The translations under genes were made by a program, and so were the position numbers. The notes under the pieces were generated by a model that searched no databases, had not been told where the DNA came from, and was given only the letters and a program-made list of their open reading frames with translations. A stretch of 64,000 bases of DNA from Nitrosopumilus ureiphilus. Its GTDB lineage: Archaea; Thermoproteota; Nitrososphaeria; Nitrososphaerales; Nitrosopumilaceae. The stretch covers positions 1,385,913 through 1,449,912 of the forward strand of contig NZ_CP026995.1 of the NCBI RefSeq assembly GCF_013407185.1, given 5' to 3'. This document shows, in pieces, positions 1 through 64,000 of the stretch; position 1 is the stretch's first letter; each line of letters starts with the position of its first letter.

Positions 1-59
1 TTTCCCGCTCACATCTATAATTTGTTCAGATTTTTATTGCATTGGAATAATGAGAACTC

Positions 60-305
60 ATGATTGAATCTCAAGATGCAAAAAAAGTAGTCGAAGTAGT
101 TGGTAACAATTTGATAGGAGTCTCACATGATTCAAACAATTTTGTCAAGCTTCCAGATTCTTTTTGGGGATATTTTGCAAGAGGTCATGACAAAAAAGGA
201 ACATTTGGAGTAATTGTAACATATTCTGAGGAGGGAAAGGACGTTGATGAGTTGATATCAATGTATGAGAAATGGGCTGAGAAAAATAAAACTAAAACAG
301 AATAA
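60..305 (+). CDS. Small conserved-looking hypothetical protein
   Basis: This is an 81-residue soluble protein with no signal peptide, membrane segment or cysteine motif. It has a central hydrophobic stretch (WGYFARG, then GTFGVIVTYS) and an acidic, lysine-rich C-terminal helix ending KNKTKTE. The ATG lies just after an AT-rich stretch typical of an archaeal promoter, so a short leader or leaderless start is possible. I do not recognise the family. The gene is convergent with the mini zinc-ribbon gene that begins its 3' end two bases beyond this stop. No function is assigned. Confidence 0.6.
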   Translation: MIESQDAKKVVEVVGNNLIGVSHDSNNFVKLPDSFWGYFARGHDKKGTFGVIVTYSEEGKDVDELISMYEKWAEKNKTKTE

Positions 306-306
306 A

Positions 307-438
307 CTATTTAGTTTCTTTTAGAAGTTTTCTATAACCTTGACATTCTTGGCAGATTGGTTTACCTTTGTACTTTGGATTACCATCAGTAATTTTTAGC
401 GTGCCCTCAACTAATTTACAAATACAGCATTTTGCCAT
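307..438 (-). CDS. Mini zinc-ribbon protein (43 aa)
   Basis: This short minus-strand gene translates to 43 residues beginning MAKCCICKLVEG and ending LLKETK. It has two cysteine pairs, CxxC near residues 5-8 and CxxC near residues 34-37, separated by a loop containing NPKYKGKPI. That spacing fits a single structural zinc ribbon (treble-clef-like) and little else. It reads cleanly from ATG to TAG and its stop lies two bases from the stop of the convergent upstream gene. Tiny zinc ribbons are common in this lineage and probably mediate protein or nucleic-acid contacts. The specific role is unknown. Confidence 0.65.
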   Translation of the reverse strand: MAKCCICKLVEGTLKITDGNPKYKGKPICQECQGYRKLLKETK

Positions 439-520
439 TTATAATGTACTAAAAAATGCGACTAATAAAAATTGGTAATTTTTGAAAAAGAGATAAATTC
501 AAAGGGATGGATCTTAATTA

Positions 521-877
521 GTGCACAACTGTGATTATTGTGGTTCTACATTTGGAGATAGAATTTGTTATTTTTGTGAAAAAACTTGTTGTACATCATG
601 TATGGTAGATGATAGAACACGTTGCAAGGATTGTTACATTCAGAAACGACGTCTAGGATGGAAAAAATTAATCAAAAAAAATAAAGTCATTCTGATATTT
701 GTTGCATTTTTGTGGCTATACGCAGTATTTCCAGGACCATTTATACCTGGACTAGATCCTACTTTTTACACAATCTCACTTGTGGCAGCTTTGCTAATTA
801 TGATTCCAATAGGATTTGCATTATTTTTTTGGTCTTTGAATCCACCAAAATCCGATGTAAAGAAGAGAAAAGATTAA
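521..877 (+). CDS. Zinc-finger membrane protein
   Basis: This 118-residue protein begins at GTG; an ATG 14 bases upstream runs straight into a stop, so GTG is the only usable start. The N-terminal 45 residues hold a cysteine cluster of B-box-like character (CDYC, then CYFC, CC, C, CKDC). Two hydrophobic segments follow at about residues 52-70 and 80-103, then a basic tail. It should therefore be a small membrane protein exposing a zinc-binding head to the cytoplasm. The 3' end lies four bases from the convergent leuB stop. Function unknown. Confidence 0.65.
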   Translation: MHNCDYCGSTFGDRICYFCEKTCCTSCMVDDRTRCKDCYIQKRRLGWKKLIKKNKVILIFVAFLWLYAVFPGPFIPGLDPTFYTISLVAALLIMIPIGFALFFWSLNPPKSDVKKRKD

Positions 878-881
878 TTTT

Positions 882-1901
882 TTACAGTTTTAGATTGTCT
901 GTTATTTGTTTAGTGAATTCAGAAGTAGACATATTTCCACCAATGTCTTTAGTTTTAACACCAGATTTTACCAAATTAAAAATTGTCGACTCTAATTTTT
1001 CACCAACTTCAATGCATTTTGAATCGTTGTGTTTGTTGCCTAACCAATCCAACATCATCTTAATTGATAACAAAAATGAAGAAGGATTTGCAATGTTTTT
1101 TCCTGCAATGTCAAATGCAGCCCCATGGACAGGTTCAAACAATGCAAAGTCATCACCAATGTTTGCAGCGGGTGCCATTCCCAACCCTCCAACAACCTGA
1201 GATGACTCATCAGAGAGAATATCTCCAAATAAATTAGTAGTGACTATAACATCGAATTTTTCTGGTTGACGAATCAAATTCATAGCGCATGCATCAACAT
1301 ACATTTCTTCAAATGAAATATCAGGATAATCTTTTGAGATGTCAGCACATGCTTTTGCAAATAATCCATCAGTAATTCGCATAACATTTGATTTGTGAAC
1401 ACATGTTACTTTTTTCATAGAATTTCTTTGGGTTGCCGTTTCAAATGCATATTTTGCAATTCTTTTTGATGCATCCTCTGAAATTATTCTCAACGCAACT
1501 GCAGAGTTTCCAAAGCTGAACTCTTTTCCAGTATAAAGATCCTCAGTATTTTCTCGAACAATTACCATATCAATATCATCACGTAATGCAGGCATGTGAG
1601 GGTATGATTTTGCAGGCCTTACATTTGCATAAAGATCAAGCATTCGTCTCAACACAACAATCACGTCTGCGGCACTCTCACCAACAGGTGCTTTCATACA
1701 TGCATCAGATTGTTTAATGGCATTAATTGTCTCATCAGGTAATGCCTTGCCAGTTTCTGCCAGGGACCTGTCTCCAGCAGATAATTTTGTTATTTCAAAT
1801 TTTAAATCAAGTTTATCGTTAATTGCATTTAATACAGATACTGCAGATTCGGATAATTCAGGACCAATTCCATCACCGGTAATTAACGATATTTTGTACA
1901 T
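882..1901 (-). CDS. leuB: 3-isopropylmalate dehydrogenase family
   Basis: This 339-residue enzyme belongs to the isocitrate/isopropylmalate dehydrogenase family, which oxidatively decarboxylates 2-hydroxy dicarboxylates with NAD(P). The N-terminus KISLITGDGIGPEL, the substrate-binding LRRMLDLYANVRP, the VRENTEDLY segment, the conserved Lys/Asp core (VTCVHKSNVMR, then VDACAMNLIRQP) and the GDILSDESSQVVGGLG motif are all present. Sequence alone does not separate isopropylmalate from isocitrate or homoisocitrate dehydrogenase. Placement as last gene of an ilvB-ilvH-leuA run, 32 bp after leuA, argues for the leucine pathway. Isopropylmalate isomerase (leuCD) is not in this window. Confidence 0.85.
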   Translation of the reverse strand: MYKISLITGDGIGPELSESAVSVLNAINDKLDLKFEITKLSAGDRSLAETGKALPDETINAIKQSDACMKAPVGESAADVIVVLRRMLDLYANVRPAKSYPHMPALRDDIDMVIVRENTEDLYTGKEFSFGNSAVALRIISEDASKRIAKYAFETATQRNSMKKVTCVHKSNVMRITDGLFAKACADISKDYPDISFEEMYVDACAMNLIRQPEKFDVIVTTNLFGDILSDESSQVVGGLGMAPAANIGDDFALFEPVHGAAFDIAGKNIANPSSFLLSIKMMLDWLGNKHNDSKCIEVGEKLESTIFNLVKSGVKTKDIGGNMSTSEFTKQITDNLKL

Positions 1902-1933
1902 GATACTTCATTAAAACTAGAGAATTTTAGGAT

Positions 1934-3448
1934 TTAGTTGACTTGTTTTTCTTGAAACATCTTTTTGAGCATGATTCTATTGATGGCATCAATTACTGCT
2001 TTAACTGAAGTAGTTACAATGTCTTCGCCAACTGATTTTGCAGACACCTTATTTCCCAATGCATCTTCGACCCTTACTGTAACTTCACACAATGCAGAAG
2101 AACCACCTGAAATAGAAGCTAACCCATAATCTTTGATTCTAATCTCTGAGATCTTTCCAGTAATCTTTTGAATTGCATTAAGTGCAGCATCTACTGGACC
2201 TACCCCGTAATCAGTTCCAATATGATCTTGGCCATCAACATTTAATTTTACAAATGCATAAGGCATTGTTCCAATACCTGTTGATACTGAGAATCCAGTT
2301 AATTGAACAATTCTTTTGAGTTCTTTTTCTCCCAAGACATCACTTGCAATGGAAAGCAACTCTACATCAGTAACTTGTTTTCCTTGATCACCTAACACTT
2401 TGACTTTCTCTAAGATTTGTTTTGATTGCGCCTCAGTTGGTTTTACTCCATATTCTGCAAGCATTGCATTCATTCCATGAATGCCTGCATGTTTTCCAAC
2501 TTGGAGCCATCTTTTTCTTCCAACTAATTCAGGACTGATTGGCTCGTATGTGAGAGGATTGCTCAAGACGCCATGTGTGTGGATGCCTGATTCATGACCA
2601 AATGCGTTAGCGCCAACAATTGCCTTGTTTGGCTGGACCATAATACCAACAGTCTTTGAGATAAATCGCGACGTATCATAAATTAATTCAGATTTGATGT
2701 TAGTTTTGTATTTTTGATCATAGGGCAAACATTTCAAGGCCATGGAAAGCTCTTCTAAGGATGCATTTCCTGCACGTTCACCAATACCATTTATTGTAAC
2801 ATGTGCACATGATGCCCCTGCATGAATTCCAGCTAATGAGTTTGCAACTGCTAATCCAAAATCATTATGACAGTGAACACTTACTGGAAGTTTTGTAGCT
2901 TCTACTGCATCCCTAGTTATTTCTGCCATGTATTCAGGAGTAGAATATCCTACAGTATCAGGAATGTTAACTCTATCAGCTCCTGCTTTTGCCACGTCAC
3001 CAAATACTTTTTTCAAAAACTCTCTTTCTGTTCTTGAAGCATCCTCAGCTGAAAACTCTACTTGAAGACCGCGTGATTTTCCATACTCTACGGCTTCAAT
3101 TGCTTTTTCAAGTGCTTGATCTCGAGTCATTTTGAGCTTGTGCTCCAAGTGAATGTCTGACGTTGCAATGAAGGTATGAATGTAATTTAATCCAGCATCA
3201 ACTGCAGCATCAATATCTTTTGTCATGGTTCTTGTCAATCCTGCAATCTCGCAAGATAATCCTTCACTAGTAATCATCTTTACGGCTTTTAATTCACCTT
3301 CGGAAATTACTGGAAAACCAGCTTCAATTGCATCAACGCCAAGCTCATCAAGTTTTTTAGCAATTGCTAATTTTTGATCCGGGGATAATGATACACCAAT
3401 GGTTTGTTCTCCATCCCTTAATGTTGTATCAAATATTCTAACGTTCAT
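1934..3448 (-). CDS. leuA: 2-isopropylmalate synthase
   Basis: A 504-residue member of the DRE-TIM metallolyase family, predicted to condense acetyl-CoA with 2-oxoisovalerate at the first committed step of leucine synthesis. The N-terminal FDTTLRDGEQT signature, the HCHNDFGLAVANSLAG metal-binding motif and GIGERAGNASLEE are intact. The last 130 residues look like the LeuA allosteric domain (GTMPYAFVKLNVDG, then GVGPVDAALNAIQ), so feedback control by leucine is likely. Citramalate synthase is a related alternative. The ATG overlaps the ilvH stop by four bases, implying translational coupling. Confidence 0.88.
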   Translation of the reverse strand: MNVRIFDTTLRDGEQTIGVSLSPDQKLAIAKKLDELGVDAIEAGFPVISEGELKAVKMITSEGLSCEIAGLTRTMTKDIDAAVDAGLNYIHTFIATSDIHLEHKLKMTRDQALEKAIEAVEYGKSRGLQVEFSAEDASRTEREFLKKVFGDVAKAGADRVNIPDTVGYSTPEYMAEITRDAVEATKLPVSVHCHNDFGLAVANSLAGIHAGASCAHVTINGIGERAGNASLEELSMALKCLPYDQKYKTNIKSELIYDTSRFISKTVGIMVQPNKAIVGANAFGHESGIHTHGVLSNPLTYEPISPELVGRKRWLQVGKHAGIHGMNAMLAEYGVKPTEAQSKQILEKVKVLGDQGKQVTDVELLSIASDVLGEKELKRIVQLTGFSVSTGIGTMPYAFVKLNVDGQDHIGTDYGVGPVDAALNAIQKITGKISEIRIKDYGLASISGGSSALCEVTVRVEDALGNKVSAKSVGEDIVTTSVKAVIDAINRIMLKKMFQEKQVN

Positions 3449-3927
3449 GCCCCGCTCCTTTGTAAAGCAGCAACTCCAGTTCGTGCCACATCAATAATAC
3501 CAAATGGTTTTGCTAATTCCTCAAATGCCTGAATTTGATCAGGGGTGGCAGTTAATTCAACCATAATTGAATCCTTTTTTACATCATGAACTTTGCCGCC
3601 ATACGCATTTGCTAATTTGTTAATTTCCATACTATCATTAGCATTACTGAGTTTAATCTTAAAAAGACTAAGTTCTCGATACACTGTTTTGTGCTCATCT
3701 AAGTGTTCAACTTTGACAGTATCAATCATCTTGTCGAGTTGCTTTACGATTTGTTCTACTTGTTTTTCATCACCGTATGTGGTAATAGTCATTTTTGAGT
3801 ATTCAGGATTCTCAGTCACCCCCACAGAAATACTGTCAATATTGAAATTTCTGGATCTGAAAAGATGAGTTACCTTAAACAAGATTCCAGGTTTGTTTTC
3901 AACTAAAATAGAAAGAATTGCCCACAT
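3445..3927 (-). CDS. ilvH: Acetolactate synthase small (regulatory) subunit
   Basis: This 160-residue protein is the regulatory subunit of acetohydroxyacid synthase. It has an N-terminal ACT domain (LSILVENKPGILFKVTHLF, about residues 4-75) that normally binds valine, followed by a second ferredoxin-like half (ELSLFKIKL to the GVAAL end). Length and order match the short bacterial and archaeal form. It sits nine bases downstream of ilvB and overlaps leuA, so large and small subunits are made together. Confidence 0.92.
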   Translation of the reverse strand: MWAILSILVENKPGILFKVTHLFRSRNFNIDSISVGVTENPEYSKMTITTYGDEKQVEQIVKQLDKMIDTVKVEHLDEHKTVYRELSLFKIKLSNANDSMEINKLANAYGGKVHDVKKDSIMVELTATPDQIQAFEELAKPFGIIDVARTGVAALQRSGA

Positions 3928-3936
3928 GATAATTCA

Positions 3937-5649
3937 CTATGATGGTAAAATCATATCCGAAAGCGAAGTTCCAGGCGCTACAAATGGCAATACGTCTTCC
4001 TCAGGATCAATTGGAATGTCAATGACTGTTGCAACATCACTGCTTAGTGCAGTTTTGATTGCTCGGTCAAGTTCATCCATGGATTGTGCTCGTATTCCTT
4101 GTGCACCATAAGATTCTGCTAATTTAACATAATCAGGACAATGACCTTGGTCAACTCCATTCATTCTTCTATCATAGAAAGTTCTCTGCCATTGAGCAAC
4201 CATTCCTAATGTAGAGTTGTTCAAAAGAAATACAATTACAGGGATGTCTTCTAACACAGCAGTTGCAAGAGAATTTTCAGTCATACTGAAACTACCATCA
4301 CCTGCAATGTCCACTACAGGGACATCAGGCTTTGCGACTTTGGCCCCAATAGCTGCAGGAAATCCCCAACCCATGGTACCAAGACCAGTAGAGCTAAAGA
4401 AAGTTCCAGGTTGGATTACATCATAGAATAATGATGCCCACATTTGATGTTGTCCTACTTCAGTAGTAACAACAGACTCTTTTGGCAATAATTCACGGAG
4501 TTTACGTAAAATTTTAGCAGCGCCCATTTCACCTGGATGGAGTTTCAAGTTTTCCTTCCAGTATGCTTTAGTCTCTTTAACATGCTTGATCCAAGGAGTC
4601 TCGTCTGTTTTTTTGATAGCTCTCTGTAAAAGTAATTTCACCATGATTCTAAGTGATGCTCGAACATCTCCAACAACAGCAATTTGTGCAGTCTGGTTCT
4701 TTCCAATTTCTGCAGGATCAACATCCATATGAATAATCTTTAATCTCTTTTCAAATGCCTCAAAGGTGCCCACAGATCTATCAGAAAATCTTGTTCCAAT
4801 TGCCAATACACAGTCAGCTTCTGCCATCATTTTGTTTGCCTCTGCATGACCATGCATTCCAATTGGACCTAATGATAAAGGATGGTTTTCAGGAAACGAA
4901 CCCTTGCCTTTGAAAGTTGTAACTACAGGAAGCATTAGGGCTTCAGCAATTGCTTGTAATTCAGCAAAAGCAGATGAAATAATTGTTCCACCACCAGCTA
5001 AGATAATTGGTTTTTCTGAATGAAGTAGCATATCAATTGCTTTTTCAACATTAGCAATATCAGGATCAGCCCAAGGATGATATCCTTGAATTTTAAATTC
5101 GTCAGGAAATATCATCTCTGCTTTGTTTGTTTGAACATCTTTTGGGATGTCAAGCAATACAGGTCCTGGTCTTCCAGTTTCTGCAATGAAAAATCCTTTT
5201 TTTACAGCTTCTGGAACTTCAGCAGCTGTTCTTGGTTGGAATGCATATTTTACAACAGGGTTTGCCATTCCAATTATATCGCTTTCTTGAAATGCATCTC
5301 GTCCAATCATTGCAACAGGAACTTGTCCAGTGACTGCAATCATTGGTGCAGAATCTGCCTGAGCTGTTGCAATTCCAGTCAATATGTTGGTAGCTCCAGG
5401 TCCAGAGGTTGCAAAACAAACTCCAGGTTTTCTACTAACTCTACCAAATCCATCAGCCATATGAGCTGCTGATTGTTCATGTCTTACCAAGATATGTCTA
5501 ATATCACATCTGGCAAATTCATCATACATCGGAAGGTTTGCGCCTCCGGGTAGTCCAAACACTTGTTTTACGCCTTCTTTTTCCATAGCCGTCATCAAGG
5601 CTTTGGCACCAGTCATACTTTCCATTTTATTTTTTAAGTTAACATCCAT
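3937..5649 (-). CDS. ilvB: Acetolactate synthase large (catalytic) subunit
   Basis: This 570-residue thiamine-diphosphate enzyme makes acetolactate or acetohydroxybutyrate from pyruvate, the shared first step toward valine, leucine and isoleucine. The catalytic glutamate region (LVRHEQSAAHMADGFGR), the central FAD-type domain and the C-terminal ThDP motif beginning GDGSFSM and closing with NN about 30 residues later are all visible. Length is standard. It is first in the operon. The 5' flank holds AT-rich promoter-like sequence around 5695-5705. An alternative ATG lies within the first ten codons. Confidence 0.93.
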   Translation of the reverse strand: MDVNLKNKMESMTGAKALMTAMEKEGVKQVFGLPGGANLPMYDEFARCDIRHILVRHEQSAAHMADGFGRVSRKPGVCFATSGPGATNILTGIATAQADSAPMIAVTGQVPVAMIGRDAFQESDIIGMANPVVKYAFQPRTAAEVPEAVKKGFFIAETGRPGPVLLDIPKDVQTNKAEMIFPDEFKIQGYHPWADPDIANVEKAIDMLLHSEKPIILAGGGTIISSAFAELQAIAEALMLPVVTTFKGKGSFPENHPLSLGPIGMHGHAEANKMMAEADCVLAIGTRFSDRSVGTFEAFEKRLKIIHMDVDPAEIGKNQTAQIAVVGDVRASLRIMVKLLLQRAIKKTDETPWIKHVKETKAYWKENLKLHPGEMGAAKILRKLRELLPKESVVTTEVGQHQMWASLFYDVIQPGTFFSSTGLGTMGWGFPAAIGAKVAKPDVPVVDIAGDGSFSMTENSLATAVLEDIPVIVFLLNNSTLGMVAQWQRTFYDRRMNGVDQGHCPDYVKLAESYGAQGIRAQSMDELDRAIKTALSSDVATVIDIPIDPEEDVLPFVAPGTSLSDMILPS

Positions 5650-5782
5650 AATTTTAATGTGTGAAATATGTGGGAATTAAAAACCAGTAAAAGGGCTTAA
5701 AAATATACTGTTTAGACACACAATTTAACTGAGTCGCAGGTATAGAAATGATTCTAACTTTGGCGCGATAAATGATATTAAA
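5650..5782 (-). promoter_or_regulatory. Probable promoter region of the ilv-leu operon
   Basis: The 133 bases between ilvB and the end of the giant surface-protein gene contain, on the minus strand, a TATA-like tract (TATATTTTTAAG, near 5696-5707) about 50 bases upstream of the ilvB start. This suits an archaeal TATA/BRE promoter with a short leader. I see no RNA leader or attenuator structure here. Confidence 0.4.
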
Positions 5783-8700
5783 TCAACGTGAGAATGTATC
5801 TCGAGACAGCTCATGTCCCTGATACAGAACGACGACGGTGTACGTTCCATCTGTCCAGCGTTCATTGTACAATGCAGGTACATTAAATTCTCCAGTTGCA
5901 GATGGGGTTATTTTCAGCTTTGCAACAGTGTTATCTGGTTTGATGATTAAAATTTCAATCTTGCCTCCACTATCAAAGTCCGATATGATTCCAGATATGT
6001 CCACTATGATTGGATTATACCAGTCAACTGTAGCAAACACTTTGGACTCGATTACTTTGGATTTGGGTGTGATTGATGAACAGTTATCTCCATCACACAA
6101 TTCAGATTGAATCTTTTCAGCAGTCTCACCAAGGTAAAATACCACAGAACCAATCGTGTTACCACCGTATTCTGCATCAATGAGATATTCGCCAGTTTGC
6201 CATGACTCAAGTAGTTGTGTTTCAAAGTTACCATTTCGAGTAATCGGTGTTGTCAGCAGATCGATTTCACCATTAGGTCTCGTCAATGATATATCTACGA
6301 ATCCGCGTTGTTTTTCTAACGGATTCACTTTTCCAGAAAAGAACATAGAGTCTCGCAGTACATTGATATCAGGTATATTGACGTTAAACTCCCCAATATC
6401 AGAAGATGTAGATACCTCATTGTGTCTAACATCCACATCAAACCGTGGAAGTGTTATTTCAGATTCAATACTTGTAGTTATTGCAGATATGGGTCTTGAC
6501 AATCTTTCACTCTCAAATGCCAACTCCAAGTCTGTTTTACTTATCACAGGTTCAGATACAGAAAAACTCTCAGAGAGTATCTTATTGCCTTGAACTGCCA
6601 AGGTCACTTCATAGTCTCCAGGTGCCCATTCTGATTTCGTTATAGGTACCCAATAGTAATTCTTCGAATTTAACAAAGCACCATGATTTTCCACGACACC
6701 GTCTGGAGTTTCCAGATAAAGATCAACTCGGTTAAAATCAAGATCTAGTGACCCTTCAATTTCAAGCAATTTGCCACCTTTGCTGAGAGATTCTACATGT
6801 TTTAGATGTAATGGAGACAAAGCCACATCATCAATTACAGAACGAGATTCAATATCAGATATCACAGTAGTGAATTTAGGCACAATGTTTTTCCCATCAA
6901 ACAGCATATAGAGAATGCCAAGTTGTTCATGAGTAGTTGCAGTAATTGTGTAAAGACCTGGCTTCCAAGATTCAGAGATATCCATCACTAAACCATACTG
7001 TCCCTCATCAGTAGATGTGATTTTTAGCGTCTCAACTGATGAATCAGGTTTGGAGATATCCAGCAGGACAACTTGTCTGGTATTTACATTATGTATTTTA
7101 CCAAATAGTTCAATTACTCCATCTGTAGTGAAATCTGCATTTAATGTACCTTTTTCTGAACTTGCAATTATGCGTGCAGGCACATAACCAAATGGCATTG
7201 AAGGTGTCTCAAAGAGTCGAGAGTCAGTGATTGGAGCACTGCCCAAATCAACAATCATAGTTCCAGCAAAGTTGTCATCTAATATGTCATAGTATGTATA
7301 ATATCCAGATTTGGAGAATTTAGTAGAATATGAATTGTCTTTTAGGATAAAAGAACTCTTAAAGTTACCATCAAATCCCTTTATCTGATCTCCGCTAATA
7401 ACAGTTCTAATATCAGGACTTGCGTTCTTCCATACAATACTGTTTTTATTTATCTCAATATCAAATGGAGCCGCGCAATTATCACAGTTACGATCTACAG
7501 ATTCTACCACATAGAATTTTGTACTCTGCAGCACATCATCAGAACCAGCTTCCAATTGCACAAGATCCGGAATCACATCAACAACTTGAAGGACATTACG
7601 AGCAATTTTGGTACTTGATGCTTTGTGTTCATTCCACACGTCAATTAAGATGTCAGACACATCCATCGGTTTTACAAAGTCCACATTAAATAAAACCCAC
7701 AAAACATTGCCCTCATGTCTTGTAGTGACATCAACGTCTTTCATGAATCCTTGGGCATCTTCGATTACCACAATGTCGCCTTTTTGCCATGTGATGTACG
7801 TATCACTTTGGCTCTTATCTATCCCGCCATGAAGATTCATGTAAAGACCCACATGAGATGTAAAGTTAGGCCCATTAGGATCAACAATTCTCAATGCAAA
7901 TTGCGATGACTCATTTGCCAGCAAAGATACCGTTGGTTTTGTATCATCAAATGTTTCCAAGGGCACATAGCTTCCAAGTTTTCTAAATACAAGCTGACCG
8001 TTTTCGTTGATTGTTGGCTCTTCAAAAGAATACATTGACATTCCGGTAATATTAGGAGGTAGAGGTACATTGCCAGATCCTAGCCCCGTAGAGATGGCAT
8101 CAGATGATGATGATGTCCTCACAACAGGTTTAATGCCATAAACTGAAAAGTGTTGCAAGGTAACAACATATGCACACAAACTAGCAGTGTCACCAGCAGG
8201 ATCTCTTATTACGCTGATGCCTTCAAATACAGTCTCATTGTCATCGTCGATAAAGAATATCTGAATGTCTGGACACACAATATTTGGGTTCTTACTATTA
8301 GCAGGGATTACAGGATGAACAGAATTTTCTATTGGTCCCATTGTAACTGCAATCTCAATTGATTCAAAGAGACCTTCAGTAGACCCAGTTTCTGTGCTAC
8401 CAGATTCCACAGGAGAGCTGATGGTAGCTGATCCTTGTCCGACAGAGTTGACAGCAGATACTGTAAAAACGTATGTTACGCCGTCTGTAAGACCTGTTAC
8501 GGTGGCAGTTGTTGCAGTGCCTACACCGTCAGAAAATAGTGTAAATGATGCACCATCATCATCGCTGTATCGAATCTTATAGTCAGTTATTGGGGAGCCG
8601 CCGTTACTTGAGGGGGCAGTCCATGAGAGAATGATCTCTCCTAGGCCAGGGGTTGCAGCAGACAGTGATCTTGGTGATGTGGGAACTGTGAGCGGAGTTG

Positions 8701-11700
8701 CCTGAACAACATTAGAAGGAGGACCACTTCCAAGCGAATTTGCTGCAGAGACTCTTAGATCATATGTAACTCCATGTTGAATGGCGCTTCCAAATAATGT
8801 GGTAGAAGTGTTTGTACTTTGCCCCCTTACCCATGGTTTCCATGTGGTGCCGCCGTTGGTACTATATTCTACAATATAATCAATTATTGGTAATCCGCCG
8901 TCATCAGAAGGTGTAAACCACGAGAGGCTGATTCTTGCATCAAGGGTATTTACAGAGAGCCTAACTGGTGCATCAGGAACGGAATATGTGGTTGCCTGTG
9001 CGGCAACAGAAGGACTGCTTGAACCTGCAGCAGTGATTGAAGATACCCTGTAAAAATACGTAGCACCTGCAAACAAATCAGAATCAGAATATGTTGTTTC
9101 TGTAGAGTTTGTATCATTTACAAGCACTATCCATTCTGGATCATCGCCAATTCTTTGCTCAATCACATATCCTGTAATTTGTGAACCGCCTGTTTCAGTA
9201 GGAGCATTCCAAGACAGGTTGATTTCACTAGATGATGTCGGAGTTGCGATGAGGGACGTGGGTCTGTCTGCAACTGAAAGTGGAATTTCACTGACCAAAT
9301 TGGAATGGTTTGTAGTACCTGCCCTATTTACTGCAAAGATGCGGAAAGTGTACTCTTGGCCGTTGGTCAAATTAGGAATGACAGTACTGGTTGCAGTATT
9401 CACACCGTCATTGAATGGAATCCACGAATCACGATCAAGGCTAAAGTGGATCAGATAATCAGTGATTGGGGAGCCGCCGTTGTCTGCTGGTGCAGTCCAG
9501 GATAGGGAGACCTGGGAGTTGTCAGGAGTAGTGATTACGTTTAATGGTGCTGATGGCACATCTATTGGCGTAGTGCTTGAAGGTAATGATGGAAGCCCAG
9601 TTCCTTTGTCATTTATTGCAGATACACGGTAATAATGAGTAATTCCATTATTCTTTCCAGTGTCAATATAGTTAGTAGATGGAGATTTTGTATTTGCAAG
9701 AACAATATTCCAGGTTTGCTGATCAGTACTTGTCTCTATCTTGTATCCAGTTATTGACGCACCCCCATCAGCAGGGGCACTCCAAGACAAATTAACTTGG
9801 GATGCTTGTGGAGATGTTGCAGACAGGTTGATTACGCGTTGAGGAACAGTCGCACTCGTCTCAGTTTGTGTTATAAAGTCAAGTTCAAATTTAAGATACA
9901 TGTCAGCAGATGGTGTAACTCCTGAAGGAGGGTTCTTGAGGAACGTAGATGTCATGAATAGAGAATCTAATGTTTCGTTTGGTTTGATTTTGACACCAGA
10001 TATCTTTCCCCCATTATCAAGTGTGTCACCTGCATTGTGAGGCAAAAAGACATCCAAACCACTTGGGATTGATTCAATATTATATGCGGCAGTAGAACCA
10101 GGTGTTGAAGGAGTGGCAGTAACTACTGTAGATGCCAAACCAGTTCCAATGTTATTTACTGCAAAGATTCTAAATGAATATGATATGTTGTTTTGGAGTT
10201 CTGTGACAACTGTAGATGTAGAGGTTCCAACACCGTCATTAAATGTAGACCATGATGAATCACTTTTTTGTTTATACTGTACGATATAGTCAGTGATTGG
10301 GGAGCCGCCGTTGTTGAAGGGTGCAACCCAAGTAAGCTGGACTTTGTTCTTTCTTACTTCTGCAGATAGTGAAAGGGGTGCACTAGGAGAGCCAATGGCA
10401 GTACCACTTGCAATATCAGATGCACCACTAACCCCAACAGCATTAATTGCATATACGATATAAGTATAGGTCGTTCCAGCAACCAAACCACCATCACAGT
10501 ATATCGTAGATGTGTTCTTTGTATCATCTACAATGGTTTCAAATGATGTGGTAGGGGATTTACGATCAATCTTATATCCCGTGATAGGCTGGTTGCCATC
10601 ATTTTCAGGCAAATTCCAAGATAATTGTAGACAATCTATGCTTGCAGATACTGATAGTTTGGATGGAGGTGATGGAACATCAAAAGTACGTGCAGATGTA
10701 GTTCCAGAGGGCTGACTTGTTCCAGCTGTTGTGATTGCATACACTTTGTATGAGTAATCAACCCCTGCAGAAAGATCAGCATCAACATATGTTGTATCGG
10801 CATTGCCAGTATTCTCATTAATGGTATCAAAAAAGCCGCCAGAAATATTTCTATCAACACGATATCCAATAATTTCCAATCCGCCAGTATCATCGGGTTT
10901 TTGCCAATTAAGATCAATTCTTGTGGAAGATATAGCAGTCGCAGACAATCCATAAGGTTTGGTAGATATGGCAAAAGGAGTGTCACTGGCAGTAACAGAG
11001 ACAGCGCCAGATCCTGCAGAGTTTACTGCAGAGACTCTAAATGAATACTGAACTCCGTTTGTCAGACCGGTGACAGTAGCAGATGTATCTGTACTTGTGC
11101 CGTCCTCAAACGTTGTCCAGTTGGAACCGCCATCAGAGGAATAGTCTATGATGTAATCAGTGATTGGGGAGCCGCCGTTACTTGAGGGGGCAGTCCATGA
11201 TAGGAGTACCTGGGAGTTACCTGGAGTTATAGTTACATCAACAGGTATTTTTGGAACAGTATATGGAGTTGCAACAGACACAACAGAAGGCGCACTAACG
11301 CCTGCAGAATTGATGGCAGATACACGTATGCGGTATTCTTGGCCATTGACTAGATCAGGTATGATGAAGGATGTAGTATCAGATATAGGGCTTACAGTAA
11401 ACCAATTACCATCTATTGCATATTCAATAAGATATCCTGTGATTACAGCATTTCCATTATCAGATGGTTCAGACCATGACAGAGGTATTACGCCAGATGT
11501 GCCTGATGTTGTCAGCAAGTTTGTAGGTGGAGATGGAACAAATGTGGTCGGAGATGTAATTTCAAATGCATCATCCAGTCCTATTATTGCAGGAGGAACA
11601 GACCAAACTACTCCAGATTGCAATTCAGTTGGCGGAGTGTATTTTTGAACCGCAAATTCAGATACAAGATCTTTTGGTCTGTCAACGGATTCAAGAGTGG

Positions 11701-14700
11701 TAGAGTTAGTGAATTCCATGTTCTGATTATATGATTTATCATAAAGATCAAAGTTTTCAGAGGAAATAACGCTTGAAGATGGAATATATTCATTTTTCAA
11801 TCCTTTTGCCTCTAGTTTTTTAATATCTTCAGTATTAACAAGCCCCTCATTTTGAACAAGTGCAGGTTCATTAGCACGAACAGTGGCGTGTGGAATTACG
11901 TTAATTACACTAGTAGTTCGTGCCGGACCTGCAGCATTTATTGGAATGACTTTTAGTGCGTATGATTTTCCATTTTCAAGTCCGATTACAAGAAGTTCAG
12001 TAAGTGAGGAGAGATTGTCCCTGTTAAAAATAACATTTTGTGATGGCAGTGGAGTATCTATAGGAACTCCGTTTATCACAGTTCTCCTATCCACACGATA
12101 ATCAGTGATTGGGGAGCCATTGTCATTTGCAGGTTTGCCCCATGTAATCTTTACTTGTCTATCACCTGCAGTTGCACTAAGAGATGAATCCAACACGGGT
12201 CTGTCAAATACAGATATACTGACTGCAGATGTTGGCAGACTAGATCCAACAGTATTAACAGATCTTACTTTAAACTGGAAATTGACTCCTGTTTTTAGAT
12301 CAGTTATTGTTAAAGTAGGTGATGCACTCAATATGTTTTTCTTGGTCAAAAAGTCATCATCAGATATCTCTACAACATATGTTGTGATTGGGGAGCCACC
12401 GTTTGACGTAGGTGGATTCCAAGTTAGAGTAATTGCTGGATCTCCTCGTATTGCAACAAGATTGATTGGAATGCCAGGAGTTGTAGCAGGAGTTGCAGTG
12501 GCAATATTAGAGGGAGGACTTGGGCCAGCTATGTTTTCAGATACAACTCTAAACTTGTAAGATTTTCCAGTAACAAGTCCAGTAATTTTTATAGATGTAT
12601 CGATACTTGTGCCGTCATTAAACGTGTTCCAAGTGATGCCATCAGTACTAAACTGTGCAATATAATCAACGATTGGGCGTCCATTATCAGATGATGTCGT
12701 CCAAGACAATGTTGCATCGTTAGGACCACGTTTTGCGGCGAGGCCCACAGGCGAAGCAGGGATTGTGAACGGAGTTTCAGCAATTATAGCAGATGCATTA
12801 CCAGTTCCAAGGGAATTGACTGCAAATATGCGGAATGAGTATTCTTGACCGTTGGTCAGACCGGTGACAGTAGCAGAAGTATTTGCACTTGTGCCGTCCT
12901 CAAATGTTGTCCAGTTGGAGCCATCAGTACTAAACTGTACAACATAATCAGTAATTGCCAACTCGCCCGCATTTGGAGGAGTCCACGTTAGAGTAATCTC
13001 TGCATTATCAGCAGTGGTTAGAATATTGGTTGGAGGTTCTGGAACCGCAAGAGTAGTTGCACTTGCAGTACCTGAAGGAACTCCAACGCCGATAGGAGTT
13101 ATAGCAGATATTCTGTATGTGTATGTGATTCCAGCAGAAAGACCCACATCGCTGTAGGCAGTGTTTGCAGATCCAGTGTCTGCAACAAGAATTTCAAATG
13201 AAGCAGACCCGGTTTGTCTTTCAATTTGATATCCTGTTATCTCTGCACCTCCTGTTTCAACGGGTGCAGTCCATGACAATTCAATTTGTGTGGAAGAGAT
13301 AGCTTTAGCAGTTAATGCTGTAGGGAATGTGGACACTGTAACTGGGGATGCAATGACAACATTAGATGTAGTTCCCGTACCTGCAAAATTCACTGCAGAG
13401 ACCCTAAATGAGTACTGAACTCCGTTGGTCAGACCGGTGACAGTAGCAGACGTATTTGAACTTGTGCCGTCCTCAAACGTTGTCCAGTTGGAGCCGCCAT
13501 CAGAGGAAAAGTCTATGATGTAATCAGTGATTGGGGAGCCGCCGTTTGATGGTGCAGTCCAGGATAATGTAATCTGAGAATCTGCAGGTATAGTTGCAAT
13601 ACTTGTAGGAATGCCAGGGGTAGTTGCAGGAGTGACAGTAGTAGTATTAGAAACAGAACCTGTTCCGACAGAGTTTACTGCAGAGACACGGAATGAATAA
13701 GGAATACCGTTAGTCAGGTTAGGAACAGTTGCAGACGTAGCGGTGCTTGTTCCATCTGCAAATGTGTTCCATTTGACACCATCTTTGCTGAATTGTATGA
13801 TGTAATCAGTGATTGGGGAGCCGCCGTTTGATGGTGCAGTCCAGGATAGTGAGACCTGGGAGTTGCCGGGAGTAGATGAGAGGTTTGTTGGTGTGCCAGG
13901 TACTGTGGCAGGGGTTGCAGTGGTTATGTTAGATGGATTACCGGTTCCGACAGAGTTTACTGCAGAGACTCTAAATGAGTATGGCTGGCCGTTTGTCAGA
14001 CCGGTGACAGTAGCAGATGTAGTGGTGCTTGTTCCATCTGCAAAGGTTTCCCATGCAGAATTACCAAGACGATATTCAATGATATAATCCGTTATTTTGG
14101 AGCCGCCGTTGTCTGCTGGTGCCAACCATGTAACTGAAACTTGGGAGTTGCCACGGATTGCAGTAAGAGATGTAGGTGTGCCAGGTACTGTGGCAGGAGT
14201 TGTACCAACAGAATCAGATAGCAAGCCAATTCCTACGGAGTTTGCTGCCCGTACACGGAAGAAATAAGATTGGCCGTTAATGAGATTCTCCACAATAACT
14301 TCAGTAGCAGTTGCAGGGACGACTTCATCAGGATATAATATCCAAACAAAGTTATTCACACTATATTCTACCAGATAATCGTTTATTGGATCACCGCCAT
14401 TATTTGTTGGTGCAGTCCAACTTAGATTCACTTTTTGATCAGACAGTATTACTGAAAGATTAGTAGGTGCTATAGGTACTGTGGCAGGAGTTGTTGCAGA
14501 TATGTTTGAAGGTACGCTTTTTCCTACAGCATTAACTGCAGAAACACGGAATTGGTATTGTTGGCCGTTTGTCAGGTCGGTAACTGTTGCAGATGTTTTA
14601 GATGATATGCCATCATCAAAAATAAGCCAGTTTGTTCCATCAAGACTATACTCAATAACAAAGTCAGTTATGGTTGCACCACCGTTGTTTGATGTAAACC

Positions 14701-16006
14701 AAACCAAGTTTGCTTTTTCATTTCCTCTAGTTGCCAATAATTGTGTTGGGGCACCAGGTACTGTGGCAGGGGTTGCAGTGGCCAGATTAGATGGATTACC
14801 GGTTCCGACAGAGTTTACTGCAGAGACTCTAAATGAGTACTGTTGGCCGTTTGTTAGACCGGTGACAGTAGCAGATGTGGCAGTATTTATGCCATCAGCA
14901 AATGTTGTCCAGTTTATTTCGTCGATACTAAATTGGATTATGTAATCAGTGATTGCAAATCCGCCATCATCAGATGGAGTATTCCAAGATAGTGAGACTT
15001 GGGAGTTGCCACGGGTTGCAGTAAGAGATGTAGGTGAACTAGGAGGTGCAGATGGAGTAGCAGATGCCGTATTTGATACATTGCTTCTACCAACAGAGTT
15101 TTCGGCATATACACGGAATTGGTATTGTTGGCCATTGATAAGATCAGATATGTTCAAAGCAATTGTAGTACTTGTCAATGTAGTAAAGGTACCAAAATTA
15201 TCAGTAGAGTACTCTACCACATAATTGAGTATGGCAGAACCGCCATCATCAGTTGGTGCAGTCCAGGATAGTGAGACCTGGGAGTTGCCGGGAGTAGCTG
15301 AGAGGTTTGTTGGAGTGCCAGGTACTGTCAAGTCTTGCGTGTATTGAATATTAAGAAGCGGAGCTTGTGAGGATGAACCGTCATAAGATGCCGCAGTTCT
15401 GTGTCCAGTTCCAGTAACAACAAAGGTCACAGAGTTTCCAGAAGACCACCCATCACGGTTTACAATTTCCTGAACAACAGATGACATGTCGGGAGTCTTT
15501 TGGTCATCTCCAGATTCACCTACAGTATCCCATTCTACTGGAGACCAAGAAACAAAAGCTGAAGTTACCGCCCTGTCAGAAATGTCATTATCAACATTTG
15601 AAAAGGTTAATGAATCATCAGCAGCCTCTCCACGAATTTCTAAATTAGTTACATCATCATCTGTTTCATCCACAGTGAATTGAATGCCAGCACTGATTAT
15701 GGTTGCACCTTGGGGAATACTAATGTCGTTAAATCTAATACCAATAATTTGTTTATCACCATCATCTTCTGTTAGTTCCAGATCACTGCTGGTACGAGAC
15801 ATGTCACCGGAATTTCCTCCCTCGGCATCTTCTTCTGCATCATCTGATGATGCATTTACTCGAACAGAGACTTCAACAAAATTAGAAGAAAAAGGATCAG
15901 AAGATTGAGCACTAACTGAAATTGGACCTAAAGGTGGAACCAACAATAGAATAGCAAATAATAATATCAATAATTTACTAGAAAGCATGTTTTTGTTTTG
16001 GACCAA
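5783..16006 (-). CDS. Giant secreted multi-fibronectin-III surface protein (3407 aa)
   Basis: A Sec-type signal peptide occupies about residues 1-34 (hydrophobic LLILLFAILLLVPP, then SVSAQS). About 170 residues of jelly-roll-like sequence follow. Then come about 22 fibronectin type III domains, each opening P-x-x-P-x-x-L-x-A and carrying LSW, TGLTNGQQYSFRV-like and AVNSVG-like motifs. A non-FN3 linker separates domains 12 and 13, and another falls between 17 and 18. The last roughly 1000 residues are beta-rich repeats of another kind, with GxFxxxLxxxWxxGxYxxxxxY-type motifs resembling macroglobulin-like extension modules. No C-terminal membrane anchor or PEFG signal is visible, so attachment would be through other surface components. 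An adhesive or matrix role is inferred from architecture only. Confidence 0.85.
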   Translation of the reverse strand: MVQNKNMLSSKLLILLFAILLLVPPLGPISVSAQSSDPFSSNFVEVSVRVNASSDDAEEDAEGGNSGDMSRTSSDLELTEDDGDKQIIGIRFNDISIPQGATIISAGIQFTVDETDDDVTNLEIRGEAADDSLTFSNVDNDISDRAVTSAFVSWSPVEWDTVGESGDDQKTPDMSSVVQEIVNRDGWSSGNSVTFVVTGTGHRTAASYDGSSSQAPLLNIQYTQDLTVPGTPTNLSATPGNSQVSLSWTAPTDDGGSAILNYVVEYSTDNFGTFTTLTSTTIALNISDLINGQQYQFRVYAENSVGRSNVSNTASATPSAPPSSPTSLTATRGNSQVSLSWNTPSDDGGFAITDYIIQFSIDEINWTTFADGINTATSATVTGLTNGQQYSFRVSAVNSVGTGNPSNLATATPATVPGAPTQLLATRGNEKANLVWFTSNNGGATITDFVIEYSLDGTNWLIFDDGISSKTSATVTDLTNGQQYQFRVSAVNAVGKSVPSNISATTPATVPIAPTNLSVILSDQKVNLSWTAPTNNGGDPINDYLVEYSVNNFVWILYPDEVVPATATEVIVENLINGQSYFFRVRAANSVGIGLLSDSVGTTPATVPGTPTSLTAIRGNSQVSVTWLAPADNGGSKITDYIIEYRLGNSAWETFADGTSTTTSATVTGLTNGQPYSFRVSAVNSVGTGNPSNITTATPATVPGTPTNLSSTPGNSQVSLSWTAPSNGGSPITDYIIQFSKDGVKWNTFADGTSTATSATVPNLTNGIPYSFRVSAVNSVGTGSVSNTTTVTPATTPGIPTSIATIPADSQITLSWTAPSNGGSPITDYIIDFSSDGGSNWTTFEDGTSSNTSATVTGLTNGVQYSFRVSAVNFAGTGTTSNVVIASPVTVSTFPTALTAKAISSTQIELSWTAPVETGGAEITGYQIERQTGSASFEILVADTGSANTAYSDVGLSAGITYTYRISAITPIGVGVPSGTASATTLAVPEPPTNILTTADNAEITLTWTPPNAGELAITDYVVQFSTDGSNWTTFEDGTSANTSATVTGLTNGQEYSFRIFAVNSLGTGNASAIIAETPFTIPASPVGLAAKRGPNDATLSWTTSSDNGRPIVDYIAQFSTDGITWNTFNDGTSIDTSIKITGLVTGKSYKFRVVSENIAGPSPPSNIATATPATTPGIPINLVAIRGDPAITLTWNPPTSNGGSPITTYVVEISDDDFLTKKNILSASPTLTITDLKTGVNFQFKVRSVNTVGSSLPTSAVSISVFDRPVLDSSLSATAGDRQVKITWGKPANDNGSPITDYRVDRRTVINGVPIDTPLPSQNVIFNRDNLSSLTELLVIGLENGKSYALKVIPINAAGPARTTSVINVIPHATVRANEPALVQNEGLVNTEDIKKLEAKGLKNEYIPSSSVISSENFDLYDKSYNQNMEFTNSTTLESVDRPKDLVSEFAVQKYTPPTELQSGVVWSVPPAIIGLDDAFEITSPTTFVPSPPTNLLTTSGTSGVIPLSWSEPSDNGNAVITGYLIEYAIDGNWFTVSPISDTTSFIIPDLVNGQEYRIRVSAINSAGVSAPSVVSVATPYTVPKIPVDVTITPGNSQVLLSWTAPSSNGGSPITDYIIDYSSDGGSNWTTFEDGTSTDTSATVTGLTNGVQYSFRVSAVNSAGSGAVSVTASDTPFAISTKPYGLSATAISSTRIDLNWQKPDDTGGLEIIGYRVDRNISGGFFDTINENTGNADTTYVDADLSAGVDYSYKVYAITTAGTSQPSGTTSARTFDVPSPPSKLSVSASIDCLQLSWNLPENDGNQPITGYKIDRKSPTTSFETIVDDTKNTSTIYCDGGLVAGTTYTYIVYAINAVGVSGASDIASGTAIGSPSAPLSLSAEVRKNKVQLTWVAPFNNGGSPITDYIVQYKQKSDSSWSTFNDGVGTSTSTVVTELQNNISYSFRIFAVNNIGTGLASTVVTATPSTPGSTAAYNIESIPSGLDVFLPHNAGDTLDNGGKISGVKIKPNETLDSLFMTSTFLKNPPSGVTPSADMYLKFELDFITQTETSATVPQRVINLSATSPQASQVNLSWSAPADGGASITGYKIETSTDQQTWNIVLANTKSPSTNYIDTGKNNGITHYYRVSAINDKGTGLPSLPSSTTPIDVPSAPLNVITTPDNSQVSLSWTAPADNGGSPITDYLIHFSLDRDSWIPFNDGVNTATSTVIPNLTNGQEYTFRIFAVNRAGTTNHSNLVSEIPLSVADRPTSLIATPTSSSEINLSWNAPTETGGSQITGYVIEQRIGDDPEWIVLVNDTNSTETTYSDSDLFAGATYFYRVSSITAAGSSSPSVAAQATTYSVPDAPVRLSVNTLDARISLSWFTPSDDGGLPIIDYIVEYSTNGGTTWKPWVRGQSTNTSTTLFGSAIQHGVTYDLRVSAANSLGSGPPSNVVQATPLTVPTSPRSLSAATPGLGEIILSWTAPSSNGGSPITDYKIRYSDDDGASFTLFSDGVGTATTATVTGLTDGVTYVFTVSAVNSVGQGSATISSPVESGSTETGSTEGLFESIEIAVTMGPIENSVHPVIPANSKNPNIVCPDIQIFFIDDDNETVFEGISVIRDPAGDTASLCAYVVTLQHFSVYGIKPVVRTSSSSDAISTGLGSGNVPLPPNITGMSMYSFEEPTINENGQLVFRKLGSYVPLETFDDTKPTVSLLANESSQFALRIVDPNGPNFTSHVGLYMNLHGGIDKSQSDTYITWQKGDIVVIEDAQGFMKDVDVTTRHEGNVLWVLFNVDFVKPMDVSDILIDVWNEHKASSTKIARNVLQVVDVIPDLVQLEAGSDDVLQSTKFYVVESVDRNCDNCAAPFDIEINKNSIVWKNASPDIRTVISGDQIKGFDGNFKSSFILKDNSYSTKFSKSGYYTYYDILDDNFAGTMIVDLGSAPITDSRLFETPSMPFGYVPARIIASSEKGTLNADFTTDGVIELFGKIHNVNTRQVVLLDISKPDSSVETLKITSTDEGQYGLVMDISESWKPGLYTITATTHEQLGILYMLFDGKNIVPKFTTVISDIESRSVIDDVALSPLHLKHVESLSKGGKLLEIEGSLDLDFNRVDLYLETPDGVVENHGALLNSKNYYWVPITKSEWAPGDYEVTLAVQGNKILSESFSVSEPVISKTDLELAFESERLSRPISAITTSIESEITLPRFDVDVRHNEVSTSSDIGEFNVNIPDINVLRDSMFFSGKVNPLEKQRGFVDISLTRPNGEIDLLTTPITRNGNFETQLLESWQTGEYLIDAEYGGNTIGSVVFYLGETAEKIQSELCDGDNCSSITPKSKVIESKVFATVDWYNPIIVDISGIISDFDSGGKIEILIIKPDNTVAKLKITPSATGEFNVPALYNERWTDGTYTVVVLYQGHELSRDTFSR
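8570..15320 (-). repeat. DNA-level FN3 module repeats inside the giant gene
   Basis: Within the giant gene the FN3-coding modules recur about every 280-300 bases and share long near-identical stretches. The segment CAGTGATTGGGGAGCC (plus-strand reading) appears near 9459, 10290, 11158, 12105, 13526 and 13808. A segment reading CAGACCGGTGACAGTAGC recurs near 11062, 12856, 13430, 14008 and 14854. Conservation at the nucleotide level, including synonymous positions, shows recent duplication or gene conversion among modules. Confidence 0.8.
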
Positions 16007-16168
16007 GTATTGTCATAATCGTATTTAAATTATTAAATCAAGTCCGAATATTCCAAAAGTGGGATTACGACATCAATATATAACATAGTTAGGAGATCGT
16101 GAGATTTGATAAAAAAATTATGTTTTTGATCGCATAATCATGGATTAAAAGTAATAATTGAAAAACAA

Positions 16169-17317
16169 TTAGTCAATTGTAAAAACATGACCTCTTATTC
16201 TATCTCTAGATTCAAAAGCTTCATCGATCGTTTTAGCAGTAGGTTCAATTACCCAGACATTTTTCCCATTATCTATCACCAAAACAACATGATTGATTTT
16301 CTGGGGTAAAGATATGTTGTCAGAATCAAAATATAGGAATTTAACTTGCCAGTCTTTTCCTGCTGTTGATGATTTTATCATGTCTGCAAATAAAATGGCT
16401 AAATCTTCATTATCACCCTCACCTTTAGAAAACGTATCAAGTGGTTTCTTAGGATCATTTTGCATTTCAAATGAAGTTACATGAAACTGAGATACGACAA
16501 ACCACACTTCAAAAATAAATTCATCATCAGAACCAACGTTACCATATAATTCATTCATCACTTTAGACATACTGCCTACGACAAATTTTGACAGGTCTCT
16601 TACTTGAACAGTACCGCTTGCAATATCAATCGGAATTACATCTTGTGACTCAGGTAGTTTTATCACCTCGTCAATGAATTGAGAAGTAACCTTAGAGAAG
16701 GAATAATTATTATTTTTAGAATCAAGAAAACTCCAAGAGATGATTTCATCAGTCATTTCAACAACAGGGGGTTTAGACAAAGTTGGCGTAACGATCTCCT
16801 GTTCAAAACCAGAAAGTTGTTCAAAAATTGAATCCATATCAGTTTGATTTTGAGATGTTTCAAGTTCCAATAATTTTTTTTCTAATTCTTCAATCTGCAA
16901 TAATTGTTCAGGAGTTGAAGATGAAGCAGCAGTTGTTTTAAAAACATCCATTTGATCTTCAAGTTTTTTAAGTTCAAACTCCAATTGTTCTGTTCTTTCA
17001 TCAGATGATTTTTTTAATTCATTAATAACCTGGGTTTGATTCTGAAGACTTAAAAGTTGTTGATTTAATTCAGATTTTTGTCGTTCTACTTCAGTAGCTT
17101 TTTGTGCATATTGTTGGGCCTGCATTTGTAAACTTCGATTTTCTTCTAATATGGCACTTGTTTTTTCTAAAAATATTTCAGTATCAGACCCTCCAAAAGA
17201 AATAGCAGAATATGTAGGAAGTATTTTTTTATCAAGAGTATCTTCGTTTAGAAAAGTAACCAGCAATATACCAACCACAATAGGGACTACTGCCAAAAAT
17301 AAAATTTTATTACTCAC
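16169..17317 (-). CDS. Membrane-anchored coiled-coil protein with degenerate transglutaminase-like domain
   Basis: This 382-residue protein has an N-terminal membrane segment (about residues 5-24), a Gln/Leu/Glu-rich coiled coil (about 50-160), and a globular C-terminal half. That half resembles bacterial transglutaminase-like cysteine peptidases: a GEGDNEDLAILFADM helix corresponds to GDCEDxA, followed by NHVVLVI and VWVIEPT strands. The nucleophilic Cys position is Asn (about N303), the His is kept (about H343), and the usual Asp is Glu (about E358). It is therefore probably non-catalytic. The C-terminal half should lie outside the membrane. It lies 41 bases after the coiled-coil gene and 162 bases before the giant gene. 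Confidence 0.65.
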   Translation of the reverse strand: MSNKILFLAVVPIVVGILLVTFLNEDTLDKKILPTYSAISFGGSDTEIFLEKTSAILEENRSLQMQAQQYAQKATEVERQKSELNQQLLSLQNQTQVINELKKSSDERTEQLEFELKKLEDQMDVFKTTAASSSTPEQLLQIEELEKKLLELETSQNQTDMDSIFEQLSGFEQEIVTPTLSKPPVVEMTDEIISWSFLDSKNNNYSFSKVTSQFIDEVIKLPESQDVIPIDIASGTVQVRDLSKFVVGSMSKVMNELYGNVGSDDEFIFEVWFVVSQFHVTSFEMQNDPKKPLDTFSKGEGDNEDLAILFADMIKSSTAGKDWQVKFLYFDSDNISLPQKINHVVLVIDNGKNVWVIEPTAKTIDEAFESRDRIRGHVFTID

Positions 17318-17358
17318 AAATATTCAGAAAACAATTCCAATATATGGACTTTAATATG

Positions 17359-19965
17359 TTATTTTGGGATTTCATCCAAAAGACGCTGTAATTTTTTGCT
17401 TAGGTTTTCTAGTGTATCAAGTATTTCTGTAGAAATGGGTTTTTCTGCATATTCAGTAACCAATGAAAATAATTGTGCTTCAAGTTGTTTGATTTCTTCT
17501 TGTATTTCCTCTGAGCTTTTACTAACATGTGATCGTAATTCCCCTTGAGTTTTGAGTAGGTTCTGTATTTGTTGTTTCTCTCGTTTAATTTGATCTAATA
17601 ATTTTGCTTCTTCTTGACCAAGGTTAATAATTCTGGATTCATGCTCCACACGGATTTTTTCTAATTCTGTCTTTTGAAGTTCAAGTGATGATGCCAAAGA
17701 TGTTTGCTCAAATTCTCTCTCTTTAGCTATTTGGATTTCGTTTTCTAATTCCTGTTTCTTTTTGAATGCTCGTTGTTCAGCCAATTCTCTAGTATGATTA
17801 AGCTTTGTTAATTCTTCTTCAAGTGTTTTGATTTGCTTAGCAAGAACAGGAGAGATTAGCAAAGCCTTCTTTTCTGCTGCTTCTCTCTGCTCCATAAGTT
17901 CGAGTAATTTGGCCTGTTGATTACGTAAAGTACTGTTGATTTCATCTTTTGCTACTGCTTCTCTTAGTTGTGCTTCAAGTAGTTTGTCAGTGTGGTAGAT
18001 GTCATCTGAGGATTCAAGAGGTTGTTTTATTTCAGATTTCAGTAATTTAGATAAGAATGAGTGCTTCTTGTCCTTTACAGATTTTTCTATTGATTCAGAT
18101 TTTAGCATGGAGGAGTCTTGTGACTTTAGAGATTCAAGCTGGGTATGCATTGACTGCACCTGTTTTTCCAGTGCGGTTTTTTCAGATTCTGCCTTTGCTC
18201 TTGTCTCATCGTATTTTTGGGTAATTTGTGCAAGCTCTGCAGACTTTGTTTGCAGCTGTGCCTCTAGCATGGAGGAGTCTTGTGACTTTAGAGATTCAAG
18301 CTGGGTATGCATTGATTGTACTTTCTCTTCCAGTGCGGTTTTTTCAGATTCTGCCTTTGCTCTTGTCTCATCGTATTCTTTGGCAATTTGTGCAAGCTCT
18401 GCAGACTTTGTTTGCAGCTGTGCCTCTAGCATGGAGGAGTCTTGTGACTTTAGAGATTCAAGCTGGGTATGCATTGATTGTACTTTCTCTTCCAGTGCGG
18501 TTTTTTCAGATTCTGCCTTTGCTCTTGTCTCATCGTATTCTTTGGCAATTTGTGCAAGCTCTGCAGACTTTGTTTGCAGCTGTGCCTCTAGCATGGAGGA
18601 GTCTTGTGACTTTAGAGATTCAAGCTGGGTATGCATTGATTGTACTTTCTCTTCCAGTGCGGCTTTTTCAGATTCTGCCTTTGCTCTTGTCTCATCGTAT
18701 TCTTTGGCAATTTGTGCAAGCTCTGCAGATTTGTGTTTATAATCTTCAACTAACATGTTTAGTTCAGCGTTTTTGTCCTGTTGTCCAACATCTAATACAG
18801 ATGAATTGTCTGACAGTCTTAGACTTTCAAGATGTGCTTGTTGTGATTTTATCTCAGCCTCAAGTGTAGCCTTCTCGTTTAAGAAGTTTTTTTCAAGTTG
18901 TTGGGTTTCAGAGGACATTGACTTCATCTCAGATTGTAATGTGTTTACTTTTTCTTCAAGTGTGAGCTTTTCAGATGCGGTTTTATTTAGAAGTGTTTCA
19001 TAATCGCTTGCCAGCTGTTCAAGTTCTGCTTCTTGTGCACGAATTTGTTCTTCTAGTCGGACTTTTTCCAAATTATCTTGTTCAGTACGATTTTTGTTCT
19101 TCAGTAAATCTCGCTCAACGATTAATTTTTCAAGATCCGTTTGTTGTGATGCAATTTTTTCTTCCAGTTTTGCTTTTTCCAGTTTTGTTTGTTCTAAAAG
19201 CATCTTGCGTTGTGATTCATCTCGATCATTGACCAGTTCTTCAATTGCAGTTTGTTGTAGTTTGATCTGCTCTTCCAATCTTGCTTTTTCTAGTGACGCT
19301 CGTTTGGAAGCAATTTCATAATCGCGAGATTTTTGTTTTAGTTCTTCTTGCTGTTGCTGGATTTGTTCCTCAAGGTTTGCATGTTCAATTATTTTGTCAG
19401 TTTGAGTGGATTCTGTTTTTGTAGAATCTTTTTCCTTAGATAGTTTTTCCAGTTCTTTCTGCTGTTGAAATATTTTTTCTTCAAGTTCAATCTTCTCTTG
19501 CATGTAACCTTTTTTTGAATCATCATAGGTTTTTTTGAGAGACTCCAGTTCTGCCCGCTTTGATTTTAATTGTTCAGAAAAAGAATCAGAAGAAGATGCA
19601 TCTTGGCTTACCTGTTTGGAATAATATGACTTTGAAGTTTGTTCAAGAAAATTTTTATCAGAAGTGTGTAGTGGTTTTTCTTGTTGTATGGAATGAAGAA
19701 TATATCGAAGTCGGTCAGTATCTCCAAATCCCTGTTCGATTAATTTTGAGATCAAATCAGCATATTTTTGTGAATTAACTTCAGAATCAGATAATTCAGA
19801 TTCCTGTTCTAACTTATTTTGTATGTATGCCCAATCAGAATAAGCCAGAGGAGCATCTTTTTTCAAAGAGGATAAAATATTCTCTAACTTACCAGTATCA
19901 TCATCACTGGTGGCAATCAGAGATTCTATCTTTTCAATTAGTTCCCTACTAGTCAAATGCTCCAT
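17359..19965 (-). CDS. Long cytoplasmic coiled-coil protein (868 aa)
   Basis: Residues 120-860 are almost continuous heptad-type coiled coil rich in Glu, Lys, Gln and Leu, without signal peptide or membrane segment, so it is predicted to be a cytoplasmic fibrous protein. The N-terminal 110 residues contain two copies of a helical motif of about 45 residues (roughly 8-52 and 68-112), with shared features GD/DD, LxxILxSLxxxxPLxxSDxxY. Residues about 415-620 are four near-identical 54-residue repeats containing KSAELAQIAKEYDETRAK. SMC- or filament-like roles are possible, but no ATPase motif is present. Confidence 0.7.
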   Translation of the reverse strand: MEHLTSRELIEKIESLIATSDDDTGKLENILSSLKKDAPLAYSDWAYIQNKLEQESELSDSEVNSQKYADLISKLIEQGFGDTDRLRYILHSIQQEKPLHTSDKNFLEQTSKSYYSKQVSQDASSSDSFSEQLKSKRAELESLKKTYDDSKKGYMQEKIELEEKIFQQQKELEKLSKEKDSTKTESTQTDKIIEHANLEEQIQQQQEELKQKSRDYEIASKRASLEKARLEEQIKLQQTAIEELVNDRDESQRKMLLEQTKLEKAKLEEKIASQQTDLEKLIVERDLLKNKNRTEQDNLEKVRLEEQIRAQEAELEQLASDYETLLNKTASEKLTLEEKVNTLQSEMKSMSSETQQLEKNFLNEKATLEAEIKSQQAHLESLRLSDNSSVLDVGQQDKNAELNMLVEDYKHKSAELAQIAKEYDETRAKAESEKAALEEKVQSMHTQLESLKSQDSSMLEAQLQTKSAELAQIAKEYDETRAKAESEKTALEEKVQSMHTQLESLKSQDSSMLEAQLQTKSAELAQIAKEYDETRAKAESEKTALEEKVQSMHTQLESLKSQDSSMLEAQLQTKSAELAQITQKYDETRAKAESEKTALEKQVQSMHTQLESLKSQDSSMLKSESIEKSVKDKKHSFLSKLLKSEIKQPLESSDDIYHTDKLLEAQLREAVAKDEINSTLRNQQAKLLELMEQREAAEKKALLISPVLAKQIKTLEEELTKLNHTRELAEQRAFKKKQELENEIQIAKEREFEQTSLASSLELQKTELEKIRVEHESRIINLGQEEAKLLDQIKREKQQIQNLLKTQGELRSHVSKSSEEIQEEIKQLEAQLFSLVTEYAEKPISTEILDTLENLSKKLQRLLDEIPK
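18104..18751 (-). repeat. Four tandem 162-bp coding repeats
   Basis: The motif AGCATGGAGGAGTCTTGTGA (plus-strand reading) occurs at 18104, 18266, 18428 and 18590, exactly 162 bases apart. Each unit encodes 54 residues and the middle units are nearly identical at nucleotide level. Fifty-four is not a multiple of seven, so the heptad register must contain skips within each unit. The repeats also create long but meaningless open frames on the opposite strand. Confidence 0.9.
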
Positions 19966-20051
19966 TAGGATCGATCCATCTCATTTACCGATATTAACAC
20001 GAAATGTATTAAAAAAACGATCCATTCTGATCGCTTTTGTATACCTCGAGC

Positions 20052-21962
20052 CTAGTTTTCAAAGATTGGAAGTGTTATGAAGAAGGTCACGCCACCAAAA
20101 TCATTACTTTGCGCATGAATTGTTCCAGCATGTTCAATTATGATGGATTTGGCCACATACAACCCAATTGGATCATCACCGGTTTGCGCATCAGGGGATT
20201 TCAGCTCAAATAAATTATCAAGGGACTGATCAGGACTAATTTCCCGAGCATCAGATATCATAATTTCAACCTGTTTTTCGCCAATCTTTCGAGTTTTGAT
20301 GTCTATTTTACCGGATGTTGAATGTTTCAAAGAATTGTCAAGGATATTGAATATTGCCCGTTTGAACATTTTCTTATCAACAAATACTTTCACGTCATCA
20401 TCATCTATGTGTAAAGAGATGTTACTGGATTTTGGATGTTTGTCAAACAAAGCAACTGACTCAGACATGAGTTGGTTGATGGAAGTGTCTGTCATATCAT
20501 ATTGTGTCGTATTAGTTCTTGTCATGTAATAATCAATAAAATCATCAGTGGTTGTCTTTAGTTGCATAAGATCATTTTCTACGAACAGCAGTGTTTCTGG
20601 ATTTTGTTCGTTTTTAAATAACTCTATGTTTTTAACTAAAGAACTTATTGGGGCTAGGATCTTTTTTGTAAATGATTCGGTCATTTCATCTCGAAATGAT
20701 TGGTTATTCTTGATTTCTTCAAGAGCGTTTTGCAATTCATCGGTCCTAAGTTTTATTAGTTCTCGCAGATTTTCGTTTGTAAATTTGATACTTTCTTTCA
20801 TATAATCAAATTTATTTGCAAGATCACCAATCTCATCATCGGTTTTAACATCGATATCCACATCATAATCACCTTCAGCGATTTTGACAGACGCATCTTT
20901 GAGTTTGACCAAAGGTTTAGAGATAGAAGAACGGACGTAAATTGCCACCATCACTGCAGAGGTTATGGTTGTAATCGATATAATCAAGATAGTGTTAGTT
21001 AGACCTACCACAGGTTTTAGCAGATCATCAGTATTTTGTTTTAAGACTAGTGTCCATCCAAGACTTGGAAAATCTCTTTGGGGTTGAGATTTAGCATAAA
21101 CATGAATGGTATCTATTCCCAATTGATCAGTACTAAGAAGATAGTCAGATGTTTCAGACATCATGACATATTCAGGTAGTGGCACATAATTTCCAAACTC
21201 AGGATCAGCTGAATCATAAAGAATTTTTCCGGAAGAATCAATCAAAGAAATGTCAGAATCCAAGAATTTATTTTTTGATCTAAGATCATAGATCATGATT
21301 ATAATGTCCTGTAGTTTGACATTAGTTTTTAGAACACCAATGAAATTTCCATCTGAATCAGAAATTTTATACGCAAGGTCTTGTGTGTAGATTTTAGAAT
21401 CTTCATCAAACTGTACATCACCAATAAAATATCCGGTAGTTACAACAGCATCCCACCAATCACTTTTGTCTACAGAAACATCGTCTAGGGGTTTAACAGA
21501 TGCCACTATGAAACCGTGTGGATTAACTACAACAATCTCGTTGTAAAGTTCATATCGGTATTTATTTTCAATATATCTTGCAGAGTTTTGTAGTTTTATC
21601 GACAGATCATTATTTAGAATTTCATTTACAGAAAAAGATACAGGCCCAACATCAGCAGTATTGTTGGTAAACATTTCAATTGGAACGTCATAATTGGAGT
21701 TGGAATCCACTAAGAATTTCTCGACAAAGATTTCATCAGAAAGCATTACAAGGCCTAAGATTTTCTCCCTCATACCATCGTCAATAAAATACATTGTTTG
21801 AGACAAGGTTTCAGAATGGTCAGTTCCAATTTCATGAATAATTTTTTCTTGACTAGTCGTAATAGTAAGAAAACCCATGACACCTATTGAGACAATAATT
21901 ACAAAAAAACTTAGTAAAATTTTAATTCCAATTTTCATTTTATTTATCTGATCCTCATTCAC
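20052..21962 (-). CDS. Cache-HAMP histidine-kinase-like sensor lacking the phospho-acceptor His
   Basis: This 636-residue membrane sensor has a first transmembrane helix at about residues 12-33, a roughly 250-residue extracytoplasmic Cache-like domain, a second helix near residues 320-342, a HAMP domain (SKPLVKLKDASVKIAEGDYDV), a dimerisation helix pair and a C-terminal GHKL ATPase domain. Where kinases have SHELRTPL this protein reads TKKILAPI, so the His is Lys (about K433). The N box (FNILDNSLKHS) is kept, but the G1 box reads DAREIS instead of DxGxGI. It is most likely a pseudokinase or signals through a partner. No response regulator gene adjoins it. Confidence 0.8.
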   Translation of the reverse strand: MNEDQINKMKIGIKILLSFFVIIVSIGVMGFLTITTSQEKIIHEIGTDHSETLSQTMYFIDDGMREKILGLVMLSDEIFVEKFLVDSNSNYDVPIEMFTNNTADVGPVSFSVNEILNNDLSIKLQNSARYIENKYRYELYNEIVVVNPHGFIVASVKPLDDVSVDKSDWWDAVVTTGYFIGDVQFDEDSKIYTQDLAYKISDSDGNFIGVLKTNVKLQDIIIMIYDLRSKNKFLDSDISLIDSSGKILYDSADPEFGNYVPLPEYVMMSETSDYLLSTDQLGIDTIHVYAKSQPQRDFPSLGWTLVLKQNTDDLLKPVVGLTNTILIISITTITSAVMVAIYVRSSISKPLVKLKDASVKIAEGDYDVDIDVKTDDEIGDLANKFDYMKESIKFTNENLRELIKLRTDELQNALEEIKNNQSFRDEMTESFTKKILAPISSLVKNIELFKNEQNPETLLFVENDLMQLKTTTDDFIDYYMTRTNTTQYDMTDTSINQLMSESVALFDKHPKSSNISLHIDDDDVKVFVDKKMFKRAIFNILDNSLKHSTSGKIDIKTRKIGEKQVEIMISDAREISPDQSLDNLFELKSPDAQTGDDPIGLYVAKSIIIEHAGTIHAQSNDFGGVTFFITLPIFEN

Positions 21963-22101
21963 ATATATTCTAAAAGTTGAAATTTACCAGTAAGAGAATC
22001 CTCTACAAACAAAATATTGAAATTCATCAAATTACCAGATATAACAAACCACCATTTTAAAACAATTAACTATATAGAGCATACAACACTAAATTCTGAA
22101 G

Positions 22102-22506
22102 TTGGAAGATAAAGAAGCAATAATAAAAATTATTGAATCTTTTTTTGAGTGTGGAAAAACAAAAGACTTTGCATTGTTACAAAAAATACAGTTAAACGAT
22201 CCGAATTTCTCAAGTTTTAGTGATGTTCCACCATTTGATCTAAAAGATTTTCAAACAACAATTGAGCTAGAAGAGTTGAAGTTTGTCAGTATTTCAGATT
22301 ATGACTATCAGATAAAAAATACAAAGATTAGTGTATTTAATAATACAGCTGTAGTAGCAATGGAAATTAATCAGAAAGGATTGCTTGTAGATACCAAAGC
22401 TTACACAGGCGAACATATTTCAATTGAGGGAAGAGCAACATTTGTTTTAGTAAAACAACCAACATGGAAAATTGCACATATTCATTTATCAAAGATTGGC
22501 GTATGA
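22102..22506 (+). CDS. SnoaL/NTF2-like fold protein
   Basis: This 134-residue protein starts at TTG; no ATG or GTG is available in frame upstream. An N-terminal helix pair (EDKEAIIKIIESFFECGKT and DFALLQKIQ) followed by FSDVPPFDL and curved beta strands ending RATFVLVKQPTWKIAHIHLS is the pattern of the SnoaL/DUF4440 branch of the NTF2 superfamily. Such domains bind small hydrophobic ligands or act as isomerases or hydrolases. No catalytic residues can be assigned here. It is convergent with the aldolase gene, one base apart. Confidence 0.6.
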   Translation: MEDKEAIIKIIESFFECGKTKDFALLQKIQLNDPNFSSFSDVPPFDLKDFQTTIELEELKFVSISDYDYQIKNTKISVFNNTAVVAMEINQKGLLVDTKAYTGEHISIEGRATFVLVKQPTWKIAHIHLSKIGV

Positions 22507-22507
22507 A

Positions 22508-23344
22508 CTATTTTTCAGGATTGAATGGTTTTTTTGGTGTGGTTGAGTTCTTTTTGGACTCTTCGCTTACTAATTTTTTATAGAGTTTGAATGCTTGATC
22601 AACATTTGAGTTTCCATGCACTATTGATCTTACTGCGCGAATCATTGAAACTGGGTGCTCTGATTGCCAGATGTTTCTACCCATATCAACACCAACTGCG
22701 CCACCTCTGATTGCATTGTACGTTAATTGTAATGCATCACGTTCAGGGATTTTTTTCCCACCTGCAACAATAATTGGTACAGGGCATGATTGAACGACTT
22801 TTTCAAAATTATTACAATAGTAAGTTTTTACAATATGTGCACCTTGTTCAGCAGCTACTCTACATGCCAAGGAAAGATATCTAGCATCTTTGCCAAGTTC
22901 TTTTCCAACTGCAGTTACTGCCAAAACTGGGAGCCCATATCTTTCAGCTTCACCAACTAATTTTCCAAGATTAACAATAGTTTGATATTCATATTTTGAA
23001 CCAACAAAGATGGACATTGCAAGGGCGCAGGCATTTAGTCTGATTGCATCTTCAATGGATACTGTAATGTCTTCCTGAGACAGGTCCTCGCCAATTATAC
23101 TTGAGCCGCCAGAGACTCTCAATACCATAGGAGTGTCAGTTGTTGCTGAAACACATGTCCTTTGAACCCCTCTTGTAACCATTAAAGAGTCACAATGTTT
23201 CAAGAGAGGAGCAATTACCTTTTTTGGATCCTCTAATTTTTCAGTAGGACCCAGAAAATATCCATGGTCTACGGCCAACATTAATGCACGGTTATTTTGT
23301 GGCTTGATGATGCTTGAAATTCTGTTTTTTAATCCCCAATCCAT
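22508..23344 (-). CDS. DhnA/LsrF-type class I aldolase
   Basis: This TIM-barrel protein belongs to the DhnA family, which includes archaeal class I fructose-bisphosphate aldolase, ADH synthase and LsrF. Family features are ALMLAVDHGYFLGP near the N-terminus, the Schiff-base lysine strand HIVKTYY, and the phosphate-binding end IIVAGGKK with GAVGVDMGRNIWQ. I prefer the ATG at 23344, preceded by GAAGAG, giving 278 residues. A TTG at 23401 would add 19 basic residues and overlap the upstream dehydrogenase gene by 11 bases. The exact substrate cannot be decided from sequence; sugar-phosphate aldolase or aromatic amino acid precursor synthesis are both open. Confidence 0.75.
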   Translation of the reverse strand: MDWGLKNRISSIIKPQNNRALMLAVDHGYFLGPTEKLEDPKKVIAPLLKHCDSLMVTRGVQRTCVSATTDTPMVLRVSGGSSIIGEDLSQEDITVSIEDAIRLNACALAMSIFVGSKYEYQTIVNLGKLVGEAERYGLPVLAVTAVGKELGKDARYLSLACRVAAEQGAHIVKTYYCNNFEKVVQSCPVPIIVAGGKKIPERDALQLTYNAIRGGAVGVDMGRNIWQSEHPVSMIRAVRSIVHGNSNVDQAFKLYKKLVSEESKKNSTTPKKPFNPEK

Positions 23345-23390
23345 ATCTCTTCGAATTTGAAATAATCGAAATACCTTTCTTAAGCCTTTC

Positions 23391-24419
23391 TTATTTTGCA
23401 ATGATTATCTTCATTGCATTCTCACCTGTACGTGCATGATCAAATGCCTTTTGAGAATCATCAATGGAATAAGTATGAGTGATTAGTTGTTTGACATCAA
23501 TTTTTGAGGATTCGATTAGCTCGAGTGCTTCTTTGGTATCTTTATCGGAAGCAGCATAACTAGTTACCAGAGTTATTTCTTTAGAGTAAATTTTACTCAT
23601 GTCCAAATTTAGTTGTGCGCCTTTTGATGGAACTCCAAATAGCATAACAGAACCTCCTTTTCGGACCATATCTATTGCATCCTCTAGTGCCTTGAGACTA
23701 CTAGTAGCTACAATTGCTACATCAACACCCCTTCCTTCAGTACCATCCAAAATTTTTTGCTTTCTGTTTTCATCCATAGAGTGAATTGAATCAGTAATGT
23801 CAAATTTTTTTGCAAAGTCCAATCTAAAGTCATTAACATCAAAACAGAAAATTTTTGAGAATTTTTTTACATGTGCCAACATTACATGCATCATACCTGT
23901 AGGACCTACCCCAAAAATTGCTGCAGAGTCACCTTCATGATAGGAAAATTTTGTCCATGCCCTAACACAACATGCTAAAGGTTCAATCATTGCAGCCTCT
24001 TCAAAACTTAGTGAGTCAGAGATTTTCAAAATACCACCGTGAGATACATTCCAGGCAGGTACAACATATTCTTCAGATAATCCACATGGAGAAAGATTTG
24101 TTTCATAGTATTTTGGACACATGGTTTCATTTCCATGATTGCATAAATGACAATCATAACATGGAACGTGATGATGAGTAAATACCCGGTCACCTTTTTT
24201 AAATCCGGTGACTGCAGAACCAACATCCAAAATTATTCCCGATGGTTCATGACCTAAACGCATTGAGGGCTGACCATATTGGCCAAAGACCTTTTCTAAA
24301 TCAGAGCCACATATTCCACAAGCATTCATCTGAACTAAAACATCACCATTTCCCATTGATGGTTTATCAGTTTCATCAACAGAAATCACAGATGGTTCTT
24401 TAACAGATGCAGTTTTCAT
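23391..24419 (-). CDS. Zinc-dependent medium-chain alcohol dehydrogenase
   Basis: This 342-residue enzyme belongs to the MDR superfamily, closest in pattern to threonine/sorbitol dehydrogenases. The catalytic zinc ligands are visible as CGICGSD and GHEPSG, the structural zinc site as four cysteines in CYDCHLCNHGNETMC, and a Rossmann domain as IFGVGPTGMMH followed by CFDVNDFRL. It probably oxidises a polyol, amino alcohol or secondary alcohol with NAD(P). The stop overlaps the long form of the downstream aldolase gene, so the two are likely co-transcribed and may share a sugar or polyol pathway. Confidence 0.82.
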   Translation of the reverse strand: MKTASVKEPSVISVDETDKPSMGNGDVLVQMNACGICGSDLEKVFGQYGQPSMRLGHEPSGIILDVGSAVTGFKKGDRVFTHHHVPCYDCHLCNHGNETMCPKYYETNLSPCGLSEEYVVPAWNVSHGGILKISDSLSFEEAAMIEPLACCVRAWTKFSYHEGDSAAIFGVGPTGMMHVMLAHVKKFSKIFCFDVNDFRLDFAKKFDITDSIHSMDENRKQKILDGTEGRGVDVAIVATSSLKALEDAIDMVRKGGSVMLFGVPSKGAQLNLDMSKIYSKEITLVTSYAASDKDTKEALELIESSKIDVKQLITHTYSIDDSQKAFDHARTGENAMKIIIAK

Positions 24420-24459
24420 TGCAACTCATTAGAAAATTGAATATAAGTAGATTAAGCAA

Positions 24460-24753
24460 TCATACACCAAGAATCTTTTTCAGCATAACTCTGTAATCAA
24501 TTTCAGTTTTTTCACTTCCAGTTGCAGGTAATGCAAAAACCAAAGTAGATTTTTCTGCTCTTAGTGCTGTTAATTCATCATTAATTGGTTCAGTGATATC
24601 ATCACTTACCAATACTAGTCCAACATCAGAATCGTCAGTTAGTCTCTTAATTTCATTCAAAGCCTTTTGAGGAGTTTCAGAGATAATTCCTGGAACACCT
24701 GCTAATTGGAAACTAGTAACAAACGATTTGCTGCCAACAGTGAAGATTTTCAC
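24460..24753 (-). CDS. atpF: A-type ATP synthase subunit F
   Basis: The 97-residue product matches the A/V-type ATP synthase F subunit: an N-terminal strand KIFTVGSKSFVTSFQLAGV, then ISETPQKAL, VGLVLVSDDIT and the closing FALPATGSEKTE segment. Subunit F sits at the base of the central stalk. I start it at GTG 24753, because a TATA-like TTAAATTA lies about 25 bases upstream, as expected for a leaderless archaeal message. An ATG at 24807 would add 18 residues not typical of the family. No other ATP synthase genes are nearby. Confidence 0.82.
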   Translation of the reverse strand: MKIFTVGSKSFVTSFQLAGVPGIISETPQKALNEIKRLTDDSDVGLVLVSDDITEPINDELTALRAEKSTLVFALPATGSEKTEIDYRVMLKKILGV

Positions 24754-24842
24754 AGTTAAAATTTTTGTCCATTCTAATTTAACCCTTTTTGGTAGTGTGT
24801 AGATCAAGAAAGATTGATTTAGTTTAAAAAATCAGTGAATTC

Positions 24843-25142
24843 ATGGTAGAAATTGATATTCAAAAGGACGTGTACTTATTCCTGCACGGACGAATGGATC
24901 TTAAAGAAAAAGCAATGAATGCACTCACAACAAAGGGATTCTCAAGGGACAAAGTCATCATGGCATTACCAAACAAAGTTGGAAATGTCGGAGATTATAT
25001 GGCAATGTTATGGATGCCTCCAAATCCAGATCATGTGAAAATTCAAGAAATTACCAAAGTTGAGGAGGTAGAACCAGAAGGAATGATAGGACTTTGGAAA
25101 GGCGTGTCAAAAGATGATATTGATTCTATTCAGTTAAAATAA
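24843..25142 (+). CDS. Conserved hypothetical protein (99 aa)
   Basis: A soluble 99-residue protein with an alpha/beta appearance: VYLFLHGRMDLKEKAM, then KVIMALPNKVGNVGDYMAMLWMPP, ending with an acidic segment. No catalytic motif or signal peptide is visible. It is divergent from atpF with an 89-base gap, and convergent with the next minus-strand gene, whose stop begins one base after this one. The family is unknown to me. Clean composition and the tight packing support a real gene. Confidence 0.65.
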   Translation: MVEIDIQKDVYLFLHGRMDLKEKAMNALTTKGFSRDKVIMALPNKVGNVGDYMAMLWMPPNPDHVKIQEITKVEEVEPEGMIGLWKGVSKDDIDSIQLK

Positions 25143-25394
25143 TCAACTAAATCCGGCACCAAAATCAGTACCTTTTTCTAGAATGTCACCTGAATCAGAA
25201 TTTTTTAATTTTCTGTAAAGTAATGTTTCATAAACCAATTTCATTGATGAATCATCATCAAGACTGCAATCATCTTTGATTAGATTTTTGTATTTTTCTA
25301 ATTTTGTTTCATCTTGTTCATCAGGAGATATTCCATCATGAACCATCAAATTTGCAATTTTCTCAATTTCAGAATTTTGTTGTTCTTCATCCAT
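25143..25394 (-). CDS. Small acidic hypothetical protein (83 aa)
   Basis: This 83-residue protein is rich in Asp, Glu and Lys and is predicted to be mostly helical (DEEQQNSEIEKIANLMVHDG, then KLVYETLLYRKLKN). It has no cysteines, signal peptide or membrane segment. The transposon described at 25437-26704 sits 42 bases upstream of its start, so its promoter region may have been altered by the insertion. No family is recognised. Confidence 0.55.
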   Translation of the reverse strand: MDEEQQNSEIEKIANLMVHDGISPDEQDETKLEKYKNLIKDDCSLDDDSSMKLVYETLLYRKLKNSDSGDILEKGTDFGAGFS

Positions 25395-25428
25395 AATTTT
25401 CGATACAATTTCTAGTTATTAACACGTT

Positions 25429-25436
25429 CGAATAGT
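25429..25436. repeat. Left target-site duplication of TnpB element
   Basis: The 8-bp sequence CGAATAGT directly abuts the left terminal inverted repeat and is repeated exactly at 26705-26712 abutting the right one. Perfect direct repeats in this position are what staggered-cut DDE transposases leave. Confidence 0.85.
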
Positions 25437-26704
25437 GGTTCTGTGAAGTCATGGAGACCTCGACTTTGATACATCGACTATTCGGATTGCCACATCATTG
25501 TAATTACAACATATGGGTTCCGACATTCGTGAAAAAAGTTCACTTGTCGCTTCACCTGTATCGCCTTTGGCATGGGTAAACCTAGACCACGCCTTGTGGG
25601 CAATGTTCATGGATGCTATTACATCCCTGTCCATGCTCTTGCCACAATTAGTGCACAATAATTTACGTCTGTTTTGTATGTCCTCTTGGATTCTCTTTCC
25701 GCATATCGGACACAACTTGCTTGTGCGTTTCGGGTCAACAAAGACAACTGGGATTCCAACCCACAATGCCTTGTATTGCACCTGTCTTTGCAGTTCATAG
25801 AACTGCCAGCCGTTCAACTTTCCTCTGTATTTTTTACCCTGACCATTTCCCTTTCTGTACAGTTTTCTGATTCCCTTCAAGTCCTCAAAAGCAATTGCAG
25901 ATTTTGTCTCTACTGCATGATTTATAATATCTTTTGAGATTTTGTGGATGAATTGCTTGGTTCTGTTTTGTAGTCTTTGTTGCAGATTCTTGTAGTACTG
26001 TCTCTTCTTTCTGTGATCGTTTCTTTTGAATCCTGCTCTGGCATGAATTGTGTTTTGTTTGATTGAGAGTAACTTGTTTGTCTTGTAGAATGTTACTAGA
26101 CTGTCATTGCCACATGTTACGTTTCTTAAATTCCTGTCAATGCCGACTATCTTGGTACATTCTATCTCTTCAATCTCTTTTGAGATACACAAACTGATGT
26201 TGAAGGCAGTCAGTGAGAATGAACGTACAGTCATGGTTGGGTCTGACAGAATTTTTAGAGTGTGATGATTCAGTAAAATATGGATTGGCTGTCTTGGCTT
26301 GTATGGGATTGATAATAATGAACCGTTAATTTTAATTCCATAGCAGTTTGTCAGGAATTGCTTTCTGACAAATGGTGATTTTGTTTTTCTGCCTCTTTTG
26401 ATTGACTGTTTCATTTGTGAGAGCCTGCCACATGCTTGTGATATGGCGTTTAGTTTGTAGGATGACAAAATATCATATCTGGATAGTTCATGGTATGATA
26501 ACATGGAAAGTCTTTTCAGTGTAGAGCAGTTGTTTTCTAATCCAATTCTGATACAATGGTTTACCATTTTACGGAATGTTTCCATCATGGAATCTAAATC
26601 ATGGTTTTGTGGAACGTTCTGTTTTATTGACTTGATTGTCTTCAACAATTATCATTATTTATTATTTTAATTAAGGTTTCAGGTTTCCATAACTTCACAG
26701 AACC
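25437..26704 (-). mobile_element. TIR/TSD-bounded transposon carrying tnpB (1268 bp)
   Basis: The element is bounded by imperfect 24-bp terminal inverted repeats, 25437-25460 and 26681-26704, which match at 22 of 24 positions and begin GGTTCTGTGAAGT. They are flanked by the exact 8-bp direct repeat CGAATAGT. The only gene inside is tnpB, whose stop codon lies within the left repeat; no transposase is encoded. IS200/IS605 and IS607 elements normally lack such ends, so this looks like a non-autonomous DDE-type unit mobilised in trans that carries tnpB as cargo. Confidence 0.85.
25449..26648 (-). CDS. tnpB: TnpB RNA-guided nuclease family protein
   Basis: This 399-residue protein is a full-length TnpB, the compact RNA-guided nuclease ancestral to Cas12. 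The split RuvC site appears intact: GIDRN (about D171), AFEDLKGI (about E255) and SMDRDVIASMNI (about D340/D342). A four-cysteine zinc ribbon (CPIC and CTNC) lies between the last two. The basic N-terminal half is the wedge/REC-like RNA-binding part. No tnpA transposase adjoins it. In studied TnpB genes the guide RNA covers the 3' end of the gene; here only about 12 bases separate the stop from the element end. Confidence 0.88.
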   Translation of the reverse strand: MLKTIKSIKQNVPQNHDLDSMMETFRKMVNHCIRIGLENNCSTLKRLSMLSYHELSRYDILSSYKLNAISQACGRLSQMKQSIKRGRKTKSPFVRKQFLTNCYGIKINGSLLSIPYKPRQPIHILLNHHTLKILSDPTMTVRSFSLTAFNISLCISKEIEEIECTKIVGIDRNLRNVTCGNDSLVTFYKTNKLLSIKQNTIHARAGFKRNDHRKKRQYYKNLQQRLQNRTKQFIHKISKDIINHAVETKSAIAFEDLKGIRKLYRKGNGQGKKYRGKLNGWQFYELQRQVQYKALWVGIPVVFVDPKRTSKLCPICGKRIQEDIQNRRKLLCTNCGKSMDRDVIASMNIAHKAWSRFTHAKGDTGEATSELFSRMSEPICCNYNDVAIRIVDVSKSRSP

Positions 26705-26712
26705 CGAATAGT
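26705..26712. repeat. Right target-site duplication of TnpB element
   Basis: Exact second copy of CGAATAGT, adjoining the right inverted repeat. It lies just beyond the 3' end of the SWIM-domain gene, so the insertion fell between genes and broke none. Confidence 0.85.
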
Positions 26713-26718
26713 CAATAA

Positions 26719-27021
26719 TTACAAATCTGAAATTAATCCTGAAAGAAAATCAGTGAATTCATCATCAGAAAAAATGATTTTTTCGATTTTGTTTTCTTTT
26801 AGCGCTAATCTTGCAGAGTCAAGATGGTAGCAAGAAAGCTTCCCATTTAATTGACCAAAATAAAATCCAGGGCAAGAGCAATAACTTCCATCAGGATCAA
26901 TCCAGTGTTCTTCACCTTTTCCAACCACGGTCCAAATTTTTCTTTGGCTAGGTTCAAAAACATGTAATTTAACACGTTTTTCAGAAACTAGGACTTCGAC
27001 TCTATCAACGTCTTTGCTCAT
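26719..27021 (-). CDS. SWIM zinc-finger protein
   Basis: This 100-residue protein contains a SWIM-type zinc finger, CxCx(n)CxH, seen as YCSCPGFYFG followed by LSCYHL at about residues 47-67. SWIM domains bind DNA or proteins and often occur in recombination-related or transposase-linked proteins. Here the domain is nearly the whole protein, flanked by a beta-rich N-terminus (VEVLVSEKRVKLHVF) and an acidic C-terminal helix. It is divergent from the phosphoesterase gene, 17 bases apart. The role is unknown; a small partner of a recombination or RNA enzyme is one possibility. Confidence 0.75.
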   Translation of the reverse strand: MSKDVDRVEVLVSEKRVKLHVFEPSQRKIWTVVGKGEEHWIDPDGSYCSCPGFYFGQLNGKLSCYHLDSARLALKENKIEKIIFSDDEFTDFLSGLISDL

Positions 27022-27038
27022 AAGGATTTAATCAGGAT

Positions 27039-27803
27039 ATGTACAGTATAACTTTGATGTTGCAAACTAGAATCATCCCATCAAAACCTGCATTAATTTT
27101 AGAAGGTAAAAAAAAGAATCTCATAGTAACAGATATTCATTTAGGATTTGAGAGTGCTTTGCAATCAAACGAGATTTTTATAGGAAAAAATTCAACAGTT
27201 AATGAAACAATTCAAGAATTATCAGAAATTATCGATTCGGAGAATCCTGATTCAGTGATTCTGCTAGGAGATATAAAATCAAGCATCAAAAACATATCAA
27301 GAAACGAATGGAATGAAGTTCCTTTATTTTTTGAAGAAATTAGAAAAAAATGTGATGTAATATTAATTCCAGGCAATCATGATGCAAATATTCAGAAATT
27401 AGTACCAGAAAATATTTCCATGATTAGTTCAACAGGAATGGTTGAAGAGAATGTATTGCTAACACACGGACATACAATGCCATCAGAAAACTTTTCCCAT
27501 ATTGATAAAATCATAATGGGGCACATACATCCAGTGTTTTTTCAAGAAGATTCAATCATGAATGGGCAGAGAGTATGGATTTCACTCAAGACAGAAAAAC
27601 AGAAAATATTTCCATCAAAGTCGGGGGAATTAGAAATAATTATTGTTCCATCATTTAACAGATATTTTTATGCCACACAAAAACGACATTACAAAAAATC
27701 AATCTCACCAATCATAGAAAGATTGGAGATTTCATCTGCAAAGATCGTGTCATTAGAAGGAGCAGTTTTAGGGGACGAATCAATCATCAAGCAAGTGTTG
27801 TAA
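27039..27803 (+). CDS. Calcineurin-like metallophosphoesterase
   Basis: This 254-residue protein carries the metallophosphoesterase signature motifs in order: TDIHLGFE (DxH), LLGDIKS (GDxx), IPGNHD (GNHD) and THGHTMP followed by MGHIHP (GHxH). These bind a two-metal centre that hydrolyses phosphodiesters or phosphomonoesters. It resembles the archaeal ICC-like/MJ0037 group. An ATG six codons in (27057) is an equally good start. It is convergent with carB, 13 bases apart. Substrate unknown. Confidence 0.8.
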   Translation: MYSITLMLQTRIIPSKPALILEGKKKNLIVTDIHLGFESALQSNEIFIGKNSTVNETIQELSEIIDSENPDSVILLGDIKSSIKNISRNEWNEVPLFFEEIRKKCDVILIPGNHDANIQKLVPENISMISSTGMVEENVLLTHGHTMPSENFSHIDKIIMGHIHPVFFQEDSIMNGQRVWISLKTEKQKIFPSKSGELEIIIVPSFNRYFYATQKRHYKKSISPIIERLEISSAKIVSLEGAVLGDESIIKQVL

Positions 27804-27816
27804 TTTTAAGACAGGG

Positions 27817-30800
27817 TTAATCGTATTTATCATAAGGCTCAATTGGTTCTTTAGTAGTTTTATTTGTTTTAAGCCACTCTAAAGTTTTTACAAAAGAGTC
27901 TGCCAACTCAATAGTTGTAAGGACAGGAATTCCAAGCTCTAGAGATTTTCTTCTAATTTGATATTCATCATCTAACATCCCGACATATTTTTCCAATGTT
28001 GAAGTACTTGGGATATTTATGATAAAGTCAATCTTTCGCTCATAAAGAAGATCAGCAATGTTGGGTTTTCTTTCAGGCTCAGAGATTTTATGAACGATTT
28101 CAACCTGGCCTACTTTTTCTTCAAAGAATTCAGCAGTATGCTCTGTTGCCAAAATTTTGAATCCTAAATGTTTGAGTTTTGCAATAGATGCCACAAGTTT
28201 TTCTTTATTTTGAGAACCGCCAACAGTAACTAATGCTGTTCCTTTATCTGGTAAATTATAGCCAACAGATGTAAGCCCTTTTGATAGTGCATCATAGAAG
28301 CTATTTCCAAAGCAGGCAGCTTCCCCAGTGGATTGCATTTCAACACCTAGGGCAATATCAGCACCATCTAGTTGCATAAACGAAAATTGCGGAACCTTGA
28401 TTCCATAATTGTGAATCTTTTGCCATTTATTTTCAGGAATTTTAGGTAAAGGCTTATCCAATATTGCCTTTGCTGCAAGGGAGATTAGATTTGTTTTGAC
28501 TAATTTTGATACAAATGGCATGGAACGTGATGCTCTAATGTTTAGTTCAATTACATAGACATGATCATCATGAACCAAAAATTGAAGATTAAATGGACCT
28601 TTGACATTAAAGGTCAGTGCAATCTTTTTTGTATATTCATTGATTGTTTCAATAATTTTATTGCTTAGTCTCCATGGCGGAATACACATCATAGCATCTC
28701 CAGAATGAACACCAGCACTATCAATATGCTCAACAATTGCTCCAATAACAACTTCTTCTCCATTACTAATTCCATCTACATCCACTTCAAGTGAATTTAA
28801 CATAAATTTGGATATTACAACTGGATGGTCTGGGGAAACATCAGTGGCTTCTTTGACATATGTTTTTAATTCATCTTGAGACCAAACAACTTTCATCGCT
28901 GCACCAGAAAGAACATAAGAAGGTCTAACAATTACAGGAAATTCAACTTGTTGTGCAAAGTTTTTTGCCTCATTAAGATTTGAGAATGCTTGCCAACGTG
29001 GTTGTTGAATGTGAAGTTTGTCAAGCTCGGCACTAAATTTTGAACGGTTTTCTGCTCTATCCACATCATGTGCACTGGTTCCTAAAATATTTACACCATG
29101 TTGTGCAAGACCAGGGGTGAGATTATTTGCAGTTTGCCCCCCAACACATGTGATGATACCCCTAGGATGCTCAAATTCAATAATATCTAAAATTCTTTCT
29201 TGAGTTAATTCTTCAAAGTACAGTCTGGTACAAATGTCATAATCAGTTGATACTGTTTCAGGATTACAGTTAACAACAGAGACGCTTTTCTCACCATTTT
29301 CCTGTAGACCCCATACCATGTTGACTGTTCCCCAATCAAATTCAACGCTACTTCCAATTCTATAAGGACCAGCTCCCAGTACAACAATTCCCTTTTCATC
29401 AGAGGGTATCTCAATATCATGAGAATGGCCACCATAAGTGAGATAGAGGTAATTGGTTACTGCAGGCCATTCTGCTGCTAGTGTATCAATCTGTTTTACA
29501 GATGGCAAGACACCTAATTTTTTACGTAAATTACGTATATCATCAGGAATGAATCCTTTAGCACGAGCAATTTGTTTATCTGAAAAGCCCATTTTTTTGG
29601 CTTCCCAAAGAAGAGATACCCCAAGTTCGGATGTTTTTAGTTTTGATTCAATATCTACAATGTTTTTTATTTTTTCAATAAACCAAGGATCAATTGTTGA
29701 AAGTTTGTTGATTCTCTCAACTGAGATCCCCATTTTCAGTGCGATTGCAACATTGTACATAATGTGATCGTCATGATGAGAGAGTTTATCTTCAATTTCC
29801 TCTTCAGTGTATGTTTTTCCATTTGCGCGGTTTAGAACAAGTCCATCGTTTCCAATATCCAACATTCGGATTGCTTTTTGAAATGATTCCTCAAATGTTC
29901 TTCCCACAGCCATGACTTCACCAACAGATTTCATAGTAGGTCCAAGTCTTCTATTAACAAGTTCAAATTTTTCAAAATCCCATCGAGGATGTTTGCATAC
30001 AATATAGTCAAGTGATGGCTCAAAACAAGCAGTGGTATTTTTTGTGATTCTGTTTACTAGTTCAGATAAGTTGTAACCAAGTCCAATTTTTGCAGACATG
30101 TATGCAAGTGGATATCCAGTTGCCTTACTTGCAAGAGCTGAAGAACGTGAAAGTCTGGGATTAATTTCAATGGCAACGTATCTATCAGATTTTGGTTCAA
30201 GTGCATATTGGATGTTACATTCTCCAACAATTCCAACATGTTTTGTTGCACGCAATGCAGCAGAACGTAACATATGGTATTCGTGATTATCAATTGTTTG
30301 TGAAGGTGCAACTACAATATTATCACCAGTGTGGGCTTTCATTGATAGAACATTCTCCATATTACAAACAATTACATTATTTCCATCATAATCTTGCATT
30401 ACCTCATATTCAATTTGTTTCCAATGCCCAATGTATTCCTCAATTAGAACTTGGCCAACTATGCTTGCCTTGAAACCTCTTTCAACAATTTCATGAAGTT
30501 CAATTTCATTATATGCAACTCCCCCACCACGTCCACCCAAAGTATAGGCGACTCTAACTATTACAGGATAGGCTAATTCGTCTGCTGCCTTTTTTGCATC
30601 ATCAAAATTTGTGACAGTTTTACTTTTCAGAACAGGGATCTTGCATTCACTCATGGAATCCTTGAAGAGTTGACGATCCTCCGTTTTTTGAATTCCTTTA
30701 ATTTGTGTTCCAAGTACTTTGACACCATATTTTTTGAGAATGCCAGATTCCTCTAGGCCAACCCCGCAATTAAGAGCAGTTTGGCCACCATATGCTAGCA

Positions 30801-31080
30801 TAATTCCATCTGGTCTTTCTTTTTCGATAATAGATTCCACGTACTCTTGGTTTACAGGAAGAAGGTACACTTGATCTGCAAATCGTGTGTCAGTCTGAAT
30901 TGTTGCAATGTTTGGATTGATTAAAACACTGTTCAGTCCATCTTCCCGTATGGCTTTGAGACATTGGCTTCCGGAGTAGTCAAATTGACGGTCGTTTTAG
31001 CGACTCTCGCCGGCTTCTCCGATTTTTATTGCCCCACTTCCAAGTACAAGAATTTTCTTTAACGACTCATTCTTTGGCAG
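27817..31080 (-). CDS. carB: Carbamoyl-phosphate synthase large subunit, interrupted by a 21-nt insertion with in-frame TAA
   Basis: The protein matches CarB, which makes carbamoyl phosphate for pyrimidines and arginine, with two ATP-grasp halves and a C-terminal MGS-like domain (about the last 140 residues). The N-terminal nucleotide loop is readable from 31080 as PKNESLKKILVLG and SGAIKIGEAGE. Then 21 extra bases (30985-31005) encode SR-stop-NDRQ before the frame resumes exactly at FDYSGSQ. An uninterrupted frame runs only from GTG 30870, which would lose the essential first 60-odd residues. The expected initiator position is CTG, 9 bases after GGAGG. Either the sequence has errors, or the gene is broken, or expression needs recoding or splicing. 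Confidence 0.85.
30985..31005 (-). other. 21-nt insertion in carB with stop codon and hairpin potential
   Basis: These 21 bases have no counterpart in the CarB family at this point: GEAGE should be followed directly by FDYSG. Read on the minus strand they contain TAA as third codon. GTCG and CGAC inside the insert can pair around CTAAAA, and CGGAG upstream can pair with CTCCG downstream (about 31021 and 30972). The length keeps the reading frame. Its identity as intron, bypassed segment, mutation or artefact cannot be settled from the sequence. Confidence 0.7.
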
Positions 31081-32224
31081 ATGTTCCTTCCTCCATAAGG
31101 TGTTGTAGCTCTTCAAAGACGAACTTGCAATCATAAGGACCAGGTGCAGCTTCGGGATGAAACTGTACTGCAATACACTTTTGTTTTTTGTGTTTTATTC
31201 CTTCGACTGTTTTGTCGTCTGCATTTGTAAACCATAAATTAAATTCAGAGTTTTCAAGAGATTCCGGAGTAATTCCATATCCATGATTCTGACTAGTAAC
31301 ATAAACTTGATTATTTTCTAAATTAATACAAGGTTTGTTTTGACCACGATGTCCATACTTTAGTTTGTAAGTATCAGTATTTCCTGCAATGCCAATAATT
31401 TGTGCACCTAAACAAATTCCCAATGTAGGAATATTATTTTCAATTAATTTCTTAGCAGTATCAATTGTGTCAGGACATTTCTGTGGATCACCTGGACCAC
31501 TACTGAGTACAACGCCTTTTGGATGATAAGACATTATTTTTTCATATGAAGTATCCCATGGAAGACGGATTACTTTGTAACCAATCTCACGAATATTTCT
31601 AATAATTGCATTTTTTGCACCAGTGTCAATAACTACAACAGATTGGTTTTCATCACCATAGATTTTTTCTTGTTTTGTGGATACATCATTCATGAATTGC
31701 TCAGAATCATAACGAGGTGCAGATACGAACTGTTTTTTGATCTCCTCAACATTGATTTCAGAATCAGATACAACCAGTGCGGCCATCATGACTCCGCCAG
31801 TTCTAATCTTTTTTGTTAGTTCGCGAGTATCAATGCCGGAGATTCCAGGAATCTTTTCGTTGTATAACCATTCATCAAGAGTCATAGCAAGATTCCAATG
31901 ACTTGCAGTTAAGGATAATTCATGAACAACTAGACCCCGAACTTGGATTTTATCAGACTCAAAGAATTTGGGAATTCCGTCATTGTCTTTAATTGAAGAG
32001 TCTGGAACACCATAATTTCCAACTAATGGGTATGTGAGGGTAAGAATTTGGCCACTGTACGAGGGATCTGTAAGTGCTTCAGTATAGCCTACCATTCCAG
32101 TATTAAAGACAATTTCACCAAAAGCAGTAGTAGAATAACCAAATCCTTCGCCATCAAGAACAGTTCCATCATCAAAAATCAGTTTTCCAAACTTTTTTGC
32201 GTGGTTTGATTTCTTTGTAGTAAT
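31067..32224 (-). CDS. carA: Carbamoyl-phosphate synthase small subunit (no ATG/GTG/TTG start)
   Basis: CarA supplies ammonia from glutamine to CarB. The C-terminal class I glutamine amidotransferase domain has the nucleophile elbow GICLGAQ and the catalytic His-Glu in VQFHPEAAPGP. The N-terminal CarA domain is clearly coded upstream of the first ATG (32095), reading KLIFDDGTVLDGEGF to NTGMVGYTEAL. No ATG, GTG or TTG exists in that frame before a stop; the family's first residue aligns with ATT at 32224, preceded by GAGGG five bases upstream. An ATT start is therefore proposed. The stop overlaps the carB start region. Confidence 0.85.
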   Translation of the reverse strand: MTTKKSNHAKKFGKLIFDDGTVLDGEGFGYSTTAFGEIVFNTGMVGYTEALTDPSYSGQILTLTYPLVGNYGVPDSSIKDNDGIPKFFESDKIQVRGLVVHELSLTASHWNLAMTLDEWLYNEKIPGISGIDTRELTKKIRTGGVMMAALVVSDSEINVEEIKKQFVSAPRYDSEQFMNDVSTKQEKIYGDENQSVVVIDTGAKNAIIRNIREIGYKVIRLPWDTSYEKIMSYHPKGVVLSSGPGDPQKCPDTIDTAKKLIENNIPTLGICLGAQIIGIAGNTDTYKLKYGHRGQNKPCINLENNQVYVTSQNHGYGITPESLENSEFNLWFTNADDKTVEGIKHKKQKCIAVQFHPEAAPGPYDCKFVFEELQHLMEEGTSAKE

Positions 32225-32347
32225 TGTGACCCTCGATAAGTCCGCTAGAAAGCGAATTTAAGTTTTATGTGGAAATTAAAATGAAAAAAGTGATCGCTAA
32301 ATCAGAATCATATAGTGGGTTTTTCAAAACATTAAAGATTAGAAGTT

Positions 32348-33541
32348 CTAAAGTGCCTGAAACTCTTCGCTCCACTTGTGATATGCACGAATCATTTCAA
32401 GTGAGACACTGGGTTTTCTTCTTGCCATAATATCTTTGAAATCAGATGTGGTAAGTTCTCTTGGTTTTACTGGCTCTTCGCCTTCAACTGGTTCATGATA
32501 GTCAGGAGCATTAAAAATTTCATGAACCGTTTTAATCTGAGCAGCTTGGCAGACATCTTTAATATCACTTGCACTGTAGCCATCAAATAGTTTGGCCAAT
32601 TCAGAATTATTTACATTGAGGTTTTTACTTAGAGGTTCAGTGTATTGCTCAAACAGATTTTCTCTTGCTTCTTGTGTTGGAAGAGAAACATAGATTCTCT
32701 TTTGGAATCTTCTAAGGAAAGGCCAATCAAGACTCCAAGGTTTGTTTGTTGCACCAATTACATACAACATCAGTTGTTTGCCTTTACCGTTAACACCGTC
32801 CATTTCAGTTAGGAATTGATTTTTAGTTCTAACTTCACCACCTACTTCACTATTTCTAGAACCTAACAATGAATCCACTTCATCTACAAATAAAATAACA
32901 GGTTTGCCTTCTTTTTCAGCATATTGTCTTGCCATAGCAAATAATTTTGAAACATTCTTTTCTGCCTCACCTAGCCATTTACTCATCATTGAAGATGCAT
33001 CGACATTGATAAAGTAACCATCCATCTCATTTGCAGTTGCTGCTGCAAGCATTGTTTTTCCAGTACCTGGTGGTCCGTAAAGCAACATACCTTTTGGCCA
33101 ACCTAAAGGAAACAAATCAGGTCTTTTAGTTGGATAAACAATTGATTCACGTAAAGCACTTTTTGCATCATCTAACCCAATTACTTGGTCCCAAGTAACG
33201 TCTGGTTTTTCTTTCATGATTAGTTCTTCAAAGTCATTTTCATTCTCTTGCCTTTGAACAGATTTCTTTTGTTCGTCTTCAGATGCCTTTGGGTCTACTG
33301 CAGGTTCTACACCATGAGCCTGTTGTAATGCACTGATTCTATTATGATAAGAATTACACCTATCTTTGTAAATTTGATTAAGTTTGCTTGTTGGGTATAA
33401 TTGCAATAGTTTTACCAAAGAGTCAATGGCATGTTGATAATGTGTAATTGCCATTCCTCGTGCACCTTGTGAATCAAATTTGATAGCTTCTGAAGCATAT
33501 TTGCTTGCAGTGTTTTCTAATTCTTGGGGGGCCAAACTCAT
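32348..33541 (-). CDS. cdvC: Vps4-like AAA ATPase, cell-division protein CdvC
   Basis: This 397-residue protein has an N-terminal three-helix MIT domain (about residues 8-75), a linker, and one AAA module with Walker A LLYGPPGTGKT, Walker B ILFVDEVDSLLG, arginine-finger region and a C-terminal Vps4-type helix. In this lineage CdvC disassembles ESCRT-III (CdvB) polymers at the division site, with MIT recruiting CdvB tails. It lies nine bases downstream of a small helical protein gene that itself overlaps an ESCRT-III-like gene, suggesting a division or membrane-remodelling operon. Confidence 0.9.
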   Translation of the reverse strand: MSLAPQELENTASKYASEAIKFDSQGARGMAITHYQHAIDSLVKLLQLYPTSKLNQIYKDRCNSYHNRISALQQAHGVEPAVDPKASEDEQKKSVQRQENENDFEELIMKEKPDVTWDQVIGLDDAKSALRESIVYPTKRPDLFPLGWPKGMLLYGPPGTGKTMLAAATANEMDGYFINVDASSMMSKWLGEAEKNVSKLFAMARQYAEKEGKPVILFVDEVDSLLGSRNSEVGGEVRTKNQFLTEMDGVNGKGKQLMLYVIGATNKPWSLDWPFLRRFQKRIYVSLPTQEARENLFEQYTEPLSKNLNVNNSELAKLFDGYSASDIKDVCQAAQIKTVHEIFNAPDYHEPVEGEEPVKPRELTTSDFKDIMARRKPSVSLEMIRAYHKWSEEFQAL

Positions 33542-33550
33542 CTCAATTAC

Positions 33551-34051
33551 CTACGCAGTATGTCTTTGAGAATTTTGTTGGTATTCTACGGTGTTAATCT
33601 CTGTCACAAAATTGGTTAAATTAATTGCACTTGTTTCCTCTTCATCATAGTCGGGACCATTCAGATAATTCTTCTTAAAATCAGATTTATCAGAGATATT
33701 TGTATGCATATCTTTTACTTTGTTAATAGAGTCTTCAGCTGAAAGGATTAATTCAGAAATTTCATCATCAAGATCTTCAAGAGAGGTGGCAGTATCAGAG
33801 ATGATTGAGGTGAAATGCTTTAGAATCAAACTCATCTCTTTTTTATCAGCGTATTTACACATCATAAAATCAGCAATTTTAACAATTTTATCTAAATCCT
33901 GCAGTTCTTCAAAACTCAGTTTATCAATTTTTACATCATCTGAAGGTTTTACTTCTGAGAGTTTTTTATCAATTTTTGATGAAATATTTTTAATTCTTTG
34001 AATATCTTTTGTAAAATCTCGTTTAGTGGATAGAGTTATCAAGTATTGCAT
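33551..34051 (-). CDS. Helical hypothetical protein upstream of cdvC
   Basis: This 166-residue protein is predicted to be almost all helix with heptad-like spacing (KDIQRIKNISSKIDKKL, then SLEDLDDEISELILSAEDSIN). The charged middle and loose C-terminal tail (DYDEEETSAINL) recall accessory ESCRT components that carry MIT-interacting tails, but no motif proves this. It starts inside the preceding ESCRT-III-like gene (13-base overlap) and ends nine bases before cdvC. The arrangement supports a joint function in division or membrane remodelling; this is inference from position. Confidence 0.55.
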   Translation of the reverse strand: MQYLITLSTKRDFTKDIQRIKNISSKIDKKLSEVKPSDDVKIDKLSFEELQDLDKIVKIADFMMCKYADKKEMSLILKHFTSIISDTATSLEDLDDEISELILSAEDSINKVKDMHTNISDKSDFKKNYLNGPDYDEEETSAINLTNFVTEINTVEYQQNSQRHTA

Positions 34052-34596
34052 AATTTAAAAAAATCAACATTAGGGTACTGCTTACTTAATTTAGAGTCCA
34101 CCATCAATTTTACTTCATCAAGAAATATCGATGATTCATGATTTGATTGGCTAAAATCAAATCTTGCTTTTGTGAGAGCTGCCGAATCCAAAACAATACT
34201 TCCTAAATGAACAGATAATTCAGATAAACTTTGACTACATTTAGGAGTAATGCTAAACAACTGAGCACTGATAGTTCTAATAATAGGGATAGATGAGGGG
34301 AGTGCCTCAGGAATGCTGCGGACACCAGAGATGGTTGCAATTCTTTTTTTGATTTGTAAGAGAACATCTAGAGAAATAGCCAAGATTCTCTCCAACTCTA
34401 TTGCATTAAGATGATTTTTGTTAGTTTCATCAAAAAATAAAACAAAATCACAATTAGATTTTTTCAGATCATTTAGTTTTTCTGATAAAACATCTATAAT
34501 TTCAGACAATAGATTTGCAGAGTAAGATAATCTTGGAACAAGTGTTACTGAATGTGAAATATTTTCATTTTCTGTTTCACCGTATTTTACCATCAT
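34039..34596 (-). CDS. ESCRT-III (CdvB)-like protein, tentative
   Basis: This 185-residue helical protein has a basic first hairpin and a central segment, about residues 90-140 (ISGVRSIPEALPSSIPIIRT, then ITPKCSQSLSELSVHLGSIV). That layout follows archaeal CdvB/ESCRT-III proteins, where an R-xx-x-EA-L-xx-xP helix is followed by PE-xx-EL-xx-L. The match is to the pattern by eye, not by alignment. Being first in a three-gene run ending in cdvC strengthens the call. It is shorter than CdvB proper and has no visible winged-helix extension. Confidence 0.5.
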   Translation of the reverse strand: MMVKYGETENENISHSVTLVPRLSYSANLLSEIIDVLSEKLNDLKKSNCDFVLFFDETNKNHLNAIELERILAISLDVLLQIKKRIATISGVRSIPEALPSSIPIIRTISAQLFSITPKCSQSLSELSVHLGSIVLDSAALTKARFDFSQSNHESSIFLDEVKLMVDSKLSKQYPNVDFFKLCNT

Positions 34597-34755
34597 ACCA
34601 ATATTTTCATCTAGATTTTGTATTTGAGGACGATGTCACAATATTTTTAGTAACTACAGTTACACGTATCTGTAGATACAATTTCGATTTTTTTTGAGTA
34701 TTTGTGTAAAGGAATTTAGCTCTCAATTTTACCTAATAACAAATAGAGTAAAGTC
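34597..34755. promoter_or_regulatory. Divergent promoter region between cdv cluster and TrmB gene
   Basis: These 159 bases separate two divergent genes and are very AT-rich. The tract TTTAGTAACTACAGTTACA near 34647-34665 contains the imperfect inverted repeat GTAACTACAGTTAC, a candidate operator for the TrmB-type regulator that starts at 34756. No RNA gene is seen. Confidence 0.35.
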
Positions 34756-35916
34756 ATGGAAAATGAGCGCGTATTAACAGTAAGTTTAGAAGAATTTGGA
34801 TTAAGCAAATATGAAGCACAGGCATACGTAGCCCTGATTGCAAAGAGCACAATTTCGGCTAGCGAATTAGCATATTATTCAGAGATTCCTCGGACGAAAA
34901 TTTATCCAACATTGTTGAAATTAGAAAACAAGAAACTAGCCATTATTTCAAAGAGCAAACCAATTATGTGTACTGCAATTGCTCCAGAAGACGCATTTGA
35001 TGGAATTATTCACGAACAAATCAACAAGGTAAATGCAATGAACTCATTGGTATCTAACTTGAAAAAAGCAAGTGAGGAAAGCAGAAAAACAAGAGGTTCA
35101 GAAGAGAAAAGATATTTTCACGTCAGCGCTAACAATGTTTTAGTGCAACTCCAAACTATGATCGAGGGTTCCAAATCATCAGTCAAAATTATGACAGATC
35201 AGTGGGGTTTTGGATTGTTAGCTGAATGTAAAGAACAATTAGTTTCAGTTGCACGTAGGAATCTAGATATAAAAATTCTTGTTCCTCCAACTCAAATTTG
35301 TTCAGAATCATATAGAAAAATTCCGGATGGGATAGAAATCAGGGCATCAGAAATTACTCAGAATTGTTTTATGTTTGATGAAACAGAGTTGCTTTTAGTA
35401 AATAACGATAATGGGAAAGGGGCAATTTTTTCATCGACGGATATTCTATCTTCAAATCAGGAAAAAATATTTTCAAATGTTTGGAAGAATGCCATAAAAA
35501 CTGAAGCACTAGCAGATATGTCAAAAACTGAAGCCCAAGAGATTTACAAAATAATTAAAACAGTAAATGAGATGGGTTTAACATACATTCTAAATTCTAC
35601 AATGTTATCAAAAAGACCTGAATCAGACATGTTCAAACTATTAGAAAAAAATGGCATATCATTCAAATCAAAATCATTAGATGATGTAATTGAGATAATG
35701 GATGCAGTAATGCAAATCACATGTTCAGGGCATGTCTACTTTGAGGCAAATACAAGAAACATCACAGTAGAATCAAAATTAAACAGCGGGCATTCATTGC
35801 CATGGGCATCAATTTTAGACGGATGTCTTCAAAAACAGGGATATAAAACTAGAACGATATATCAAAACAATGCAAATAAAGGCGAAAAAATTCACATCAA
35901 AATAATCAAAAACTAA
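34756..35916 (+). CDS. TrmB-family transcriptional regulator
   Basis: This 386-residue protein begins with a TrmB winged helix (LEEFGLSKYEAQAYVALI, then EIPRTKIYPTLLKLENKKLA, about residues 10-75), a short coiled-coil linker, and a central phospholipase-D-like ligand domain (residues 115-255). An additional C-terminal domain of about 100 residues is not typical of sugar-binding TrmB proteins. Archaeal TrmB proteins respond to sugars or other metabolites, and this lineage has expanded the family. The regulon is unknown; the divergent cdv-linked genes are a possible target. Confidence 0.8.
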   Translation: MENERVLTVSLEEFGLSKYEAQAYVALIAKSTISASELAYYSEIPRTKIYPTLLKLENKKLAIISKSKPIMCTAIAPEDAFDGIIHEQINKVNAMNSLVSNLKKASEESRKTRGSEEKRYFHVSANNVLVQLQTMIEGSKSSVKIMTDQWGFGLLAECKEQLVSVARRNLDIKILVPPTQICSESYRKIPDGIEIRASEITQNCFMFDETELLLVNNDNGKGAIFSSTDILSSNQEKIFSNVWKNAIKTEALADMSKTEAQEIYKIIKTVNEMGLTYILNSTMLSKRPESDMFKLLEKNGISFKSKSLDDVIEIMDAVMQITCSGHVYFEANTRNITVESKLNSGHSLPWASILDGCLQKQGYKTRTIYQNNANKGEKIHIKIIKN

Positions 35917-36135
35917 TTTTTTGTGTTATTGATTTTTGCTAATGTTTTTCTCAATATTGTGACAGAGCATATTGGAAAAAGTGTAGTTTTCAAACAAACA
36001 AGATTTAATATGATGTTCATGCATCGCAAATCTAGATCTATTCACAATAAAAAATGAATTAGTCAAACTGTAAAAAATTTTAAAAATTCAAAATGTAGGT
36101 AAAAATAAATTCAGATAAAGCATTGCAATTGCATC

Positions 36136-36591
36136 ATGATTGAAGAAAAATTACAGTCATTAGGGATAAAACTACCAAGCCCACCAACTCCTGCAGGGTC
36201 ATATGTACCAGTAATTAGAACAGGAAATCTGTTATTCATTTCAGGACAAATTCCAATAGAAGATGGCAAAGTAATCTTTACAGGAAAAGTCTCAGATGAC
36301 AATTTAGATACAGCGCAAAAATCAGCAAGAATGTGTGCAATTAACATAATAGCCCAAATGAAAAGAGAGTTAGGGGATTTGGACAAAGTTTCAAAAATAG
36401 TTAGATTAACAGGTTTTGTAAATTCTGTTCCAGAATTTTCTCAACAACCCAAAGTAATCAACCCAGCATCAGATTTACTTTTTGAGATATTTGGTGAAAA
36501 AGGAAAACACTCAAGAATTGCAGTAGGAGTAGCCAGTTTGCCATTAAATTCAATGACTGAAATTGACGCAATAGTTGAATTTTCAGAATAG
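36136..36591 (+). CDS. RidA-family protein
   Basis: This 151-residue protein belongs to the YjgF/YER057c/UK114 (Rid) family, longer subgroup. Evidence is GSYVPVIRTGNLLFISGQIP near the N-terminus, the VRLTGFVNSVPEF strand-turn, and a closing SRIAVGVASLPLNSMTEIDAI segment with the conserved aromatic/proline edge of the inter-subunit pocket. RidA deaminates reactive enamine/imine intermediates such as those made by threonine dehydratase. The Arg that binds the carboxylate in RidA is placed in HSRIAVG here; activity is likely but not certain. Confidence 0.85.
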   Translation: MIEEKLQSLGIKLPSPPTPAGSYVPVIRTGNLLFISGQIPIEDGKVIFTGKVSDDNLDTAQKSARMCAINIIAQMKRELGDLDKVSKIVRLTGFVNSVPEFSQQPKVINPASDLLFEIFGEKGKHSRIAVGVASLPLNSMTEIDAIVEFSE

Positions 36592-36636
36592 ACAATTTGG
36601 CAATTTTCTTAAATAGATTTTTGAGCAAATCGACTC

Positions 36637-36834
36637 ATGGTTCAGATGTGCAGAGGGTTGTGTGAAAGATTAAAATCAACTTCATTTACAAACAATCTAC
36701 GCTACAAAATTGGTCAGAAATGGTGTTCATTGTGTGCATTGTTTTTTTTCACAGAAGAGAATTCATGTCCCTGTTGCAAAACAAGACTACGATCAAAGCC
36801 TAGGAGTAAAAAATATGAAATGCCAAGAATGTAA
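36637..36834 (+). CDS. Small zinc-ribbon protein (65 aa)
   Basis: A 65-residue basic protein with a zinc ribbon formed by CSLC and CPCC pairs (about residues 30-33 and 45-48), followed by a very basic tail (KTRLRSKPRSKKY). The composition suits nucleic-acid binding. The second cysteine-rich gene starts 20 bases before this stop, so the two may be translationally coupled. Confidence 0.65.
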   Translation: MVQMCRGLCERLKSTSFTNNLRYKIGQKWCSLCALFFFTEENSCPCCKTRLRSKPRSKKYEMPRM

Positions 36835-36970
36835 CCATGAAAAAGGAAAATGCCAATGTTTGTGCTGCTGCTCAATCTCACAGATAGGATGTGTCTATTG
36901 CATTCTTCCAGTTTTAGGTTACAGACAAATTAAAAAAATTTTAAGAAAAAGGAAAAATGCAGATAATTAA
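36815..36970 (+). CDS. Cysteine-rich mini protein (51 aa)
   Basis: This 51-residue product starts at an ATG inside the end of the preceding zinc-ribbon gene. It holds eight or more cysteines within its first 30 residues (MKCQECNHEKGKCQCLCCC, then CVYC) and ends in a basic tail (KKILRKRKNADN). A short hydrophobic stretch follows the cysteines. Metal binding is likely. The overlap and short length leave some doubt that it is translated. Confidence 0.45.
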   Translation: MKCQECNHEKGKCQCLCCCSISQIGCVYCILPVLGYRQIKKILRKRKNADN

Positions 36971-37039
36971 ATTCAGAGATAAGAGTATTACTATTCATTT
37001 TAAGAAACGATTCATATACCAGGAAAATTCAGCGTAATA

Positions 37040-37888
37040 ATGCTAAAGATTCCATTGTTTTTGTTATTTACAATATCAATGGTATCTACTTTAGCTTTTG
37101 CAGAACCAACCATAAAAGTGCAAACATCAGACGATGAAATTAAGGCACTTGAGTCAATTTGGGTTACAGGCAAAATTACCGATGTCTCACAGTACAAGCC
37201 AGTAAAATTAAGAGTCATCGAACCAAATGGTGCAATAGTCTTTGCACCGCAAGTAGTAATTGATGACAATGGAGAATTTAGAAAATTACTAAATCCACCA
37301 ATTCCAAGCTTTGATGCAGGAAAATACATTGTGACTGCAAGTCATGATGATACAAAAGCAGTTGCACAAACACAATTCACAGTAATCTTCCAAGAGATTC
37401 CAAGAAATCCAACGGCCCAGCCACATGAGCCAGCAGGAATTGTAGAGAAAGAATCAAACATTACAAGAGGCATATCCATGTTAGCTGAGGCAGAAAATGG
37501 CTCAGACATTATCAAAATTAAAGGAAATACAAGTTATAGAGACACAGACATCACACTAGTTGTCAAGTCACCAGCAGGAAACTTGATTACAATTGATCAA
37601 GTCACACCTGGAACACAGGGGGATTTTGAAATTGAAATCAAGACAGGCGGTTCAATGTGGAAAGAGGATGGCATGTATAGCATCACTGCAAACCAAGGAG
37701 CATCATCAGAGTATAACGAATCAATCAAAGTTGAGATCAAAGACGGAGTAGTAATACCAGAATTTGGAGTTGTAGCATTACTGGTTTTAGCTATATCAAT
37801 AATTTCAATAATTATTGTTTCTGCAAAATCAAAACTTGCCATACCATCAAATATTAATTCCAGAATTCATCAAAACAACCATGTTTAG
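37040..37888 (+). CDS. Secreted surface protein with PEFG-type C-terminal sorting signal
   Basis: This 282-residue protein has an N-terminal signal peptide (about residues 1-20, ending AFA), two beta-rich modules with GKITDVSQYKPVKLRVIEPNG and GNTSYRDTDITLVVKSPAG, and a C-terminal tripartite signal. That signal has IPEFGVVALLV, a hydrophobic helix and a basic end. The PEFG motif is the thaumarchaeal recognition signal for an archaeosortase-type enzyme, which would cleave and anchor the protein at the surface. The modules resemble those at the C-terminus of the giant protein, hinting at a shared surface layer. Confidence 0.75.
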   Translation: MLKIPLFLLFTISMVSTLAFAEPTIKVQTSDDEIKALESIWVTGKITDVSQYKPVKLRVIEPNGAIVFAPQVVIDDNGEFRKLLNPPIPSFDAGKYIVTASHDDTKAVAQTQFTVIFQEIPRNPTAQPHEPAGIVEKESNITRGISMLAEAENGSDIIKIKGNTSYRDTDITLVVKSPAGNLITIDQVTPGTQGDFEIEIKTGGSMWKEDGMYSITANQGASSEYNESIKVEIKDGVVIPEFGVVALLVLAISIISIIIVSAKSKLAIPSNINSRIHQNNHV

Positions 37889-38249
37889 TTTAGATGAGAT
37901 AAAATCAGAAAAATATATTTCACTTGAAACATATAGAAAAAATGATCAACCAGTCCAAACTCCAGTTTGGTTTGTAGTTAAAGATGATTTACTGTATGTA
38001 GTCACACGAAGTCAGACAGGTAAAGTCAAACGTCTTCAAAATAATCTCAAAGTAAAATTTGCATTATGCACCATCAAAGGAAAAGTTACAGGAGAGTGGA
38101 TATCAGGCACTGCCAAGATTTTAACAGACAAAGAAACAGAAGAAGCAGTAAAAATGAGAGACCAAAAATACGGATTTATGGCAAAGATTGCAAAATTCTT
38201 GAGTAAAAGCAAGGGGGAATTTTTCGCATTTTCAATTAAGATAGACTAA
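37881..38249 (+). CDS. Pyridoxamine 5'-phosphate oxidase-like flavoprotein (PPOX class)
   Basis: This 122-residue split-barrel protein resembles the PPOX/F420-dependent oxidoreductase family: LETYRKNDQPVQTPVWFV, DDLLYVVTRSQTGKVKRLQNN and VKFALCTIKGKVTG correspond to the first strands and the phosphate-binding turn. Members bind FMN or F420. The ATG at 37881 is preferred; it overlaps the preceding stop by eight bases. Its 3' end overlaps the convergent membrane-protein gene by 14 bases. Redox partner and substrate unknown. Confidence 0.75.
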   Translation: MFSLDEIKSEKYISLETYRKNDQPVQTPVWFVVKDDLLYVVTRSQTGKVKRLQNNLKVKFALCTIKGKVTGEWISGTAKILTDKETEEAVKMRDQKYGFMAKIAKFLSKSKGEFFAFSIKID

Positions 38250-38724
38250 AAGATTGACGTAATTTCATCTCTCTTTTTAATTTGTAAGCTGTCAGTCCTG
38301 CAAATCCAAAAATTATTGCCAGCCCCACATAAGATAAAACTTGACTATACTCTATCAGTACTGCTGAAACTCCGGTCCCTACAACACTTGGTAGTAAGGA
38401 CAATGCATACAGCCACCAACCGCAGCAACCTAAAGGTACCAAAGAAAAGAAGGAAAAAAAGGATGTGGCAGCAGTACTTCCAGTATTTCCGCCAAAGGCT
38501 TTTTTCTTTACATCTAACTTGCAGCCTAGCATTTTGCTTTTCTCTGAGAGAAAGACTTGCAATCCAATCCCAAGCCCCATTCCAATAATCACAACAGAGT
38601 TTAGTTGAAATGCAGCACTGATTGCAGATAATGGTTCTAATGCAGGGGTGGTAATTACAACGACAGTAAGATATACTGCAATTGTAATGATTCCAACAAG
38701 GGACGCTTTTCTGATTGGCCTCAT
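38236..38724 (-). CDS. Polytopic membrane protein (162 aa)
   Basis: This protein has four to five hydrophobic segments, about residues 8-28, 40-60, 85-110 and 125-148. It has a CCGWW motif in the third hydrophobic region and a glycine/serine-rich loop (GGNTGSTAATS). No signal peptide cleavage site is obvious. The ATG overlaps the upstream DUF3179 gene stop by four bases, so the two are co-translated. A helper role for the DUF3179 protein is possible. The family is not recognised with certainty. Confidence 0.65.
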   Translation of the reverse strand: MRPIRKASLVGIITIAVYLTVVVITTPALEPLSAISAAFQLNSVVIIGMGLGIGLQVFLSEKSKMLGCKLDVKKKAFGGNTGSTAATSFFSFFSLVPLGCCGWWLYALSLLPSVVGTGVSAVLIEYSQVLSYVGLAIIFGFAGLTAYKLKREMKLRQSFSLS

Positions 38725-39836
38725 TGCACATCACCGTAAACTAGAGTTTCAGGATGGAATGCAACCCACTCAAACCAAAATCCAGGTTCAATTGGCATTC
38801 GTTCTAGCTGCATCCCTTCAAGTTGACCAGATATTGACAATCCATCATAGTTCCACTCAGAATTCGTTTGTACATCTAGGATTTTTCCATCCTCATACAC
38901 AAAGTCTAAGACATCACCATTAATTGTCCTCTCAAATGCACGAGAGTTTTCAGAAAATAATGATATCAACATCACAGGAGTTTCACCAACAGAGTCATTA
39001 ATCAGAATTTCTGATTCAATGTCATTTTGTTTGTAAGCTTTGAAAATTCCATCTTCATTAAATCCAATGATAATTTCTTTTGGGTGCAGTCTGTCATCGC
39101 TATGCTCTACGGGAAACATGATTCGAGGTTCGGTGTAATAATTACCATAAGGATCAGTAGCATATGAGCGAATGTATCCAGTATCAGTTGTTAAAAGTTT
39201 AGTGTCAGGATGAAGTTTCTTCCAATCACCCCAAGTAATGACATCAAATGGAACCAAATCCAATTGGTATCCAGTTAGTTCCCCTTTTACTGCAGTTCCA
39301 AGTGCTTGACTCCAATAGGATTCAGTTAACCTATCATACATCAACAAGTTACTGTTGTAGAGTTTTCCTGATGTTCCAAACGTGACTTCCTGTCCATCAA
39401 TCACTCTCTCAAAGACTTGATTAGTATAACAAAGAGGGCAGTAAGTTATTGCAACTGGCACTCCGCCTACATAATCATTAACAATTTCATGCCAGACCAA
39501 AATAAAAATAGGATAAGCTTTTGCCTCACCGTTAATCTCCAGTCCAATTACAGTGTCAGAATCAGACATGAACTGAGAGTCACGCACATTTGTAAATATT
39601 GGATTATCAATTGATGGAATTCCATCCTTTGGAGGACCGCCACCTTTAATCCTATCAAGTGGAATCAGATGTTTTACTCCATCAGTCTCCATAATTACGG
39701 GTTCTGAGGACAGTACGCTAGATTCGTCAGAATTAGAAAAAGTGGCTTGTGGAGCAGACTCTTCCTCATACAAAATAGCTAATGCCCCAAGTGCCACAAA
39801 TGCCATCACAATTGGTAAAATTACTTTGAGATTCAA
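38721..39836 (-). CDS. DUF3179-domain secreted protein
   Basis: This 371-residue protein carries an N-terminal membrane segment or signal (about residues 5-23) and then a DUF3179 domain. Distinctive segments are AYPIFILVWHEIVND, ITYCPLCYTNQVFERV, FGTSGKLYNSNLLMYDR, TESYWSQALGTAVKG and WKKLHPDTKLL. The family's biochemical role is not known. The CPLC pair and conserved His and Trp suggest a metal or redox site. It is exported and likely faces the outside. It is co-translated with the membrane protein downstream. Confidence 0.8.
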   Translation of the reverse strand: MNLKVILPIVMAFVALGALAILYEEESAPQATFSNSDESSVLSSEPVIMETDGVKHLIPLDRIKGGGPPKDGIPSIDNPIFTNVRDSQFMSDSDTVIGLEINGEAKAYPIFILVWHEIVNDYVGGVPVAITYCPLCYTNQVFERVIDGQEVTFGTSGKLYNSNLLMYDRLTESYWSQALGTAVKGELTGYQLDLVPFDVITWGDWKKLHPDTKLLTTDTGYIRSYATDPYGNYYTEPRIMFPVEHSDDRLHPKEIIIGFNEDGIFKAYKQNDIESEILINDSVGETPVMLISLFSENSRAFERTINGDVLDFVYEDGKILDVQTNSEWNYDGLSISGQLEGMQLERMPIEPGFWFEWVAFHPETLVYGDVQ

Positions 39837-39941
39837 TTTTGATTAAGTTTTGTTTTCAGAATATTAAACGATTATTCCAATTTGATTTCGGTGAATTTTT
39901 GTAAGAAACCTCACATTTTTGAAAAAACTAGGGTTAAATGA

Positions 39942-41048
39942 CTATTTTATTTTTTTATTCAATTCAGTTATGAATTTTTTTATTTTGGGTTTTGGAATTA
40001 CAGCGCCACATGCTTTGTCATGACCCCCGCCAGAACCGCCAAGGCTAGTTGCCAGTATATTGACAATTTTTCCCAAATGTACTTTGCAGTCTTTAGAACC
40101 ACGAACAGATACTGCATAAATTCCATGATCAACGCGCTCTTTGTATGCAACACCTACGTCTTTTCCAGACAGCCCCATTACAAAATTAACAGCGCCACTG
40201 GCACCTGCATCAAGAATTTCCATATAACCCAGATTTTTCATGGTCTTCATTCCTTGTTTTACTTTGGCAATCATTTGAGATAGTTTTTCGACTTGAATTT
40301 GTGCAAATTCAAATGTATTAGGTATTGCGTGTGGGAATTTGGATTCTGCTAATTCCTCAACTAAATACAATAGATAATCGGGCTCTTTTTGATGTCCTAC
40401 GATATTATATGTGAGAACAGTTGCACTAATCAATGCAAATTGTCGGTCATAGATTTGCAATAATTTTGAGCCAATTGGTCTGGTTTCCATGTAATCAGTA
40501 ATTGCAGCACATGCTGCAACAAATGATGCATGGTCATTGAGTTTTGATTTGAAGGCAGTGTAAGCTAAAACTGCAGTGCATTCATTGGTATCGTGAATTA
40601 CCTTTACTTTGATTTTGTTTAATGCCTTTACAACGTTGGGATCAATATCATGGTGATCAATGTAAGTAACTGAGACTTTGTTTTTTCTCAGAATAGTCAT
40701 AATGTCAATAAATTCATCTTGGGTTTTTTTGCTTAGACCCAGATCACAGATAAATAATGATTTTAATTTTTCATCTAAAACTACTTGGTTTAGTGCTTCC
40801 ATTTGACCAGGGTAGTCAACTAGAATTGCATCTCCGCCAAAAGCTTGTCTAATTAGGGCAGCAGAACTAATTCCATCACAATCTTCTTTGTGAGAAATAC
40901 AAATTACTTTAGTTCGTTGTGGTTTAACAGATTTTTTTGTTGGGGTTTTAATAGCTTTTTTTGCCAGAGTTTTTTTAGTAGCTTGTTTTGTTGCTGTTTT
41001 TTTAACAGTCTTTTTAGTTGAAGATTTTTTGGTTTTAGATACTGACAA
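39942..41048 (-). CDS. DHH-family phosphoesterase with lysine-rich N-terminal tail
   Basis: This 368-residue protein combines a very basic first 48 residues (repeats of KK, TKK, AKKA and TPTKK, like histone H1 tails) with a DHH phosphoesterase domain. The motifs are HKEDCDGISSAAL, FICDLGL and YIDHHD. A C-terminal DHHA1-type domain ends LGGSGGGHDKACGAVI. The family includes RecJ-type nucleases and nanoRNases. The tail suggests binding to DNA or RNA. It may act in replication (GAN/RecJ-like) or RNA decay; the sequence does not decide. Confidence 0.8.
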   Translation of the reverse strand: MSVSKTKKSSTKKTVKKTATKQATKKTLAKKAIKTPTKKSVKPQRTKVICISHKEDCDGISSAALIRQAFGGDAILVDYPGQMEALNQVVLDEKLKSLFICDLGLSKKTQDEFIDIMTILRKNKVSVTYIDHHDIDPNVVKALNKIKVKVIHDTNECTAVLAYTAFKSKLNDHASFVAACAAITDYMETRPIGSKLLQIYDRQFALISATVLTYNIVGHQKEPDYLLYLVEELAESKFPHAIPNTFEFAQIQVEKLSQMIAKVKQGMKTMKNLGYMEILDAGASGAVNFVMGLSGKDVGVAYKERVDHGIYAVSVRGSKDCKVHLGKIVNILATSLGGSGGGHDKACGAVIPKPKIKKFITELNKKIK

Positions 41049-41094
41049 TATGAATTGAAAAATTAATAGCCCTCATTTAAATTAAGAATGAAAT

Positions 41095-41310
41095 TTAGGA
41101 TTCCCGAAAAGATTTTTTGATGCTTTGATGGATTAAAGAACTAGAGTCTAAATATACATCATAAAATGATAATCCTTCCATCTGAGTTTGATGGTCTATT
41201 TCTTGAATCTTTTTTAATTCATTAGAGGATGCGTTTAGTACCAATTCATCTAATTTTTCGAGGCGTTTACGCTCCGTTGGGCTCATTAATTTTTGATTAA
41301 AAATTATCAT
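41095..41310 (-). CDS. Small helical hypothetical protein (71 aa)
   Basis: A 71-residue charged, helical protein (MSPTERKRLEKLDELVLNAS, then ELKKIQEIDH) ending in a Ser/Lys-rich tail. A second ATG at codon 9 (41286) gives a cleaner start at MSPTER. No cysteines, membrane segment or known motif. It is the last gene before the 38-bp repeat that begins the accessory region. Confidence 0.5.
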   Translation of the reverse strand: MIIFNQKLMSPTERKRLEKLDELVLNASSNELKKIQEIDHQTQMEGLSFYDVYLDSSSLIHQSIKKSFRES

Positions 41311-41331
41311 TTATGACCAAAAGTTGGCATA

Positions 41332-41369
41332 TTAGACTAATTACGTTGCAAATTGTTTACAAAATTTGT
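41332..41369 (+). repeat. 38-bp direct repeat, left copy (candidate attL)
   Basis: The 38 bases starting TTAGACTAATTACGTTGC and running through GTTTACAAAATTTGT recur exactly, in the same orientation, at 50264-50301. The pair encloses a segment of about 8.9 kb that contains an integrase relic. A diverged third copy lies at 47751-47778. This is the pattern expected of attachment-site duplication, though the integrase is no longer intact. Confidence 0.75.
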
Positions 41370-41574
41370 CAAAATTCGTCTTTGATACTTGAAAATATTA
41401 CGAAACGTCCTTTGTAATTTTCAATTTCAGGCATAAATTATCCAAAATGGTTCAAATTGGTTCTACCACACATGACGTGGGGGAATATAGACAGACCAAA
41501 AGAAATGTCATAACTAAACCTGATTTTAAAATTGAGAGAAAATCTTAATTATTTTACACTAATAAAAGAATAGA

Positions 41575-41856
41575 ATGACTGGTGAAAAATCTTCTGAAAT
41601 CGATCAAGTGAGTAAACAAACACAAGTAGTTCTAAATGAAATAAAACAAAAAAATGATGAGTTAGATCCTGCATATACTATGCTTCAAAATGCTATTGAT
41701 CAATATGAAAATTCTGGCAATAATGTAGAAAATCTTCTTCCAGCAGGTTTAGGGGGTGCATTATTGGACTCCAAATGGGGCATATTTTTGCATACATTGC
41801 GGGGCAGACATTACCGTGACTGCCTGATGATTTGGCATGAACGATTCGTTCGTTAG
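41575..41856 (+). CDS. Hypothetical protein (93 aa), first gene inside the repeat-bounded segment
   Basis: The first 55 residues are helical and charged (EIDQVSKQTQVVLNEIKQKN). The rest is different in character: a glycine-rich stretch (LLPAGLGGALLDSKWG) and a basic, tryptophan-containing end (GRHYRDCLMIWHERFVR). The abrupt change suggests the C-terminus may have been replaced or shifted in frame. The gene begins 206 bases after the left 38-bp repeat. No family is recognised. Confidence 0.45.
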   Translation: MTGEKSSEIDQVSKQTQVVLNEIKQKNDELDPAYTMLQNAIDQYENSGNNVENLLPAGLGGALLDSKWGIFLHTLRGRHYRDCLMIWHERFVR

Positions 41857-41988
41857 TGTTTTAAGCAAATTTTACAATGTCATATCATGACAGTTATGTT
41901 TATTCCAATTAGACCATCCAGAAGAGATTCAGATAATACTGAAGACTAGAACACTTTATGAGCTTCGTATCGTTTCTCCAGTCATATT

Positions 41989-42757
41989 ATGAAATATTTT
42001 GTAATTTTTTTGACTTTAGTTTCAGTAGGAATTATGTTGACAATGCCTAGTTCTTATGCACAATATGGAGGTCCGATGATCCCATCTGCAATGATAAGCG
42101 AATCACATCCTCAGTTGTCACCGTTATGGCAACAAAAATTTGGAACTGCATGGCATGAAATAGTTTGCAATCCCAGACTCAGTCTAGTTCAAAAATATGA
42201 CGGTTCTCCTGCATGTGTAAAAGAGCAAACCATTTCAAAACTAGTTGAAAGAGGATGGGCTGCTGAATCTGAAACAAAAAAAACTTTGGAAATCCACGGA
42301 TGACTGGAACTCTTTGAGACTCATACGTAACAATGACAATCTTTACTGCAATTCTACAAATGAAGGATTGTCTGATCAGTGTTATTCTCTTGAAGAAATA
42401 GTCTTTGGAAGTGGATTTAAAAAAGGAAAGCATTATGGATGGAAAGTATATCCGAGTGCAGGAATTGTGTTGCCTGAAAATTCAACTCTTACACCAATTT
42501 ACAGAACTTCAGAACCATTAGGTTTCCAACAAATTGATTTGAATGCGATGCTTGATGATAAAATATTTGTAAACAAGTGTGAGTCAAACGGTGGTGTTTG
42601 GAATTACACTTATCACGATTGTGAAGGGTTAGGATCGGAATGTACAAATGTAGATGGAATATTCATCACCCAAAATATCACACCCTCTTGTACAAGTGGA
42701 GTATGTCTTGATGGAACTGTTTACCGAATGTCATGTGTGTTTGAATATGAAAACTAG
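41989..42757 (+). CDS. Secreted cysteine-containing protein, split by an A8 frameshift
   Basis: The first frame (41989-42303) gives a signal peptide (residues 1-24, ending SYA) and a conserved-looking domain with WHEIVCNPRLSLVQKY, SPACVKEQT and KLVERGW. It then stops soon after an A8 run at about 42275-42282. The overlapping frame to 42757 continues naturally as KLWKSTDDWNSLRLIRNN, with further cysteines (VNKCESNGGVWNYTY, CTSGVCLDGTVYRMSC). With seven A residues instead of eight, one protein of about 255 residues results. A sequencing error, a phase-variable run or a real frameshift are all possible. The next gene overlaps this stop. Confidence 0.55.
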
Positions 42758-44192
42758 GCTTTTGATGATACTAATTGGAATTCTGTCTGTGGTGGGAATG
42801 TTATTTTTTCTGTTTTATGTCGGTATTCTTGGAGGCTCATGCATTGAAGGAAAAAATTTGGATGGGACATGTATGGAACCCAAAATGATCACAGTTCCAC
42901 CAAGAACTAATGGGGATTTTTCTGAGCAAGAGAAAAACCAAATTTTGACTCAACTAAGACAAGGTCCACAAAATATCAATGGAACTGCAAAGCAATTTCT
43001 TGTAAGTGCAGCGCTAGACAATCCACAACTCAAGAATTTGATAAAAGACACTACATACCAGGTAAATTGCTGCACATACACACTAGATGGCAAGGAATAC
43101 CCACATCCTCTTTACGTTGGCATAACATTTCAGCTAAATGAAAAGGATATTTTGGTTACTGCCGAGTATGACTTGCAACAAGAAGAAATCACCGATATTG
43201 AAATTCAAGAAGGGGTTAGAACTGGCGGACTGGTATCATTTGAATCTGAAAATACTGCACAATATCTTGGAAAAACTCTGTCTGAATGGAGGGAATACTC
43301 TTCTGATGAACTATACCAAATCAGCAAGACTGACAAGAATTTCCATAAAGAACTCAGCAGAATGGCAATAAAAGATCACATGAAAAAACAATTGTCACTA
43401 AACAACATTACAAATACAAACAACAACTTTAAGGTGTTCTCAGGATGGTGGCAGTCAAACTCTCTGGGTTTTAATTCAGTCATAAATTCCACTGACGGTA
43501 AATCCTATCTTGTATTGGGCTCTGCGGCGTATCATACAGTTGGGGACTATTTTGAGATACGGGAATTAAAATTTGATCATGGCATTCATGATAAAAATGA
43601 TTTTTATTTTTCGGATAATTCAGTAGTAGAAATTTCGCCTGATCCAAACAACCCTTCAAAAGTTTCAGATTATGATGTCATAATTAACCTAAACCAAACA
43701 AACAAAGTAACATTCCAAAATAATCTGCCAACGATAATTAGAATTCAAGAGAATAGGCCCGGGGATGTAGATGAGCAAACAAATCTCAAATGGATTGGCC
43801 CGACTATTTTGCCTGGAATGTACGGTGATATGACATTTGAAAATATAGGACACTATGAATGGAATGCAAGAGAGCCTATCCCATTTGCAACTGTATGGCC
43901 AATGAAAGGTTCTGGAGAAATATCTGTTATTGGTAGTGACACTGATTCACTTCCATTAAAAACAAAACTCAAAATTGCACAATCTTTTGCAAAATTATCT
44001 GATGTTCCTTGGTCTGGATTAGGTGCAGGTGAACCCTCTCTTGATGTAGATCTGTACTCTTCCATCTACGAGATGATTCCTGATGCTAAAAAATACTATA
44101 CCCAGCAACTAGAAGCAATCATTCCGTTTGATGTTCCAATAACACTAGAAGAACCAAACTATTATGATTACGGACAAGATAATGAGAACTAG
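42747..44192 (+). CDS. Membrane-anchored extracytoplasmic protein (481 aa)
   Basis: An N-terminal membrane segment (about residues 5-26) is followed by an extracytoplasmic region. One module contains YQVNCCTYTLDGKEYPHPLY and strands VGITFQLNEKDILVTAEYDL. A later beta-sandwich (about residues 300-410) with TNKVTFQNNLPTIIRIQEN and GMYGDMTFENIGHYEWNAR has a cupredoxin-like look, but no complete copper site (no Cys-x-x-x-His-x-x-x-Met) is present. The ATG at 42747 overlaps the previous gene by 11 bases, and the next gene's ATG lies inside this stop region, so the run is co-translated. Function unknown. Confidence 0.65.
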   Translation: MKTRLLMILIGILSVVGMLFFLFYVGILGGSCIEGKNLDGTCMEPKMITVPPRTNGDFSEQEKNQILTQLRQGPQNINGTAKQFLVSAALDNPQLKNLIKDTTYQVNCCTYTLDGKEYPHPLYVGITFQLNEKDILVTAEYDLQQEEITDIEIQEGVRTGGLVSFESENTAQYLGKTLSEWREYSSDELYQISKTDKNFHKELSRMAIKDHMKKQLSLNNITNTNNNFKVFSGWWQSNSLGFNSVINSTDGKSYLVLGSAAYHTVGDYFEIRELKFDHGIHDKNDFYFSDNSVVEISPDPNNPSKVSDYDVIINLNQTNKVTFQNNLPTIIRIQENRPGDVDEQTNLKWIGPTILPGMYGDMTFENIGHYEWNAREPIPFATVWPMKGSGEISVIGSDTDSLPLKTKLKIAQSFAKLSDVPWSGLGAGEPSLDVDLYSSIYEMIPDAKKYYTQQLEAIIPFDVPITLEEPNYYDYGQDNEN

Positions 44193-44883
44193 GTTTTTGA
44201 CAATATTGACATTGGTCATCATATCTCATATGGGATTTGTGTCATCCATATCTGCATCTCAGTGCATATCTGGGAAATCACTGGAAGATCATTTTGATGA
44301 TTCTGATTATGTATTTTCAGGCAAAGTGATTTCAATTAATATTTTAGAACAAAATGTTGAACCAAAAGAAACTTTTCTAGTTGATGATAAATGGGAACCA
44401 ATAGAACCTGACTTGTCATTATCATTAACACCTGCTGAAGTGACCATTCAGGTATTTTATTCGTGGAAGGGAAATGTAACAGATAAAATAATTGTAAAGC
44501 CTTTTGTTACAATGGAGCCATTAGGATTTCAATTCATTGATGGAGAATCATATCTTGTTTTTGCTGAAAATATTGAATGGAGCGACTATCCTGTGGTTAC
44601 AGGATGTGGCAATACAAAACCTCTTTCTGAATCTTTTGATACCATAAGACTTGTAGAACAGTTAGCAAATTCTGATTCACAGTCAGAAAAAGATATTGAG
44701 GTAAATTGCAATGATTACAAAGATGCATCAGATGAAATCATAAACGGAGACATTGGGCCTGTAGTTCCTATTTCAGAACTTCAAGCATTTGTCATTATCG
44801 ATGATTTTACAGATTTGGTTTTAATCGTGTTAGGAATAGTTGGAATATCTGTAGGGATCATCATTTGGAGAAATAGAAAATGA
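44182..44883 (+). CDS. TIMP/NTR-like extracytoplasmic protein with C-terminal anchor
   Basis: This 233-residue protein has a signal peptide (about residues 1-25, ending SISAS) and begins its mature part with cysteine (QCISGKSLEDHFDDSDYVF). Then come SGKVISIN, VTIQVFYSWKGN, GESYLVFAE and VTGCGNTKPL, the order seen in prokaryotic netrin/TIMP-like domains. A C-terminal membrane helix (about residues 210-230) ends in WRNRK. I start at ATG 44182, which overlaps the upstream gene by 11 bases. In eukaryotes this fold inhibits metalloproteases; here that role is only a suggestion, though a secreted protease gene lies nearby. Confidence 0.65.
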   Translation: MRTRFLTILTLVIISHMGFVSSISASQCISGKSLEDHFDDSDYVFSGKVISINILEQNVEPKETFLVDDKWEPIEPDLSLSLTPAEVTIQVFYSWKGNVTDKIIVKPFVTMEPLGFQFIDGESYLVFAENIEWSDYPVVTGCGNTKPLSESFDTIRLVEQLANSDSQSEKDIEVNCNDYKDASDEIINGDIGPVVPISELQAFVIIDDFTDLVLIVLGIVGISVGIIIWRNRK

Positions 44884-44984
44884 AATCTAACATCTTATTG
44901 TTCAAAGTTTCAATAGTTGCTGCAGGTGTTATTATGATATCTTTTGTTGTTTTCTCATATTTTCAGATCGAAAATAGTTTATAG
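44880..44984 (+). CDS. 34-residue single-span membrane peptide
   Basis: The ATG overlaps the preceding TGA (ATGA), and the frame reads MKSNILLFKVSIVAAGVIMI and continues SFVVFSYFQIENSL to a TAG. Nearly the whole product is one hydrophobic helix with a positive N-terminus. The tight ATGA coupling and clean hydrophobic composition argue that it is expressed as the last member of the secreted-protein run. It may assist the anchored proteins before it. Confidence 0.5.
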   Translation: MKSNILLFKVSIVAAGVIMISFVVFSYFQIENSL

Positions 44985-45132
44985 ATCTGTAGATTTGGGA
45001 AAAATTGACAATTAATTACTGTTACAAGTTTTTGTATTGTGGTAATTGTATGTGAGCGACAACATAATGCCATCATAGTACACTACAATTCATATACAAG
45101 ATATTTTTAGAATCCATTTGAATTGATGTATT

Positions 45133-45750
45133 ATGGATGATAAAGACGATGATAAAGAAATTATGGACAAAATACACATCTATTCAACTGATGATGAAAA
45201 GCTAAAATTTTTGGGGCAAATGTTACATAGCGATACAAGTCGGAAAATTTTACAACTGTTAATTCAAAATGAAATGACAGCTAATGAAATTTCAGATTCA
45301 AGTGGATTGTCATTATCCCTAGTAATCCATCATGTAAACAAAATGATGCAATCGGGCATTGTAACAATTAGTAAAACTACAATAAACAGTAGAAAGCAAC
45401 CGATGAAATATTATACATCTAAATCTGGAATTGTGATTTTGCCTAAAAAAGCTTCTGCAAAAGCAAAACAAAGTAAATCATTTTCAAATTCATTGAAAAA
45501 TATTATGAAGTTTGCATCAATAGGTGTGGCCGGTGTTGTGTCTTGGCTAATCACAAAACCCTCGGAGCTTGAAACACCTGGTGGTTGGCAGTCCGGTGAA
45601 GAATTACCTGAATCCTCTTTTGACGAACTGCCCGTATTGTCTTTTGACGATTATCATCTTTCAATTATAATTAGTTTAAGTGTTGTCGGAATTGGTTTAT
45701 TGGTTCAATTTTTGTTGAATCGATATAAACGTAAAAGAATAATGCCATAA
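45133..45750 (+). CDS. Membrane-bound winged-helix transcription regulator
   Basis: This 205-residue protein has an N-terminal winged-helix domain of ArsR type (LGQMLHSDTSRKILQLLIQN, then TANEISDSSGLSLSLVIHHVNKM, about residues 27-100), a basic linker, and two hydrophobic helices at about residues 125-143 and 177-197. It would sense from the membrane and bind DNA directly, a one-component system. It lies between the secreted-protein run and the secreted protease gene, 77 bases upstream of the latter, so control of either is plausible. Confidence 0.75.
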   Translation: MDDKDDDKEIMDKIHIYSTDDEKLKFLGQMLHSDTSRKILQLLIQNEMTANEISDSSGLSLSLVIHHVNKMMQSGIVTISKTTINSRKQPMKYYTSKSGIVILPKKASAKAKQSKSFSNSLKNIMKFASIGVAGVVSWLITKPSELETPGGWQSGEELPESSFDELPVLSFDDYHLSIIISLSVVGIGLLVQFLLNRYKRKRIMP

Positions 45751-45827
45751 TATAGTATTATATTAATTAGATTGGTTCAAAGAACTTTGAATCAAACCCT
45801 TTAAACTTTAATTAGTTTGTTCAAACA

Positions 45828-46997
45828 ATGACTACAAGAAACGTAAAAGTAACGCTGATGCTGGCAGTCGTAGCAACATTATTTGTTCCTATAAGTGCCA
45901 TGGCAATCAACGACAATCAATCTATTGGAAAGACGGTATTCAAAACAGAAATTCCGCAGAAGGTTGCTGATAAAACTCTTGAAAAACTGCAACAGCTAGA
46001 AGAGCAAAGAGACCAAGCAACGTCTGATGCTGAAAAAAATCAAATCCAAAATCAAATGGATAAGATAATGCAGCAAGCAAGAGAGCAACGTAAAGCAATT
46101 GACCCACAACGCAAAGCAGAATACGAGCTAAAAGTTGATCTATTAACTGATGCTATTGCCCAGGAAAGACTGAACATTTCTTCCACAGGTAAAGAAAATG
46201 TAATTCCTTGGACAATGATTAGCTATGATGGCAATGAAGATGCTTTGGCAGTAGGTATTCATCAAGACTATGCAGCACTAGAAAACATGCAAAAGTACGC
46301 TCAAATGATTCGTGCTTTGCTTGGCAGTGATGTAGATCTTGTTGTGTACAATGGTGCAGATTATTGGAATTTGGGAACTTGTACATCTAGAACTTCTGAC
46401 TGCACTTCAATTGAAGCTGGAGTGCAAATGCAAGTCATAAACCATGGCTTTTGTACTACAGGTTTCAAAGCAACATTCAACAGCAAGTCCGGCTTTGTAA
46501 CTGCTGGTCACTGTGCAGATAATGAAACAGGCAATAACGTAGGTCAAGCAACTATTTCCAATGTAATTGGAAAGGTCACAAAAGAGACTTACAATAAGGG
46601 ATCTTCATTTGAAACATGTGACTGTGCATTCATTGAAAGCACCACAAGTGTAGATGCCAAAATTTTTGGTGTATCTATATATCCTGATCATACCGGAACT
46701 GCCCAACAAAATGACTGGGTAAAAATGTCCGGTAAAAAGAATGGAGTGCAAACAGGAACTGTTGACTTTACAAGTGCAAGCATTACCGTTAAGGATGGTA
46801 CAACACTAGTTCAAGTCGTTATAGCAACTTATTTCTCTGAAGACGGAGATAGCGGAGCCCCTACACTGGAAGCCTTTAGCGCAGATCCTGCCTTCTTGGG
46901 AACCAATGTTGCATTCAATGATGCCCATACCCAATCAGCATACGTAAAATACTCCAAGTTTGAATCCCACTTTGCGGGAATTGTTTGGGGATTTTAA
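45828..46997 (+). CDS. Secreted trypsin/chymotrypsin-like serine protease
   Basis: This 389-residue protein has a signal peptide (about residues 1-27, ending AMA) and a helical propeptide-like region (residues 40-110, heavy in Gln/Glu/Lys). The protease domain has the His motif FVTAGHC, the Asp in FETCDCAFIE, and the Ser motif YFSEDGDSGAP. The full S1-type triad is therefore present. Cysteines around CTTGF and CDC may form disulfides. The propeptide and S1E-like features recall alpha-lytic-type bacterial proteases, hinting at transfer. A promoter-like AT tract precedes the ATG, and a T-rich tract follows the stop. Confidence 0.85.
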   Translation: MTTRNVKVTLMLAVVATLFVPISAMAINDNQSIGKTVFKTEIPQKVADKTLEKLQQLEEQRDQATSDAEKNQIQNQMDKIMQQAREQRKAIDPQRKAEYELKVDLLTDAIAQERLNISSTGKENVIPWTMISYDGNEDALAVGIHQDYAALENMQKYAQMIRALLGSDVDLVVYNGADYWNLGTCTSRTSDCTSIEAGVQMQVINHGFCTTGFKATFNSKSGFVTAGHCADNETGNNVGQATISNVIGKVTKETYNKGSSFETCDCAFIESTTSVDAKIFGVSIYPDHTGTAQQNDWVKMSGKKNGVQTGTVDFTSASITVKDGTTLVQVVIATYFSEDGDSGAPTLEAFSADPAFLGTNVAFNDAHTQSAYVKYSKFESHFAGIVWGF

Positions 46998-47018
46998 CCT
47001 CTTTTTTTCTTTTTATTC
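46998..47018 (+). terminator. T-rich probable terminator after protease gene
   Basis: Directly after the protease stop the plus strand reads CCTCTTTTTTTCTTTTTATTC. Poly-T tracts without a hairpin are typical archaeal terminators. Confidence 0.45.
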
Positions 47019-47171
47019 TGTAGTATGATAATTATAATATTCAAGAATACTCATAATCATATACAATATTACAAATTATTGGTTGGATACCGTCATTTTT
47101 AATAAAATAATTGCAAATCGGTTAAGGCCCGATGTAAGTTGTGTTTAATTTTGGCCCCAAAAGCCTAGTTT

Positions 47172-47662
47172 TTATTTTCTATTCAATGTTCTATTCTCAA
47201 GTACATAATTTACACATTCTTTAATATTCCAACTATGAACACCAAACGGATAACCGACTTCCAATATACCGTATGTTTCTTTAGTGATATTTTCATCAAA
47301 CAAATTAGAATATTTTTGAAGATGCTCACTTCAAGTGAGGGAGGATAGTGGGATTCTTCAATTTTTAGAGGAAAGTCAAGATTTTCTGAAACATCTTCTT
47401 TTGTTAGTTTTATTCCGCGATAGTATAGATATTTTTTCAGCAAAGAGAACCAGTGCTTTATTGTTTGGGGCATATTGTCTCTTTCAGAATTCCAGTTTAT
47501 CCAGGACTGTAAAGTATCCCACAATGTTTCTTCGTCAACTATCTTAAGGTCAGGTATGATGTCTTTTTGCCGGAATTTTTCCTCAGAAAATATCTCCCAA
47601 TTATTCAGAACGATCTTGTAGGATAATTGCGTGCCTTTGGCCTTTCGTGAGATCTTATCCAT
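47172..47662 (-). pseudogene. Tyrosine recombinase (integrase) relic fused to unrelated tail
   Basis: The minus strand from 47662 encodes about 105 residues of a tyrosine-recombinase core-binding (SAM-like) domain: QLSYKIVLNNWEIFSEEKF, then WDTLQSWINWNSER, IKHWFSLLKKYLYYRG and LTKEDVSENLDFPLKIEE. After YPPSLE the catalytic domain with Arg-His-Arg-Tyr is absent. A different frame then reads coherently to a TAA at 47172 (ENITKETYGILEVGYPFG, then NIKECVNYVLENRTLNRK). This looks like a deletion joining the integrase start to the end of another gene, with a frame change. The recombinase cannot be active. Confidence 0.65.
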
Positions 47663-47975
47663 AAAAGTAACCCCTAGATCTCTCTTTTCTGGTTAGTAAT
47701 AAGAGGAATTTACAATAATATGTTAAAAAGTAAACTATTAGGTTTGCAGATTAGACTAACTGGGTTGCAAAATGTTAGCAGTTTAGGCAGAATTGATAGG
47801 AAATCATAAGAAAGTCATGAAAAACTCTGAAACAGGATTAAAGTAGCAGATGCATCCTAATTGTGTTTACTAAGTTATAGACCACGTATTAAATTCAGAT
47901 AATTTTGTATAGGATTATCCCATATCGATTTGCCTAAATTATTTTGGAAAAATACTAACTGGTTAACAGTTGGTA
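47663..47975. other. Intergenic region with a diverged repeat copy
   Basis: No gene is supported on either strand in these 313 bases. The only structure noted is a diverged copy of the 38-bp repeat at 47751-47778, about 90 bases upstream of the integrase relic start. Confidence 0.5.
47751..47778 (+). repeat. Diverged third copy of the 38-bp repeat core
   Basis: TTAGACTAACTGGGTTGCAA followed by AATGTTAG matches the first 28 bases of the 38-bp repeat at about 21 positions, with TTAGACTAA and TTGCAAA exact. It lies just upstream of the integrase relic, where an attachment or control site for the recombinase would be expected. Confidence 0.45.
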
Positions 47976-48276
47976 TCAAATGTTACTGCAGAAATCTAGG
48001 TATTTTTTTACCATATGTGAAATTGAAATTCTTCCTGGTCCTGCTACAGTTATTGATAACACTCCTGCCAACATGACCAAGTCCCATTTCCACCCACCTT
48101 CGGATATGAAGAACCCGTTTTCCCATCTAATATGGAAAATGGCACCTAGTAGAATTATTGAGAAGATCGATGCTGCAACTCCTGGTCAGAACGCCCGTGA
48201 TGAGGACTGTGCCGCCAATAAATTCAGCAAGGGCTATTGGTAGTCGCATTCCTGGTGGAAGACCAAGATTTTCTGA
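47976..48276 (-). pseudogene. DoxX-family membrane protein fragment with frameshift
   Basis: Minus-strand reading gives NLGLPPGMRLPIALAEFIGG then TVLITGVLTR in one frame. A shift near 48170-48185 is needed to continue as AASIFSIILLGAIFHIRWEN, GFFISEGGWKWDLVMLAG and VLSITVAGPGRISI, to a TGA at 47976. The order and residues fit the last two-thirds of a DoxX-type membrane protein (quinol-linked or thiosulfate-oxidation related family). The first helix is missing and no start is visible. It is a relic. Confidence 0.6.
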
Positions 48277-48431
48277 TTGAATCCTATTTTACATAATAGT
48301 AAGATTATCAAGAATTACTTTGTACAATATTATGAAAAGATTCTTTTTTCTGGTTCAACTCCACATATATTCACCGGCCATTTTGGAAATAAAATGTAGA
48401 TAGGCGTAAAAACAAATTTTTGAACTTTTAT

Positions 48432-48545
48432 TTATTTTTCAGGTTTAGAAGACTTTGATTTATGAACAATTCGTATATGCCGCTGTAAATTACCCTCTCC
48501 TGCTAGATGTAGTTTACAATGAGGACATTGTATTCTATCAGCCAT
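48432..48545 (-). CDS. Single C2H2 zinc-finger mini protein (37 aa)
   Basis: The frame reads MADRIQCPHCKLHLAGEG and continues NLQRHIRIVHKSKSSKPEK to a TAA. It contains a canonical C2H2 finger, C-x2-C-x12-H-x4-H, followed by a basic tail. Perfect spacing makes chance unlikely. Single-finger proteins of this kind in archaea are thought to bind nucleic acid or protein. It sits alone between the DoxX relic and the multicopper oxidase gene. Confidence 0.65.
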   Translation of the reverse strand: MADRIQCPHCKLHLAGEGNLQRHIRIVHKSKSSKPEK

Positions 48546-48610
48546 TATTCATAAATTCACTTTCTACGAAATTCATAAACAAGATAAAAAGTTATTCCCA
48601 AATATTGAAA

Positions 48611-49945
48611 CTAAATTACACTAACAGTGCCTTTCATCCAAGGATGTAATGTACAAAAGTAGTCAAACTCGCCTGATTTTTCAAATGTTTTACTCCAGAT
48701 ACTTCCTGCTTGAATAAATTCTGAATCAAATGATTTCTCAACATCAGTTACAGTATGTGCAACAAAGTCATCATTAGTCCATGTAACTGTACTTCCAGAA
48801 TTAACTTGTATTGCCAAAGGACTGTAAGACTCTACAACATCTGGATTCCATGAATCTTTAACAATAGATACTTGATTGGTTAAAACTTTTGCAACATCAA
48901 TAGTTGTGGTTTCCCCTAAATTCTCATAAGAGATTAGTTGTGGTTGCTCCAAAGACATTATCAAATCTTCTTGCCATTTTATCATCGAGTTACTTCCCTT
49001 GTTGTTACTAGGAGTTTGAATGTCTAATAGTGAAGAATCATCTTCAAGTACTTCAATTATTGCCATAGAACCACGTTCTTCTTGAATGCCATGAACATGA
49101 AATAGATATTTTCCAGGTTCGTCCCATTTTGCTTCAATTATTGCAGTATCTCCATTTCCAACAAGATGAGTTTGTGCAAAGTATGGCTCATTCCATAAAA
49201 TTCCTGATGGATACACTTTGAAAACAGTACTGTGTACGTGAAATGGTGATTGTAATACTCCACCAACTCCTGCTACATAAAATCGGGCCAGTTCTCCCTT
49301 TACAACTTTGATTGGATTATCCATGTATTGATTGGCATATCCGTTAATCATATAATATTCTGTAAAGTATTCTAATGCGTTATTTGGATCAAACTCACTT
49401 AGAGTAAAGAAATACTCTCGTGCTGGCTCCATTGGACGAATGGCAGAATCGATAATCATAGCTCCGAACATTCCCATTCGTACATGCTCTGATGTTGGAA
49501 ATGCATGGCAATGATACATGAATAGTCCTGATTCTTTTGCAACAAAGCGATATGTGTATTCTTCACCAGGCATTATCTGTGGAAATACACCGTCATTTTC
49601 TGAATCATGTGTTCCATGAAAATGAATAGTGTGAGCGTATGGCGTTTCATTTACAAATTTTACTGTGACATCATCACCTTCAGTAAATCGAAGTGCTGGT
49701 GCAGGAACTGTCCCATTATACGTCCATACAGTTGCTCTTACTCCTGGAGAGACTTCGATTTCTGCATCTTGGGCAATTAACGTGTAAGATAATGTCTGAG
49801 GATTTTGATTTTTAAATTTTGGATAAACATCTGTTGATTCAGCATCACTGGTTTGAATAGGAGGGGATTCAATGAATGCAACAAATGCAACACTAAATCC
49901 AATAATTACGCCAACTACAATATACAAAATATTCATTTGTTTCAT
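48611..49945 (-). CDS. Two-domain multicopper oxidase (NirK-like) with C-terminal plastocyanin domain
   Basis: This 444-residue exported protein has an N-terminal signal/anchor (about residues 4-24). Domain 1 contains TIHFHG and a type 1 copper set in YHCHAF then EHVRMGM. Domain 2 contains PFHVHS and FHVHG. Four HxH pairs indicate a trinuclear centre as in two-domain laccases, while ammonia-oxidising archaea annotate such fusions as NirK nitrite reductase. A third cupredoxin domain at the C-terminus has AHTVTD and YFCTLHPWMKG, a complete blue-copper site that could donate electrons. The activity (nitrite reductase or oxidase) is not decidable here. An alternative ATG lies at codon 4. Confidence 0.85.
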   Translation of the reverse strand: MKQMNILYIVVGVIIGFSVAFVAFIESPPIQTSDAESTDVYPKFKNQNPQTLSYTLIAQDAEIEVSPGVRATVWTYNGTVPAPALRFTEGDDVTVKFVNETPYAHTIHFHGTHDSENDGVFPQIMPGEEYTYRFVAKESGLFMYHCHAFPTSEHVRMGMFGAMIIDSAIRPMEPAREYFFTLSEFDPNNALEYFTEYYMINGYANQYMDNPIKVVKGELARFYVAGVGGVLQSPFHVHSTVFKVYPSGILWNEPYFAQTHLVGNGDTAIIEAKWDEPGKYLFHVHGIQEERGSMAIIEVLEDDSSLLDIQTPSNNKGSNSMIKWQEDLIMSLEQPQLISYENLGETTTIDVAKVLTNQVSIVKDSWNPDVVESYSPLAIQVNSGSTVTWTNDDFVAHTVTDVEKSFDSEFIQAGSIWSKTFEKSGEFDYFCTLHPWMKGTVSVI

Positions 49946-50001
49946 AAAGATAATGTGACATTTTTTTCTACATGTAATAAATCAATAAAGATGATATCAT
50001 G

Positions 50002-50027
50002 ATTGAATATCAAGATTGAATATCAAG
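50002..50027. repeat. Tandem 13-bp repeat upstream of multicopper oxidase
   Basis: ATTGAATATCAAG occurs twice head-to-tail with no spacer, 57 bases upstream of the oxidase start. Direct repeats in this position can be regulator sites, but replication slippage is equally likely. Confidence 0.4.
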
Positions 50028-50263
50028 AGCAAAAATGAACATACAGATCCTAATCATTACAATCCAAGACTCGAAAATTTTTCAAGAACAAATCATAATT
50101 TTAGATAATTTCTCATAATCCTCCTAACGATTGTGAGTTAATTTCATAAAATAATCTACATCATTGAATATTTTAATTACCGATCAAAAAGTAGTAATTC
50201 ATTATATCTGTAAATTAATGAATTCACAGTATTTTCCCATCTTCTAGTCCAAATTCTAGAAAT

Positions 50264-50301
50264 TTAGACTAATTACGTTGCAAATTGTTTACAAAATTTG
50301 T
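50264..50301 (+). repeat. 38-bp direct repeat, right copy (candidate attR)
   Basis: Exact copy of the repeat at 41332-41369, same orientation, with different flanking sequence on both sides. With the left copy it bounds a roughly 8.9 kb segment. Confidence 0.75.
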
Positions 50302-50719
50302 TTTCGCATATAAAGAGAAATCAAAAGTAGGACAAAGGATATACTCAGACAGAAAAATATCAATCGAGTCGCTCTTTGAGATAGTCAAGAATGTATTTCA
50401 TATCAGGATATCGCCTGTAAGAGGATTTGAAAATGAAGATCATTTGTGCTGGTTTGTGTATTGGTGTATCAATTAATGGTGTATTACAATTGTGTGAAGG
50501 GGGTATGGAAAATCCAAGAATTGTAAAGCGTATGCTGTACAATTAAATTTAGTCAGTTTTTTTGAAATGAATTATGCCCAACCCTCAATTACTTGGGTTT
50601 GGGTTTACGTTGACAAAATATTTCATGATATGACTAACAGAATTATAGGAGGTTCATAAAGTGTTCTGCAGACTTTGTTGTACCAAATAGAAAAATACGG
50701 GTTAGAGGACTAGACAATA

Positions 50720-50920
50720 ATGGTAAATCCACTTGATGCAATACTTGAAGCGTTGCAGAACATGCAGGATGCAATAGATGAAATAAAGGTGAGAAAAAAC
50801 ATCACACCAGAAAAAGAAACGCTTCAAGATTATGACAAGATCATAAAACATCTTGAGGATTCTATAGCAGATATGATTAATGCTGTTGTAATATTTCAGA
50901 AGTATGGTAAAGCTTTGTGA
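50720..50920 (+). CDS. Small helical protein (66 aa)
   Basis: This 66-residue product is two amphipathic helices (NPLDAILEALQNMQDAIDEI and TLQDYDKIIKHLEDSIADMI) with no cysteines or membrane segment. Composition is that of a real small coiled-coil protein. Its 3' end overlaps the convergent zinc-finger gene by 44 bases. It could be an antitoxin-like or adaptor protein; nothing fixes its role. Confidence 0.5.
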   Translation: MVNPLDAILEALQNMQDAIDEIKVRKNITPEKETLQDYDKIIKHLEDSIADMINAVVIFQKYGKAL

Positions 50921-51050
50921 ATGACTCTATTGTCCCAAAATAATTACAATTTTTGCACCGGTAAAATGCAGTTCCGCTTGAATGTGTTGCAATTGCCTCA
51001 GGCTCGTTCTTTGAGCAGTCCGGTTTGAAATAGTCGTGTTTACTTGCCAT
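50877..51050 (-). CDS. Small zinc-finger protein
   Basis: Starting at ATG 51050, the product of about 57 residues reads MASKHDYFKPDCSKNEP and then FYRCKNCNYFGTIESFTKLY. A CKNC pair with an upstream Cys and His residues (ATHSS, KLYHT) suggests a zinc-binding module. A further ATG lies five codons upstream. It overlaps the convergent helical-protein gene. Confidence 0.5.
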   Translation of the reverse strand: MASKHDYFKPDCSKNEPEAIATHSSGTAFYRCKNCNYFGTIESFTKLYHTSEILQQH

Positions 51051-51069
51051 GTTTATTATGTACAAAATT

Positions 51070-51195
51070 TGTATTTAATCTTGTTCGTGAACTACCACTT
51101 GCTAAAGCATCGTGGCTTCTTCCTGCTTCATCGAGCCTCAAAGTTGCTTTCGCAGACGTTTGCGGTTGTGGCTCTCCCAACCCTGTGTCGGGTTG
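51070..51195 (-). pseudogene. 3' relic of a second TnpB gene with guide-RNA-type hairpin
   Basis: The minus strand reads PDTGLGEPQPQTSAKATLRL then DEAGRSHDALASGSSRTRLN, which matches by eye the C-terminal extension of IS605/IS607-type TnpB proteins, after which the element end would follow. The same DNA contains a stem-loop at 51095-51115 (CCAC/GTGG with an inner TGC/GCA stem around TAAA), of the GCTAAAGC type at the right ends of such elements. The nuclease domains are missing, so only the 3' end survives. It is unrelated to the intact tnpB at 25449. Confidence 0.55.
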
Positions 51196-51321
51196 ATCTT
51201 ATAGTTTTCTTGTAGTAATGAAAGATTGAAAACATGCAGTAGACAACAGTGTGAAAAAAAAGTAAACGTGTTAGGAGTGAAATCTGCAATTTTTATCAAA
51301 AATAGTTATTTATCGAAATGA

Positions 51322-51417
51322 CTAAAGATCGTCTTTTTTCTCAGAACCTAGATCATCTAACAAATCAGAATATTTCTCAATGAGTTCATTTGTTATTTTT
51401 TCATCACTTTGATTCAT
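51322..51417 (-). CDS. 31-residue acidic mini protein coupled to the Fic gene
   Basis: The ATG lies inside the last codons of the Fic gene (14-base overlap in another frame). The frame reads MNQSDEKITNELIEKYSDLL then DDLGSEKKDDL to TAG. It is acidic and helical. The overlap suggests co-translation. It could be a small partner of the Fic protein, although known Fic antitoxins are usually encoded upstream and carry an S/TxxxE motif that I do not see here. Confidence 0.45.
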   Translation of the reverse strand: MNQSDEKITNELIEKYSDLLDDLGSEKKDDL

Positions 51418-51835
51418 GTATCTGGATTCTTTTTGTAATATAAAAAATGATCTTTGTTACGACTGAATGATCTAGACTTGTACGTTGATCTTGAATTTCA
51501 TATAATAAATTTCTAATTTCAGGCTCATCTTTTTTCTCTATATTCAAATCAAATCCATTATCGTATAGAAATTTAGTTGATGAGATTATGCCTGTTCTCT
51601 TATTTCCATCCAAAAAGGGTTGAACCCATGAAACTATAGCCATAAGATAGGAAGCTTTTCGGATTAAATCCTCTAATTTCATATGGCTTTTATCATATTC
51701 TTCGACCATTGGAATAATCTCATCAATTTCAGGTCGTCTAATGCCTAATGGTTGAGGAGTTTCTTTTGGATGAAGTTTATTCCATCTTTCTACAAGTAAT
51801 TTGTTAATATCAATCAGGTATTGTGTATCAACCAA
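51404..51835 (-). CDS. Fic/Doc-family protein with altered active-site motif
   Basis: This 143-residue protein has the Fic fold pattern: helices with IDEIIPMVEEYDKS and LIRKASYLMAIVSW, then the loop VQPFLDGNKRTG. The canonical motif HPFxxGN(G/K)R begins with His, which acts as base in AMP or phosphate transfer; here it is Gln (about Q72). The rest, including Gly-Asn-Lys-Arg, is kept. The protein is short, Doc-like. Catalysis is probably impaired, so it may be a domesticated or inactive toxin. Confidence 0.75.
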   Translation of the reverse strand: MVDTQYLIDINKLLVERWNKLHPKETPQPLGIRRPEIDEIIPMVEEYDKSHMKLEDLIRKASYLMAIVSWVQPFLDGNKRTGIISSTKFLYDNGFDLNIEKKDEPEIRNLLYEIQDQRTSLDHSVVTKIIFYITKRIQIHESK

Positions 51836-51884
51836 TTCTTTTGAGTATAATCAAAAATTACTAAAGGTTTGTTTTTGCATCAAA

Positions 51885-52130
51885 TTAAAAGAAATTCTCT
51901 AATCTTACTAAGTGAGCAATATGCCAAACACACTTTCTATGATACCAATTTTCATATCTAAATCGAGATTCATCAAACTGTAATTGTACTGGATTTTCAG
52001 TAATTTTATCACCAATGAGAATTCAGATGTTTTAAAAAAATTGATATGCCTTGATTAAGTCAGAATATCCAAGCATCTCACGTTTAGCATTTAATTTTCG
52101 AAGAGATTTTGCAATAGAAGATGGAATATT
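51885..52130 (-). pseudogene. Decayed gene with two in-frame stops
   Basis: One minus-strand frame reads NIPSSIAKSLRKLNAKREML, GYSDLIKAYQFF, then TAA and TGA within 12 bases, and then continues ILIGDKITENPVQLQFDE, SRFRYENWYHRKCVW and HIAHLVRLENFF to a TAA. Both parts look protein-like in composition, and they share a frame, so a former gene with two nonsense changes is likely. No family recognised and no start identified. Confidence 0.35.
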
Positions 52131-52147
52131 GAGGGGGATATGCAATA

Positions 52148-52315
52148 GTGTCATATGAAAAGATCAAACGTATTTCTATGCCATTGGAAGGAGGTTGCAT
52201 ACTGTTTGTAAGCGTAGATGCACATGAAAAGGTAGATATGAAATACATTATGGAACTAGTTGATTATACTTTGCATAAATTAGTGCCACTTTTTCCTGTT
52301 GCAGAAGAAGAATAA
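52148..52315 (+). CDS. Short hypothetical protein or gene 3' fragment (55 aa)
   Basis: From GTG 52148 the frame reads VSYEKIKRISMPLEGGCILF, VSVDAHEKVDMKYIM and ELVDYTLHKLVPLFPVAEEE to TAA. The strand-turn-strand followed by a long helix resembles the second half of a roadblock/LC7-like or similar small alpha/beta domain, so this may be the end of a larger gene whose start has been lost. The frame is blocked by a stop just upstream. Treat as tentative. Confidence 0.4.
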   Translation: MSYEKIKRISMPLEGGCILFVSVDAHEKVDMKYIMELVDYTLHKLVPLFPVAEEE

Positions 52316-52630
52316 GGATACAAGTATTTTTCTTAATTTATATTATTTTTTAGCCAAAATTCTCTATTAGAAATTATATTCAGTTATAGATCACATATTT
52401 ACCAATAATATTACTGCAGCACACACACCCATTAATGCATACATGTATTTTCTGTATTTGAGATTACTTGTTCGCATAGTATTATGTAAGGCAAAAATGT
52501 ATTTAAGAATTAATAAAAACTCAGATCAGATGTATTTTACATCCATCTTCTTTATATCGTTTTCATATGAAAATAATTTAAAACAATATTTAGAGCAAAA
52601 ATCTTCAAATGGTTTTTTGGGTTTTATGTC
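52316..52630. other. Intergenic region without supported gene
   Basis: Very AT-rich. An open frame at 52443-52637 (+) encodes a low-complexity hydrophobic/aromatic sequence without motif and is probably not a gene. No RNA structure, repeat or regulatory site was noticed. Confidence 0.45.
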
Positions 52631-52753
52631 ATGTTAAAATGCAAAAATTGTGGTAAAGAATTTTAGAACAGAGTAGGCGATTTTTGTTCAAAGGAATGTG
52701 TTATTGAAGATATAGAATTAAGAAAATATAATCAGAAAAGCATTCAAAGATGA
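52631..52753 (+). pseudogene. Mini zinc-finger gene with in-frame TAG
   Basis: The frame reads MLKCKNCGKEF, then TAG at 52664-52666, then NRVGDFCSKECVIEDIEL and RKYNQKSIQR to TGA. The two cysteine pairs (CxxC and CxxxC) on either side of the stop would form one zinc site in a 40-residue protein. A single change at the TAG codon would restore it. A nonsense mutation or a sequence error is likely. Confidence 0.5.
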
Positions 52754-52825
52754 AATTTTGAGTAAGATTTTGGGTCAAATGATTGATTTTCTCTGGGAAT
52801 TTCATGCCCAACATAAATACGAAAA

Positions 52826-53029
52826 ATGCGTAATGAATACATGAACAAAACACTAGTCATAATGGGAGTAGATTCTATGATCATAGGAATAGGGTTTGGA
52901 GTAGCAGAATTGATTAGTCCTTCAGTAAGTGATACTTTTCTGGCAAGTGCATTAATTTGGACAATTGGTGCAATTGCTACAGTTTTGGGATTGACTTTGT
53001 TTGAGAAAGAAGGTATCTGTTTGAGATAA
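52826..53029 (+). CDS. Small two-span membrane protein
   Basis: This product of up to 67 residues consists of two hydrophobic helices (TLVIMGVDSMIIGIGFGVAE and ASALIWTIGAIATVLGLTLF) joined by a short polar loop and ending in a charged tail. An ATG at 52841 (MNKTLVI) is the likelier start. It is convergent with the universal stress protein gene, six bases apart. No family recognised. Confidence 0.55.
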   Translation: MRNEYMNKTLVIMGVDSMIIGIGFGVAELISPSVSDTFLASALIWTIGAIATVLGLTLFEKEGICLR

Positions 53030-53035
53030 GACAGA

Positions 53036-53461
53036 TTACTTTACAACCAGCGTAGAAACTTTAGATTTGTGTACTACATAATTTGAGACACTTCCCAAAA
53101 ACATTTCTTTAACACCGCTAAGATCCCTAGAACCAATCACTATCAAGTCTATTGCGTTTTTCTTTTGATTAGCAAAATTAGTTATGAGTTTTCCAGGATG
53201 TCCCTTTAGAATTTTTGTTTGAACATCTACACCATTTTTTTTTATACTTTCTTTTAATTTTGCAAGATTTTCTTTTGCTTCTTTATACATTGTTTCTTGT
53301 GCTACTTTCATATCACGATATGATAAAGGTGAAAATGGTAATACGTAAAGAGCAACTACATCTGCATCATTTCGTTTTGCAATATTGATTGCTTCTGTTA
53401 AGACATAGTTTGATCTTTTTGATCCATCCAATGGTACTAGAATTTTTTTATAATTTGCCAT
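53036..53461 (-). CDS. Universal stress protein
   Basis: This 141-residue UspA-family protein shows the N-terminal KKILVPLDGSKRSNYVLTEA and the ATP-binding end motif IVIGSRDLSGVKEMFLGSVS followed by NYVVHKSKVSTLVV. The G-x2-G-x9-G(S/T) pattern indicates nucleotide binding. It probably acts in stress adaptation. It lies just downstream of the zinc-finger membrane protein and urea transporter genes on the same strand, with a two-base gap, so it may be co-expressed with urea uptake. Confidence 0.88.
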   Translation of the reverse strand: MANYKKILVPLDGSKRSNYVLTEAINIAKRNDADVVALYVLPFSPLSYRDMKVAQETMYKEAKENLAKLKESIKKNGVDVQTKILKGHPGKLITNFANQKKNAIDLIVIGSRDLSGVKEMFLGSVSNYVVHKSKVSTLVVK

Positions 53462-53462
53462 T

Positions 53463-53987
53463 TTATCTTAATTCCTCCGTTGTAAGTTGTGGAGTTTTGC
53501 CCAAGATCATATTTCGAACCTTTACCATCTTTCTTGCTAACATAAATCCTGCACCAGACATGCTGCTACCTATGATAACATGTAGTATGCTAGAATCTTG
53601 TTGCGGTGCCACTAACATTACATATGCAAATCCACCAATCATTAACATAATACCAAAAGATGCAAACACTGCCATCATTACTGGGACTCTTGAAGGAACT
53701 GGGGGCAACAAAGCAGCTTCTGATGTTGAATCAGTAAAATCAAGATCTTTACAAACGTGGCAACATCTATGTCGTTGTTTGTTATGCCAAGTTGTAGTAA
53801 AGAAAAAGAATTCCTGGTGGCACGAATCGCATTTTCTTTTTGGAAGTGTAATCTTTCCATGATCATCAAAGTCTTGACCTATTTTTTCCATGCAATCTTT
53901 ACAAAAGTATCCATGAATACGCCATTGTTTTTGGAAGTTGTATTTTTTCCATCCCAGTGTTGCATTGCAACCAGTACAGGAAGTCAT
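53463..53987 (-). CDS. Zinc-finger membrane protein adjoining the urea transporter
   Basis: The first 90 residues hold several cysteine pairs (CTGC, CKDC, CDSC, CHVC) that can make two zinc ribbons. Two hydrophobic helices follow, about residues 102-125 and 132-152, then a charged tail. Its ATG overlaps the transporter stop (ATGA). Tight coupling suggests it helps regulate or assemble the transporter, but no direct evidence exists in the sequence. Confidence 0.7.
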   Translation of the reverse strand: MTSCTGCNATLGWKKYNFQKQWRIHGYFCKDCMEKIGQDFDDHGKITLPKRKCDSCHQEFFFFTTTWHNKQRHRCCHVCKDLDFTDSTSEAALLPPVPSRVPVMMAVFASFGIMLMIGGFAYVMLVAPQQDSSILHVIIGSSMSGAGFMLARKMVKVRNMILGKTPQLTTEELR

Positions 53988-55987
53988 TTCTTGTAGCCTC
54001 CTGATGTTTCTGTAACTGCTTTTTTACCACCAAATACTTGGGCAATTCCTTTTCTTGCCTCAATGATTGGCAAGCATATGATGAAGAATGATGCAACGCT
54101 TACCCAAACTATGGATATTCCAACCCAGAGACTATAAGACAATGTATCAAAGACATGTCCTGATACAATCAATGGTATTGGCCATGCGACAATTAGTATC
54201 AATGTCATGATACCGCCACCTTTTAGACTAAACTTGAATGCCTTCTTTAGAGTCTCCTCATCTTCGGTAACTTGGGCAGATTCTGCTTCACTTAATTCGA
54301 CAAGAGTGATTTTCCTTTTGAGATCATTCCAGTCAAAGGTAGTCTTTGTAGCAAGACTTCCAATTATTGTGATTATGCCACCAGTCAAAATTCCTGCGAT
54401 GTTTCCAAATAGCATAGAGTAGTTGTGACCAAGGCTTGCAAGAGATATTTCTCCACCAAAGTCGGGTAAGGATGCAGCTACTGATACCCATGTAGTTACT
54501 GCAACCATTAGACCGATAACTGCACCAGATGTGGCAGCAACTCTGTTTGTTCTTCTCCAAAGTATTGTCAGTGCAATTGGGATTACTGCTGCGCCAATAA
54601 TGATACCCATTGCTAGATAGACAAAGCCTAAACTTAATCCCATGTGCAATAGTATTACGGCCAAGCCACCCATACCAAGTCCAAAGCCTACAATTGTCAT
54701 CCTAGATACTTTGACTAGCTGTTTTCCTGAGGCATTTGGATTCTTGTACGTCCGGTAAATATCATAAGTAATCAGCGATGAGACAGCAATTAGTTCTGCA
54801 GATCCTGCAGAAGTCACTGCCATGAATAACATTGTAAGTACCATAATTGCTCCGACTTCACCCATTAGTGCAGTTGCAGCAGCTGGAACTACTAATCCTA
54901 ATTGAACTTGTGCAGGAGTCAAGTCAACATCAAGCGCTACCGCCGTCAGACCCATTGTAGTAGCTAATGTAAATGGAATTGCAAACCAACATGCACCACC
55001 AAGTAAGAAGCCTTTGACAGTAGATGATGGCTTTGCTGCAATGGCTCTCTGCCAGTATGCCTGATCAACAAAGACAGTTCCAAAGTTTCCAACTATATTG
55101 ATTATACCAAACATCAATCCACCAACAGATGCCATCGTCAAGAATGCACCTGCTGCGTTTCCTTCAACTGGAGTCAGCTTTGCAGCTTCTACTAGTTTAT
55201 TGTACATGCCTTCAACACCACCAGTAATGTCAGTGTTGATGTATACTGCTGCAACAAAAGTCAAGATTACAGCAAATATGATTATAGTATGCATATAGTC
55301 TGCAACAAAAGTTGCTTTTAATCCTCCAACTAGAGTGTAAATCATAACACCGATAGGAATCAAGAATGCAGCTAGCGAAATATCCATTCCAGTCAAGCCA
55401 TTGACAACTGCAGAACCTCCAAGTAGAAGCATGGCAGTTACAATCATGTTAGTCATTAATGCAAATACTAGGAAGACTTTGTGAGAACCTTCACCAAATC
55501 TTGCACGAATGATTTCTAGGAAAGTATGTGCATTTGGTGCTTTACGTTTTAATTCAATAGCTAAAATTCCAAACAATAAAACTTGGATTGATGCTCCTGC
55601 TGCATACCAAAATGGACCACTAATTCCGTACTGATATGCTACTGTTGAGGATTGGAGTAATGTTGCAGCCCAAGTCCAAGCAGAAACAATAGCAGCAGCA
55701 GTAAGACCAGTTTTGATGGTTCGTCCTGCAGTGTTAAACATCTCAGAGGTCTGGTTAACACCGAGATATTTTTCTTCAATTTTTACCTCAACTGAAATGA
55801 TGACAGCAAATACTGCACCTAAACCAACAACAACAGCCCAACCAATCCACTCAGGTAAAGCTTCACCTATTGCAAATCCTTCTGAAATGGCACCTGCTGC
55901 AAAAACAGTTTGTGGAGATCCGGCAAGGAATATTACAGTAACAAAAAATGCAGTAAATACGAAGGGTAAAGATTTTGCCTTGTCCAC
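53984..55987 (-). CDS. Sodium:solute symporter, probable urea transporter (DUR3-like)
   Basis: This 667-residue membrane protein belongs to the sodium:solute symporter (SSS) family, with about 14-15 hydrophobic segments. An N-terminal signal-like helix is followed by RTIKTGLTAAAIVSAWTWAA (the SSS helix 1 region), IYTLVGGLKATFVADYMHTI and SAGSAELIAVSSLITYDIYR. This pattern is that of the DUR3 urea/polyamine branch. Position beside ureC on the same strand argues for urea uptake. It may be controlled from the palindromic element at 56087, about 100 bases upstream. Confidence 0.82.
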   Translation of the reverse strand: MDKAKSLPFVFTAFFVTVIFLAGSPQTVFAAGAISEGFAIGEALPEWIGWAVVVGLGAVFAVIISVEVKIEEKYLGVNQTSEMFNTAGRTIKTGLTAAAIVSAWTWAATLLQSSTVAYQYGISGPFWYAAGASIQVLLFGILAIELKRKAPNAHTFLEIIRARFGEGSHKVFLVFALMTNMIVTAMLLLGGSAVVNGLTGMDISLAAFLIPIGVMIYTLVGGLKATFVADYMHTIIIFAVILTFVAAVYINTDITGGVEGMYNKLVEAAKLTPVEGNAAGAFLTMASVGGLMFGIINIVGNFGTVFVDQAYWQRAIAAKPSSTVKGFLLGGACWFAIPFTLATTMGLTAVALDVDLTPAQVQLGLVVPAAATALMGEVGAIMVLTMLFMAVTSAGSAELIAVSSLITYDIYRTYKNPNASGKQLVKVSRMTIVGFGLGMGGLAVILLHMGLSLGFVYLAMGIIIGAAVIPIALTILWRRTNRVAATSGAVIGLMVAVTTWVSVAASLPDFGGEISLASLGHNYSMLFGNIAGILTGGIITIIGSLATKTTFDWNDLKRKITLVELSEAESAQVTEDEETLKKAFKFSLKGGGIMTLILIVAWPIPLIVSGHVFDTLSYSLWVGISIVWVSVASFFIICLPIIEARKGIAQVFGGKKAVTETSGGYKK

Positions 55988-56086
55988 GGAAATGATTCTT
56001 TTGGGATTTACTTATCGATTAAACAAACATTGTTCTTTATGTACTCAATTGTAAGTTGGAGAATTTCAAGTGATAAAATAAAATTC

Positions 56087-56102
56087 TAGTCGACGTCGGC
56101 AT
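56087..56102. promoter_or_regulatory. Operator-like site upstream of urea transporter
   Basis: TAGTCGACGTCGGCAT matches the perfect palindrome at 62466-62481 at 13 of 16 positions, with the first 12 identical. It lies between ureC and the transporter, next to an AT-rich tract on the minus strand (TTTTATTTTAT) that could be the transporter's TATA box. Confidence 0.55.
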
Positions 56103-56142
56103 CAGTCAAAATTAAGATGAAAAAAATAAAGTTTGAAAAGTT

Positions 56143-57855
56143 TTAAAACAAGTTGTAGAGTCGTGCCATTGAAACTTTGTCTGCAGGATCTGTAGTTGCA
56201 AGTTTTCCGTCAACTCTTACTTCATAGGTTTCAGGATTAACCTCAATGTCCGGAGTTAGATCATTGTACAGCATGTCTTTTTTTCCAATAGAACGACAGT
56301 TTTTCACGGGAACTAGTTTCTTTTGAGATTTAATTTGAGATTCAATTCCGGTATCTAATGCTAGTTGGGATGTAAAAGTAACAGAGGTAGATTGTATTGT
56401 TTTACCAAGTGCTCCAAACATAGGACGATATAGTACTGGTTCAGTTGTAGGAATAGAAGCATTAGGATCACCCATTAGAGAATATGCAATAAAGCCACCT
56501 TTGATGATCATCTTTGGTTTGACTCCAAAGAATTGAGGAGACCAAATTACAATATCAGCTAATCTTCCAGGCTGAATTGAGCCAACATAATCAGAGATCC
56601 CATGAGTTATGGCAGGATTTATTGTGATTTTAGCCAGATATCGCTTTACTCTAAAATTGTCATTTCTGACATTATCTTCAGGGAGCCTACCAGTCATCTT
56701 TTTCATCTTATCAGCTGTCTGCCAGTTTCTAGTTGTGACTTCTCCTACTCGCCCCATGGCTTGACTGTCTGAAGACATCATACTCAATACACCCATGTCA
56801 TGCAGTACGTCCTCTGCTGCAATTGTCTCACCTCGAATTCTAGACTCTGCAAAGGATACATCTTCAGGTACTGAAGAATTCAGGTGATGGCAGACCATCA
56901 TCATATCAAGATGTTCTGCTAATGTGTTTACTGTGAAAGGTCTTGTAGGATTTGTAGATGATGGAAGTATGTTTTCTTCACCTGCAATTTTCATAATATC
57001 TGGAGCATGGCCACCCCCAGCTCCTTCAGTATGATAAGTATGGATTGTTCTTCCTGCAATTGCTTCAATTGTATCATCTACAAATCCACATTCGTTTAGG
57101 GTATCTGTATGGATTGCAACTTGAGTGTCAGTTTTGTCTGCAACACTCAAAGCAGAATTAATTGCCGCAGGAGTTGATCCCCAGTCTTCATGTAATTTTA
57201 GTCCACATGCTCCTGCCTCAATTTGTTCAAGTAATGCAGTTTCAAGAGAGTCGTTTCCTTTTGCAAGAAATCCAAAGTTAAGTGGTAACTCATCAACTGA
57301 TTCAATCATTCTATGAATATTCCATTTTCCTGGAGTACATGTTGTTGCATTTGTACCATCGGCAGGACCGGTGCCACCACCAATCATTGTAGTAGTTCCA
57401 TTACAGATTGCATGTATTGCTTGTTGAGGAGAAATAAAATGAATATGTGAATCAATTGTTCCAGGAGTACAAATTGTATGTTCGCCGGCAATTATCTCAG
57501 TGTTTGAGGAAATTATCATATCAATTCCATCCATGATGTTAGGGTTTCCAGCGTTTCCTACGCCAACAATTTTTCCATCTTTGATTCCAATGTCGGCTTT
57601 GATTATTCCTAAAAGAGGATCCATTACAATTGCATTAGTGATTACAAGATCAACGGATTCTGCTCTAGATACTCCACTTGCTTGCCCCAATCCATCACGT
57701 ACACTTTTTCCTCCACCAAACACAGCCTCATCACCATACTTGATCAAGTCTTTTTCAATTTCTATAATCAAATCAGTATCAGCAAGACGAACTCTATCAC
57801 CGATGGTAGGACCAAACAAATCAACGTAATTTTTTCTTGGAATGTTTAGAGTCAT
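56143..57855 (-). CDS. ureC: Urease alpha (catalytic) subunit
   Basis: This 570-residue protein is the catalytic subunit of nickel urease, which hydrolyses urea to ammonia and carbamate. Nickel ligands and catalytic residues are present: HIH in GTIDSHIHF (about H137, H139), carbamylated Lys in [10 protein letters not shown] (about K220), H250, H276 in [10 protein letters not shown], the flap His in VCHHLNSS (about H324) and Asp in SSDSQAMGR (about D364). Length is standard. The ATG overlaps the ureB stop by four bases. Ammonia released feeds both ammonia oxidation and assimilation. Confidence 0.97.
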
Positions 57856-58229
57856 TGGATTATCCCCTTGAATCCATTTTCAGCAGCTTTCTTGAATGCC
57901 TCTTCTTGTTTTTCTTCGAGACTTCCATTTACCAATCCACTAAAACCATAAACAATTTTTTTTCCACCAAATTCTGTTAGTTCAATTTCTTTTGTTTCTC
58001 CTGGCTCAAATCTTACTGATGTTCCAGCAGGAATATTTAGATGGTATCCGTATGATTGTTTTCTTGGAAATTCAAGTGCTTTATTTACTTCAAAAAAGTG
58101 CGTGTGTGAGCCTACCTGAATTGGTCTATCTCCGGTATTTCTAACAGTAAGAGATGTTGTAGATTTTCCCACATTAGCAGTAATTGGCTCATCGGCTGCA
58201 AAGTATTCACCAGGAATCATATTTCTCAC
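57852..58229 (-). CDS. ureB: Urease beta subunit
   Basis: This 125-residue structural subunit has the expected start MIPGEYF, the strands [20 protein letters not shown] and the closing [17 protein letters not shown] then YGFSGLVNG. It overlaps ureA and ureC by four bases at each end, so the three subunits are co-translated. The C-terminal 15 residues extend past the core. Confidence 0.95.
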
Positions 58230-58528
58230 ACAATAGGGTCATGAACTGTTACCAGTTTAGTTCCATCCTCAAAAGTTGCTTCTACTTGAATGGAATGAAT
58301 TAGATCTGCAACGCCGGGCAGTACATCATCTTTTGATAGAACTTTTTTTCCAGAGCTCATAAGTTCTGGAACTGTTCTTCCATCTCTTGCTCCTTCCAAA
58401 ATATGATCAGCAAGAATAGATACTGCTTCAGGATGATTGAGTTTCAGTCCTCTGCTTTTTCTTCTACGGGCAAGTTCTGCTGCAACAAAAACATTTAGTT
58501 TCTCTAATTCTCTAGGGGTAAGCATCAT
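58226..58528 (-). CDS. ureA: Urease gamma subunit
   Basis: This 100-residue subunit shows [41 protein letters not shown] and the end [17 protein letters not shown]-like segment typical of UreA. It is first in ureABC, divergent from ureE with an 89-base AT-rich gap that must hold both promoters. Confidence 0.95.
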
Positions 58529-58617
58529 TGAATTGAATATGGTACTAGTGTATTTAATAATTAAAAATATTAAAAATATCTAACAAAGTATAACTTTATC
58601 AAAAAACAAAGTTATTT

Positions 58618-59103
58618 GTGTTAGAAGTTAATGCACCAGTAGGAAATATTTTTCTAGATGAAGGATTTGATGAGCTAAAAAAGGGGAATTTTGAAAGACT
58701 CAAGCTTTCACGAATGGAGTTAGAAAAAAGAATTTTGAGACGAAAGGGTGATCGTGGAACAGATATTGGTTTGAAGTTAGATCCAGGAGTAAAACTTCGT
58801 CATGGAGATGTAATTAATAATGGAGACATGAAAATTGTTGTAGAGCAATTACCTGAAAAAGTGATTTCCATTAGACTAAAAACCAAAAACATGGTTGATG
58901 TAATGGTGCTTTTAGGACATATTATTGGAAATAGGCACAGACCAATATCCATTCAAAGAGAAGAGATTTCATTTCCAATTCAAGCAGATGCAGAAAAGGA
59001 GGTATTTACAAAACTATTTCAGAGTATTATTAATGATATAGAAATGAGAGTAGAAGAGCAAGTATTTTCACCTAGTACAGGTGCTGATGTGCATGAACAT
59101 TGA
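58618..59103 (+). CDS. ureE: Urease nickel-delivery protein UreE
   Basis: This 161-residue chaperone starts at GTG. It has the N-terminal peptide-binding domain (ERLKLSRMELEKRILRRKGD RG style segment followed by GLKLDPGVKLRHGDVI) and a metal-binding C-terminal domain with LLGHIIGNRHRPI. The His-rich tail common in bacteria is short (VHEH). It delivers nickel to the UreDFG-urease complex. The next gene begins inside its end. Confidence 0.9.
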   Translation: MLEVNAPVGNIFLDEGFDELKKGNFERLKLSRMELEKRILRRKGDRGTDIGLKLDPGVKLRHGDVINNGDMKIVVEQLPEKVISIRLKTKNMVDVMVLLGHIIGNRHRPISIQREEISFPIQADAEKEVFTKLFQSIINDIEMRVEEQVFSPSTGADVHEH

Positions 59104-59794
59104 TGAGATAGAACAAGATTTAGGAGTAATGCAGTTATCAGACTCATTTTTTCCTACAGGCATTTATGCCACATCAAATGGATTGGAGTTTCTTTTCACA
59201 GAAAAAAAGATTCGTGGAATGGCAGACCTGATTGAGATGATTAGAATCAACATTACTCAGCAAATAGGACCATCAGATTGTGTTGCACTTGGAAATGTAT
59301 TTGATAGTGCAAACAAACATGATTTTGATAAAGTGATTGAGGCAGATAACATTGTTTTTGCTACAAAATCAATTAAAGAAATCAGAGATGCATCGGTTAG
59401 ATCAGGTGTTCAGCTAGTCAAATGTGTGACAGGATTTGTTGCAGATGATAAAATTTTGGAGCAGTACCAAGATAGCATTATAGAAAATAAGGTACATGGA
59501 GTTTTTCCTGTTTCCTTTGCAATATGTTGTAATGCCTTGAAAATTAAAAAGGAGAAAAGCATGATGATGATGCTGTATGGTTTTACTGTAGGTATTGTAG
59601 GTGCAGCATTACGATTGGGATTAATTCAGCATTTTGAAGGACAAAAAATCATTCACAGCATCAAACCAGTTATCAGTCAAACAGTCAAGGAATTTTCAAA
59701 TAAATCACTTTTGGAAATGTGGCAGTTTGCTCCTCAAGTAGACATTTCTCAGATGTCACATGAGAAGATGGATTCTAAAATGTTTATTACATAA
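59093..59794 (+). CDS. ureF: Urease accessory protein UreF
   Basis: This all-helical protein of 233 residues has the UreF start [20 protein letters not shown], an [13 protein letters not shown]-type helix and a middle segment [18 protein letters not shown] start it at ATG 59093; GTG 59081 and ATG 59087 also lie in frame and further into ureE. UreF couples UreG GTP hydrolysis to nickel insertion. Confidence 0.9.
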
Positions 59795-59811
59795 AAATTG
59801 GATTTTTTATC

Positions 59812-60468
59812 ATGGTTCACATTCCTAGAATTGGAATTGGAGGACCGGTGGGTTCAGGAAAAAGCATGCTTATTGAAAGATTGGTGCCAATGTTAGCAGA
59901 AAAGGGATACAGTGTAAGCATAATCTCAAACGATGTGATTTCAAAAGAAGATGCAGATAGAATGAGAATTAATTTGGCTACTAAAAGAGGATTGCTTCCT
60001 GAAAATTTAGTCATAGGTCTTGCAACAGGAGGATGTCCTCATACTGCAGTCAGAGAAGATCCATCCATGAATCTTTCAGTAATAGAAGAAATGGAATCAA
60101 AACATCCAGATCTTGATCTTATAATTATTGAAAGCGGTGGAGACAATATTACAACTACATTTAGCCCCATTCTTGCAGATTATTTTATTTACATAATTGA
60201 TGTTGCAGGTGGAGACAAGTATCCACGAAAGGGAGGATTAGGAATTGAGAGTTGTGATCTTTTAGTAATTAACAAGATTGACTTGGCTAAAATGGTTGGA
60301 GCAGATCTTGAAGTTATGAGAAGAGATGCAAAAAAGATCAGAAATGAAAAACCCTTTGAATTTATCAATTGTAAAACGGATGAAGGAATAATGAAAGTAA
60401 CAGAGTATGTTATTCATGATTTATTGCTAGACTCTCCACCAAAATCAGCAATTACACAAAAGGTGTGA
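59812..60468 (+). CDS. ureG: Urease accessory GTPase UreG
   Basis: This 218-residue SIMIBI-class GTPase has the P-loop [17 protein letters not shown], the metal-binding [15 protein letters not shown] (CPH motif), [14 protein letters not shown] and the guanine-specificity NKIDLA. It provides energy for nickel insertion and dimerises through the Cys-Pro-His metal site. It lies 17 bases after ureF. Confidence 0.95.
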
Positions 60469-60471
60469 TTT

Positions 60472-61398
60472 TTGAATAAACTGGAATATTATACACCTGA
60501 TGATATGCCAAAAGAAATTCAGGCATATGAGGCCAAAGTAGAACAATTAGGAGTTGGAAAATCAGGCAAAGTAGGAATTCTTGACTTGGAACTTCAAACA
60601 GATGATGAAGGCAAGACAGTTGTTACAAAGCAGTTTTCTCAAGTTCCATTACAAATTCAACGAGCGCTATATCCTGAAAACTCACTTCCTAAAATGGCAT
60701 ATCTTTATGTGATTTCACCATCAGGAGGTATTTTGCAAGGAGATAGATACAGAACAGATGTTGTATTAAAGAACAAGGCCGCTGCTCACATGACAACTCA
60801 AGGTGCCACTAGAATCTATAGTATGAACTCAAATTCTGCATCACAAATTCTAAACATTACAGTTGATGAGAATTGTTATTTTGAATATATTCCTGATCAA
60901 ATTATTCCATACAAAAACTCTAGATATTATCAAAAAGTAAATCTTAATGTTCACAACAATTCAACTTTAGTTTATTCAGAAATTTTAACTCCAGGAAGAG
61001 TTGCCATGGGAGAGTCTTTTGAATATGATATTTGTTATCTTAGGACACACTGTAAAGACCAAGACAAAAAAACTAGATTTTTAGAAAATACAAAGATTGA
61101 ACCAAAAAAGCAAAGATTGAGAAATTTTGGAATATTAGGAGAGTATGAAATAGTTGGAACAGTTTACATCTTGACTAGAAAAGATAATGTGCATGAGCTA
61201 GAAAATAATCTCAACGAATACATCAAAAATTCAGATGGGGTATCTGTTGGAACATCTATTCTTTCAGACGAATCAGGAATAATAATTAGAGTTTTAGGAA
61301 ATAAGACAAATAGTGTATTTGATGTGATTTTCAAAATATTAGAAATTAGCAGGAAAAAAATTCTGGGGGCAGAATTTAGTAAAATAAGAAAAAGTTAG
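60472..61398 (+). CDS. ureD: Urease accessory protein UreD (UreH)
   Basis: This 308-residue protein starts at TTG, three bases after ureG. It contains the UreD features YLYVISPSGGILQGDRYRTD, THMTTQGATRIYSM-like strand (AAHMTTQGATRIYSM), YFEYIPDQIIPYKNSRYYQK and LTPGRVAMGESF. It forms the scaffold and nickel tunnel with UreF and UreG on apo-urease. It is last in the ureEFGD run and convergent with the permease gene. Confidence 0.92.
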   Translation: MNKLEYYTPDDMPKEIQAYEAKVEQLGVGKSGKVGILDLELQTDDEGKTVVTKQFSQVPLQIQRALYPENSLPKMAYLYVISPSGGILQGDRYRTDVVLKNKAAAHMTTQGATRIYSMNSNSASQILNITVDENCYFEYIPDQIIPYKNSRYYQKVNLNVHNNSTLVYSEILTPGRVAMGESFEYDICYLRTHCKDQDKKTRFLENTKIEPKKQRLRNFGILGEYEIVGTVYILTRKDNVHELENNLNEYIKNSDGVSVGTSILSDESGIIIRVLGNKTNSVFDVIFKILEISRKKILGAEFSKIRKS

Positions 61399-61400
61399 AA

Positions 61401-62144
61401 TCACTGCAAATTATTCAGTATTCCAATCTCAAATAGGATGCTTGCTCCTATGATAAAGCTGATTGTAGCTGTTCCATATCTAAAAAATTGATTAATAATA
61501 GATACCCTGTCAGTTAGCAAAATAGGTAGTCCGATCAAACTGCTAACTACAATCATACCAATAATGGAGCCTAGACCAAATAGAAGAATGAAGGTCAAAG
61601 CCATCTCCATATTATCAAGAGTTGTGGCAGCCAAAGCAACCAGACTCCCACTCCCTGCAAGTCCATGAATCAGACCAATCAGATATGATTTGTGTTCATG
61701 TTTATGATCATCATCATTGTGCTCATGAGCGTCAAAATGGAGATTCCCATCAGAATGTTGATGTGGATGTCTGTGGTGAATCTTGAATTTTCTTTTCCAG
61801 ATAGTGGTAATTCCTAAAAATATCAGCATTGCCCCTACCAATAATTCAAGATCAGAAAAAATCTCAGCATGGATGTTAATTGTAAAGAAATATGCAAGAA
61901 ATCCAATTGCTACAAGTGTCGTAGTATGTCCTGCACCCCAAAAAATTCCTACGAGAGATGATTTTGTAAATACAGTTTTTAGTTTATTTTTTATTCCATT
62001 TTTAGACTTTCTTTTGAATAATTGTGTTCCAACTGCTGCTATATGATCAGGCTCAAATGCATGTTCGATTCCAACCATCAACCCCAATCCCATAATTAGT
62101 GCAGGGGTAAAATCACCAATGGAGGAAATTATTTCTTCAAACAA
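61401..62144 (-). CDS. UreH/NiCoT-type nickel permease
   Basis: This 247-residue membrane protein has six to seven hydrophobic helices. The metal-binding signature HAFEPDHIAAVGT lies in the first helix, as in NiCoT and UreH permeases, and a second motif GIFWGAGHTTTLVAIG follows. A cytoplasmic His-rich loop (HHRHPHQHSDGNLHFDAHEH) probably buffers nickel. It is placed directly after the urease accessory run, on the opposite strand. It supplies nickel for urease. Confidence 0.88.
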   Translation of the reverse strand: MFEEIISSIGDFTPALIMGLGLMVGIEHAFEPDHIAAVGTQLFKRKSKNGIKNKLKTVFTKSSLVGIFWGAGHTTTLVAIGFLAYFFTINIHAEIFSDLELLVGAMLIFLGITTIWKRKFKIHHRHPHQHSDGNLHFDAHEHNDDDHKHEHKSYLIGLIHGLAGSGSLVALAATTLDNMEMALTFILLFGLGSIIGMIVVSSLIGLPILLTDRVSIINQFFRYGTATISFIIGASILFEIGILNNLQ

Positions 62145-62217
62145 TTCTAAACATCATATTGAAAACCAATAATGAATAATTAAGAATTTTAAAAGTAATT
62201 TCTAGGAAAAATCAAAA

Positions 62218-62379
62218 TTAATTTTTTTGTTTTTTTTCTCTATCAAGCCATTCAGGAATTATTATTGCTCGGATAAATTCTTGTGTAGTAATGCCTCTTT
62301 TTGATGCTAATCTCCTAATTTTTTGATATACAGAATCATCTATTGTCATGAAAAATTTTGTTGTTTTTTTAGTATACAT
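62218..62379 (-). CDS. Mini ribbon-helix-helix DNA-binding protein (53 aa)
   Basis: The frame from ATG 62379 reads MYTKKTTKFFMTIDDSVYQK, IRRLASKRGITTQEFIRAII and IPEWLDREKKQKN to TAA. A basic strand (KTTKFFMTID), then two helices joined by RGITTQE, is the CopG/Arc/NikR ribbon-helix-helix fold. No metal-sensing ACT domain is attached, unlike NikR. It is the only dedicated DNA-binding gene in the urease-nickel neighbourhood and has a 16-bp palindrome 87 bases upstream. Confidence 0.75.
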   Translation of the reverse strand: MYTKKTTKFFMTIDDSVYQKIRRLASKRGITTQEFIRAIIIPEWLDREKKQKN

Positions 62380-62465
62380 CACAAAGATAATGAGAGAATG
62401 GATTTAAAATATTAGTTAATAGAAAAAAATAGTAATAAATATCAAGACAACTATTTTTAGATTTA

Positions 62466-62481
62466 TAGTCGACGTCGACTA
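62466..62481. promoter_or_regulatory. Perfect 16-bp palindrome, candidate operator
   Basis: TAGTCGACGTCGACTA is perfectly self-complementary and strikingly GC-rich within an AT-rich divergent spacer. It lies between the mini RHH gene and the secreted-protein gene at 62578, and shares its first 12 bases with the site at 56087 upstream of the urea transporter. Confidence 0.65.
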
Positions 62482-62577
62482 GACTTAAAAAATAATCCAA
62501 TTACAACAATTTGTAAATTATATTTAAGATGTAAAACATTGTTCAAACATAACTAACAAGCATTTATTTTCATTTCA

Positions 62578-63651
62578 ATGACATATGACAAAGTCAAAAT
62601 CGGTTTTCTCATGACGATACTTTCTGTTTCTTTAGCATCTATTGTACTCACTCAATCTTTTGCAGAAGAAAGTAATATCAGTCAAGAACAAGAACGTAAA
62701 AACGCAATTGAACAACAAACTAGTTTGTTTTCAAATAATCCAATATTTGGAGAAAAAATTGCTATAGAAGGATATGATAGATTAGTTTCAAAAGTAGATC
62801 CGGGCATAGGACATGAAAATCATCAGTTAGCAGTGATAATTCCAATTAGCGATAAAGAATATACTGGAATGTTATACTATTCTGCATCTGAACCTGTTCA
62901 GCTTGTATCACTTAGAGGCCCACTAGAATCTGGAGAAGAGAAAGGGAAATTCATTTGGACAACAGACGGCAGCGTAAACTACGAAATTACTCTAGTCAAT
63001 GAATATTCAACCTCTGGCGAATGGAATTTTGTCGGAAATGCTCTTGCTGTACACACGTTCAAAAATACACCATTTGTAGTAGACTATAAAGTAGATTATG
63101 AAGAAACAAACGGATCAGCATATCTTCCATCCAACAGTCTAAATGATGTTAACATCATGACAGAGTTCAATTTTGATTCAGGTACTGTAAAAATTGACAG
63201 TTTTGATGTATTCAAACAAGTAAGTGGATTCGGTAAGGTTCAACCTGTTGTCAACTTGCAAGGAATTGTAGGGATTGACAAAAGCATCCTATACAGAGCT
63301 GCAGATTCTGAATTTAATGTAGGAACAGGCCCATATGGATTAGAACATCAATTCTCAGAATTTGGAATGTCAATATATCTAGAACAAGGAGATATCCCAA
63401 TCAGAAAGATGATCTACAGGGAATGTGACATTACAAACTACTCAATAGATACTCTAAATGATAAAGACTACAGTTACAACAGAGCCTCTGTTTTTGTACT
63501 TGTAGATAATTTTGAGATCACTTGTGCTGGAATGCAACCATATCATTATGACTATCAAAAATACATTGACGAATATGGAGTGGATGCAGTCATGAAAATG
63601 AGCAAAATGAAGATGAGTCCAAAAACATACAAAGACTATGGCATAGATTAA
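62578..63651 (+). CDS. Secreted conserved-looking protein (357 aa)
   Basis: A signal peptide occupies about residues 1-29 (GFLMTILSVSLASIVLTQSF, then A). The mature part is beta-rich: LAVIIPISDKEYTGMLYYSA, EPVQLVSLRGPLESGEEKG and WNFVGNALAVHTF, then a region with two cysteines (YRECDIT and FEITCAG) that may pair. No membrane anchor follows. A TATA-like TTATATTTAAG lies 51-61 bases upstream of the ATG. I do not recognise the family. It shares its upstream region with the palindrome at 62466, so joint regulation with urea use is possible. Confidence 0.65.
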   Translation: MTYDKVKIGFLMTILSVSLASIVLTQSFAEESNISQEQERKNAIEQQTSLFSNNPIFGEKIAIEGYDRLVSKVDPGIGHENHQLAVIIPISDKEYTGMLYYSASEPVQLVSLRGPLESGEEKGKFIWTTDGSVNYEITLVNEYSTSGEWNFVGNALAVHTFKNTPFVVDYKVDYEETNGSAYLPSNSLNDVNIMTEFNFDSGTVKIDSFDVFKQVSGFGKVQPVVNLQGIVGIDKSILYRAADSEFNVGTGPYGLEHQFSEFGMSIYLEQGDIPIRKMIYRECDITNYSIDTLNDKDYSYNRASVFVLVDNFEITCAGMQPYHYDYQKYIDEYGVDAVMKMSKMKMSPKTYKDYGID

Positions 63652-63734
63652 TGAATTAATCTAGGTCCGACTTTTTTTTATTAAATCACTTTACAAGATA
63701 AAATGCTATTTTTCATATTCTTATAATATACATA

Positions 63735-64000
63735 ATGATTCAGATTAAATTTCATATTCAAAGTAACAATTTTACAAAGACAAAAAAAATTCAATTTTGT
63801 AAAAATAGTGAAAAAAATCTTGATACATTATACGGAATTGCCAAAGAAACTATTGAGAGAAAAGAGAAAAGTGATTTGGAACAACTAATGATGGTGTGTT
63901 GTTTTCACATGGTTAAAGAGATTAGAGAAAATACAATTGTTGGCGGCATTCAAGATAAATTGTTAGAAGAATGGTCTAAGCATCAAAGTACTGTTCAAAT
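63735..64000 (+). CDS. Partial hypothetical protein, cut by window end
   Basis: The frame begins MIQIKFHIQSNNFTKTKKIQ and continues through LDTLYGIAKETIERKEK and LMMVCCFHMVKEIREN to the last base without a stop, giving 88 codons. It is charged and mostly helical after a first strand. The true end lies outside the window. No family recognised. Confidence 0.5.
   Translation, partial: MIQIKFHIQSNNFTKTKKIQFCKNSEKNLDTLYGIAKETIERKEKSDLEQLMMVCCFHMVKEIRENTIVGGIQDKLLEEWSKHQSTVQ

What the first reader, a model, noticed from the sequence alone, without database searches (positions are those of the whole stretch)
25429..26712. TnpB nuclease gene inside a transposon with terminal inverted repeats and an 8-bp target duplication
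Imperfect 24-bp inverted repeats (22 of 24 matching) bound a 1268-bp unit whose only gene is an apparently intact tnpB, and an exact 8-bp direct repeat, CGAATAGT, flanks it. IS200/IS605 and IS607 units that normally carry tnpB have neither feature. Some DDE transposase, acting in trans, seems to have moved a tnpB cargo. The tnpB stop codon lies inside the left repeat, so the end must serve both transposition and coding, and possibly the 3' end of a guide RNA.
Basis: partly seen in the sequence, partly recalled or inferred. Interest (0 to 1): 0.85.

Follow-up and report, generated by a model that had tools for sequence, protein, structure and literature searches.

The report
RNA-guided nuclease riding IS6 transposon ends
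In ammonia-oxidising archaea a gene for an RNA-guided DNA cutter (TnpB) sits inside small transposons whose ends and target duplications are those of IS6-family jumping genes, and one transposon end appears to double as the end of the cutter's guide RNA; TnpB was thought to travel only with two unrelated transposon families.

Summary
A 1268-bp unit (25437-26704) with 22/24-bp inverted repeats, an exact 8-bp duplication and an intact tnpB is a real insertion. Nine same-genus genomes align without gaps across the empty site with one copy of the 8 bp, and a second full copy lies elsewhere in the genome.

It is one of a family. A search that did not use the motif found 44 distinct archaeal tnpB units with GGTTCTG-type repeats and 8-bp duplications. 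Their ends match those of IS6-family DDE elements: 34 of 44 at 20/24 or better, two at 24/24.

Two features tie TnpB to these ends. The repeat downstream of tnpB co-varies with an upstream arm, as an RNA stem would; the 5' end does not. And TTD (TTG/TTA/TTT) precedes the duplication on the tnpB 5' side in 30 of 44, against 6 of 44 on the other side, where a TAM would lie if the guide begins at the duplication. IS6 elements without tnpB show part of this bias.

Best reading: IS6 transposase moves a non-autonomous tnpB unit in trans, and TnpB uses duplication plus flank as guide. Mobilisation and nuclease activity are inferred. No held paper reports this.

The parts
25437..26704 (-). whole unit: non-autonomous IS6-type element carrying tnpB (given in tnpB orientation)
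   Evidence: inverted repeats, empty sites, second copy
25429..25436 (.). target duplication, copy next to the tnpB 3' end; predicted first 8 nt of the guide
   Evidence: exact CGAATAGT; single copy in empty sites
26705..26712 (.). target duplication, copy next to the tnpB 5' end
   Evidence: exact CGAATAGT
25437..25460 (+). inverted repeat at the tnpB 3' end; holds the tnpB stop and the 3' arm of the predicted scaffold hairpin
26681..26704 (-). inverted repeat at the tnpB 5' end
   Evidence: identical in copy 2
25449..26648 (-). tnpB, 399 aa, TTG start, RuvC residues and Zn ribbon present
   Evidence: NF040570 144 bits, cut-off 100; PF07282; alignment; model and fold match
25437..25556 (-). 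predicted guide-RNA (reRNA) scaffold; approximate 5' limit, terminal hairpin arms 25456-25461 and 25445-25450
   Evidence: conserved motifs and folds, covariation across units
25417..25436 (-). predicted guide, ACTATTCGAACGTGTTAATA (length assumed 20)
   Evidence: inference from scaffold end and TAM position; sequence
26713..26715 (-). predicted TAM, TTG on the tnpB strand, directly 5' of the duplication
   Evidence: TTD in 30 of 44 units

Best explanation
The unit is a non-autonomous IS6-family element whose only gene is tnpB. Shown by sequence: IS6-type ends, 8-bp duplication, empty sites, an intact tnpB, and ends shared with IS6-family DDE elements of the order. Inferred: an IS6 transposase acts in trans on the ends and inserts the unit with an 8-bp stagger. 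RNA from the tnpB 3' end runs through the 3' repeat, which folds as the terminal stem of the guide-RNA scaffold, and continues into the duplication and flank as guide. TnpB then recognises the uninterrupted site through a TTD TAM directly 5' of the 8 bp and cuts it, favouring retention or spread of the unit by recombination, as a homing endonuclease would. Transposase and guide RNA thus share one DNA end.
For: Empty sites with one 8-mer. 44 distinct units found without giving the motif, all with GGTTCTG-type ends bar a few degenerate ones. IS6 elements in the order with like ends and 8-bp duplications, transposases above the NCBIfam IS6 cut-off, ends matching tnpB units at 20/24 or better in 34 of 44, two at 24/24, null 0.1%. 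Co-occurrence 30/49 v 91/251 genomes, p=0.0014. Hairpin covariation 6.37 v 5.76, sd 0.09, 0 of 20000 shuffles; mirror test at the 5' end p=0.54. 3' end alone retained in 54 loci, 5' end alone in 11. TT at -3,-2 in 30/44 on the tnpB 5' side v 6/44 on the other, p=3e-7.
Against: No transcript, transposition or cleavage data. IS6 elements without tnpB show a weaker one-sided T preference (TT 13/42, T at -3 29/42), so part of the TAM-like signal may be the transposase's. Copy 2 has no duplication. 19 of 49 genomes with tnpB relatives have no IS6 hit at the cut-off used, and the own genome holds no IS6 element found with ends like this unit's. Family score of the transposases is only just over the cut-off. 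IS6 is, from general knowledge, replicative, so the excision-repair role proposed for TnpB in IS605 does not carry over directly.
Confidence: 0.72

Rival explanations
1. IS6-mobilised tnpB cargo, but the TTD next to the duplication is only the transposase's target preference; TnpB is a passenger whose guide, if any, is not set by the insertion site.
For: IS6 elements without tnpB show T at -3 in 29/42 and TT in 13/42 on one side, and A at -8 like the tnpB units.
Against: T at -2 is specific to tnpB units (38/44 v 19/40, p=0.0002); TT 30/44 v 13/42, p=0.001; the preferred side is exactly the one a TAM requires; the 3' end has a co-varying RNA stem.
Confidence: 0.2
2. The unit is moved by a transposase of another family (for example IS1595 or ISL3, which also make 8-bp duplications) and the likeness to IS6 ends is convergent.
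For: The transposases are longer than classical IS6 and score 126-127 bits against a cut-off of 125; 19 of 49 genomes with tnpB relatives lack an IS6 hit. Other DDE families were not surveyed.
Against: Ends match IS6 elements of the order variant by variant, up to 24/24; same duplication length; a bacterial IS6 element, ISS1, also begins GGTTCTGT.
Confidence: 0.06
3. An IS200/IS605 or IS607 unit with chance inverted repeats and a chance direct repeat.
For: tnpB is the hallmark gene of those families.
Against: Shuffles never exceed 15/24 next to an 8-bp repeat; gapless empty sites; the same architecture in 44 units; IS605-type TnpBs of the same genome are only distantly related.
Confidence: 0.01

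Closest known systems
Fanzor1 and Fanzor2* in eukaryotic and viral DNA transposons (PMC10711439, PMC3627910)
   Same: TnpB-like nuclease as the only gene of a unit with terminal inverted repeats and target duplications; repeat predicted to be part of the guide-RNA scaffold
   Different: Eukaryotes and their viruses, other transposases; there the duplication is said to be part of the scaffold, whereas here the duplicated 8-mers vary freely and a TAM-like motif lies just outside them
IS6 family (IS26, IS257, ISS1)
   Same: PF13610 DDE transposase, ends beginning GGTTCTGT, 8-bp duplications
   Different: Unit has no transposase gene and carries tnpB; the archaeal IS6 elements here are larger and carry other cargo genes
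IS200/IS605 and tnpB-only (IS1341-type) units
   Same: TnpB with a guide RNA from its 3' end
   Different: HUH transposase, hairpin ends, no inverted repeats or duplications; TnpBs of that kind in this genome are only distantly related
IS607
   Same: TnpB whose guide-RNA boundary is adjusted to its transposase (PMC10711439)
   Different: Serine recombinase, no inverted repeats or duplications (PMC6188088)

Membership tests
IS6-family mobile elements (non-autonomous member) | Ends like those of IS6 elements | tested here: met
   34 of 44 units at 20/24 or better, null 0.1%; window unit 20/24
IS6-family mobile elements (non-autonomous member) | 8-bp target duplication | tested here: met
   44 units
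IS6-family mobile elements (non-autonomous member) | IS6 transposase available in the genome or its relatives | tested here: met
   four genes in the own genome, 121 of 300 genomes of the order, NF033587 over cut-off for the two tested
IS6-family mobile elements (non-autonomous member) | IS6 transposase moves the unit | not testable with these tools
   needs a transposition assay
TnpB RNA-guided nucleases | TnpB protein with RuvC D-E-D and Zn ribbon | tested here: met
TnpB RNA-guided nucleases | Guide RNA from the tnpB 3' end with a structured scaffold ending at the element boundary | tested here: inconclusive
   structure and covariation support it; no transcript seen
TnpB RNA-guided nucleases | RNA-guided, TAM-dependent DNA cleavage | not testable with these tools
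   TAM-like TTD signal only
IS200/IS605 | No inverted repeats or duplication; hairpin ends; HUH transposase | tested here: not met
   inverted repeats and 8-bp duplication present; no second gene
IS607 | No terminal inverted repeats, no duplication, serine recombinase | tested here: not met

The most novel reading that the evidence does not exclude
TnpB and the IS6 transposase cooperate: TnpB-guide recognition or cutting next to TTD helps choose or license the site of IS6 insertion, or drives homing of copy-in DDE elements between strains, giving an RNA-guided partnership with a DDE transposase that arose independently of CRISPR-associated transposons.
Probability: 0.15. Interest if true: 0.95.

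Novelty: new variant of a known kind. Interest (0 to 1): 0.82.

Why it matters
[quoted passage not shown] These archaeal units would be prokaryotic TnpBs on a DDE transposon, including in an Asgard genome. They would show that one DNA end can serve as transposase site, coding end and guide-RNA stem, and that TnpB may benefit an element not known to excise. That bears on the open question of what TnpB does for its transposon. They also form a large clade of compact candidate nucleases with a predicted short TTD TAM.

Tried and rejected
Chance origin: rejected by shuffles and empty sites. IS605-type origin: rejected. A TATA-box target as cause of the TTD signal: only 4 of 44 flanks had a TATA-like match, so not the main cause. 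A tnpB inside the autonomous IS6 elements: none found. Rfam: no match for the scaffold. The inverted match between the duplication and 25477-25484: the inner copy lies in a conserved scaffold motif and the match was not seen in the other units listed, so taken as coincidence (not tested formally). Viral contigs: only distant relatives. The MAFFT alignment of the 3' ends was too gapped for pair counting, so pairing was tested by own script. A paper on TnpB diversity and one on TnpB function are not held.

Full report
WHAT IS THERE. The window lies in a 2.17-Mb single-contig genome; the closest named relatives of its tnpB are in Nitrosopumilales and other Nitrososphaerota. At 25437-26704 is a 1268-bp unit with 24-bp ends matching at 22 positions, flanked by CGAATAGT on both sides. 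Its one long gene is a 399-aa tnpB on the minus strand that passes the curated cut-off of the guided-TnpB model. It has the RuvC residues and Zn ribbon, and its model matches Cas12f and TnpB structures. Many relatives share this: the stop is 7-27 nt from the unit end in many intact copies.

IT IS A REAL INSERTION. Nine same-genus loci align over 170-172 nt with no gap to the joined flanks containing one copy of the 8-mer, the best at 93%. A second complete copy at 1955702-1956969 differs by 92 substitutions and no gaps. Its first 56 and last 39 nt are identical to the window copy, and there are 37 synonymous against 36 non-synonymous codon changes, which suggests constraint on the protein. That copy has no duplication and sits beside a second partial end, so it may have been rearranged. 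Two decayed copies in the genome are mixed with IS605-type right-end sequence.

IT IS A FAMILY. I searched loci around tnpB relatives for any pair of inverted ends flanked by a duplicated 8-mer, without giving the motif. The best-scoring units converged on GGTTCTG-like ends. With a collection scan that added Bathyarchaeota, Thermoproteota and Asgard genomes, 44 distinct units were found; the weakest few may be false. A motif-based scan of 139 loci gave 39 repeat pairs at 14/20 or better, against 0 in reversed sequence. In a tree these units are spread through a large archaeal TnpB group, while two other TnpBs of the own genome (one with an IS605-type right end) sit on very long branches.

THE PARTNER. 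The own genome has four genes of PF13610 type. The two tested score just above the NCBIfam IS6 equivalog cut-off. In the order, 47 such elements were found with GGTTCTG-like ends and 8-bp duplications. No tnpB was detected in the IS6 loci searched. Ends of 34 of 44 tnpB units match an IS6 end at 20/24 or better, against 0.1% of controls with shuffled tails; two match one IS6 end at 24/24. For the window unit the best match is 20/24, in another genome of the genus. Genomes with tnpB relatives carry IS6 hits more often (30/49 v 91/251, p=0.0014).

THE RNA. The tnpB 3' ends share motifs and tend to fold into an outer stem and a terminal hairpin. In most of the folded examples the 3' arm of that hairpin is the inverted repeat itself. 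Across units the repeat pairs with its own upstream arm better than with other units' arms (mean 6.37 v 5.76, sd 0.09, 0 of 20000 shuffles). The same test at the 5' end gives nothing (p=0.54), and at IS6 3' ends only a weak signal (p=0.009). Shuffles ignore relatedness, so the p-value is optimistic, but the mirror test shares the same relatedness. In loci where only one end survives, it is the 3' end in 54 and the 5' end in 11. This is what a guide-RNA scaffold ending at the repeat predicts. No transcript was examined.

THE TAM POSITION. If the guide begins at the element boundary, its first 8 nt are the duplication and the TAM must lie just 5' of the duplication on the tnpB side. There TT at -3,-2 is found in 30 of 44 units, always followed by A, G or T, against 6 of 44 on the other side (p=3e-7). 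IS6 elements without tnpB show 6/36 and 13/42 on their two sides, the latter with T at -3 in 29/42. So part of the signal may be transposase preference, but T at -2 is stronger in tnpB units (38/44 v 19/40, p=0.0002).

COMPARISON. IS200/IS605 and IS607 are excluded by the repeats and duplication. The closest analogue is Fanzor in eukaryotic transposons with repeats and duplications, where the repeat is also predicted to be part of the scaffold. [quoted passage not shown] Ten literature searches found no report of TnpB on IS6 or other DDE elements in prokaryotes, but the library is partial and at least one relevant paper is not held.

CERTAINTY. Real insertion with these boundaries: about 0.98. 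IS6-type non-autonomous element: about 0.9. 3' repeat part of a guide-RNA scaffold: about 0.85. Guide set by the insertion site with a TTD TAM: about 0.7. Direct cooperation of TnpB with IS6 insertion or homing: about 0.15.

Noticed in passing
L038 (G271:C103:704-3865) 761-2704: A 647-aa TnpB in a like unit (repeats GGTTCTGTCAAGTTA, 2045 bp) is interrupted at the first Zn knuckle by a LAGLIDADG homing-endonuclease-like domain (PF14528, 2e-8).
   Followed up: partly
G000:C1 about 1779641-1789795 (L017, L019, L197): A tandem run of IS6-family units in the own genome, neighbours separated by the same 8-mer TGTTTCGA.
   Followed up: partly
L081, L083, L092-L109 and others: The archaeal IS6 elements are 1.9-5 kb and carry varied short ORFs of unknown function besides a transposase with an extra N-terminal zinc-finger-like region.
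   Followed up: no
IS6 elements of the order, flank next to the 3' end of the transposase: One-sided site preference (A at -8, T at -3) next to the end downstream of the transposase gene, absent on the other side.
   Followed up: partly
G000:C1:1561778-1562614 and 798542-798825: Decayed tnpB units joined to IS605-type right-end sequence (GCGAGTGGTAGTTCAC), suggesting recombination or nested insertion between the two tnpB element types.
   Followed up: no
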